A DNA stretch of 40,037 nucleotides from Pseudomonadota bacterium (GTDB taxonomy: Bacteria; Pseudomonadota; Gammaproteobacteria; Burkholderiales; JAJZQI01). The notes below the pieces were generated by a model. The model was not told where the DNA came from. It saw only the letters and a list, made by a program, of their open reading frames with translations, and did no database searches. Positions 1 to 40,037 of this stretch are shown here, one piece after another (positions within the stretch are counted from its first letter, which is position 1; each line of letters opens with the position of its first letter). The translations under genes were made by a program, and so were the position numbers. The stretch is taken from positions 1 through 40,037 of the forward strand of contig JAJZQI010000009.1 in NCBI GenBank assembly GCA_021851875.1, read 5' to 3'.

Positions 1-918
1 ATCCCCTACAAGCAGGAAATCGTCCGCGATACCGTCGAAAGCGAGCTGGACGACCTCATGGGGGCATCGCAGGGCATTCTGGCGGCGCGTCTGGCCGGCG
101 TGCGGGAGCAGCTGGATGAGCTCAAGTCGCTGCGCGGCAAGAACGAAGACGTAATCGCCCACATGATGGACAAGGTGCGGCTGGACAAGGAACACTTCGA
201 AAAAGGCCTGCAACGCTTTCAGGCCCTGCGCAGCGTCTTCTCGCAGCATACCAACAAGCTGTTCAGCCACCTGGGCATGGATGCGGTCAAGGGCAAGGTG
301 CGCCAGACGCGTGAATCGATGGAGCACAGCCGTTTTTCCAAGGGCATGCGCGAAGCGATGGATGCCTTCTTCCTCGACATGAACAGCAATATCAAGGAAT
401 CGGCCGGCCAGATCGAAGAGATCAAGAGCATGATGGAAGCGATGTACCAGAAATTCAGCCAGGAGCACGGCCTCGCCATCATCCAGCCGCCGCCGTTCTC
501 GACCCTGAAGTACCACAAGGAGCTGGCCCGCCTGGAGAAGGCCTACACCGAGCATTTCTCGACCCTGGCGCTGATCACCAATGAGAAATTTGCCCTCACC
601 AGCAAATTCTTCGAAACCATGGCCAGCCGGGTGGTGCAGATTTACGAAATTGCCAACCGCGACGTGGACAACTGGCTCAAGGCCATCATGGCGCCGATGG
701 AAACGCAGGTGCGGGAACACCAGCTGCAATTGAAGCGCCGGCTGGAGTCCATCAAACGAATTCACAAGGCGACCGATACCCTGGAAGATCGGATTGCCGA
801 ACTGGAACACATGGAAAACTCCATCCTCAAGCAAGTGGGCGAGCTTTCCCTGTTGCGCCAAATGGTTGGCAAAGCACTTGATTTCACCGCTCCGGGAGAT
901 GCCGAGATGGCTGCATGA
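1..918 (+). CDS. Dynamin-like GTPase family protein, C-terminal part (5' end outside window)
   Basis: An open frame runs from base 1 (I-P-Y-K-Q-E...) to a TGA at 916-918, so the gene starts upstream and only about 305 C-terminal residues are visible. The visible part is almost entirely charged and helical (many K, E, R, Q, with Leu heptads), as in the middle/stalk helices of bacterial dynamin-like proteins. Phrases such as LKSLRGKNEDVIAHMMDKV and FQALRSVFSQHTNKLF are ones I associate from memory with proteins annotated 'dynamin family protein' in betaproteobacteria. The GTPase G-motifs would be upstream and cannot be checked here. It overlaps the next gene by 4 bp (ATGA), which implies translational coupling. 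It could also be another long coiled-coil membrane-remodelling protein. Confidence 0.6.
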   Translation: MPYKQEIVRDTVESELDDLMGASQGILAARLAGVREQLDELKSLRGKNEDVIAHMMDKVRLDKEHFEKGLQRFQALRSVFSQHTNKLFSHLGMDAVKGKVRQTRESMEHSRFSKGMREAMDAFFLDMNSNIKESAGQIEEIKSMMEAMYQKFSQEHGLAIIQPPPFSTLKYHKELARLEKAYTEHFSTLALITNEKFALTSKFFETMASRVVQIYEIANRDVDNWLKAIMAPMETQVREHQLQLKRRLESIKRIHKATDTLEDRIAELEHMENSILKQVGELSLLRQMVGKALDFTAPGDAEMAA

Positions 919-2702
919 AGCCTGTTCTGAACCGTCTTGCCGCTACATTGTTACTGGGCCTGGCAGCCGCCGCTGCACAGGCCCAAACTATTACATTCAT
1001 CCACTTCAACGATCTGCATGCCCACCTGACGCCGCACCTTGATGTGATCCGCGACGAGCAGGGGCATGTGCATTATGAAGAGCGCGGCGGTCTGGCCAGG
1101 CTGGATACGCTGATCAAGCAAATCCGCGCGGAAAATCCCGCTAGCGTGCTGATGAATGTGGGCGATACGACGCACGGCGGGGTGGAAGGACTGTTTACCG
1201 ACGGCAATGCCATCGTCGACCCGGTCAATGCCCTGGGAATCGACGTGGGGGTGCCGGGTAACTGGGACTATGCCTATGGCCCGGATGTGTTCCGGCTGCG
1301 CTATGTGGAAAATCTCGGTCCGATGGAAAAGCGCATGCTGGGCATTCGCGGAGCCGGGGACATTCAGCGCTTCAACTTTCCCAATCTGGCCGCCAACGTC
1401 ACATTCACCTTCCCTTTCTACAAGGCCGGCAAAACGATTCTGCCGCCGACCCTGACAAAAACCATCGGCGGGGTTAAGGTCGGTTTCATCGGCTTGACGT
1501 CGGACATTGTTCCGCTGATGCACAAAATGCTCGCCATTGGCATGGATTTCAAGCAAGGCGAGCTGGCACACCGGGAAATTGTGGAAAAATATGCCCGCCA
1601 GTTGCGCAGCGAAGGCGCGCAGATCGTGGTGGTGATGAGCGAGCTCGGCCTGCAGAAAGACAAGCAGCTGGCGGACGGTATCGAGCCCGGACTGGTCAAC
1701 GCGTTGTTTTCCGCCCATACCCATGAAACCGTGTTCAAGCCCATCATCACCCGCAGCGGAACGCGCGTGGTGGAAGCGGGTAACGACGGCTGGCTGGGGC
1801 GGATGGACATGACGGTCGAGGGCGGCAAGGTAACGGCCTATCGCTGGAAGCTGATGCCGGTGGACGACAAAATCAAACCCGATCCGCAAATGCAGGCCCT
1901 GGTCGACAAGGCGCGCGCGCCGTTCCTGAAGGACGATCCCAATCTGGTGCTCAAGGAGCCCGGCATTCATCTGGAGCTGCATCAGTCCATTGCCACCGTC
2001 ATCGGGCATGTGGCCCATACGCTTGAGCGGCGCAACAGTCTGGAGTCGACGTTCAACGATGCCTGGACCGATGCCCTGCGCCGGGGTGAAAACACCGAGC
2101 TGGCCATGACTCCGGGTTTCCGCTTTGACGCCGTCGTGCCCGGCTACGAGGACGAGCATGCCGCCAAGGGCGATATCACCATCGAGGACGCGTTCCGTTA
2201 CTTCCCGGTGCCGTATACCCTGGGGCAGGGTAAAGCCAACGGCAAGCGGCTGGAGGATATTCTGGAAGATGCATTGAGTTCGGTCTATTCGCCCGACGCT
2301 TTTGCACAACACGGCGGGTGGGTCGACGGGATATCCGGTCTGCATGTCGACCTGGACCTGTCCGCGCCCGACGGCAAGCGGATCCGTTCGATCACGCTGG
2401 CGAACGGCGGGGCGTTTGATAAGGATCACTTGTACACGGTGGCGGGCTGTTTGCGGCCGATGGACGATGCGGATGTGATGTGCAGCAAGAGCGGATTCAC
2501 GGATGTGAAGCCGTTTATCAATCCGCAAACGGGCGAGCCCTGGCAGGTGGTGGATTACTTCGAATACGTGGTCAAGAACGGCTGGCTGGGCGATGGTGGC
2601 CGGCACGATTTGAACGACGTGTCGAAAAAGCCGCAATGGCCGCAGGCGCCCTATGTCCAACCCCTCCCTGCCGGCGTGAAACCGGCGGCGCAAACCAACT
2701 AA
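915..2702 (+). CDS. SoxB/5'-nucleotidase-like periplasmic metallophosphoesterase
   Basis: A 595-residue exported protein. Residues 1-23 form a signal peptide (K, R, then a Leu/Ala core, AQA|Q cleavage). The N-terminal calcineurin-like domain shows FNDLHAHL (metal-binding D and H), NVGDTTHGG, GNWDYAYG and SAHTHETV. The C-terminal half matches the 5'-nucleotidase C domain (SLESTFNDAWTDAL, FPVPYTLGQGKANGKRLEDI). GNWD in place of the usual GNHE, and the segment around GGWVDGISGLHVDLD, recall SoxB, the Mn-dependent thiosulfohydrolase of the Sox pathway. However, no other sox gene is present, and the usual SH-x-G histidine is replaced (VVVMSELG). A sulfur-related hydrolase or a nucleotidase are both possible. 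The ATG overlaps the upstream stop, and a strong terminator follows. Confidence 0.7.
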   Translation: MKPVLNRLAATLLLGLAAAAAQAQTITFIHFNDLHAHLTPHLDVIRDEQGHVHYEERGGLARLDTLIKQIRAENPASVLMNVGDTTHGGVEGLFTDGNAIVDPVNALGIDVGVPGNWDYAYGPDVFRLRYVENLGPMEKRMLGIRGAGDIQRFNFPNLAANVTFTFPFYKAGKTILPPTLTKTIGGVKVGFIGLTSDIVPLMHKMLAIGMDFKQGELAHREIVEKYARQLRSEGAQIVVVMSELGLQKDKQLADGIEPGLVNALFSAHTHETVFKPIITRSGTRVVEAGNDGWLGRMDMTVEGGKVTAYRWKLMPVDDKIKPDPQMQALVDKARAPFLKDDPNLVLKEPGIHLELHQSIATVIGHVAHTLERRNSLESTFNDAWTDALRRGENTELAMTPGFRFDAVVPGYEDEHAAKGDITIEDAFRYFPVPYTLGQGKANGKRLEDILEDALSSVYSPDAFAQHGGWVDGISGLHVDLDLSAPDGKRIRSITLANGGAFDKDHLYTVAGCLRPMDDADVMCSKSGFTDVKPFINPQTGEPWQVVDYFEYVVKNGWLGDGGRHDLNDVSKKPQWPQAPYVQPLPAGVKPAAQTN

Positions 2703-2704
2703 AA

Positions 2705-2733
2705 CAAAAGGCCCGCACATGGCGGGCCTTTTG
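2705..2733. terminator. Bidirectional Rho-independent terminator
   Basis: A perfect 12-bp stem (CAAAAGGCCCGC at 2705-2716, its complement at 2722-2733) encloses a 5-nt loop. A-rich and T-rich edges on both sides give a U tract in either direction. It lies between the convergent SoxB-like gene and the ferredoxin gene and can end both transcripts. Confidence 0.92.
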
Positions 2734-2750
2734 TTTGCCAGCGGTCGGAA

Positions 2751-3017
<267 letters not shown>

Positions 3018-3032
3018 CTAATATAGTTTGGT

Positions 3033-3062
3033 ATTATAAAAGCCGCCACAGGGTCAGGTAAA
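3033..3062 (-). promoter_or_regulatory. Candidate sigma70 promoter for the ferredoxin gene
   Basis: On the minus strand, TTTACC (3062-3057) is followed after 18 nt by a perfect TATAAT (3038-3033). The start codon is 37 nt further on. The bases just after the -10 (3034-3018) resemble the left half and centre of an IscR type 1 site. Confidence 0.5.
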
Positions 3063-3081
3063 GCCCAACGGCAACAGGGTT

Positions 3082-3663
<582 letters not shown>

Positions 3664-3667
<4 letters not shown>

Positions 3668-3954
3668 ATTGGCTTGGCTTCGGCAAGTACGGATGCGCGA
3701 AATTTCTCAGGCAGTGCGTTAGGGGTAATCACATCTACGGGGATGCCTAACAGCTGAATGAGTTCATGACGAATGGCGCCGATGTCGAAGAGCGTCGTGT
3801 TCGGGGTGGGGTCAATCAAAATATCAAGATCACTCTCATCGTTATCCATACCATGAAGAACGGAACCAAAAACCCGTGGGTTTACCGCGTGGTGACGTGC
3901 AACCAGCCGCCGAATGGTGGCGCGGCGATTCTCAAGGACAAATGAAGGTTTCAT
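3664..3954 (-). CDS. MntA-type minimal nucleotidyltransferase (orphan antitoxin)
   Basis: A 96-residue protein of the minimal nucleotidyltransferase fold. Catalytic features are FGSVLHGMDNDESDLDILID (G-S, then D-x-D) and a third acidic residue in PVDVI. In HepT/MntA systems this protein is the antitoxin and silences the HepT RNase by adding AMP to its active-site tyrosine. Here the partner gene directly downstream is a short frameshifted remnant, so the antitoxin appears to be left alone. No clear Shine-Dalgarno precedes the ATG. The protein frame itself is intact and may have another target, or it may be on the way to loss. Confidence 0.8.
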
Positions 3955-4157
3955 GGCAGGGGAAAGTGATTGCGCAATATTAGCATAGCGTGAAGTCGGG
4001 CCTGCTGCAACTGGGGAAAGTCTTTGTGTTGATTGCTACAGGAGAGCGAATTCCTGTTGCGGCTAGAGGCTGGTGCCACTTCGGCAAGCATATGCAGTCC
4101 GCCAGGAGGGCGGAAATGAGTTCTATACGTCGGTGCCGCCGAAGCGGAAAATGACGG

Positions 4158-4192
4158 ATAGACAACCTATGCAAGGTGGCTGGGTTGTCTAT
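4158..4192. repeat. Inverted repeat at the 3' end of the DUF2442 gene
   Basis: ATAGACAACC (4158-4167) and its exact complement (4183-4192) enclose 15 nt. The right arm includes the stop codon of the DUF2442 gene (4191-4189). It may protect or end that transcript, but no U tract follows immediately, so I do not call it a terminator. The rest of the 234-bp stretch 3955-4188 shows only a short GC hairpin near 4097-4113. Confidence 0.5.
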
Positions 4193-4461
4193 GCTGATTT
4201 CGGATTGAGTGACAGTGCTCCCTTGCCTGCAAGAAGCCCTACTACACTAATATCTTCGTCTACCTCGGTCCAATGAATGCCCTGGCCTTGCCCCAAAAGT
4301 TCGAAATTCTGACGCTGCTTCGGGCTGGCAGCCTGTAATTTGGGGAACCATGCCAAAGGAACAGCCAAAGTTCTGCCGTCAGCAAGATGAACAACGAGTT
4401 CAGATTCTGTGCAGCTTACTGAGTCTGCGTGTGGCTCAGCCTGAAATACCAAAGAAGTCAT
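4189..4461 (-). CDS. DUF2442 domain protein
   Basis: A 90-residue protein with the DUF2442 pattern: ELVVHLADGRTLAVPLAWFP in the middle and GIHWTEVDEDISVVGLLAGK near the end. It is encoded just downstream of a DUF4160 gene and overlaps it (the DUF4160 stop is at 4438-4436). The two families are often found side by side and are suspected to form a toxin-antitoxin-like pair, but the function is not established. I prefer the start MTSLVF at 4461, which has GGGA/GGA upstream; an in-frame ATG at 4485 would lengthen the overlap. Confidence 0.8.
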   Translation of the reverse strand: MTSLVFQAEPHADSVSCTESELVVHLADGRTLAVPLAWFPKLQAASPKQRQNFELLGQGQGIHWTEVDEDISVVGLLAGKGALSLNPKSA

Positions 4462-4678
4462 TCCATTTTCCCAATAGTAATTCACTATTTTCCCGAGTGA
4501 GTCGTAGAAGTATGTTTAAATCTGCGGCATTAAAGCCAGTGCTGCTTGCAAGTGACACCGGCGAGAGCCAAATTTTTGCCAAAGCAGCATCTCTTTGGAT
4601 ATGAATATGCGCCGGTTCGGCATTTTCATTTGAATAAAAGAAAAAACGGAAAGCTCCAATTCGTAAAACCGTTGGCAT
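4436..4678 (-). CDS. DUF4160 domain protein
   Basis: An 80-residue protein that begins MPTVLRIGAFRFFFYSNENA and continues EPAHIHIQRDAALAKIWL, the full DUF4160 signature including the H-I-H motif. The start at 4678 has GGTGAG a few bases upstream; a TTG at 4693 is a less likely alternative. It is the first gene of a two-gene unit with DUF2442, separated from the porin upstream by a strong terminator, so its promoter should lie in the short AT-rich stretch 4679-4729. Biochemical activity is unknown. Confidence 0.82.
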   Translation of the reverse strand: MPTVLRIGAFRFFFYSNENAEPAHIHIQRDAALAKIWLSPVSLASSTGFNAADLNILLRLTRENSELLLGKWNDFFGISG

Positions 4679-4721
4679 GCATCTCACCCGCAATCATATT
4701 AGTATATCTTATCGAAGAAGA

Positions 4722-4755
4722 TAAAAAAACAAAAGGCACCCGCAGGTGCCTTTTG
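4722..4755 (-). terminator. Rho-independent terminator of the porin gene
   Basis: An 11-bp perfect stem (4730-4740 with 4745-4755; core AAAGGCACC / GGTGCCTTT) has a 4-nt loop. On the minus strand it is followed by a run of seven or more T residues (4729-4722). It lies 25 bp after the porin stop codon. Confidence 0.93.
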
Positions 4756-4780
4756 CGCTTCTTAACTGACGTGAGTCAGA

Positions 4781-5977
4781 TTAGAAGGAGTGACGTACGC
4801 CCAGAGAGAAGGCGGACGGGGCCTGGCCTGCGGCAACGTTGTAGAAGGAGCCGCCGGCGCCCTGACCAATACCGTAGCCACCGTTGGTCTGGTTGTCGGT
4901 CTTGGTGTACAGAGCGTACAGCTTGGTGCGCTTGGACATCTTGTAGTCAACGCCAACAACCCAGTTGGTCGCGCCGGTGTCGCTGGTGCCGCTCCAGCTC
5001 TTGGCTTTGCCGTAGGCAGCCTTAACGTCAACAGCGGCGGTAACCGGAGCTACAACGTTCAGCAGGTAAGCGTTGCGAGAGATAGACTCAAACTCGCTTT
5101 GCATCTGGATGCGGTCCATTACCAGGCCGACTTTCGCTACACCGAAGTCGTAGCCAACGCCCAGGCGGGTGCTGGTGTCGTTTTTAATAAATGCGCCCAT
5201 GTATTGCTGATAGGTGCCGGTATAGGTCGCCGGTACGGTTGTTGCGTTGTACACGGTGCTGTCGTTGTAGTTCTTTTCCCAGCCCAGGCCTGCGTAGATC
5301 GGGCCGTTGGAGTACATCAAACCCAGGGACCAGGCGCGGCCTTGCGGGGTGCTGTTGATGTCGGTTTCAGCGCCGGCAACGTAGGCAACGGCTGCGGTCA
5401 GGCCGGACATGTTCGGGCTGATGTAAGCGATTGTGTTGTTAGCACGACGTTCCCAGTCGGAGCTGCCGGTGTAAACACGAGTGGTGCCAAGGGTTACTGC
5501 GCCAGTGGTCAGGTTGGTGGTGTACGGGGTCAGGCTACCCAGGCCGCCGTTACCGATGATGGTGTTGTAGTCGCCCATGGTGTCGGCAAACGGATCCAGC
5601 GCGCCGGTAGACATCTTGTGCGGGGTGTCCATCTTGCCCAGACGTACTTCACCGAAACCGCCGCCCAGACCTACGAAGGTGTTACGGGTAGCCCAGGTGT
5701 TGCCGCCGGCGTCCAGGTCAACTTGCTGTTCGATTTGCCAGTTGGCGTAGGTGCCGTTGCCCAGGTCTTCCTTGCCTTTGAAGCCGATGCGGGAAGCGTT
5801 GGAGGAAACGCGGCTCAGGGTGCCCTTAACGGTGTCACCGTTGGCGGTGTCAGCGTCGGTGCGGATGCTGTCGTAGGACACATCCAGTTGACCGTAGATG
5901 GTAACGCCGTCAGCGGCCATGGCGGCCGGTGCAGCGATGGCGCCGGCGATAGCCAGAGCGATCAGTTTCTTTTGCAT
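4781..5977 (-). CDS. Gram-negative trimeric porin
   Basis: A 398-residue outer-membrane porin. A signal peptide (MQKKLIALAIAGAIAAPAAMA) precedes the first strand ADGVTIYGQLDVSYDS, and the chain ends in HSF with the terminal Phe needed for outer-membrane assembly. Internal family markers are SSNASRIGFKGKEDLGNGTYA, NTFVGLGGGFGEVRLGKMDTP and NTIAYISPN. It would form a 16-strand channel for small hydrophilic solutes. AAGGAG precedes the ATG. The gene stands alone: a terminator follows and a 212-bp AT-richer leader with a dyad symmetry precedes. Selectivity cannot be deduced. Confidence 0.93.
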   Translation of the reverse strand: MQKKLIALAIAGAIAAPAAMAADGVTIYGQLDVSYDSIRTDADTANGDTVKGTLSRVSSNASRIGFKGKEDLGNGTYANWQIEQQVDLDAGGNTWATRNTFVGLGGGFGEVRLGKMDTPHKMSTGALDPFADTMGDYNTIIGNGGLGSLTPYTTNLTTGAVTLGTTRVYTGSSDWERRANNTIAYISPNMSGLTAAVAYVAGAETDINSTPQGRAWSLGLMYSNGPIYAGLGWEKNYNDSTVYNATTVPATYTGTYQQYMGAFIKNDTSTRLGVGYDFGVAKVGLVMDRIQMQSEFESISRNAYLLNVVAPVTAAVDVKAAYGKAKSWSGTSDTGATNWVVGVDYKMSKRTKLYALYTKTDNQTNGGYGIGQGAGGSFYNVAAGQAPSAFSLGVRHSF

Positions 5978-6124
5978 TTGAGACTCCTTAGTGTTTTCTC
6001 GGTTTAGTGGCGTGAACCGGAGGGATCGTTATGACAGCCTCCCTGCTCCTGCCCACGGTTAATTTTTACCCGGCGGATTGTCTTGGCGCAAGTTTTTTGT
6101 GCCTTGTTTGCAACATTGTTTTGT

Positions 6125-6148
6125 TTGTGTTGTGCATGTGCAACACAA
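6125..6148. promoter_or_regulatory. Candidate operator: dyad symmetry upstream of the porin
   Basis: TTGTGTTG (6125-6132) and CAACACAA (6141-6148) are exact inverted 8-bp arms separated by 8 nt, the geometry of a dimeric DNA-binding regulator. It sits about 150 bp upstream of the porin start in the only gene-free stretch between the porin and the next gene. The regulator is unknown. A clear promoter hexamer pair was not found beside it. Confidence 0.4.
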
Positions 6149-6189
6149 ATTGAAGTAAAGCCTAAAGAGAGTCGCTATAACATGCTGGA

Positions 6190-6960
6190 TTAAAGAGGAA
6201 TGCCGGCGGCAATCTGGCGTAGCGTGGGGACGGCGAGCTTGGCCTCGTCGGCCAATTTGAGTGCGCGGGCAAGGCGGGCTGGCGCGCTGCGGCCCATGCA
6301 CTGGTGCGCGGGGTCGGCTGCAATGGCTTCGGCGAGGCCGGCGATCAGCTGTTCGCGCGGCAATTCCCACAGGGTGAGCCAGGCCTGGATGTCGAGTACC
6401 TCGTGGGCCACCTGCAGCGCAAGGTTCCGCTGATCGCGCCAGAGTTGTTCCACGTTGCCGCCCACGCGCAGTCCGGCGATGTTGCTGGTGAGGATGTACA
6501 GGTTTTTGCGTACCAATTCGTATAGCAGCGCACCGTTGTCGGCCAACTCGATGGCGGGCAAGTCAAGCGAGCGTAATGCCCTGACGAGTATGCCGGCGTG
6601 CGGGCCGAAGGCGGGCGAGGGCAGCAGCGGTTTGGCATCCATGCCCTTTTTCTTTTCAAACCAGACGGAAATGACGGTCGGCTCGAACAGCTTGTGCCGC
6701 TCCCAGTCGCGCGGCAGCAATTCGTTTTGCAGCAGGGCGGTGCGGTCACGCCAGCCGGCGGGCAGGCGGGCGAGCGTGGCGGGCAGATCGTTTTCCGCCA
6801 CGGCGACGAGCACAAACAGGGGATTGGCGTGCTGCCTGGCGATTTCATCGACGTTGTCGCCGCGGTTCACCGGAACAACGGTATGGCCGGTGCGCAACAG
6901 ACCGCCGGCGAATAAGCGGCCAAGCTGTCCGAGTCCAATGAGGATAATTTCAGAAGTCAT
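6190..6960 (-). CDS. Rossmann-fold protein, ketopantoate-reductase-like, function unknown
   Basis: A 256-residue protein whose N-terminus, EIILIGLGQLGRLFAGGLLRTGH, is a dinucleotide-binding fold with the G-x-G-x-x-G pattern. The layout (a strand ending in PVNRG, then FVLVAVAENDLP, then a helical C-terminal half with ELVRKNLYILTSNIAG) recalls ketopantoate reductase and 6-phosphogluconate-dehydrogenase-like proteins. It is shorter than PanE, and the PanE catalytic Lys/Glu set could not be placed with confidence. It is transcribed divergently from gshA. A TATAAT at 7003-6998 lies about 38 nt upstream of the ATG. I do not assign a reaction. Confidence 0.72.
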   Translation of the reverse strand: MTSEIILIGLGQLGRLFAGGLLRTGHTVVPVNRGDNVDEIARQHANPLFVLVAVAENDLPATLARLPAGWRDRTALLQNELLPRDWERHKLFEPTVISVWFEKKKGMDAKPLLPSPAFGPHAGILVRALRSLDLPAIELADNGALLYELVRKNLYILTSNIAGLRVGGNVEQLWRDQRNLALQVAHEVLDIQAWLTLWELPREQLIAGLAEAIAADPAHQCMGRSAPARLARALKLADEAKLAVPTLRQIAAGIPL

Positions 6961-6997
6961 TACTATTCTCGCGGTTGTTTTGTGCCAAACTGGACAT

Positions 6998-7003
6998 ATT
7001 ATA
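6998..7003 (-). promoter_or_regulatory. Candidate -10 element for the Rossmann-fold gene
   Basis: A perfect TATAAT on the minus strand lies 38 nt before the start codon at 6960. No convincing -35 hexamer is present at 16-19 nt, so this is only a candidate. Confidence 0.3.
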
Positions 7004-7043
7004 TGTATTCATTTTCGGATAACGAATAAGTAAAGGCACCTTG

Positions 7044-7312
7044 GAGCCTACTTCAGTAGGTTTCATTCCTTGCGCCTGTATTCTGTGGGGTGGAGTACAA
7101 GGCGCGGGGCGCGCGATTTGGCCGCACCCAATAAGCGCACCGTAACGCAGTAATCCGCCCCACAGAATACAGGCCCTCTGGGTTGACTCAGGCAAGTGAT
7201 GGATGCAAGGCGTTCGGTGCAGTGAATGGTGGTTCCATTCACCACGCCGGACAACGCCGCAGACGCGCTTGCCTGAGTCAACGCGAGGTATGAAACCTAC
7301 TGAAATAGGCTC
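7044..7312. mobile_element. MITE-like palindromic element with 23-bp terminal inverted repeats
   Basis: The ends 7044-7066 and 7290-7312 are inverted copies that match at 22 of 23 bases (outer bases GAGCCTA / TAGGCTC). Inside are two long stems. Stem A pairs 7075-7090 with 7158-7173 (16 of 16, extending inward with one G-T wobble). Stem B pairs 7182-7196 with 7268-7282 (15 of 15) and holds an inner 8-bp hairpin (7222-7229 with 7235-7242). No open frame of protein character lies inside. Such architecture is typical of non-autonomous miniature elements. No target-site duplication was obvious, and no second copy is in the window. It fills most of the 354-bp gap before gshA. Confidence 0.7.
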
Positions 7313-7314
7313 TT

Positions 7315-8604
7315 ATGGTTCCCCATCTGACAACCGCCCTGACGGGTCCGCTGCAGGATCTGGAAAAACACATTCTCAATTCCATGCCGCAGATCGAGCA
7401 CTGGTTCCGCAGCCAATGGCAGGAACACGCCGCGCCGTTTTACACCTCGGTGGACTTGCGCAATGCAGGCTTCAAGCTCGCGCCGGTGGATACCAATCTG
7501 TTTCCCGGCGGGTTTAATAATCTGAACCCGGATTTCATGCCCCTGTGCGTGCAGGCGACCATGAGCGCGGTGGAGAAGGTCTGTCCGGAAGCGCAGCGTT
7601 TCCTGCTGGTGCCGGAAAACCACACCCGCAACAGCTTCTATTTGCAGAATGTCGCAACGCTGCAATATATCCTGCGGCATGCCGGTCTGGATGTGCTGAT
7701 CGGCTCGCTGATTCCCGATCTGCCAGGCCCGTTGGAATTGCCTTTGCCCAATGGCGGAACCATTACGATCGAGCCGGTAAAGCGCGAAGGCAACCGCCTG
7801 GGGCTGAACGGTTTCGATCCCTGTGCGATTTTGCTCAACAACGATCTTTCCGGCGGGGTGCCGGAGATCCTGCAAAATCTGGAGCAAATGATTGTGCCAC
7901 CCTTGCACGCCGGCTGGGCGACGCGGAAAAAATCGCAGCATTTTGCCTGCTACAAGGAGATCGCCAACGAATTCGCCGATCTGATCGGCATTGATGCCTG
8001 GCTGATCGACCCGTTGTTCGCCCAGTGCGGCGAGATCAATTTCCAGGAGCGGCAGGGCGAGGATTGCCTGGCTTCCAACGTCGATGCGCTGTTGCAAAAA
8101 ATTGGCAGCAAATATCGGGAATACGGCATCAAGGAAGAGCCGTTTGTGATTGTCAAAGCCGACAGCGGGACCTACGGCATGGGTATCATGACGGTGAAGG
8201 ACGCGGCGGAAGTGCGGGGATTGAACCGCAAGCAGCGCAACAAGATGTCGGTAGTGAAGGAAGGCCTGGAAGTCAGCAACGTGATTTTGCAGGAGGGGGT
8301 GTACACCTTCGAGAGCATCAACGAGGCGGTGGCCGAGCCGGTGATCTACATGGTCGACCATTTTGTCGTGGGCGGCTTCTATCGCGTGCACACCGGCCGG
8401 GGGGTGAATGAAAACCTCAATGCGCCGGGCATGCATTTCGTGCCGCTGGCGTTCGAAACCAGCTGCTCTTTGCCCGATACGTGCGCCGCGCCGGATACGC
8501 CGCCCAACCGGTTTTATACCTATGGCGTGGTGGGACGGCTGGCCATGCTGGCGGCGTCGCTCGAGCTGGAGAAGTCGGACCCGGAACGGGAGAAGCTCGC
8601 GTGA
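7315..8604 (+). CDS. gshA: Glutamate-cysteine ligase, Acidithiobacillus/betaproteobacterial type
   Basis: A 429-residue enzyme that joins glutamate and cysteine using ATP, the first step of glutathione synthesis. It belongs to the GshA family described from Acidithiobacillus ferrooxidans (TIGR02049), which is unrelated in sequence to E. coli GshA. The N-terminus MVPHLTTALTGPLQDLE and internal blocks VDTNLFPGGFNNLN, PENHTRNSFYLQNV and VKADSGTYGMGIM fit that family. The ATG at 7315 lies 2 bp after the MITE-like element, so the element supplies the whole upstream region; only a weak TAGG-type ribosome site is seen. It overlaps gshB by 4 bp (GTGA). Confidence 0.93.
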   Translation: MVPHLTTALTGPLQDLEKHILNSMPQIEHWFRSQWQEHAAPFYTSVDLRNAGFKLAPVDTNLFPGGFNNLNPDFMPLCVQATMSAVEKVCPEAQRFLLVPENHTRNSFYLQNVATLQYILRHAGLDVLIGSLIPDLPGPLELPLPNGGTITIEPVKREGNRLGLNGFDPCAILLNNDLSGGVPEILQNLEQMIVPPLHAGWATRKKSQHFACYKEIANEFADLIGIDAWLIDPLFAQCGEINFQERQGEDCLASNVDALLQKIGSKYREYGIKEEPFVIVKADSGTYGMGIMTVKDAAEVRGLNRKQRNKMSVVKEGLEVSNVILQEGVYTFESINEAVAEPVIYMVDHFVVGGFYRVHTGRGVNENLNAPGMHFVPLAFETSCSLPDTCAAPDTPPNRFYTYGVVGRLAMLAASLELEKSDPEREKLA

Positions 8605-9551
8605 ACATCGCCATCATTCTCGATCCGCTGGAACAGATCAAAACGTACAAGGACTCGACTTTCGCCGTGATGCGCGCGGCGACCTGGCGCGGCCACGCGC
8701 TGTTCGTGCTGCGGCAGGAGGACATGTTCTGGCGCGCAGGCAGCGTCATGGCTGCGGCGCGCAGGCTGGATCTGATCGATAACGGCATCGACTGGTACAC
8801 CCTGGGCGATGTCATCGAACAGCCGCTGCAGTCGTTTGATGTGGTGCTGATGCGCAAGGATCCGCCGTTCGACATGGAATATGTCTACAGCACCTATCTG
8901 CTGGAATTGGCCGAGGCGGCCGGGGCGCGGATTTTCAACCGGCCGTCGGCGATCCGCGATTTCAACGAGAAGCTGTCCATCGGCAAGTTCCCCCAATTGG
9001 TGGCGCCCACGCTGGTCACCCGCGACATGGACCGCATCAAGGGGTTCGTCGCCGAGCAGAATGAGGCGGTCGTCAAGCCGCTGGACGGCATGGGTGGGGC
9101 GAGCGTGTTTCGCGTTTCGGCGACCGACTCCAACCGCAATGTGATCATCGAGACCCTCACGCAACTGGGGAGGCGGACGGTTATGGCGCAGCGCTATATT
9201 CCGGAGATTGCGGCGGGCGATAAGCGCATCCTGATCATCAACGGCAAGGTGGTGCCTTATGCTCTGGCGCGCATTCCGCAGGGCGGGGAAAGCCGCGGCA
9301 ACCTGGCCGCCGGCGGCAAAGGCGTGGCGCAGCCGCTGTCAGCACGCGACCGGGAAATTGCCGCAACGGTGGCCGAGGCGGTCAAGCGCGAAGGACTGTT
9401 TCTGGTCGGCCTGGATGTGATCGGCGATTATCTGACGGAGATTAATGTGACCAGCCCCACCGGCATGCAGGAAATTACCCAGCAAACCGGTCTGGACGTG
9501 GCCGAGATGTTTGTGCAGGAATTGGAAAGCGTGCTGTCGGCGACGGCCTGA
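8601..9551 (+). CDS. gshB: Glutathione synthetase
   Basis: A 316-residue ATP-grasp enzyme, the same length as E. coli GshB. It adds glycine to gamma-glutamylcysteine. Markers are NIAIILDPLEQIKTYKDSTF at the N-terminus, MRKDPPFDMEYVY, VVKPLDGMGGASVFR (the ATP-binding loop), MAQRYIPEI and the metal-binding end EINVTSPTGMQEI. The start is a GTG at 8601 that overlaps the gshA stop (GTGA), with GGGAGAAG upstream. The longer open frame that begins at 8481 is out of keeping with the family and would overlap gshA by more than 120 bp. Confidence 0.97.
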   Translation: MNIAIILDPLEQIKTYKDSTFAVMRAATWRGHALFVLRQEDMFWRAGSVMAAARRLDLIDNGIDWYTLGDVIEQPLQSFDVVLMRKDPPFDMEYVYSTYLLELAEAAGARIFNRPSAIRDFNEKLSIGKFPQLVAPTLVTRDMDRIKGFVAEQNEAVVKPLDGMGGASVFRVSATDSNRNVIIETLTQLGRRTVMAQRYIPEIAAGDKRILIINGKVVPYALARIPQGGESRGNLAAGGKGVAQPLSARDREIAATVAEAVKREGLFLVGLDVIGDYLTEINVTSPTGMQEITQQTGLDVAEMFVQELESVLSATA

Positions 9552-9570
9552 TGGAATGGGTGGGGCGTTG

Positions 9571-10671
9571 ATGGGACGGTATGCAGGCTGCATGGCGATG
9601 AACCAGGCGACGAATTTGGCAGTGAACCTGGCAGCGAAGAAATTTCTTGGGCTGGCGGCCCTGCTGGCGCTGGCTATGTTGTTGAATGGCTGCGGCAAAG
9701 CGCCGGTGACACAGCAGCAAAGTTATGTGTTCGGCACCCTGGTGGAGGTCACCATCGCCGGAGAACCGGCGCAGCGGGCCCGGCAGCTGGCGGGAAAAGT
9801 GTTTGCCGAATTCGACCGGCTGCATCATGAGTTCCATGCCTGGCAGCCGGGACCATTGCAGCAGTTGAATGCGGCGCTGGCGGCGGGCAAGCCGTATGCG
9901 GCCGATGCGCAAATGCTGGCGGTGCTGCAGGACGCCCGCCGCTGGGCGGATCGTTCCGGCCAACGCTTCAATCCGGCCATCGGCGGCCTCATCGGTTTGT
10001 GGGGGTTTCACGCCGACGAGTTCGTGCCGCACCTGCCCGACACCGGGCAGATCAATCACTGGGTGCAAGCCCGCCCAACGCTGGATGATCTGGCGTTCGA
10101 CGGCAATACGGTGAGCAGCCGCAACCGCGCAGTGCAGATCGACCTGGGCGGCTACGCCAAGGGCTATGCGCTGGATCGGGCCGCCGCGATACTGCGCGCG
10201 GCCGGGGTAAGGAATGCGCTCATCAACATCGGCGGCAACGTGCTGGCCCTGGGCACCCGCGACGGGGAGCCCTGGCGCGTGGGCATACGCCATCCGCGCG
10301 AAAATGCGCCGATGGCGGTGCTGGCATTGCATGACGGCGAGGCGATCGGCACCTCGGGCGATTACCAGCGCTATTTCGAACAGGGCGGCCAGCGTTATTG
10401 CCATCTGATCGATCCGGCAAACGGCTGGCCGGCCCAGGGGGTGTGGGCGGCAACCGTGCTGGCGGAGCCGGGACCGCAAGCCGGCGTATTGTCCGATGTG
10501 GCCAGCAAGCCGGTGTTTATCGGCGGTGTGGCGGATTTTCCCCGCACGGCGCAGTCCATGGGGGTGACGGCCTTGCTGGTGGACGATAAAGGCGCTGTGC
10601 AGGTGAGCGAATCGCTGTACCGGCGGCTGGAGTGGGTGGTCCGTCCCAAGTCCATAAAAGTTTGGCCGTAA
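9571..10671 (+). CDS. apbE: FAD:protein FMN transferase, lipoprotein
   Basis: A 366-residue ApbE-family protein. ApbE attaches FMN covalently to Thr/Ser of exported or membrane flavoproteins such as Nqr/Rnf subunits, using FAD and Mg. A hydrophobic stretch ends in a lipobox (LLNG-C41), so it should be an outward-facing lipoprotein. Family blocks are FGTLVEVTI, GQRFNPAIGGLIGLWGF, VQIDLGGYAKGYALDRA, LINIGGN, TSGDYQRYF and CHLIDPANGWPA. The usual DALAT metal-site block near the end appears as DVASKPVFIGG. The start is uncertain: ATG 9571 has GGGGCG upstream; 9592 and 9598 are alternatives. It lies 19 bp after gshB, so co-transcription is likely. Confidence 0.9.
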   Translation: MGRYAGCMAMNQATNLAVNLAAKKFLGLAALLALAMLLNGCGKAPVTQQQSYVFGTLVEVTIAGEPAQRARQLAGKVFAEFDRLHHEFHAWQPGPLQQLNAALAAGKPYAADAQMLAVLQDARRWADRSGQRFNPAIGGLIGLWGFHADEFVPHLPDTGQINHWVQARPTLDDLAFDGNTVSSRNRAVQIDLGGYAKGYALDRAAAILRAAGVRNALINIGGNVLALGTRDGEPWRVGIRHPRENAPMAVLALHDGEAIGTSGDYQRYFEQGGQRYCHLIDPANGWPAQGVWAATVLAEPGPQAGVLSDVASKPVFIGGVADFPRTAQSMGVTALLVDDKGAVQVSESLYRRLEWVVRPKSIKVWP

Positions 10672-10737
10672 AGGCGTTTTTTGGCCTAGAATCGCGCTTT
10701 TCTGTCTTTCCGGCTGAGACGGCCGGACGGAGCAAGC

Positions 10738-11154
10738 ATGATAGGTGTGTTGATTATCGCCCACGGGGATTTGGGCGATGGATTGCTGCATAGCGCGGCG
10801 CATGTCATGGGCAAAATGCCGGAGCAGTTTGCCTGTATGGCGGTGAGCGCCCAGGACGATCCGCTCGCCGTCGAGCAGCGTGGCCGCACATTGCTGGAGC
10901 AGCTCGACAGCGGCGATGGCGTGCTGATTTTTACCGATATTTTTGGCGCTACGCCGAGCAATGTGGCGGGCCGTCTGATCATGCCGGGACGCGTGGCGGC
11001 GATTGCCGGCGTGAGTCTGCCGATGCTGGTGCGCGCGCTGACCTACCGCAGCCAGTCCTTGCGCGTTGTCATGGACAAGGCGGTCAGCGGCGGGCACGAA
11101 GGAATTGTTTTAATGGAACACGATTATGTTGCAGCACGAAGCGCAAATCATTAA
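10738..11154 (+). CDS. PTS EIIA component, mannose family
   Basis: A 138-residue single-domain EIIA of the mannose family. H9 in GVLIIAHGDLGDGLL is the phosphorylated residue, and GVLIFTDIFGATPSN is the conserved core. It receives phosphate from HPr. No EIIB, EIIC or EIID gene is present, so it is likely regulatory rather than a sugar transporter part, as in many beta- and alphaproteobacteria. CGGAG lies before the ATG, and a TAGAAT at 10687-10692 could be a -10. Its 3' end overlaps ptsH by 29 bp. Confidence 0.93.
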   Translation: MIGVLIIAHGDLGDGLLHSAAHVMGKMPEQFACMAVSAQDDPLAVEQRGRTLLEQLDSGDGVLIFTDIFGATPSNVAGRLIMPGRVAAIAGVSLPMLVRALTYRSQSLRVVMDKAVSGGHEGIVLMEHDYVAARSANH

Positions 11155-11395
11155 CAAGTTGGGGCTGCATGCCCGTGCCTCGGCTAAATTGACGCAAGTC
11201 GCCAGCGGTTTCGCCAGCGAGGTGTGGCTGTCGCGCAACGGTAAGCGCGTCAATGCAAAAAGCATCATGGGCGTCATGATGTTGGCGGCGGCCAAGGGCA
11301 GTACCGTGCAAATCCAGACTGACGGGTCGGATGAAACGCAAGCCATGCAGGCGCTGCTGGACCTGATCAACGATAAGTTCGGCGAAGGCGAATGA
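11126..11395 (+). CDS. ptsH: Phosphocarrier protein HPr
   Basis: An 89-residue HPr. H15 in NKLGLHARASAKL is the phospho-carrier residue. S46 in NAKSIMGVMMLAAAKGS is the position that HPr kinase/phosphatase modifies in organisms that have it; that kinase gene is not in view. It shuttles phosphate from EI to the EIIA encoded just upstream. It starts inside the EIIA gene and overlaps ptsI by 4 bp (ATGA), giving a tightly coupled three-gene unit. Confidence 0.97.
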   Translation: MLQHEAQIINKLGLHARASAKLTQVASGFASEVWLSRNGKRVNAKSIMGVMMLAAAKGSTVQIQTDGSDETQAMQALLDLINDKFGEGE

Positions 11396-13122
11396 GTTTC
11401 ACGCTGCATGGCATAGGCGTTTCCGGCGGCGTGGCGATCGGCCGCTCCCGCCTGGTATCGCACGCCCTGCTGGAAGTGCCGCACTACGTGCTGCCAAAAA
11501 AACATGTGCCGGAAGAGGTGGCGCGTTTCGAGGCGGCGATTGCCGCTACCCGCGCGGACATGGACGTGCTGCGCGGACAGATTCCGGCCAGTGCGCCGGC
11601 CGAATTCGCGGCTTTTCTGTCCATGCACCAGATGATACTGGACGACACCACGCTGTCGGAAGCGCCCCGCCATTTGATCGAGGAGCAGCAGTGCAACGCC
11701 GAGTGGGCGCTCAAGCTGCAGCTGGACTCCGTGCTGGCCGAATTCGACAAGATAGACGACGCCTATATCCGCGAACGCAAGGCCGATGTGGTGCAGGTGG
11801 TGGAGCGGGTGCTGAAATTCCTGCTGGGCCATCCTTCGCAACTGTCATTGCCCGGCATGGGCGACCAGCAGGAAATTCTGGTGGCGCACGATTTGTCGCC
11901 GGCCGACATGCTGGCATTCAAGCAGCACACCTTTGCCGCGTTCATTACCGATGTCGGCGGCGCGACCTCCCATACGGCCATTATTGCCCGGAGCCTGAAC
12001 CTGCCATCCGTCCTGGCGCTGCACTCCGCTCGCCAGCTGGTGCGCGACGGCGAGATGCTGATCGTGGACGGCGAGCAGGGTGTCGTGATCGTCAATCCCG
12101 GCGAGGCGGTGCTGGCGGAGTACCGGCTGCGGCAAGACCAGTATGCCCTGGAACGGCAGAAGCTGCGCCGACTGATTTCGACGCCGGCCGCGACGCTGGA
12201 TGAAGTGTCCGTCGAGCTGCACGCCAATATCGAATTGCCGCAGGACGTGCAGCAAGCCCTGGCTAACGGCGCCACGGGGGTCGGGCTGTTCCGCAGCGAA
12301 TTCCTGTTTATGAACCGTTCCGATCTGCCGTCGGAAGACGAGCAGTTTGAAGCCTATCGCGAAGTGGCCGTGGCGATGGGGGCTTTGCCGGTGACGATCC
12401 GCACCTTGGATCTGGGCGCCGACAAACCGCTCAACGGCGTGACGCGCGAAAGTCTGAATCCGGCGCTCGGCTTGCGCGCCATCCGTCTGTGCCTGGCCGA
12501 GCCGAGCATGTTCCGTGCTCAATTGCGGGCGATTCTGCGGGCCAGTTATTACGGCAATGTGCGCATGATGATTCCCATGTTGTCCAATATGCAGGAGTTG
12601 CGCCAGACGCTGAATTTGATTGAGCGGGCCAAGGAATCGCTGGTGGAGGACGGTCATCCGTTCAACCCGACGATGCCGATAGGCGGCATGATCGAAGTGC
12701 CGGCGGCTGCGCTGATGGCGGAAATGTTCGCCCGCGAACTGGATTTTCTCTCCATCGGCACCAACGATCTGATCCAGTACACGCTTGCCATCGATCGTGC
12801 CGACGATGCCGTGGCGCATTTGTATGATCCGCTGCACCCGGCGGTGCTGGAGTTGATCGGACATACGATCCGTGTGGCCGATAAGGCGGGCGTGTCGGTA
12901 TCCGTCTGCGGTGAAATGGCGGGCGACCCCCACTTGTCGCGCTTGCTGCTGGGCCTGGGGCTGCGTAATTTCTCCATGCATCCGGCGCAGCTGCTGGCGG
13001 TCAAGCAGCAGGTACTGCAGTCCAGTCTGGTTTCCGTGGCGATGCAGACAAAAAAAATTCTCAGCGGCAATGAGAGCGAGCGCATTCATTTGCTGTTAGG
13101 TAGAATGAATCAGGCCGGTTAG
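11392..13122 (+). CDS. ptsI: PTS enzyme I (phosphoenolpyruvate-protein phosphotransferase)
   Basis: A 576-residue EI, the standard length. It autophosphorylates from PEP and passes phosphate to HPr. H194 in DVGGATSHTAIIARSLNLP is the active histidine. LFRSEFLFMNR, FLSIGTNDLIQYTLAIDRAD and VSVCGEMAGDP form the PEP-binding barrel, including the catalytic Cys. It closes the EIIA-HPr-EI unit. With no permease genes nearby, the phosphorylation state of the EIIA is the probable output. Confidence 0.98.
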   Translation: MSFTLHGIGVSGGVAIGRSRLVSHALLEVPHYVLPKKHVPEEVARFEAAIAATRADMDVLRGQIPASAPAEFAAFLSMHQMILDDTTLSEAPRHLIEEQQCNAEWALKLQLDSVLAEFDKIDDAYIRERKADVVQVVERVLKFLLGHPSQLSLPGMGDQQEILVAHDLSPADMLAFKQHTFAAFITDVGGATSHTAIIARSLNLPSVLALHSARQLVRDGEMLIVDGEQGVVIVNPGEAVLAEYRLRQDQYALERQKLRRLISTPAATLDEVSVELHANIELPQDVQQALANGATGVGLFRSEFLFMNRSDLPSEDEQFEAYREVAVAMGALPVTIRTLDLGADKPLNGVTRESLNPALGLRAIRLCLAEPSMFRAQLRAILRASYYGNVRMMIPMLSNMQELRQTLNLIERAKESLVEDGHPFNPTMPIGGMIEVPAAALMAEMFARELDFLSIGTNDLIQYTLAIDRADDAVAHLYDPLHPAVLELIGHTIRVADKAGVSVSVCGEMAGDPHLSRLLLGLGLRNFSMHPAQLLAVKQQVLQSSLVSVAMQTKKILSGNESERIHLLLGRMNQAG

Positions 13123-13170
13123 GGCAAATGAAATGCTTCTACCCGTCACACTAAATTCTTGCCTGCATTG

Positions 13171-13176
13171 TATAAT
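13171..13176 (+). promoter_or_regulatory. Candidate -10 element for the diguanylate cyclase gene
   Basis: A perfect TATAAT lies 33 bp before the ATG at 13209. No good -35 sequence is found at the proper distance, so another sigma factor or an activator may be needed. Confidence 0.35.
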
Positions 13177-13208
13177 TCCACCGCTGATTGAATTTTAGAG
13201 GTTCGGCT

Positions 13209-14153
13209 ATGTCCGCCAATGTTGCCGATCTGGCACGCAAGACACTTATTCATCTGAATGAGCTGGGGCTGCCCCCCACGCCGTCCAATTACATCCGCTA
13301 TTTTTACGAGCTGGCCGGTACTACGGATGCCGTATTCGGCAATCTGGGCAATCTGGGTGATCTGGAAAAAGGCGGCGAATGCGTCAATATCCTGTTTGCG
13401 CTTAAAGGCTTGCTTGATTCCGTCGTGCAGCGGACCACGGAGCTGCATAGCGATCTGGGAGAGCGCAACAGCGATCTGAAAAAGACGGTTACCGATCTCA
13501 CCAGCGCCAGGGAAAAATCGGAAATCCTGCGGCTGTTGCAGGAAGTGGTGGGGAAAGCCGAAAGCATTCACACGTCGGTCGACGGCGCAACGCGCGACCT
13601 GATCGCCACCAAGCGCACTCTGGAACGCATGCGCAGCGAACTGAAAGAGGCGCGCAAGGCGCTGAATGAAGACTCCCTCACCGGGGCGCAAAACCGCCGG
13701 GCAATGGATATCGTGCTGAACAAGGAGGTGGCGCGTGCCATGCGCTACCACCGGCCGCTCTCCGCCATCATGCTCGATATCGATCATTTCAAGCGGGTCA
13801 ATGACACATACGGTCACGATGCCGGTGACAGGCTGCTGATGCATGTGACCATACTGGCACGCTCGGTATTGCGCGAGTCGGATGTGTTCATCCGTTACGG
13901 CGGCGAAGAATTTCTCCTCTTGCTGCCGGATTCGGAGCTGGGCGGGGCGGCGCACGTGGCCGACCGCTTGCGCGAGCTGCTGCAGGAGAGTCCGCTGCAG
14001 ACGGACAATGGCAGGATCGACGTGAATTTCAGTGCCGGCGTGGCGCAGCTGCTGGATGGCGAAAACGGCCACTCGCTGGTGCTGCGTACCGACAAGGCGA
14101 TGTACGAAGCCAAGCAGGCGGGGCGAGGCTGCACCCGCGCGGCACAGCAGTAA
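13209..14153 (+). CDS. Diguanylate cyclase with N-terminal helical sensor region
   Basis: A 314-residue cytoplasmic protein. Residues 1-40 (LPPTPSNYIRYFYELAG) resemble the N-terminal module seen in several soluble diguanylate cyclases. Residues 70-150 are a long coiled coil. The GGDEF domain starts at about 154 (DSLTGAQNRRA), with the substrate-binding LDIDHFKRVNDTYGHDAGD and the active site GGEEF at 231-235. An RESD inhibitory site (222-225) lies exactly five residues upstream, so product inhibition by c-di-GMP is expected. The start with AGAGG upstream was preferred to a TTG at 13188. It is convergent with the HDOD gene, 1 bp apart. Confidence 0.93.
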   Translation: MSANVADLARKTLIHLNELGLPPTPSNYIRYFYELAGTTDAVFGNLGNLGDLEKGGECVNILFALKGLLDSVVQRTTELHSDLGERNSDLKKTVTDLTSAREKSEILRLLQEVVGKAESIHTSVDGATRDLIATKRTLERMRSELKEARKALNEDSLTGAQNRRAMDIVLNKEVARAMRYHRPLSAIMLDIDHFKRVNDTYGHDAGDRLLMHVTILARSVLRESDVFIRYGGEEFLLLLPDSELGGAAHVADRLRELLQESPLQTDNGRIDVNFSAGVAQLLDGENGHSLVLRTDKAMYEAKQAGRGCTRAAQQ

Positions 14154-14154
14154 G

Positions 14155-15066
14155 CTATTTTTGCCGGGGAGAACTTTCCCTGTCCCCAGCGGTTTCCACC
14201 AATTTGGCCGCTACCGGCCGAACACCGTACAGCGGCCATTCCTCTGCGGCCAGCAGCGCCGTATCGCGCATATGGCGCCAGATTTCATCAACTGAAAGAT
14301 GCAGTATGTCCGCCATGGCTGCAAGGTCGTGCTCGACGCCGGGGTCTTGCCAGCTGTAAGAAGCGTGTCTGGCCAGGTCGACGGACATGACGGTGCAGGC
14401 CGTGCGGCTGTTGTCGGGTTTGGCTTCGTTCATCAGCGTCTGCAGGATCTGCGGCAGCCTCCATTCGGTGATCAATAGATGCTGCAGCTGGTTGATGTTG
14501 AAGCCCAGCAGCCGTTGCTGGGCTTCCGCGCTACGCATGCCGGGATGCGCGCGCAGCAGGTCCGATACGGCAATCATGTGTTCTGGCGCAAAGCACCACA
14601 GCAGAATCTCGGCGATGTCATGCAGCAGCGCCGCCAGCATGACTTCCTCGCTGTCGGTGTCATGCCGTAATTCCGCCAGACGGTGGGCATACAGCGCCGC
14701 CAGCCGGGCGCGGCTGATCACCGCGCGACAACGCTGCAGCGCTTCCGGTTGAGTCGCAAGCAGGGAATCGATGGTTCTCTGGCCGGAAAAATGCCGGAAA
14801 AATGGGCCCATTCCGAGCATCAGCAGGGCTTGCCCAATGGTGGTGATATCATGGTTGCGCAACCTGCCCTGATGATTTTGCAAATACATGATGACTTGCA
14901 GGGCCATGAGCGGGTCGCGCAAAATGATCTGCGAAAGATGGCGGGCCGAAAGGGTGTCCATCTTGCCTGCCAACTCCTGCAGCGCTGCCGGGGTGTAGGT
15001 CAGCACGGGCAGCTGAATGCTGCCGAGGTAGCGTTGCCAGCCATGAAGATCGCGGGAAGGAGTCAT
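14155..15066 (-). CDS. HDOD domain signalling protein
   Basis: A 303-residue single-domain HDOD protein. Markers are IQLPVLTYTPAALQELAG at the start, LSQIILRDPLMALQVIMYLQ (the characteristic helix pair), ITTIGQALLMLGM, and AALLHDIAEILLWCFAPE, which keeps an HD pair. Most HDOD proteins lack catalysis and act as scaffolds in c-di-GMP, chemotaxis or type IV pilus control. It is divergent from the fructosamine-kinase-like gene: the start codons are 3 bp apart, so each gene's upstream signals lie inside the other. The region before its ATG holds no clear Shine-Dalgarno sequence. Confidence 0.88.
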   Translation of the reverse strand: MTPSRDLHGWQRYLGSIQLPVLTYTPAALQELAGKMDTLSARHLSQIILRDPLMALQVIMYLQNHQGRLRNHDITTIGQALLMLGMGPFFRHFSGQRTIDSLLATQPEALQRCRAVISRARLAALYAHRLAELRHDTDSEEVMLAALLHDIAEILLWCFAPEHMIAVSDLLRAHPGMRSAEAQQRLLGFNINQLQHLLITEWRLPQILQTLMNEAKPDNSRTACTVMSVDLARHASYSWQDPGVEHDLAAMADILHLSVDEIWRHMRDTALLAAEEWPLYGVRPVAAKLVETAGDRESSPRQK

Positions 15067-15069
15067 GCA

Positions 15070-15981
15070 TTGAGGATAGATGCAAACGTGCAGCTTGCCA
15101 ACTGGCGGGAACAGGTCCAGGCGGCCGTGGCGGCGGCAACTGGCAGGCCCTTTGTCATCCAGGGGCAGCTGCCGCAGGCGGGCGGGTCGATCAACCGCAG
15201 CCTGCGGCTTGCCGGACAGAACGGCACAGACTATTTCCTCAAACTGAATTCGCCCGCCAAAGCCGATCTATTTACGGCCGAGCAGGCCGGCTTGGAGGCG
15301 CTGCAACAGGCGAATTGCGTGCGGGTGCCGCAGGTGATTGCCCAGGGGGTGGCACGCGATGCGGCCTGGCTGTTGCTGGAATTCCTGCCGCTCGATGCGT
15401 TGGACGGGCGGGTCGCTGCGCGACTGGGTGAGCAATTGGCGGCACAGCATCGCTGCTCGTCCGGCCGTTTCGGCTTCGCTGGCGACAATGTGATTGGGGC
15501 GACGCCGCAACCCAATGACTGGAGCTCGAGTTGGATCGATTTCTGGCGCGAGCAGCGCCTGGGGTTCCAGTTGCGGCTGGCTGCCCGTAACGGTGCGGCA
15601 AAAGGTTTGTTGCAGGATGGCGAGCGCTTACAGGCTGAGCTGGCGGCCTTTTTCGCCGCTTACCGGCCTGCCGCGTCGCTGTTGCACGGCGATTTGTGGT
15701 CGGGTAATGCGGCGGCCTGCGACGGCGGGCCGGTCATCTATGATCCGGCAGTGTATTATGGGGATCGCGAGGCCGATCTGGCCATGACCGAATTATTCGG
15801 CGGATTTTCCCCTGCCTTTTATGCCGCCTACCGCGCGGCTTGGCCGCTTGATCCCGGTTATGCGGTACGCCGCAGTTTGTATAATTTGTATCATATGCTC
15901 AACCACTTCAACCTGTTCGGCGGCAGCTACGCCGCTCAAGCGCACAATCTGATGCAGCAGCTGCTGGCGGAAATCCGCTGA
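15070..15981 (+). CDS. Fructosamine kinase family protein (FN3K-like)
   Basis: A protein of about 303 residues with an aminoglycoside/choline-kinase-like fold. Markers are LPQAGGSINRSLRL (nucleotide loop), YFLKLN with the ATP-binding Lys, LLLEFLPL (hinge), LLHGDLWSGNAA (catalytic HGDLWxGN) and VIYDPAVYYGDREADLAM (metal DPA-YGDRE), all typical of the FN3K/YniA family. Such kinases phosphorylate ketosamines on glycated proteins and so lead to deglycation. The start is probably TTG at 15070, because AAGGAG sits at 15057-15062; an in-frame ATG at 15043 lies before that site and inside the HDOD gene. Confidence 0.9.
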   Translation: MRIDANVQLANWREQVQAAVAAATGRPFVIQGQLPQAGGSINRSLRLAGQNGTDYFLKLNSPAKADLFTAEQAGLEALQQANCVRVPQVIAQGVARDAAWLLLEFLPLDALDGRVAARLGEQLAAQHRCSSGRFGFAGDNVIGATPQPNDWSSSWIDFWREQRLGFQLRLAARNGAAKGLLQDGERLQAELAAFFAAYRPAASLLHGDLWSGNAAACDGGPVIYDPAVYYGDREADLAMTELFGGFSPAFYAAYRAAWPLDPGYAVRRSLYNLYHMLNHFNLFGGSYAAQAHNLMQQLLAEIR

Positions 15982-16053
15982 GCCTTGAAGTAGCCAAATC
16001 GCAGCAGGGCGGCTATAGTTGCAAGGGAAGTCGCCTGCGGAAATTAAAGATAA

Positions 16054-16119
16054 AGGAAGCCCTGGACACGTCCACTGCAGCGAGTCGGGCAGGGCAGTGA
16101 GAGATGTTCAGGGCTTCCT
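16054..16119 (+). promoter_or_regulatory. Long hairpin in the leader of the receiver gene
   Basis: Arms 16054-16068 and 16105-16119 pair at 14 of 15 positions (core GGAAGCCCTG / CAGGGCTTCC). An inner 6-bp stem pairs 16073-16078 with 16094-16099. The structure ends 19 nt before the ATG of the receiver gene, just upstream of its AAGGAAGAGAG ribosome site. No T run follows, so a classic terminator is unlikely. It may be a control or stabilising RNA structure for the receiver/GGDEF operon. Confidence 0.5.
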
Positions 16120-16138
16120 GAAACGGCAAGGAAGAGAG

Positions 16139-16522
16139 ATGGCGCGAAAAGAGCTGGCACGCATTCTATATGCCGAGGATGAACCCGATATTCAGACGGT
16201 TGCCCGGTTGGCATTGGAAATGGTCGGGGGATTTACCGTAAAAATGTGTGATAACGGGCAGGCATTGCTGCAGGCCTACGCTGATTTTGTGCCAGACCTG
16301 ATCATGCTGGACGTGATGATGCCCGGCCTTGACGGTCCGGCGACGCTGGCTGCCTTGCGTGAGCGTGACGTGGATATTCCGGTGGTATTTATGACCGCCA
16401 AAGTGCAGCCGCAGGAGATCGAGGCGTTCAAGCAAATGGGCGCGCTGGATGTGATCGCCAAACCGTTTGATCCCATGCAGCTGGCCCAGCAGGTCCGCTC
16501 CATCTGGGAAAAACAAGGGTAA
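16139..16522 (+). CDS. Stand-alone CheY-like response regulator
   Basis: A 127-residue single REC domain with no output domain. The acidic pocket is E13-D14, the phospho-acceptor D58 is in LIMLDVMMPGLDG, the switch T86 is in FMTAK, and the conserved K108 is in IAKPF. It is more divergent than the CheY in the chemotaxis cluster. ATG 16139 has AAGGAAGAGAG upstream, which favours this over the longer open frame. The Hpt-REC-REC-GGDEF gene follows 5 bp later, so this receiver may give or take phosphate from that protein's Hpt domain. Confidence 0.92.
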   Translation: MARKELARILYAEDEPDIQTVARLALEMVGGFTVKMCDNGQALLQAYADFVPDLIMLDVMMPGLDGPATLAALRERDVDIPVVFMTAKVQPQEIEAFKQMGALDVIAKPFDPMQLAQQVRSIWEKQG

Positions 16523-16527
16523 GTCAA

Positions 16528-18258
16528 TTGCAAACACCCAATATGCAAGATTTGTTGCGGCAATTGTCGCAGGATTTTGCCAGGCAATTGCCGGAAAAGC
16601 TGCAGGAAGTCGCCGCCATGTTGCAACACATGCAGGCGACCAATGCCTTTGGCCAGGACGTGTTCAAACTTTACCGTGCAGTACACAGCCTGACGGGGTC
16701 GGGCGCCACCTTCGGCATGCCGCAGGTCAGTACTTGCGCGCGGGCGCTTGAGCTGCAGCTGCGGGGCTTGTCCGAATCGGATAAGCCGGCTGACCGGGCG
16801 TTGTGGCAGGCGATTGAGAGCGATTTTTCGGCTTTGCGACAGGCGGCCGATGTGGCCATCACGTCATGGGCAAATATGGAGGCGAGCAAATCCTCGGCGA
16901 TTAAGAGCCCGGTTCCGGCCGCTGCGGTTGCAGAGGGGGCCGAAGGGGCGGTGAGTGCCAAAGGCCAGTCACGCACGCTGGTTCTGGTCGAGGATGACGT
17001 GGCTCTGGCCAGAACGCTGACGAGTCAACTGGAACTGTATGGCTACAAGGTCGCCATGGCCTATTCTGCCGCAGAAGTGAATGTCATGCTGAAGCAGGAA
17101 ATGCCGCTGGCGCTGCTGATCGATATCATGCTGCCGCATGACGTCAACGGCGGGTTCAGGCTGGCGCGCGGCATCGACCAGGAATCGCGGCGGCACGTTC
17201 CGATGATTTTCATGTCGGCACGGCATGATTTGCAGGCCCGGCTGGAGTCTGTCCGGTGCGGCGCCGATGCATTCTTCGTCAAGCCCATTGACATAACTCA
17301 TCTGACCGATTTGCTGGAGAGCTATCTGGGCGACAGCCAGGCGGAGGCTTGCCGGGTACTGATTGTGGAAGATTCCGAGGTGCAGGCGACGCTGTATTCG
17401 GAAACCCTGCGCCATGCAGGCATTGAAACCGAGATATTGACCGATCCGATCCAGCTGGAGGGTGTGCTCAATCGCTTCATGCCCGAGCTGATTCTGATGG
17501 ATATGTATATGCCGGGTTGTACCGGCGAGGAATTGGCGCGGGTCATCCGGCAGCAGGAAGCCTTTGTCAGCGTGCCGATCGTTTTTCTGTCGGCGGAAAA
17601 GGATTTCGGCCGCCAACTGATGGCCATGACGTCGGGCGGTGATGATTTTCTGACCAAACCGATCGAGGCCGAGCATCTGATCCTGGCCATCAAGAACCGT
17701 GTGAACCGTTATCGCGTGCTGCGCAACCTGATGGAGCGCGACAGCCTGACCGGCTTGTTGCATCACACCAAGAGTAAGGAGCAGCTGGATATCGAACTGG
17801 CGCGCGCACAACGCACCCAGTATCCGCTGTCGCTGGCGATGATCGATCTGGACCTGTTCAAGCAGGTGAATGACCGCTATGGCCATCCGGTGGGTGACCG
17901 GGTGATCAAAAGTCTGGTGCAGTTGCTGCGCCAGCGCTTGCGTGTGACGGATATTATCGGCCGTTACGGCGGGGAAGAGTTTCTCGCAGTCTTTACAGAT
18001 ACGAGTGCCATTGCGGCTGCCAAGGTGCTCAATCAAATTCGCATCAGTTTTTCCCGCGTTGTGCAGTATGCCGGCGACATGAGCGAGTTTTACGTGACCT
18101 TCAGTGCCGGCATTGCCGAATATCCCATTACCGGCTCAACCGGCACCGACCTGATTCAGGCAGCCGATGAGGCGCTCTATCAGGCCAAGGCAAAGGGGCG
18201 CAACCGGATTGTCATTTCTGACAAGGAATCCGTCGATGGAGCAGGCAAACGGCCCTGA
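16528..18258 (+). CDS. Hpt-REC-REC-GGDEF protein (phosphorelay diguanylate cyclase)
   Basis: A 576-residue cytoplasmic protein. Residues 1-115 are an Hpt domain with H53 in AVHSLTGSGATFG. REC1 spans about 149-268 (D156/D157, D199, K252). REC2 spans about 275-392 (D325 in LILMDMYMPG, K377). A short helix then leads to a GGDEF domain (DSLTGLLHH at 405, GGEEF at 481-485), with an RVTD inhibitory site five residues before it. It can thus carry phosphate in His and Asp forms and make c-di-GMP. The start is TTG 16528 with AAGGGTAAG upstream; ATG 16543 lacks such a site. The neighbour on the opposite strand is the HsbR-like gene. Its N-terminal order matches that of the kinase at 34644. Confidence 0.92.
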   Translation: MQTPNMQDLLRQLSQDFARQLPEKLQEVAAMLQHMQATNAFGQDVFKLYRAVHSLTGSGATFGMPQVSTCARALELQLRGLSESDKPADRALWQAIESDFSALRQAADVAITSWANMEASKSSAIKSPVPAAAVAEGAEGAVSAKGQSRTLVLVEDDVALARTLTSQLELYGYKVAMAYSAAEVNVMLKQEMPLALLIDIMLPHDVNGGFRLARGIDQESRRHVPMIFMSARHDLQARLESVRCGADAFFVKPIDITHLTDLLESYLGDSQAEACRVLIVEDSEVQATLYSETLRHAGIETEILTDPIQLEGVLNRFMPELILMDMYMPGCTGEELARVIRQQEAFVSVPIVFLSAEKDFGRQLMAMTSGGDDFLTKPIEAEHLILAIKNRVNRYRVLRNLMERDSLTGLLHHTKSKEQLDIELARAQRTQYPLSLAMIDLDLFKQVNDRYGHPVGDRVIKSLVQLLRQRLRVTDIIGRYGGEEFLAVFTDTSAIAAAKVLNQIRISFSRVVQYAGDMSEFYVTFSAGIAEYPITGSTGTDLIQAADEALYQAKAKGRNRIVISDKESVDGAGKRP

Positions 18259-18269
18259 TTGGCGTCGCG

Positions 18270-20003
18270 TCAGCTGCAGCGGTATACGGCGACGACTTCG
18301 CTGCCATTGTTGCGAAATTCCAGCTTTTCACACATTGAGCGGGTCAGCATGATACCCCGCCCGTGCGGCTGTTCGGGGTGGGCTTCGAGCGCTTTGAGCA
18401 GTCCGACATGATCAAAACCCGCGCCGCTGTCCTTGACGTCGATACGGATCAGTTCCGCGTCCTGCTCGTTCAGCGCTTCAATGCCGATCTGGATAGACCC
18501 TTCCTGCAGATCGTGCAGCCGTTGTTCGCGCTCGTGTAAGTACTTCTCGAATCCTTCCGGGGCTTCCTTCAGACTGGAATTCAGGCGTAGAACGCCATGA
18601 TCCAGCGCATTGTTGAATAATTCGGACAAAATCAGATGCAAGGGGGCGGTGTGTTCGGCCGAGGTGTCGATCCGCTCCAAAATGGCGGTGATCGTCGGCA
18701 CGATGTCCAGACTGCGCAACTGATTGATATGGAAGCTGAAGCTCATATTCCATCGCTGCACGGGACGAATCGTCTGCGGCGTAGTGGCGCGTGATCTTGC
18801 CGGTCGCGGCTTGATGGAAGCCACAGGCGATTGGCTTTCCAGCGAAAGCAGCAGAATGGAAATGTCATCATGCGCCTTCTTTTCCTGGCCCAAGTGCTGC
18901 CGCAGGCGGGTTTGGATGGTTGCCAGGCGCTCCTCGGGTTTGGCGCGCAGGGCGTGTTCAATACGCTCATCGCCGAATTGTTCGCCCGACGCGCTTTCGG
19001 CTTCCGACAAGCCGTCGGAGGAGAGAAAGATGCTGGCGGATTTGTTGTACGGCAAGAGGTCCACCCGGCTGCTGAACAGTTCCTCGGGCATGATGCCGAG
19101 CGGCGGGTGCTGCGATTGGCAGCGCTCCAGTACAGCGCCCTCCTGGTCCAGCATCAGGACTGAGGGCGCTCCGCCGTTCCACACTTCGACCAGATTGCGC
19201 TGGGGGTCGATGCACACCATGGCGCAGGCGATAAAGCGGTCGAGCGGCATCAGCCGACGCATCTTGCGGTTGATTTCGGTGGCGATGGTGCCGACCGGAA
19301 AGCCGTGGTTCGCCATGGTTTGGAACACTTCGGCGGCCGGAAAGACATTCAGGGCGGCGGCGAGGCCGTGGCCGGTGGCGTCGGCCAGCATGGCATACAG
19401 CGAGCCGTTATGAGAGCGCACGGCGGTAATCAGATCGCCGGAAAACTTGCCCGCGGGGGCCAGCCAGTGCTGTACGGCCGGGTCATGCAAACCCGGCGTT
19501 TCCGTCATGTGCTCCATCAGATGGCCGCCGAGCAGGGCTTCTTCTTCGGCCTTGAAGTAGGCATTGGAAAGCTCTTCCGCCTTTTCGCGGATTTGCCGCT
19601 GCAGGCCGGCGATACGCTGCATGGCGCGAATTTTGGCATTGAGCACGACCAGGTTGACCGGTTTGGCCAGGTAGTCATCTCCGCCCGACTCGAGCCCTTT
19701 GACCAGATCCTCGTCACTGCTGAGGGCGGACAGAAAAATGACCGGCACCCAGTGGTCGGGGTGGGCTTCGCGAATTTTGCGGCAGGCTTCGTAGCCGTCC
19801 AGCTCGGGCATCAGCACATCCAGCAGCACCAGATCGGGCCGTTCGCGGCTGAACAGCTCGACTGCTTCCCGCCCGTTGTGGGCCTGAATGGCAATGTGGC
19901 CGAGCTTCTCGATGAAGCTGCACAGCAAAATCAGATTCAGGTCGGTGTCGTCGGCAACCAGAATCCGCAGGACGGCGGCGTTTTGCGCAAACGTGCCGCT
20001 CAT
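18270..20003 (-). CDS. HsbR/RsbU-like response regulator: REC-PP2C phosphatase-HATPase anti-sigma kinase
   Basis: A 577-residue protein. REC spans about 12-130 (D18/D19, D62 in LVLLDVLMPELDG, K115). A coiled coil spans 130-160. The PP2C/SpoIIE phosphatase spans about 165-390, with metal ligands D190, D208 (LADATGHG), D330 and D380. A GHKL kinase domain follows (N-box ELFNNALDHG at 461-470, then DVKDSGAGFD and GRGIMLTRSM). Phosphatase and kinase in one chain is the HsbR architecture of Pseudomonas, where phosphorylation of REC decides whether the STAS partner HsbA is phosphorylated or dephosphorylated. The STAS gene directly upstream overlaps it by 4 bp (ATGA), which supports this role. Confidence 0.9.
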   Translation of the reverse strand: MSGTFAQNAAVLRILVADDTDLNLILLCSFIEKLGHIAIQAHNGREAVELFSRERPDLVLLDVLMPELDGYEACRKIREAHPDHWVPVIFLSALSSDEDLVKGLESGGDDYLAKPVNLVVLNAKIRAMQRIAGLQRQIREKAEELSNAYFKAEEEALLGGHLMEHMTETPGLHDPAVQHWLAPAGKFSGDLITAVRSHNGSLYAMLADATGHGLAAALNVFPAAEVFQTMANHGFPVGTIATEINRKMRRLMPLDRFIACAMVCIDPQRNLVEVWNGGAPSVLMLDQEGAVLERCQSQHPPLGIMPEELFSSRVDLLPYNKSASIFLSSDGLSEAESASGEQFGDERIEHALRAKPEERLATIQTRLRQHLGQEKKAHDDISILLLSLESQSPVASIKPRPARSRATTPQTIRPVQRWNMSFSFHINQLRSLDIVPTITAILERIDTSAEHTAPLHLILSELFNNALDHGVLRLNSSLKEAPEGFEKYLHEREQRLHDLQEGSIQIGIEALNEQDAELIRIDVKDSGAGFDHVGLLKALEAHPEQPHGRGIMLTRSMCEKLEFRNNGSEVVAVYRCS

Positions 20004-20305
20004 TGCAAAGTGAAGACCCGATCAAGGTGCGCCACTGCCAACACTTGCCGTACCGTGCCCTGGCAATTGCCGAGCACGACGGATTTGCCGGCCGCCTTGC
20101 AGCGCTCGTTGAGCAGCAACAGCATGCCAAGCGCCGAACTGTCGATATAGTTGACCTGCCCCAGATCGATGACCAGGCCTTTCACCTTGGCGTTGTTGAT
20201 CGCCTCGTCGGTCGTGGTGCGAAAATTGCGGTGGGCGGAAAAATCAAATCGCCCAGACAGGGCCAGATAGGCTGTTGTATCCGTGATACGGGTGGTGATG
20301 TCCAT
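20000..20305 (-). CDS. STAS-domain anti-sigma factor antagonist, HsbA-like
   Basis: A 101-residue single STAS domain. DLGQVNYIDSSALGMLLLLN contains the phosphorylatable serine (S56 or S57). In the partner-switch scheme the unphosphorylated form binds an anti-sigma factor or another target, and the downstream PP2C/kinase protein sets its state. The start at 20305 has a perfect GGAGG six bases upstream; the longer open frame to 20374 would cover it and adds a non-conserved leader. It follows cheB by 46 bp in the same direction, at the end of the chemotaxis operon. Confidence 0.92.
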   Translation of the reverse strand: MDITTRITDTTAYLALSGRFDFSAHRNFRTTTDEAINNAKVKGLVIDLGQVNYIDSSALGMLLLLNERCKAAGKSVVLGNCQGTVRQVLAVAHLDRVFTLQ

Positions 20306-20351
20306 TGTTTCCTCCAAATAAATCCTGCAATGCGGCGCGAATGAACAGTCG

Positions 20352-21428
20352 TCAGACGCGGAATGCCCGTCCATTTTTTGCCAGATGCGCCAATATTTTT
20401 TCTGTCATGCGCGGCAATGGGACGATTTCATCGACTCCGCCAACGGCAATGGCTTCCTTGGGCATGCCGAACACAACGCAGGTTTCTTCGTCCTGGGCGA
20501 AATTGTAGGCGCCTGCCTGTTTCATTTCCAGCATCCCCAATGCGCCATCCTTGCCCATGCCGGTCAAGATGACGCCAATGGCATTCGGCCCGGCATGGTT
20601 GGCGGCGGAGCGGAACAGCACATCGACGCTGGGGCGATGACGGTTGACCGGCGGCGCCTGGCTCAGTTCGGTCATGTAGTTGGCGCCGCTGCGCTTGAGC
20701 AGAAGATGCGAGTGCCCCGGCGCAATATAGGCATAGCCGGGCAGCACGCGCTCGCCGTGTTCGGCTTCCTTGACGGTGATTTTACAGAGGCTGTTCAGCC
20801 GCTCGGCAAACGATTTGGTGAAGTTTTCCGGCATATGCTGGGTCACCATGATGCCCGGGCTATCCGCCGGCATACGGGTGAGCACTTCTTTCAACGCTTC
20901 GGTCCCGCCGGTCGACGCGCCGATGATGATCAGCTTTTCGGTGGTGACAAAACGGTTCTTGATCGCCGGTAATACGGCATCGGCGGACAGCGGCGCTGTC
21001 ACTTTCGGCGGTTCAAGTTTGCGGATATGGGCCTTGGCGGCCGCCCGGATCTTGTCGGCAATTTCATCGCCGTAGGTTTGCATGCCGTTGGCGATGTCGA
21101 GTTTGGGCTTGGCGATAAAATCAACGGCACCCAGTTCCAGCGCCCGCAGGGTAATGTCGGAGCCCTTGGCGGTCAGCGATGAGATCATGATCACGGGGGT
21201 TGGGCGTAAGCGCATGAGTTTTTCCAGGAAATCGAGCCCGTCCATGCGCGGCATTTCCACGTCGAGCGTCAGCACGTCCGGGTTCAACTGCTTGATCAGT
21301 TCACGCGCAACGATCGGATCGGGAGCCACTCCAACCACTTCCATGTCAGGCTGACTGTTGATGATTTCCCGCATCAGGCTGCGTATCAGGGCGGAATCAT
21401 CGATGACCAGTACTTTTATTTTTGTCAT
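20352..21428 (-). CDS. cheB: Chemotaxis response regulator protein-glutamate methylesterase
   Basis: A 358-residue CheB. An N-terminal REC domain (D10/D11, D56 in [14 protein letters not shown]107) is joined to a C-terminal methylesterase/deamidase with the catalytic triad S172 (GASTGGTEA), H198 (TQHMP) and D294 (GMGKDGA). It removes methyl groups from chemoreceptors when phosphorylated by CheA. It lies 35 bp after cheD and before the STAS gene. Confidence 0.98.
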
Positions 21429-21463
21429 GTCATTTTAGCTGAAGCGCGCGCATAGGTTGGTGC

Positions 21464-22081
21464 TCAGGAAAAGAGTTCCACATCGCCTTCCACCTTGGAT
21501 ACCTGCAAGCGCGAACTGTATTCCTTCTCGCGTTCGATAATCGTATTGTTGTGTACGCTCTTGAGTTTCTTTACCAGCACCTTGCCTGTCGCAGGGAAAT
21601 AATAAATTTTGCGGGGGTAGATATCCAGCAGGTCGCGCGCCACCATGCGGATACCTTCCATTTTCAGATATTGCTCGACAAAGGCGGCATTCCTTTCCCC
21701 TACATTGGCCACGGTAAAACCGCGCAGCACTGCGCCCCCGCCGAACACTTTGGCTTCCAGGTTGGGGCGTTTGGCGCCCAGTTTGATCAACTGGTTGATC
21801 AGCATTTCCATGGCGTAGGTGCCGTAGCGGGCGGAGCTCGACAGGGGATTGCTCTGATCCGTGCCGGCATCGGGCAGCATGAAATGATTCATGCCGCCGA
21901 CGCCGCTTACCTTGTCGCGAATGCAGGCCGAGACGCAGGAACCCAATACGGTCACGAGCACCATGTCGCGGCCGGTGACATAGTATTCTCCCGGCAGAAT
22001 TTTGGCCGCTTCGATATTGAAGCTGCGGTCGAAATAGTGATTCGGCGCGAGGACTTCTTCGTAACCGTGTTCGCGGTTCAT
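21464..22081 (-). CDS. cheD: Chemoreceptor glutamine deamidase
   Basis: A 205-residue CheD. Catalytic C49 lies in VLGSCVSACIRD and H66 in GVGGMNHFMLP, and KVFGGGAVLRGFTVANVGERNAAF completes the family pattern. It deamidates receptor glutamines and in some species also modulates CheC-type phosphatases; no cheC or cheZ gene is seen here. Its ATG overlaps the end of cheR by 4 bp, so translation is coupled. Confidence 0.97.
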   Translation of the reverse strand: MNREHGYEEVLAPNHYFDRSFNIEAAKILPGEYYVTGRDMVLVTVLGSCVSACIRDKVSGVGGMNHFMLPDAGTDQSNPLSSSARYGTYAMEMLINQLIKLGAKRPNLEAKVFGGGAVLRGFTVANVGERNAAFVEQYLKMEGIRMVARDLLDIYPRKIYYFPATGKVLVKKLKSVHNNTIIEREKEYSSRLQVSKVEGDVELFS

Positions 22082-22950
22082 TTTGCGCCCCTGGCGTGGA
22101 GCGGGTGCGCAGGGTGCTTGTGGTGCTCGGCCAATTCGTAGACTGTGCGCCCGCGCAGGTGGAACAAGTCGCCCGCGTGATGGAAGCTTTCCGAGTGACC
22201 GGCAAACAACAACCCGTCATGACGCAACAAGGGGGCAAATTTTTTCAGAATGCTGTACTGCGTTTCCTTGTCGAAATAGATCATGACGTTGCGACAAAAG
22301 ATGATGTCGATGGGGCCGCGGATGGGCCAGTTGTTATCCAGCAGATTGATCTGGCGGAAGGTGATCAGGTCACGCAATTCCGGGCGTACTTTCACCATGC
22401 CCTCGTTGTTGCCGGTGCCCTTGAGAAAAAAGCGGCGGACTTTCTCCTCCGGCATTTTTTCCAGCCGTTCCAACGGGTACATACCTTCCTGGGCTTTTTT
22501 CAGCACATTGGTGTCGAGGTCCGATGCCAGGATGCGCACCGGCGGTGTGTAACTGTTGTACGCTTCGACGGCCGTCATGGCGATGGAGTAGGGCTCTTCG
22601 CCGGTAGACGAGGCCGAGCACCAGATGACGACTTCGTGGCCATGGCCATGGTGCCGAAGGTAATCGGCCAGAATGGGGAAATGGTGCGGTTCGCGGAAAA
22701 AGGAGGTCAGGTTGGTGGTCAGGGAATTGACGAACGCTTCCCATTCCTTTTCGTTGTTCGATTCCAGCAGGACCAGATACTGAGCGAAGGTCTGCATGTT
22801 GTTGGCGCGCAGCCGCCGGGCGAGCCGGCTGTATACCATGTCCTGTTTGGCATCGGATAAATTGATGCCGGCATGCGCATAAATGAGTTTGCGCACCTTT
22901 TCAAAATCCTGCTTTGTGAAATGAAATTCACGCTCAGGTTTCAGTTCCAT
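22078..22950 (-). CDS. cheR: Chemotaxis protein methyltransferase
   Basis: A 290-residue CheR. A helical N-terminal domain (FEKVRKLIYAHAGINLSDAK, LTTNLTSFFRE) precedes the SAM-binding fold with VVIWCSASSTGEEPYSIAM, RILASDLDTNVL and DIIFCRNVMIYFDKETQ. It methylates receptor glutamates. Both large receptors upstream end in a W-x-x-F pentapeptide that can tether it. The C-terminal tail is His-rich (HHKHPAHPLHARGAK), which is unusual but may be only a spacer. Confidence 0.98.
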   Translation of the reverse strand: MELKPEREFHFTKQDFEKVRKLIYAHAGINLSDAKQDMVYSRLARRLRANNMQTFAQYLVLLESNNEKEWEAFVNSLTTNLTSFFREPHHFPILADYLRHHGHGHEVVIWCSASSTGEEPYSIAMTAVEAYNSYTPPVRILASDLDTNVLKKAQEGMYPLERLEKMPEEKVRRFFLKGTGNNEGMVKVRPELRDLITFRQINLLDNNWPIRGPIDIIFCRNVMIYFDKETQYSILKKFAPLLRHDGLLFAGHSESFHHAGDLFHLRGRTVYELAEHHKHPAHPLHARGAK

Positions 22951-22969
22951 GCGGCTCTTTCAAACTGGA

Positions 22970-25900
22970 TCAGAACTCGGCCCATTCGTCATCGCCGTTG
23001 GTCGATGGCGGTGGGGTCAGTTTTGGCCGGCTTTGCGGCGCCGGCCGAGTTGTTGCAGCAGCGTGATGGCCGAGTGCGGGCGCCGCTTTGGTCAACTGCA
23101 TGCCGCTGCTGAGCTTGAATTGGGCGACCGCCTCGGTCAATTGCAGCGCCTGCTCCTGCAGCGATTCGGCGGCGGCAGCCGCCTCCTCGACCAGGGCGGC
23201 GTTTTGCTGGGTGGTTTCATCCATCTGGGTAATGGCCAGATTCACCTGTTCGATGCCGGCAGATTGCTCGACGGAAGCAGAGGAGACTTCGCTCATGATG
23301 TCAGTCACCAGCTTGATGGAGGTGACGATTTCCTCCATGGATTGCCCTGCCTGTTCGACTTGTTTGCTGCCGTTGCTGACTTTTTCCACCGAATTGTTGA
23401 TCAGCTCCTTGATTTCCTTGGCGGCGGCGGCGGAACGCTGCGCCAGGCTGCGCACCTCACCGGCCACCACGGCGAAGCCGCGGCCCTGCTCGCCGGCACG
23501 AGCCGCTTCCACCGCAGCGTTGAGGGCGAGAATATTGGTTTGGAAGGCAATGCCGTCGATGACGGAAATGATGTCGACAATCTTGCGGCTGGATTCGTTG
23601 ATTTCACCCATGGTCTGGATGACTGTGCCGACTACATCGCCGCCCTTGGTGGCGATGTCCGAGGTGCTGCGGGCAAGCGTGTTGGCTTGCTTGGCGTTGT
23701 CGGCGTTCTGTTTTACCGTGCCGGTCAATTCTTCCATGCTGGAGGCGGTTTCTTCCAGACTGGACGCCTGCTGCTCGGTGCGGCTGGACAGGTCGCTGTT
23801 GCCGGCGGCGATTTCCTTCGATGCCGTGGTAATGGCATCGGTCGAGGCTTTGATCTGACCGACGATATTGCGCAGGTTCTCGGCCGTGGCATTGGCGTCG
23901 TCCTTCAATTTGCCGAACGTGCCGGCAAAATCGCGCTCGATGCTCTGCGTCAGGTCGCCTTTTGCCAGCGCGTCGAGCATGCGGGCAATTTCTGTCAGGC
24001 CGCTGTCGGCTTCTTCCATCAGGGTGTTGATGTTTTCGCCCAGCAGCTTGAAGAAACCGTCCTTGCCGGCCATTTCGATACGTTTGGTGAAATCGCCCTG
24101 GGCGGCGGAGCCGACGATTTCCGCCACTTCTTTTTCGACTTTCACTTCTTCGGTACGGTCCTGCCATTCCACCACCGAGCCCAGACGCTCGCCCTGATCA
24201 TTGATCACCGGGTTGGCGGTCAGTGCGAAGGTGCGGCCGGAGATCGTGATCTGTGTGTGATAGGTGCTGGTGAACGTGGACAGCAGCTGCGCCTGGTGGG
24301 CCGGGTTTTTGTGGAAGCCATCGATATTGGTGCCGACCAGTTTTTCGCTCGAGAAATTCGGCAGCGCCTTGCGTAAATCCGCTTCGGCATGACGCAGCAT
24401 GTCGGTAACCGCGCGGTTGACGTAAATGATTTCGCGTGCCGGATTGGCGATCATGACATTGGAGCTGACGTTGTCCAGGGCGATACGGATACGCAGGTTC
24501 TCTTGGGCCACCTTGAGCTGGGCTTCGACGGCGGCGCGCTCGCGCTCTTCCGCCGCCAGTTTTTCGCTGATGTCGGCCCATTCGACTACGGCGCCAAGCC
24601 GCTCGCCGGTGTCTGTGAACACCGGGTTGGCCACCAGGGCAAAGGTGCGGGGACCGATCCTGATTGGCGTTGCGTAGGTGCTGCTCAGCCGGCTGAGCAG
24701 GCCGCGCTGGTGGGCCGGGTTTTTGTGGAAGCTGTCGATGTTCACGCCCAGCAGCTTGTCGGCATTGAAGTCGGGCAGTTGCTGGCGGATGTCGCTTTCC
24801 GCCGCCTTGAGCATTTTTTGCACCGAGGGGTTGATGTAAACGATATTGAAGTTGTTGTCGGCGATCATTACGCCGGTGGACACGTTATCCAGCGCGATCT
24901 TGACGCGCAGCGATTCCTGCCCGAGCCGGTTTGATTCGGCGATGTCGAAGCCCAGTTTGCTTTCCAGCGAACGGAAGGACTGGATCATCTCGGCGATTTC
25001 ATCGTTACGCTCGGCATAGATGTTTTCGCCTGTGCTGCCCTGGGCGATGCGCGCGATATTGCGCGCGATGCGCTGCAGCGGGGTCACGACGGCGCGGTAC
25101 AGCCGGTTGGCGAAGAGGATGACAAAAATGAGCGTCAGGATGCCGATGACAATGCTGCTTTGCTGGGTAAAGCGGCTGAGATCCTGTGCCTTTTTGTGGT
25201 CCTCGGTGGCCACCCGCATTTGCAATTCAAGCAGCTTGTCGGCGGTGTCGTGCGCCTGTTTGTACAGCGGCAGGGCGACATTGCGCTGGGTTTGCAGTTC
25301 TTCGTCAAACTGACCGGCTTCGGCTTGGGCAATGGCCTGTTGCACCCCCCGCGTCTGGAACTGCGTCAGCTCCTGTTCGAACTGCTTGGCCAGCTGGGTT
25401 TCTGCCGGCGATAGATGAGTGGCGCGGTATTGCTGCCAGATCTCGTCGATGGATGCCTTGGAAGCACGGATTTTATCGGTGTGATAACTCGGCGGATGGG
25501 TGTGTACGCTTGAAATGGTCCGGCTGGGGTCGTGCTGGTTGAGCTCGCCCAGCTGGCGGTATTCCTCGGTAATGGCGCTCTTGATGTCGGCCAGCTGCTT
25601 CATCGGCACAATGCGGTCGGTGTAGATCGATTGCGTGATGCTGTCGAACCGGTTCATGGCATACATGCTGATGCCGATGAGCACAACAAAAATGACGGCG
25701 TTCAGGCTTGCCATGGCGGTCAGGCGCGAACGGATGGAGATATTTCCCAGCCAGCCGCGCAGACCGGTATGGACGATCCGGCCCTGTTCGACTTTGAGGC
25801 CGTGCGCCTTGCCGTCGCGGAACAGTTTGTAGGCGGCGGAGGCCGCTTCGATTTGCGCGCGCGTGGCTTTTTTGCGGACGGACACATAACCGATAACCTG

Positions 25901-26218
25901 GCCGCCTTCCAGCAACGGGGTGGCGGTCGCCTCCACCCAATAGAAGTCGCCGTTTTTGCAACGGTTCTTGACGATGCCGGTCCAGGATTTTTCCGCCTTC
26001 AGGTGGCGCCACATGTCTGCATACGCCTCGGGCGGCATGTCCGGGTGGCGCACGATATTGTGTGGCTGGCCGAGCAGTTCGTCTTCGGTGAAACCGCTGA
26101 TACGGATAAAGGCCGGATTGATGTAGGTGATCCGGCCCTTCAGATCGGTTTTGGAAACAATTTGCTCGCCATCGAGCAGTTCGTGTTCTATCGCGGTAAC
26201 AGGCATGTTCAGGCGCAT
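22970..26218 (-). CDS. Membrane chemoreceptor with Aer-type PAS and two FHKNPxHQ PAS modules
   Basis: A 1082-residue receptor. Residues 10-115 form an Aer-like PAS ([41 protein letters not shown]). TM1 is at about 168-187, a periplasmic helical region extends to about 345, TM2 follows ([18 protein letters not shown]), then a HAMP segment. Two tandem PAS modules each carry FHKNPAHQ and end in VVEW. The cytoplasmic signalling hairpin holds [20 protein letters not shown]. The chain ends in EWAEF, a CheR/CheB docking pentapeptide. GGGAGAG lies 6 nt before the ATG. Its last 500 residues are closely related to the soluble receptor at 26805. Confidence 0.95.
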
Positions 26219-26258
26219 AGGGCTCTCCCGGTGCGGGTCGGTGTTGCTTTAAGCAGGG

Positions 26259-26756
26259 TCAGGCAAGCGCCTCATCCATTAATTGCATGTCTGCGCTGGT
26301 CATCAGCTTTTCAATATCGGTCAGAATGATCATCCGGTTGTCCAGCGTGCCGAGCCCCATCAGGTACTGCGTATCCATGGTGGAGCCGAATTCGGGGGCG
26401 GGGCGAATTTGTTCCTGGGTCATGGTGATGACGTCGGAGACGCCGTCCACCACAATGCCGACAATCCGCTGGGCGACATTGAGTATGATCACCACGGTGA
26501 ACTGGTTGTATTCGACGTTACCCAGATTGAATTTGATACGCATGTCGACGATCGGCACGATGACGCCGCGCAGATTAATCACCCCCTTGATGAAATCCGG
26601 CGCGTTGGCGATTTTGGTGACGGCATCGTAGCCGCGGATTTCCTGTACTTTCAGAATATCAATGCCGTATTCCTCATTGCCCAGGGTGAACGTGAGAAAT
26701 TCTCTGGCCCCCGCCTCGGCGGCCTGGGTGTTCAACATGTCTTGTGCGGCTTGCAT
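26259..26756 (-). CDS. cheW: Chemotaxis coupling protein
   Basis: A 165-residue CheW adaptor that joins chemoreceptors to CheA. Markers are [49 protein letters not shown] and the closing [10 protein letters not shown]. It lies between the two large receptor genes in the same orientation, so the stoichiometry of arrays built from both is probably co-regulated. Confidence 0.98.
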
Positions 26757-26804
26757 GGTGTGCTCCTTGCCGGCATGGCCGGTATATCCGGTTGCTGGCG
26801 TCGA

Positions 26805-28958
26805 TCAGAATTCTTCCCACTCATCCTCTGCCTGGCTTGCCGGCGGAGCGCGGCGAGGCGCTGGCGGGGCTTTTGCCGGCGTCGCTCTGGCTGCGCCCGG
26901 CAGGCTGCGTGCTGCCGGGCGCAGTTGCGGCGGCGCGGCTACTGTGGTGCCGGCGGTTAACTTGAAGATGGCCACCGCGTGGGACAGTGTCTCCGCCTGA
27001 TCTTCCAGCGACTCGGCCGCCGCAGCGGCTTCCTCCACCAGGGCGGCGTTCTGCTGGGTTGTCTCGTCCATTTGCGTTACCGCCAGGTTCACCTGTTCGA
27101 TGCCGGCGGACTGTTCAAGCGAGGCGGCCGAGATTTCGCTCATGATGTCGGTGACCCGTTTCACCGCCTCGACGATTTCGTCCATGGTTTTGCCCGCCTG
27201 TTCTACCAGTTTGGCGCCGCTGGTGGTTTTTTCCACCGAATCGTTGATCAGTCCCTTGATTTCCTTGGCTGCCGCCGCTGAGCGCTGGGCCAGGCTGCGT
27301 ACTTCGCCGGCCACGACCGCGAAGCCGCGGCCCTGTTCGCCGGCACGGGCAGCTTCCACTGCGGCGTTGAGCGCCAGGATGTTGGTCTGGAAGGCGATGC
27401 CGTCGATGACGGAAATGATGTCGACAATCTTGCGGCTGGATTCGTCGATGTCGCGCATGGTGTCGACCACGCCGGAAACGACCGAACCGCCTTTGACGGC
27501 AATGTCGGAGGCGTTGCGGGCCAGGGAGTTGGCCTGTTTGGCGTTTTCGGCGTTTTGCTTAACCGTGCTGGTAAGCTGCTCCATGCTGGAAGCGGTTTCT
27601 TCCAGGCTGGAGGCCTGTTGCTCCGTGCGGCTCGACAAGTCGTTGTTGCCGGCGGCGATTTCCTTCGATGCCGTATTGATTGCATCGGTGGCGGCCTTGA
27701 TCTGGCCGACAATGTCGCGCAATTTCTCTACCGTGGCATTGGTGTCGTCCTTCAGTTGGCCGAAGGTGCCGGCGAAATCCTGCTCGATGGTCTGCGTCAG
27801 GTTGCCTTGCGACAGGGCTCCCAGGACACGGGCAATTTCGTTCAGGCCGGTGTCGGCGGTTTCCATCAGACTGTTGATGCTTTCCCCCAGTTGTTTGAAG
27901 AAACCCTCTTTGCCGCTCATGTTGATGCGGCCGGTAAAGTCGCCATTGGCCGCCGCGCGGACAATGTCGCCGACTTCTTTTTCGACTTTCACCTCCTCGG
28001 TCCGGTCGGCCCATTCCACCACGGCGCCCAGCCGGTCGCCCTTGTCATTGATGACCGGGTTGGCAGTCAGGGAAAAGGTGCGGCCGCTGAGCGACATGCT
28101 GGTGTGGTAAGTGCTGGTGAAGCTGGCCAGCAGCTGGGCCTGGTGGGCCGGGTTCTTGTGAAAGCCGTCAATATTGAAACCGATCAGCTTGCCGACATTG
28201 AAATTGGGCAGCGACTTGCGGATGTCCGCTTCGGCATGCGTCAGCATAGCGGTGACGGCCCGGTTCATGTAGACGATATGGCGGTTGTTGTCGGCGATCA
28301 TGACGTTGCTGCTGACATTGTCGAGCGCGACCTTGATGCGTGCCATTTCTTCTTCCATGCGGGTTTTTTCCTGCTCCTGCGCGACCGCCTCGGTGCGGTC
28401 GGCCCACTCCACCACCGAGCCGAGCCGTTCGCCCCGATCGGTGATGATCGGGGTGGCAATCAGGCTGAAGATGCGGCCTGCCACGGTAATCTGGGTGCGG
28501 TAGGTTTGGGTGAAGGTGGCCAGCATTTGCGCCTGGTGGGCCGGGTTTTTATGGAAACCGTCGATATTGCTGCCGATCAGTCTGGAAACCGAGAAATTAG
28601 GCAATGCCTGACGCAGATCCGCTTCGGCATGCGTCAGCATGGCGGTGACGGACTTGTTCATGTAGACGATGGTCCGGTCCGTATCGGCTATCATGACATT
28701 GGTGGTGACGTTATCGAGCGCCACTTTTAGCCGTTGCATCTGCGCTTCATGCTTTTTCAGTTCATCGGTTTTCTTGCCTTGTTCAAGCAACTGTTTTTGC
28801 AGTTCTTTGAGCGCGCGCATGAGCGGAGCAACGGTCTCGTCTGCGCGTGAAGTGTCGATCGCCTGGCCCAGATTGCCGTTGGCGAAGTTCTGGACAATCT
28901 CGGTGGCCTGTTGAATGCCGTCTTCCAGCCCTTTGCAGCTTTTTCCAAACAATCCCAT
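26805..28958 (-). CDS. Soluble cytoplasmic chemoreceptor with two FHKNPxHQ PAS modules
   Basis: A 717-residue receptor with no transmembrane segment: it starts [18 protein letters not shown] and goes directly into a coiled coil. Two PAS modules follow at about 78-190 and 200-315. Each has a VMIAD...IVYMN start, [12 protein letters not shown] and a VVEWADRTE end, and the pattern is shared with the membrane receptor. The signalling hairpin ([20 protein letters not shown]) and the C-terminal docking pentapeptide EWEEF are intact. It probably senses an internal cue, such as redox state or a small ligand, but the cofactor is unknown. Confidence 0.95.
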
Positions 28959-28979
28959 GGTCTACTCCCGTGTTATTTC

Positions 28980-31181
28980 TTAGTGATGCTTGCTCATTCG
29001 GACCAGTGCGGCCACATCCAGGATCAGCGCTACCCGACCATCGCCCATGATGGTGGCGGCGGCAATGCCGGGTACCTTGCGGTAATTCGATTCCAGGCTC
29101 TTGATGACGACCTGGTGCTGGCCGACCAGTTCGTCGACGAACAGGGCGGCTTTTTCTCCGTCCGCCTCGACAATGATGACGATGCCATCGTGCGGATCGG
29201 TGTACTTGGGCTGCAGGTTGAGTACCTGATGCAGCGCCACGAGCGGCAGGTATTCGCCGCGCACATGCACCACGCGGCCCTGGCCGGCCACGGTCTTGAT
29301 GTCCTCGCGCGGCGGTTGCAGCGATTCCATGATGTAGGTGAGCGGCACGATGAAGGTCTCCTCGCCCAGCGCCACCGACATGCCGTCCAGAATGGCGAGC
29401 GTCAGCGGCAGCCGGATGGTGACTTTGGAGCCATGCCCGGCCACGGAATAGAGATCTACGCGCCCGCCCATGCCTTCGATGTTCTTCTTCACCACATCCA
29501 TGCCGACACCGCGGCCCGATACGTCGGTAATCTGCGCGGCAGTGGAAAAGCCGGGGGCGAAAATCAGCTGCCATACTTCCTGGTCAGGCATGTTGTCGTG
29601 TACCGGCAGGCCCCGCTCCCTGGCCTTGGCCAAGATGCGTTCGCGATTGAGGCCCTGGCCGTCGTCGGCCACTTCGATGACGATGTTGCCGCCCTGATGG
29701 GATGCTGACAGGGTCAGCGTGCCTTTGGCGGATTTGCCTTTGGCCAGACGTTCTGCCGGCATTTCGATGCCGTGATCGAGACTGTTGCGCACCAGATGGG
29801 TAAGCGGATCGGTGATTTTTTCGATCAGGCTCTTATCCAGCTCAGTCGATTCGCCAACGGTTTTAAGTTCGATTTGCTTGCCCAGCTTGCTCGCCAGGTC
29901 GCGCACCACGCGGGGGAAGCGGCTGAACACGAAACTCATCGGCATCATGCGGATGGACATGACCGATTCCTGCAGGTCGCGCGTGTTGCGTTCCAGCAGG
30001 GCCAGTCCGTTCAGCAGCCGTTCAAATTGCACGGGGTCGTAGTCTGCCGCGGTTTGCGCGAGCATGGCCTGGGTGATCACCAGTTCGCCGACCAGGTTGA
30101 TCAGTTGGTCGACTTTTTCGATGCCGACGCGAATGGAAGAGCTTTCGACATTGGCTGGCTTGGCCGCTTCGGTTTTGGCCGCGGGCTTGTCCACTTTGGC
30201 CGTGGGCCCCCGTGTGGCGATCATCGGGGTTGCGGGTTCCGCCGCGGACGGCGTCGGCTCTACGAAGAGGCCATAACCCTGCGCGCTTTCCTGCTGCGCC
30301 CGCAGCTCTTCCGGAGCGGTGAAAAAACCAAACCCCTGGGCGTCTTCTTGCTGTTGCCGTAGCGTTTCCGGCGAGACGAAAAAACCGAAGCCGTCCGCTT
30401 CTTCCTGATTTGCCCGGAGAGCGGCTTCATCGACGAAAAAGCCGAAACCCTCATCCTCGCCTGCAGACGCTTCTGGCGCGGGAGCGGGAATGTCGGTGAA
30501 GAAACCGTAGGCGTCTTCTGCGGGCGCCTGATTTACTGCCGCCTCCGGCGGGGTGATCCGGACCGAATTTTCGTCGGTAAAAAAGCCCAGCATTTCCTTG
30601 ACCGTTTCCGGCGCAACCGTGGCGGCAATGCGCAAGTGAAGCGTATCGGGGCTGCGGTCATCCAGGAGGTCGGCGTGACCGAGCGAGCGGAGGTTTTCCA
30701 GCAGCGTGTGCAGTCGTTCGGGTTGCTGCAAATCCGCGCTACGCGCGCACACGACATCGAGCCAGCTTTCGCTTTCCGCCGCGGCAGCGCCGCTGTGTTC
30801 GCTCAGCTGTTCGAGCTGGCGGGTCACTGCCGCAACCTGGTCATCGTCCGCTACGCTACCGAACTGGTGGCCCTCAACCAGGCTTTTCAATACATCGCCT
30901 GCCTGCAGGAAGGCGTCGATCATTTCCTGCGTGATGGCGATTTCATTTTTGCGAATGCGGTCGAGCAACGATTCCAGCACGTGGGTGACTTGGGTGATGT
31001 CGCTGAAACCAAACGTGCCGGCACCGCCCTTGATGGAGTGGGCGGCACGGAAAATGGCGTTAAGGTCATCCGGGTCGGGCTGCGATACGTCGACTGCCAG
31101 CAGCAGGCTTTCCATTGCCGCCAGATGTTCAGCCGCTTCCTCGAAGAAGATCTGGTGAAACTGGCTGATGTCGATGGTCAT
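28980..31181 (-). CDS. cheA: Chemotaxis histidine kinase with repeat-bearing linker
   Basis: A 733-residue CheA. P1 has phospho-accepting H48 (RAAHSIKGGAGTFGF). A short P2-like segment lies at about 138-203. A linker (222-345) follows, with four phased GFGFF-type repeats. P3 dimerisation starts near 347 (SIRVGIEKVDQLINLVGELV). P4 ATPase has LVRNSLDHG, VADDGQGLN and DVSGRGVGMDVV. P5 is the CheW-like end. It phosphorylates CheY and CheB. The start is supported by its length and the conserved N-terminus. It lies 76 bp after cheY. Confidence 0.98.
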   Translation of the reverse strand: MTIDISQFHQIFFEEAAEHLAAMESLLLAVDVSQPDPDDLNAIFRAAHSIKGGAGTFGFSDITQVTHVLESLLDRIRKNEIAITQEMIDAFLQAGDVLKSLVEGHQFGSVADDDQVAAVTRQLEQLSEHSGAAAAESESWLDVVCARSADLQQPERLHTLLENLRSLGHADLLDDRSPDTLHLRIAATVAPETVKEMLGFFTDENSVRITPPEAAVNQAPAEDAYGFFTDIPAPAPEASAGEDEGFGFFVDEAALRANQEEADGFGFFVSPETLRQQQEDAQGFGFFTAPEELRAQQESAQGYGLFVEPTPSAAEPATPMIATRGPTAKVDKPAAKTEAAKPANVESSSIRVGIEKVDQLINLVGELVITQAMLAQTAADYDPVQFERLLNGLALLERNTRDLQESVMSIRMMPMSFVFSRFPRVVRDLASKLGKQIELKTVGESTELDKSLIEKITDPLTHLVRNSLDHGIEMPAERLAKGKSAKGTLTLSASHQGGNIVIEVADDGQGLNRERILAKARERGLPVHDNMPDQEVWQLIFAPGFSTAAQITDVSGRGVGMDVVKKNIEGMGGRVDLYSVAGHGSKVTIRLPLTLAILDGMSVALGEETFIVPLTYIMESLQPPREDIKTVAGQGRVVHVRGEYLPLVALHQVLNLQPKYTDPHDGIVIIVEADGEKAALFVDELVGQHQVVIKSLESNYRKVPGIAAATIMGDGRVALILDVAALVRMSKHH
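30279..30449 (-). repeat. Three 57-bp in-frame tandem repeats in cheA
   Basis: The Gly that opens each GFGFF/GYGLF motif occurs at residues 245, 264, 283 and 302, an exact 19-residue period. Units read GFGFFVDEAALRANQEEAD and GFGFFVSPETLRQQQEDAQ and then GFGFFTAPEELRAQQESAQ; a partial unit GYGLFVEP follows, and an older copy (AYGFFTD) lies at 224-230. Confidence 0.88.
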
Positions 31182-31257
31182 AGCTGATTCCGCTAGCGTT
31201 GGTTCGCGTGATCGGCCGATTCGGCGAGGTCGAACTTCGTGCCGTCAGCAACGACGA

Positions 31258-31623
31258 TTAGCCAAGGACTTTCTTGACGACTTCCAACAGTTTTTGCGGG
31301 TCAAACGGTTTCACCAGCCAACCGGTGGCGCCCGCTGCCCGGCCGGCTGTTTTCATGGCGTCGGAAGTTTCCGTCGTCAGCACCAGAATGGGGGTGGTTT
31401 TGTATTGCGGCAATCCGCGCAGGGTTTTGATTAGGGTGATCCCGTCCATTTTGGGCATGTTCTGATCGGTCAGGATCAGGTTGCAGGGGGTGGCTTTGGC
31501 CTTGGTCAGGCCGTCCTGCCCGTCAACGGCCTCAACGACAGTGTATCCCGCCCCTTTGAGTGTGAAGCTGACCATCTGTCGGATTGAGGCGGAGTCGTCA
31601 ACCGCGAGAATGGTTTTTGCCAT
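31258..31623 (-). CDS. cheY: Chemotaxis response regulator CheY
   Basis: A 121-residue REC protein of the classic CheY form. It has D9/D10, phospho-acceptor D53 (LILTDQNMPKMDG), T83/T84 (LVLTTETS) and K105 (LVKPFDP). Phosphorylated by CheA, it binds the flagellar switch. AGGAG lies 9 nt before the ATG. It directly precedes cheA, and a sigma28-like promoter lies upstream. No cheZ phosphatase gene is in this cluster. Confidence 0.96.
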   Translation of the reverse strand: MAKTILAVDDSASIRQMVSFTLKGAGYTVVEAVDGQDGLTKAKATPCNLILTDQNMPKMDGITLIKTLRGLPQYKTTPILVLTTETSDAMKTAGRAAGATGWLVKPFDPQKLLEVVKKVLG

Positions 31624-31658
31624 GCAGAATCTCCTGGATTTTTATTGGTCGTTTTATC

Positions 31659-31685
31659 AAGTTGGCAGAATGTCTATGCGCTTTA
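31659..31685 (-). promoter_or_regulatory. Candidate sigma28 (FliA) promoter before cheY
   Basis: On the minus strand TAAA (31685-31682) is followed after exactly 15 nt by GCCAACTT (31666-31659). The E. coli FliA consensus is TAAA-N15-GCCGATAA; here the -35 is exact and the -10 matches 4 of 8, including the GCC. The cheY ATG lies 36 nt downstream. Confidence 0.35.
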
Positions 31686-31783
31686 ATATTCCTGTTACAA
31701 AACAGCATAGCACAGGAATTAACTTGCGTAAGTGCAAATGTCGCGCGCCCACGCGGCGTTTTGCGGTCAGCTGCATGGCAACT

Positions 31784-32974
31784 TTAGAACAATTCGATAT
31801 CGCTGCTGGCGGAGGCTTGCGTTGAACGCTGTTGCGCTGTTTGCAGCAGATTTTCGAGTGTTGCGCTGGCGTGTTGCAATTGTGCCCGCCGCTGGGTTTC
31901 ATCGGATGAACTCAGTGTGGGCAGCGCGGCGCAAATTTTCCCCGCTGTTTGCATGCGTTGGCGGCCGCGATTGAGCATCTGGTTCACCATGTCCTGAAAC
32001 TGCAATGAGGTGACGGCCGTGTTGACTACCTGTTCCACCCGTTCGGTAATGCGTCCCAGCCGGATCGCGCTGGTTTCCATCGTCTGGTTCAGTTTGCTCA
32101 GGTCGTCCATGGTGTGTTCGACGTTCACTTTCGACTGCAGCGCGAAGTTCATGTCCAGCGAGGCCATGGTGTGGATCGAGCTTTCGGCGGCGCTGATGCC
32201 GGTCTGGATCTCGCTCATGACATTGCGGATTTGCTGACTCATTTCGCTCGTGCGCATGGACAGTGTCCGGACTTCGTCGGCCACCACGGCGAAGCCGCGG
32301 CCGCTTTCACCTGCACGTGCAGCTTCGATGGCGGCATTCAGGGCAAGCAGATTGGTTTGTTTGGAAATGCCTTCGATGGCGTTGAGAATGCCGGAGACAT
32401 TGCTCATTTGCGCGGTGATGTCGTCCATCTGGGCAACCAGCTGCATGGCAATGGTGCTGTTGCGCACGGTGCTGTCGACGAACGTGCTGAGCGTGTCCGA
32501 GGTTTCCCGCACAAATGCTTCGAATTTGCTGTGTTTGTCGTCGTTTTTGTTGCCGCTCGCGTCGCCGCTGCTGGCGATGCTCAACAGCAGTTGCTGCTGC
32601 TCGCGAATGCTGTCGGTCATCGCCGTGAAGCTCTCGATCAACTTGCTGCCGGCGTCGTTGATCAGCCTCTGGCTTTGCTCTATATCGCTGCAGCTGGCGC
32701 CCAGCTGTTCGGGCAGGGCGGTTTGCAGTTTCTGCAACAGTCCGTTCAGCTCATCGGTGTGGGGGGCGGGTTGGGCTTCGCAAATGGCGTTGCGCACTCC
32801 CGGGCGGCATTGTGTCCGCCACAGCAGCATGCCCCACAGAACGGAGCTGGCGGCCAGGAACGCCAGATTTTGCATGACGGGAGAACCGATGAGGGTTTGG
32901 CTGAGAAACTGGATCAGCAAACTGCCTGTGATGCCGGTAATAAAAATAACGAAAGGGAAGGGCGGATTTTTCAC
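31784..32974 (-). CDS. Short chemoreceptor-like protein with two N-terminal membrane helices
   Basis: About 396 residues. Two hydrophobic stretches ([19 protein letters not shown] and [16 protein letters not shown]) with almost no loop between them replace a ligand-binding domain. The signalling tip reads [20 protein letters not shown] and [19 protein letters not shown], then a divergent tail with [21 protein letters not shown]. It lacks a HAMP domain and a docking pentapeptide. No in-frame ATG precedes the first helix: GTG 32974 (VKNPPFPF) or TTG 32992 must be used, or translation starts at a Met beyond it. The open frame to 33415 overlaps grxD out of frame and is not real there. Confidence 0.82.
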
Positions 32975-33013
32975 TCGGACTCGGCCAGGCAAACCATAAT
33001 GATCGTATGGTAA

Positions 33014-33022
33014 ATCATAGCA
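33014..33022 (-). promoter_or_regulatory. Candidate extended -10 element for the small chemoreceptor
   Basis: TGC-TATGAT on the minus strand (33022-33014) fits an extended -10 promoter. It lies between grxD and the proposed GTG start, giving a leader of about 30 nt or less. No -35 was recognised. Confidence 0.35.
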
Positions 33023-33078
33023 GAGGACGAGGTAAACGCCGGGTGTGCGGCCAGTCGCCCCGCCCCGGCCGGGGTGAC

Positions 33079-33387
33079 TTACTTGCTCAGCATCTGTTGC
33101 AGCTCGCCGCTTTGATAAAGTTCGCGCATGATGTCGGAGCCGCCGATGAATTCGCCGTTGATGTACAGCTGTGGGATAGTCGGCCAGTTGGCGTATTCCT
33201 TGATGCCCTGGCGGATTTCCGGGTCGGCCAGCACGTTGACCGAGAAGAAGTCGGCTACGCCGCATGCCTTGAGGATCTGGGTGGCGTTGGCCGAGAAGCC
33301 GCACTGGGGGAATTGCGGCGTGCCTTTCATGTACAGCACGACGGAGTGGCTGGTGACTTGTTCGCGGATCGTGTCTTGGGCGCTCAT
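33079..33387 (-). CDS. grxD: Monothiol glutaredoxin, Grx4 type
   Basis: A 102-residue CGFS glutaredoxin (C29 in [18 protein letters not shown]), with [21 protein letters not shown], which binds glutathione. Such proteins carry [2Fe-2S] clusters with glutathione and help move them to target proteins. The gene follows prmC, as often in proteobacteria, but has its own strong sigma70 promoter with an IscR-like operator. AAGGA lies close to the ATG. It links functionally to the gshA-gshB genes in this window. Confidence 0.97.
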
Positions 33388-33403
33388 GGGAAAAATCCTT
33401 AAA

Positions 33404-33428
33404 ATACCTGATCAAATATGTCGGGTAT
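33404..33428 (-). promoter_or_regulatory. Candidate IscR type 1 binding site at grxD
   Basis: A 25-bp dyad with outer ends ATACCCGAC and TCAGGTAT matches the E. coli IscR type 1 consensus (ATASYYGAC...GTCRRSTAT) at 21 of 25 positions by eye. It begins inside the grxD -10 and covers the expected transcription start, the right place for repression by cluster-loaded IscR. Confidence 0.6.
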
Positions 33429-33455
33429 TATGAAAAAAAACGCGCCGGGGGTCAA
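33427..33455 (-). promoter_or_regulatory. Sigma70 promoter of grxD
   Basis: On the minus strand TTGACC (33455-33450), a 17-nt spacer and CATAAT (33432-33427) match the consensus at 5 of 6 in each hexamer. The ATG is 40 nt downstream of the -10. Confidence 0.75.
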
Positions 33456-33502
33456 GCGTCTCGGCGGGGGAGGATCAGGGGCTGTTGCTAACTGTTGTTT
33501 TG

Positions 33503-34384
33503 TTACGTCAACTGTCCGAGCGTGACGCGCGGCTGCCCGCCCAGATCCTGCTGCGTTTCAATCCGGCCAAAACCTGCCTGCCTGAACAGTTCTTGGCAGG
33601 CCACCTGTTGATCGTAGCCGTGTTCCACCAGCAGCCAGCCTTGCGCATTCAGATGAGCGGGTGCCTGCAAAATGATCTGCCGCAGGTCGGCCAGCCCGTG
33701 CTCGGCCGAGGCCAGGGCTGAGGGGGGTTCAAAGCGCAAGTCCCCCTGCTGCAGATGCGGGTCGTGCGCCGCAATATACGGCGGGTTGCTGGCGATCAAA
33801 TCGAAGCGTTGTGCGCCGAGCGGTGCATACCAGCTGCCGGCAACGCAATGGATGCGGCCGGCCGCATGACGCTCGGCGTTGCGTTGCGCAACATGCAGTG
33901 CGGCGACCGACTGGTCCGTGGCGGTGACGCGGGCGTCCGGCCGCAAATGAGCCAGGCTGACGGCAATCGCCCCGCTGCCAGTACCCAGGTCGAGAAGGCT
34001 GCAAGGGCCTGAGGGCAGATGCCGCAAGGCGAGTTCCACCAGCAATTCGGTATCCGGGCGGGGAATCAATGTGTCTGTGCTGACGGTAAACGGCAGGCCG
34101 TAAAACTCGCGCTGGCCGACAATGTAGGCGATCGGTTCGCCTTGCAGGCGTCGCCTGGCAAGGGACTCAAAATGTGCCTGTTGGTCTGCCGTGAGCATTT
34201 CATTGCCGTGGGCGATGAGCCAGGCGTGCGTCTGTCCGGTGCAGTGCTGCAGGAGCACGCGCGCTTCCAGTCGGGCTTCGCGCGGGGGTAATGCCAGGGC
34301 TGCGGCGAGTTGGCCGGCGGCGTGCTGCAGCACGCCGCTGATGTTATTCCCGCTGAGGTTATTCAAAGAAGGGCCGTCGGGCAT
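33503..34384 (-). CDS. prmC: Peptide chain release factor N5-glutamine methyltransferase
   Basis: A 293-residue PrmC/HemK. It methylates the Gln of the GGQ motif in release factors. Evidence is the N-terminal helical domain (EARVLLQHCTGQTHAWLIAHG), GEPIAYIVGQREFYGLPF, TLIPRPDTELLVELAL, LDLGTGSGAIAVSLA (SAM site) and catalytic NPPY in LIASNPPYIAAHD. I used the Met at 34384; an upstream ATG (34447) adds a non-conserved leader. In many betaproteobacteria hemA-prfA precede prmC; here those genes are absent and the giant kinase gene diverges instead. Confidence 0.95.
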   Translation of the reverse strand: MPDGPSLNNLSGNNISGVLQHAAGQLAAALALPPREARLEARVLLQHCTGQTHAWLIAHGNEMLTADQQAHFESLARRRLQGEPIAYIVGQREFYGLPFTVSTDTLIPRPDTELLVELALRHLPSGPCSLLDLGTGSGAIAVSLAHLRPDARVTATDQSVAALHVAQRNAERHAAGRIHCVAGSWYAPLGAQRFDLIASNPPYIAAHDPHLQQGDLRFEPPSALASAEHGLADLRQIILQAPAHLNAQGWLLVEHGYDQQVACQELFRQAGFGRIETQQDLGGQPRVTLGQLT

Positions 34385-34643
34385 CGGTCGGTAAGGCCAT
34401 AGGTGAGTTAAGCCGCGTGAGTGCGGGCATGCAAGCGTGTGCCGCAACGGTGCTGCGAACTGTCTGTTGGCGGTAAAGCTTGTTCAGTCTGGCCCAATAT
34501 AGCGGAAAAGCCGGCAGACTGGAATGCTTTCATGGTCCGCCGTTCAGCGCGTGCGGCGGGGGCGGCGGGGCGGCACTTTGGGCTAATATGGTTTTTGTTC
34601 CATTTTCCAATAGAATGTAACCATTTTTCGAGAAAGGTTTTTG
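34385..34643. other. Divergent intergenic region between prmC and the hybrid kinase
   Basis: No gene of protein character. It holds a loose inverted repeat (CAGTCTG near 34483 and CAGACTG near 34525), a GC-rich run (34553-34577), and then an AT-rich stretch with TAATAT (34584-34589) and TAGAAT (34611-34616) that could be -10 elements for the kinase. No convincing -35 partner was found. Confidence 0.4.
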
Positions 34644-37600
34644 ATGCCGCCTTTGTTTGCCAGTGCGCTGGGGGAGTTGCGCAAGCGTTTTGCCGAGCAG
34701 CTTCCTGCGCGGCTTGCTTCGATCAGGGCCGAATTCAGGCTGCTGGACGTGTCGTCCTGGGATCGCGGTGTGGCTGAATCCTTGCATCGCCACGTGCACG
34801 GGGTGACCGGCGCGGCCGGCACATTCGGTCTGCAGCATGTGTCTGACGCCGCACGCCGGCTTGAAGTGAGGCTGCAGGCGCTGCTGCGCGGTACGGGCAT
34901 ACCCTTGCAGGATGAGTTGGCTGCCCTTGGGCGTGAATTGGAGCGGTTGGAGCAAGAAGTCTTGCGCGGCATGCTGGACGATTTGTCTGATCCCGGTCCA
35001 GTGCCCCAACCGCCTGTTGCGAGCGGCCCGCCGATGGTTTATCTGGTGGAGGACGACGCGTTGCAGGCGGACGGCTTGCGGCAGATGCTGGAAGAGGGCG
35101 GATATCGGGTCAGGGTATTTGCCGATCTGTCCGCGTTTCGCGCGGCGGTCATGGATGCAGGCGCGGAGTGTCCGTCCGCCATCGTCATGGACATGATTTT
35201 CCCGGAGGGTGAGTCGGCCGGTGTCGACATGATTGCCGAGCTGGCGCTGAGCCCGTTCGCCCGTGTTCCCGTGGTGGTGGCATCCGTGCGCGACGATCTG
35301 CCGGCCCGTCTGGCGGCACTGCGCGCCGGCGCGCGGCATTATATGGCCAAGCCCGTGGAAACGAAGCGCTTGATCGCGATGCTGGACGAGCTGACCGCCA
35401 GCACGCCCGCCGAATCGTACCGCGTTGTATTGCTGGACGATGACGCCTTGATGCTGGAAGCCCAGACGGCTGTATTGCGCGCCGCCGGCATCGAGGTGGT
35501 GGGGTTGTCCAATTCGCTTGAGCTGTTTGAAACATTGGACGATTTCCAGCCCGACGTGCTGATCCTGGATGTCTACATGCCGGGGGCGACGGGGCCGGAG
35601 CTGGCCGCCATCTTGCGCGACCGCGAGGCCTTCATGCATTTGCCGGTGCTGTTTCTCTCCGCCGAAACGGATATAACGCAGCAATTGCAGGCCTTGAGTC
35701 TGGGCGGCGACGATTTTCTGGTCAAGCCGGTACGGCCGGCCCACCTGGTTGCCGCTGTGCGGGCGAGAGCCGAACGCGCGCGGCAGAACCAATATATCCA
35801 CAAACGCCTGGAAATGGCCTTGTATGAACGCGAACGGGAGCATCAGGCGCTCAATCATCATGCCATCGTCAGTGTGACCGACCGTTTCGGCAACATCACC
35901 TACGCCAACGAAAAATTCTGTGAAACCAGCGGCTACAGCATGCGTGAACTGCTCGGGCGCAATCACCGTTTGCTCAAGTCCGACCGGCATCCGCCGGAGT
36001 TTTACCGCGACATGTGGCAGACGATTTCACGCGGCCAGATCTGGCGTGGAGAAGTATGCAACCGGCGCAAGGATGGCACGTACTACTGGGTGGAGTCCAC
36101 CATTACGCCTTTTCTCGATGCGGCAGGCGTGCCTTACCAGTATGTCTCTATTCGTACCGATATCACCCGTATCGAGCTGAACGGGGAAATGCAGCGCCTG
36201 ATCAGCCGCGCGGCGGCCAGTCTGCTCGATGCGTCCGGCGAGGACATGGATAGGGTAATAGCCGATGTGCTGAGGCAAAGCGGCGAACTGATGGCGGCCG
36301 ACCGCGCTTACCTGTTTCTGTTTTCGGCCGACGGCAACAGCATGAGCAACATTCACGAATGGTGTGCGCCGGGCGTGGCTTCCCACGTTGGCAAGGCGCA
36401 GAACTTGCCGCTGAATCTGTTTCCGTGGTGGCAGGAGCAAATGACCCGCACCGGGTTGGCGATCATTCCCGATGTGCAGGCATTGCCGCAGGAGGCTGCA
36501 GCGGAGAAGGCCATCTTTGCCAGCCGTGCGGTGCGGGCGTTGCTGACGCTTGCCTTGCGCCGGGAGGGCCGAATCTACGGTTTTATCGGTTACGATGCGG
36601 TGCACAAGCATCACGAGTGGGGAGCGGAAGGCGTTGAATTGCTGGGGCTGTTGGCCGATGTGCTCAATAGCGCCCTGAAACGGCGGCAGAGCGAGGAGGC
36701 GGCCGAGACGAGCAAGGAGCGTCTGCGCCGTGGCCAGCTGTATGCCAATATCGGCACCTGGGACTGGAATATGCAAACCGGCGGTCTGTACTGGACCGAG
36801 CGGATTGCGCCTTTGTTCGGCTATCCCGAGGGCGCGCTGGAAACATCCTATGAAAATTTTCTCGCCGCCATTCATCCGGCCGATCGTCAGGCCGTGATGG
36901 ATGCTGTCAAAGCCTGTGTGGAGCAGGATGCGCCGTATGAAATCGAGCACCGCGTGGTCTGGCCCGACGGCACGATACGCTGGTTGCTGGAGCGGGGGGC
37001 CGTGGTGCCCGACGCCAACGGCAATCCGGTGCAGATGCTTGGCGTGGTGCAGGATATCGATGACCGCAAGCGGGCCGAATTGCAGCTGGCGAAACGCGAG
37101 AGCGAATTGCGCGAAGCGCAGACGTTGGCGCAAATCGGCAACTGGACGGCCGACCTGGTAAGCGGCGCGCTTGAGTGGTCGGATGAAGTTTACCGCATTT
37201 TCGGCTATGAGCCGGGTAGTTTTACGCCCACGGTGGCGGCATTCATGGCGGCGGTGCATCCGGACGATGTCGACAAGGTGCGCGAAAGCGAGCGGCAGGC
37301 CGAGCTGACTGGCCGGCATGATGTGGTGCATCGCATTGTGCGGCCGGATGGCAGAGTCCGTCACGTGCACGAGCTGGCCCAGTCGAAATTCGATTCGGCC
37401 GGCAAGCTGATCGGGTTGGCGGGTACGGTGCAGGATGTGACCGAGCTGGTCGAGGCGGAGAATCGCCTGCGGGAAACCGAGGAGCGCTTCATGTTCGCCG
37501 TGGAGGGGGCGGGCGACGGTGTGTGGGACTGGAACATGCAGACCGGCGAGATGCTGTTCTCGCGCGTGTATATGGCCATGCTGGGCTATGATGAGAATGA

Positions 37601-39026
37601 GCTGCCGGCCCGTGTGGAGACCTGGGAGAACAGCGTCCACCCGGACGACTTGCCGGCTGTAAGAGCATCCTTGGAGAATTATCTGGCAGGCCGCACCCCG
37701 GATTACCGGGTTGAGCTGCGGCTGCGTTGCAAGGACGGCAGCTATAAATGGATTCTGTGTCGCGGTACGGTCGTCCGGCGCGATAGGGCGGGTAAACCGG
37801 TGCGCCTGATCGGCATTCACGGCGACATCAATACCCGTAAGCTGTCCGAGCAGGCGCTGGTGGCCGCGCGCGAAGAGGCGGAGCGGGCCAATCAGGCCAA
37901 ATCGGAGTTTTTGTCGAGCATGAGCCACGAATTGCGCACCCCGATGAACGGTATCCTCGGTTTTGCCCAGTTGCTTGAGCTCGATGCTGCCCTGTCGGAT
38001 GAGCAGCGTGACAATGTGCGGGAAATTCTCAAGGCCGGGCATCATCTGCTGAAATTGATCAACGAAGTGCTGGATCTGGCCAAGGTGGAGTCGGGCCACA
38101 TCGATCTGTCGCTGGAGCCGGTGGAGGTGTGTCCGGTCGTCGATGAGTGTCTCGCTCTGATGGCGCCGCTGGCGGCATGGAACCGGATTACGCTGGGTCA
38201 TGCCGGGCTGGCCGGAGCGATGGTGCGGGCCGACCGTACGCGATTCAAACAAGTGGTGCTGAATCTGTTGTCGAACGCGGTCAAGTACAATCGTGCCGGC
38301 GGCAGCGTTCAGCTTGATGTGCGTGCCGCCGGGCAGGACTGGTTGCGGCTGAGTGTAAGCGATACCGGTCAGGGCATTGCCCCTGAATTGCAGGCAAAAC
38401 TGTTCGAACCGTTCAATCGGCTGGGAGCGGAAAATTCCCAAATCGAGGGCACCGGTATCGGTCTGACCATCACCCGTCGCATTGTCGAGTTGATGGGGGG
38501 GCGGGTCGGCGTCGAAAGCACCGTCGGCGTCGGCAGCAGGTTCTGGATCGACCTGCCGCGGGAAGCCATGCAGACGTGGCGGCTGTTGCCATCCGTTAAC
38601 GGCGCGCCCGCGGCGGAAGAGACGGAGGCGGAAGAAGTGGCCGACCGCACCGTACTCTATGTCGAAGATAATCCGGCCAATCTGAAATTGGTGGCGCAGT
38701 TGCTGGCGCGCCGCCGCCACCTGCGATTGCTGACCGCCCATGCCCCGGCGTTGGGTGTTGAACTTGCCCGCAGCAACAGGCCGGATCTGATTCTGCTGGA
38801 TATCAATATGCCCGGCATGGACGGCTACCAATTGTTGCAGGTGCTGAAAACCGACCCGCTGACGCGCTCCATCCCCGTGGTCGCCTTGACGGCCAATGCC
38901 ATGCCGCGCGATATTGAGCGGGGCATGGCGGCAGGATTCAGCGATTACCTGACCAAACCGATCGACGTGACATTGTTTTTTGCGACAATTGATAATGTGC
39001 TGGCACAAGGAGATGAGGGCAATTGA
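34644..39026 (+). CDS. Giant hybrid sensor kinase: Hpt-REC-REC-PAS-GAF-PAS-PAS-PAS-HisKA-HATPase-REC
   Basis: A 1460-residue soluble protein with no transmembrane helix. The Hpt-like N-terminus has H52 (HRHVHGVTGAAGTFG). REC1 spans about 131-250 (D183), REC2 about 259-378 (D309). An Aer-like PAS (about 403-515), a GAF domain (about 530-690), and three PAS/PAC units ending VVQDIDDRK, TVQDVTE and HGDINTRK come next. Then HisKA (H near 1095 in SMSHELRTPMNGILGF), HATPase (LLSNAVKYN, GTGIGLTITRR) and REC3 (D near 1386 in LILLDINMPGMDGYQ). Having the Hpt and two receivers before the sensor domains is unusual. AAAGG precedes ATG 34644. It overlaps the HD-GYP gene by 4 bp. Confidence 0.93.
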   Translation: MPPLFASALGELRKRFAEQLPARLASIRAEFRLLDVSSWDRGVAESLHRHVHGVTGAAGTFGLQHVSDAARRLEVRLQALLRGTGIPLQDELAALGRELERLEQEVLRGMLDDLSDPGPVPQPPVASGPPMVYLVEDDALQADGLRQMLEEGGYRVRVFADLSAFRAAVMDAGAECPSAIVMDMIFPEGESAGVDMIAELALSPFARVPVVVASVRDDLPARLAALRAGARHYMAKPVETKRLIAMLDELTASTPAESYRVVLLDDDALMLEAQTAVLRAAGIEVVGLSNSLELFETLDDFQPDVLILDVYMPGATGPELAAILRDREAFMHLPVLFLSAETDITQQLQALSLGGDDFLVKPVRPAHLVAAVRARAERARQNQYIHKRLEMALYEREREHQALNHHAIVSVTDRFGNITYANEKFCETSGYSMRELLGRNHRLLKSDRHPPEFYRDMWQTISRGQIWRGEVCNRRKDGTYYWVESTITPFLDAAGVPYQYVSIRTDITRIELNGEMQRLISRAAASLLDASGEDMDRVIADVLRQSGELMAADRAYLFLFSADGNSMSNIHEWCAPGVASHVGKAQNLPLNLFPWWQEQMTRTGLAIIPDVQALPQEAAAEKAIFASRAVRALLTLALRREGRIYGFIGYDAVHKHHEWGAEGVELLGLLADVLNSALKRRQSEEAAETSKERLRRGQLYANIGTWDWNMQTGGLYWTERIAPLFGYPEGALETSYENFLAAIHPADRQAVMDAVKACVEQDAPYEIEHRVVWPDGTIRWLLERGAVVPDANGNPVQMLGVVQDIDDRKRAELQLAKRESELREAQTLAQIGNWTADLVSGALEWSDEVYRIFGYEPGSFTPTVAAFMAAVHPDDVDKVRESERQAELTGRHDVVHRIVRPDGRVRHVHELAQSKFDSAGKLIGLAGTVQDVTELVEAENRLRETEERFMFAVEGAGDGVWDWNMQTGEMLFSRVYMAMLGYDENELPARVETWENSVHPDDLPAVRASLENYLAGRTPDYRVELRLRCKDGSYKWILCRGTVVRRDRAGKPVRLIGIHGDINTRKLSEQALVAAREEAERANQAKSEFLSSMSHELRTPMNGILGFAQLLELDAALSDEQRDNVREILKAGHHLLKLINEVLDLAKVESGHIDLSLEPVEVCPVVDECLALMAPLAAWNRITLGHAGLAGAMVRADRTRFKQVVLNLLSNAVKYNRAGGSVQLDVRAAGQDWLRLSVSDTGQGIAPELQAKLFEPFNRLGAENSQIEGTGIGLTITRRIVELMGGRVGVESTVGVGSRFWIDLPREAMQTWRLLPSVNGAPAAEETEAEEVADRTVLYVEDNPANLKLVAQLLARRRHLRLLTAHAPALGVELARSNRPDLILLDINMPGMDGYQLLQVLKTDPLTRSIPVVALTANAMPRDIERGMAAGFSDYLTKPIDVTLFFATIDNVLAQGDEGN

Positions 39027-40037
39027 GTACGGCGTATTCACTCACTGATCTGCATATCCTGATTGTCGACGATGAAGCGTCCAACCTGAAGCTGCTTGAC
39101 CGCATGCTGCGCGGGCAGGGTTACCATCATTTGACGCTGGCCGGCGACCCGCGCCAGGTGATGGATCTTTACCGGGCGGAACACCCCGATCTGATTCTGC
39201 TGGATGTGAATATGCCGTATCTCGACGGCTATCAGGTGATGCAGCAGTTGCAGGAACTCAACGACCCCTTGCTTCCCCCCATCATCATCCTTACCGCCCA
39301 AAGCAGCAAGGACTACCTGCTGCGCTCACTGGCGCTGGGCGCGCGCGATTTTGTCAGCAAGCCGTTTGACGTCAGCGAGCTGATCATGCGTGTGCGCAAT
39401 CTGCTGGAAGCCCGGTTGGCCCATCGGCTGCTGCTGGATCAGAAAAACATGCTGGAAGAAATGGTGCGCAGCCGGACCGAGGAACTGCATCACACCCGGC
39501 TGGAAATCGTGCAGCGGCTGGGTAAGGCGGCCGAATACCGCGACGAGGAAACCGGCAACCACATTTTGCGCATGAGCCACACCTCCGCGCTCCTGGCCCG
39601 GGCGCTCGGCTGGAGCGCGGCCGACTGCGATCTGATCCTGAACGCCAGTCCGATGCACGATATCGGCAAAATCGGTATTCCCGATGCCATTCTGCGCAAG
39701 CCGGGCAAACTGGATACCGACGAATGGGAAACCATGAAAACCCACGCGGAAATCGGCGCCAGGCTGCTGGAGGGCGACGATTCCTCGATCATGCAAATGG
39801 CGCGTGACATCGCCTGGTGCCATCATGAGAAATGGGACGGCAGCGGTTACCCGCGGGGATTGGCCGGCGCGGCGATCCCCATGGCGGCAAGGATTGCGGC
39901 GCTGGCCGATGTGTTCGATGCGCTGACTTCGGAGCGCCCGTATAAGCACGCCTGGACGGTCGAAGAGGCGATGGTCTGGATCAGAGAGGGCAGCGGCCGG
40001 CATTTCGATCCGCAACTGGTCGGTCTGCTCGAGCGGA
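39023..40037 (+). CDS. REC-HD-GYP c-di-GMP phosphodiesterase (3' end outside window)
   Basis: 338 residues are visible. REC (about 10-128) has D16/D17, D61 in LILLDVNMPYLDGYQ and K113. A coiled coil (131-165) leads to an HD-GYP domain: LGKAAEYRDEETGNHILRM, H212-D213 in MHDIGKIGIPD, HHEKWDGSGYPRGL at 268, and ARIAALADVFDALTSERPYK. All are intact, so hydrolysis of c-di-GMP is expected (RpfG architecture). The start is a TTG at 39023 that overlaps the kinase TGA (TTGA), with AAGGAG and GAGGG upstream. The kinase gene's product is the obvious phosphodonor. The frame is still open at the window edge. Confidence 0.93.
   Translation, partial: MSTAYSLTDLHILIVDDEASNLKLLDRMLRGQGYHHLTLAGDPRQVMDLYRAEHPDLILLDVNMPYLDGYQVMQQLQELNDPLLPPIIILTAQSSKDYLLRSLALGARDFVSKPFDVSELIMRVRNLLEARLAHRLLLDQKNMLEEMVRSRTEELHHTRLEIVQRLGKAAEYRDEETGNHILRMSHTSALLARALGWSAADCDLILNASPMHDIGKIGIPDAILRKPGKLDTDEWETMKTHAEIGARLLEGDDSSIMQMARDIAWCHHEKWDGSGYPRGLAGAAIPMAARIAALADVFDALTSERPYKHAWTVEEAMVWIREGSGRHFDPQLVGLLER

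Follow-up and report, generated by a model that had tools for sequence, protein, structure and literature searches.

The window analysed here is a stretch of 40,037 nucleotides of a Pseudomonadota genome, in which gshA, the gene for glutamate-cysteine ligase, is preceded by an element of 269 bp at positions 7044-7312. The element is laid out as a closed cloverleaf, with terminal inverted repeats (TIRs) surrounding two long hairpins, A and B (Table 1), and its left neighbour is a divergent open reading frame (6190-6960) with a ketopantoate-reductase match below threshold. A preliminary description of this DNA had given the same coordinates and length, and much of its anatomy was borne out: the outer 23 bases of the TIRs pair at 22 of 23 as claimed, the ATG of gshA stands at 7315 with two bases between it and the element end, and the nested 8-bp hairpin is present (GTGAATGG/CCATTCAC), lying inside an 18-nt repeat of 78% (7212-7229 / 7235-7252). 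As for its two perfect stems, the 15 bp given for hairpin B are correct, while the 16 bp given for hairpin A fall short by one, the outer 17 pairs being perfect. Both strands are predicted to fold as the closed cloverleaf, the + strand with -175.9 kcal/mol (mean of shuffled sequences -93.2, sd 5.2; z -15.9; none of 200 shuffles as stable) and the - strand with z -16.0, and this stability is far beyond chance.

Table 1. Positions of the element, its parts and its surroundings in the window
Feature	Position	Strand	Description
Displaced native Shine-Dalgarno-like TAAAGG	7031..7036	+	separated from the ATG by about 280 bp
Probable left target-site copy TTG	7041..7043	.	one change from TTA; sister copies with TNA duplications
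Left TIR, class Ia (GAGCCTACTTCAGTAGGTTTCAT...)	7044..7074	+	31 nt, 90% complementary to 7282-7312
Hairpin A	7074..7174	-	stem 7074-7098/7150-7174, 25 nt at 92%; conserved top inside
Hinge CCTCTGG	7175..7181	.	with neighbours CCC-TCT-GGG; family form CCC-NNN-GGG
Hairpin B	7182..7282	+	stem 7182-7196/7268-7282, 15 nt at 100%; core GATGGATGCAAGGCG...AACGCCGCAGACGC
Inner hairpin, top of B	7212..7252	.	TGG-NNNNN-CCA loop
Right TIR	7282..7312	-	contains AGG at 7307-7309, five bases 5' of the gshA ATG
Right target-site copy TTA	7313..7315	.	its last base is also the first base of the gshA ATG
gshA, glutamate-cysteine ligase	7315..8604	+	429 aa; TIGR02049 E 4.8e-190, PF08886 E 3.5e-203

When the flanks of the element are joined they give AAAGGCACCTTATGG, and joined with one TNA copy they give AAGTAAAGGCACCTTATGG, in which a normal Shine-Dalgarno sequence (AAAGG) is found six bases 5' of the ATG. 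The window copy probably inserted into the TTA of TTATGG, and the target duplication would thereby have restored the start codon of gshA; the native Shine-Dalgarno sequence, together with whatever lies upstream of it, would have been pushed 272 bp away. A comparison with the upstream regions of other gshA genes had been proposed in the preliminary description, a single copy conserved at gshA in all relatives being taken to point to a leader RNA, and no such conservation was seen. A gshA match is present in 48 of 60 relatives (the congener G001 gave none in its 85%-complete assembly); 30 gshA loci were retrieved, of which, besides our own, 28 had a readable upstream region and one (L266) did not, and the element core was absent within 400 bp upstream of all 28 orthologues (best 3-6 mismatches, against 1 in our own copy).

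The search of the genome and its relatives, likewise proposed beforehand, did reveal dispersed copies. Within the own genome (G000; 2.68 Mb, 52 contigs), where the left-TIR type of the window copy recurs, BLAST detected a second full copy with the same TIR type at C39:126674-126986, between glgB- and glgC-like genes (named by eye), as well as remnants comprising an internally deleted copy (C20), a TIR-TIR palindrome (C9) and single ends (C27, C50 and C10). Two further copies of a different TIR class (class II, TIR GGGCGTGTTAACAC) at C40:7064-7345 and C11:43862-44143 (L361 and L362) escaped BLAST when the window copy was the query and were recovered with a covariance model. These two are identical at 277 of 281 positions (98.6%) and have different flanks, and such near-identity in different surroundings indicates that movement in this lineage is recent. 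BLAST matches to the element occur in 8 of the 60 relatives, the own genome counted.

The family extends well beyond these relatives. A scan with a two-part pattern of the B core returned at least 118 stretches and, by title and among the matches listed, these come from Thiobacillus, Thiomonas, Sulfuritalea, Methylobacillus, Propionivibrio, Parasulfuritortus, Sulfuricella, Sulfuriferula, Gallionellaceae and others. R1, a model of hairpin A built from 37 hairpins (36 of 50 left after thinning plus that of the window), had matches at E 1e-4 or better in 81 genomes among the 369 sampled from the class and in 66 of 272 genera, with E-values that are rough and with the own genome matching by construction at the window. 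An automatic finder detected an enclosing inverted repeat in 18 of 20 opened hits, two of the 20 being from the own genome. The window hairpin A scores 78.6 bits with R1, of which it is itself one of the 37 rows. Tips of the class II TIR, counted with up to two mismatches, number 242 in genome G646 and 96 in G508.

Copies for comparison were taken from 119 core hits, of which 10 had no enclosing repeat (six of them at a stretch edge); of the 109 left, 82 measure 240-345 bp (81 with both flanks), 68 of these 264-268 bp, and the remaining 27 comprise solitary B hairpins, short forms and edge cases. Without L112 and L126, 80 copies served for the stem and target counts, and the alignment A1 consists of the 71 among them that measure 262-270 bp, L154 being left out. 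A rough survey of open reading frames placed 67 contexts as 30 tandem, 22 divergent and 15 convergent, with an element end no more than 20 nt from a stop codon in 32 of 60 cases and from a start codon in 21 of 74; in 14 cases a long frame overlapped the element, probably as a spurious frame. Ends so close to stop and start codons fit TNA or TA targets within those codons.

Carriage of the family as phage or plasmid cargo was considered and rejected. The exact core pattern had no match in IMG/VR, the window copy as query had none among plasmids, and copy L082 as query matched one plasmid record and no phage; this record, Azotobacter chroococcum plasmid pAcX50f, contains a whole element by eye.

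Alignment A1 shows which parts of the element are constant. Mean pairwise identity is 0.48-0.49 in the TIRs and 0.45-0.47 in the stems, compared with 0.61 in core A, 0.81 in core B, 0.92 at the GCGTTG junction and 0.84 at the hinge; the value for core B is forced by the search pattern, whereas the conservation of core A is free of this selection. Two-sided changes were observed in 73 of the 93 consensus pairs. The hairpin tops are conserved, and the stems and TIRs vary yet stay complementary.

The two hairpins are also related to one another. Hairpin A follows B, in the frame of the B strand, in all 80 pattern-found copies, whereas in the window copy A precedes B. Aligned as an inverted paralogue of B, hairpin A reached a mean local score of 32.1 across A1 against 16.1 for shuffled sequences (sd 3.3), the inverted orientation beating the direct one in 66 of 71 copies and exceeding the highest shuffled score in 35 of 71. 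For the window copy itself the comparison of A with B did not exceed the shuffled level, scoring 19 in both orientations, and R1 matches window hairpin A and, weakly (18.1 bits, E 0.043), hairpin B on one strand. Members of the family are inverted pairs of paralogous hairpin units, each composed of a TIR arm and a long hairpin with a conserved top.

The TIR tips fall into GAGCCTATT-like (class Ia), GGGCTCGTTAAT (class Ib) and GGGCSTGTT-like (class II) forms, and the TIR types of the family include GAGCCTATTTCAG and GGGCTCGTTAATGAATAAC types. An exact 3-bp flank duplication is present in 19 of 81 copies, against a shuffled mean of 9.2 and a maximum of 20 in 2000 shuffles; the window copy has TTG/TTA, with one change. 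Equal TNA flanks relate to YTA..TAR flanks as 16:3 in classes Ia and Ib and as 1:15 in class II (p 4e-6), for classes that were drawn after seeing the tips and with 13 further copies left unclassed, and 32 of the 67 copies in the three classes keep neither signature. TIR type hence tracks target type, TNA or YTA..TAR. Subgroups of the IS5 family are distinguished by similar targets, TNA in the IS1031 group and TA or YTAR in others, and targets of both sorts are found in the element family.

An exact match of 22 bases, three from the target (CTA) and 19 from the TIR, links a class II query to one end of an 830-bp stretch located on plasmids of Polaromonas sp. JS666 and Variovorax sp. SRS16. This stretch has an annotated IS5-family transposase, its other end has 3-4 mismatches over 22 bases and again ends in CTAG, and its Polaromonas frames match DUF4096 and DDE_Tnp_1. 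The class II TIR matches the end of an IS5-family insertion sequence. For class Ia, no TIR pair of insertion-sequence length was found in five genomes (four with the TIR) or in 300 genomes of the order (14 with the TIR), where the ten loci opened had no partner TIR at that length within the stretch examined, and no insertion sequence end of this type was detected among plasmids. The complete genome G044, which has at least nine full-length copies or TIR pairs of three TIR types, gave no match to the transposase families PF13340, PF01609 or PF13358. Of 27 transposase loci in element-bearing genomes, 24 gave flanking inverted repeats, none of them an element TIR by eye, and four contig ends of G646 opened for a hidden insertion sequence held elements alone. 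With no class Ia parent found, we infer from the sister class II that an IS5-like transposase also moved the TIR type of the window copy.

Two other candidates for a parent were discarded. An IS630 parent was rejected because PF13358 was matched in only one of eight element-bearing genomes, and a 2060-bp TIR pair in L078 that resembled an autonomous element is two separate elements around lpxB-like and rnhB-like genes (by eye). The IS630 idea had been prompted by L060:1660-2100, where half an element is joined to a truncated IS630-like transposase frame (named by eye).

We consider it very probable that the element is a non-autonomous type II MITE which is moved in trans, most likely by IS5-family transposases acting through the TIR tips and inserting at TNA or TA/YTAR targets. 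Its 269 bp, without coding content and bounded by TIRs of 31 nt at 90%, conform to the usual size and ends of MITEs (under about 500 bp, non-coding, TIR-bounded), and the family is dispersed in many copies with evidence of movement. The MITE reading of the preliminary description is thus supported by the dispersed copies, the TIRs, the target signatures, the absence upstream of 28 gshA orthologues and the near-identical sister-type pair within the same genome. As far as seen, only the terminal repeats are common to an insertion sequence, which is the sense of type II. The hairpin cores may be kept as an aid to mobility.

Among known systems, MITEAba12 offers a close comparison, and its insertion sequence, ISAba12, belongs to the IS5 family. 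Both MITEAba12 and the element are non-coding, TIR-bounded and multi-copy, with only the TIRs in common with an autonomous DDE insertion sequence. MITEAba12 is 113 bp long, with the TIR GGCTTTGTTGCACAAA and 9-bp duplications (PMC6382973). The element family differs in its length of about 267 bp, its two long paralogous hairpins with conserved inner cores and freely varying stems, its several TIR types, its TNA or YTAR/TA targets and its many genera, MITEAba12 being from Moraxellaceae. Correia/NEMIS elements of Neisseria consist of a single hairpin, and their TIR begins with TATAG(C/T)GGATTAAC. They resemble the element as MITEs lying just upstream of genes with a long TIR hairpin as a possible substrate of RNase III; their TIR is different, however, as the element begins with GAGCCTA. 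Correia elements also carry known promoters according to a review (PMC10969869), whereas a crude scan of the element detected none. The same review describes Chunjie of Geobacter uraniireducens, which has 235 bp, intergenic spread and shorter derivatives, and is in these respects alike by description, but an inverted pair of hairpins is no part of that description.

REPINs also consist of two inverted hairpin units in very many copies; they are moved by RAYTs (Y1_Tnp) and are not known to have long TIRs or target duplications, and the units of the element measure about 100 nt. A mobilisation of this kind, in which a dedicated structure-specific transposase would read the hairpins and move the element as single-stranded hairpin DNA, the TIR being merely self-complementary, would be in keeping with hairpin tops as the conserved part (core A), with the inverted arrangement and with the lack of a matching insertion sequence among the three families searched in the complete genome G044. 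We regard it as unlikely, as the family has TNA or TA target signatures that are tied to TIR class, and one TIR type is identical to an IS5-family end.

A further alternative is that an old insertion was domesticated as the promoter or ribosome-binding region of gshA, since the element supplies the whole immediate 5' region of the gene, including AGG five bases before the ATG. This is quite improbable: a crude consensus scan of 6940-7340 on both strands detected no sigma-70-like promoter at threshold (shuffled mean 0.4), which also leaves the internal promoter suggested in the preliminary description without support, and the AGG is paired in the predicted fold. No terminator was detected by the same kind of scan in this region (shuffled mean 0.5). 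Under the MITE reading, gshA may now start from the AGG supplied by the TIR, probably with reduced or altered efficiency, and this start may be damped or re-routed. In an mRNA begun upstream, the folding model predicts the complete fold to be present and the AGG of the TIR to be paired. RNase III cutting is reported for Correia elements in the review (PMC10969869), and by analogy such cutting could free the gshA start.

The stem mismatches bear on whether the fold is maintained as RNA or reflects mobile DNA. In the 80 copies there are 114 G-U and 118 A-C mismatches (p 0.84), in addition to 172 that are neither, 93 of these in stem A, whose arms were located by a crude method; the equality gives no sign of one strand being kept as RNA. 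The glgB-glgC copy is common to the congener G001, with 234 of 280 positions identical in the element compared with 170/200 and 258/303 in the flanks. Of its 105 ungapped pairs, 82 are unchanged, 18 have one-sided changes (nine towards or from G-T, five A-C, four other), four are compensated and one is other, and 18 pairs fall in gaps; this copy, at its one locus, shows decay in place and not upkeep. Equal G-U and A-C counts, together with decay at about the rate of the flanks, are signs of mobile DNA and not of functional RNA, and they disfavour the functional leader RNA that the preliminary description had envisaged. A structured gshA leader or regulatory RNA, or an RNA family conserved for a host function, is therefore highly improbable in spite of the very stable fold and the two-sided changes, given also the absence upstream of the gshA orthologues, the varied gene contexts, the occurrence in either orientation to gene starts within 100 bp (18 vs 23), and the results with Rfam, which gave two sub-threshold matches in 6800-7600 (best E 0.18) and none at the gathering score in five further element loci. 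The complementarity of stems with varied letters across the family is best explained, we infer, by renewal or selection at mobility.

It is usual to define bacterial MITEs by their ends and to see them as debris of one insertion sequence. In this family the inside is conserved over dozens of genera (66 of the 272 sampled), whereas ends and stems vary, and the target can be predicted from the type of end; this combination makes the role of the core in mobility and the renewal of palindromic stems testable. Tentatively, the family could be one hairpin-parasite lineage, whose folded core is read by a host or transposase factor and whose TIRs turn over to match an available IS5-like transposase; only copies with freshly matched arms would move, and every cycle of mobility would renew the stems arm from arm, after which they would decay where they lie. 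If true, the inside and not the ends would define this MITE.

The family is apparently unnamed and an unusual MITE variant, of which a prior description is possible. The preliminary description had not recognised it as a named family, in agreement with the Rfam results and with the open-licence literature searched, where six family sequence strings did not occur and no description of the element was recognised, including in the accessible portions of PMC10969869, PMC4853749, PMC6382973 and PMC12542641. MITEs are reported from Thiomargarita in one of these (PMC4853749), and for MITEs the review cites a paper on Polaromonas JS666, host of the matching insertion sequence (PMC10969869).

The copies also matter for annotation, as they often lie at start and stop codons in the rough survey and break assemblies. 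All four of the contig ends opened in G646 (L396, L397, L398 and L400), the genome with 242 TIR tips, fall inside copies, and the repeats of the element break this assembly.

Several variant forms were observed. TIR-TIR palindromes of about 40-60 bp without hairpins occur at L014 (G000:C9), L194 (G046:C5:30670-30719), L293 and L078:3501-3553, and short forms at L058, L062 and L146; these may represent successive deletions or mobile units of minimal size. In the window copy hairpin B (7182-7282) is flipped, and by eye the same holds for L022 and L023; in L086 it is hairpin A that seems, by eye, to be flipped, as if the stem arms recombine. L026 and L105 have extra GC-rich inserts of about 55-100 bp in hairpin A.
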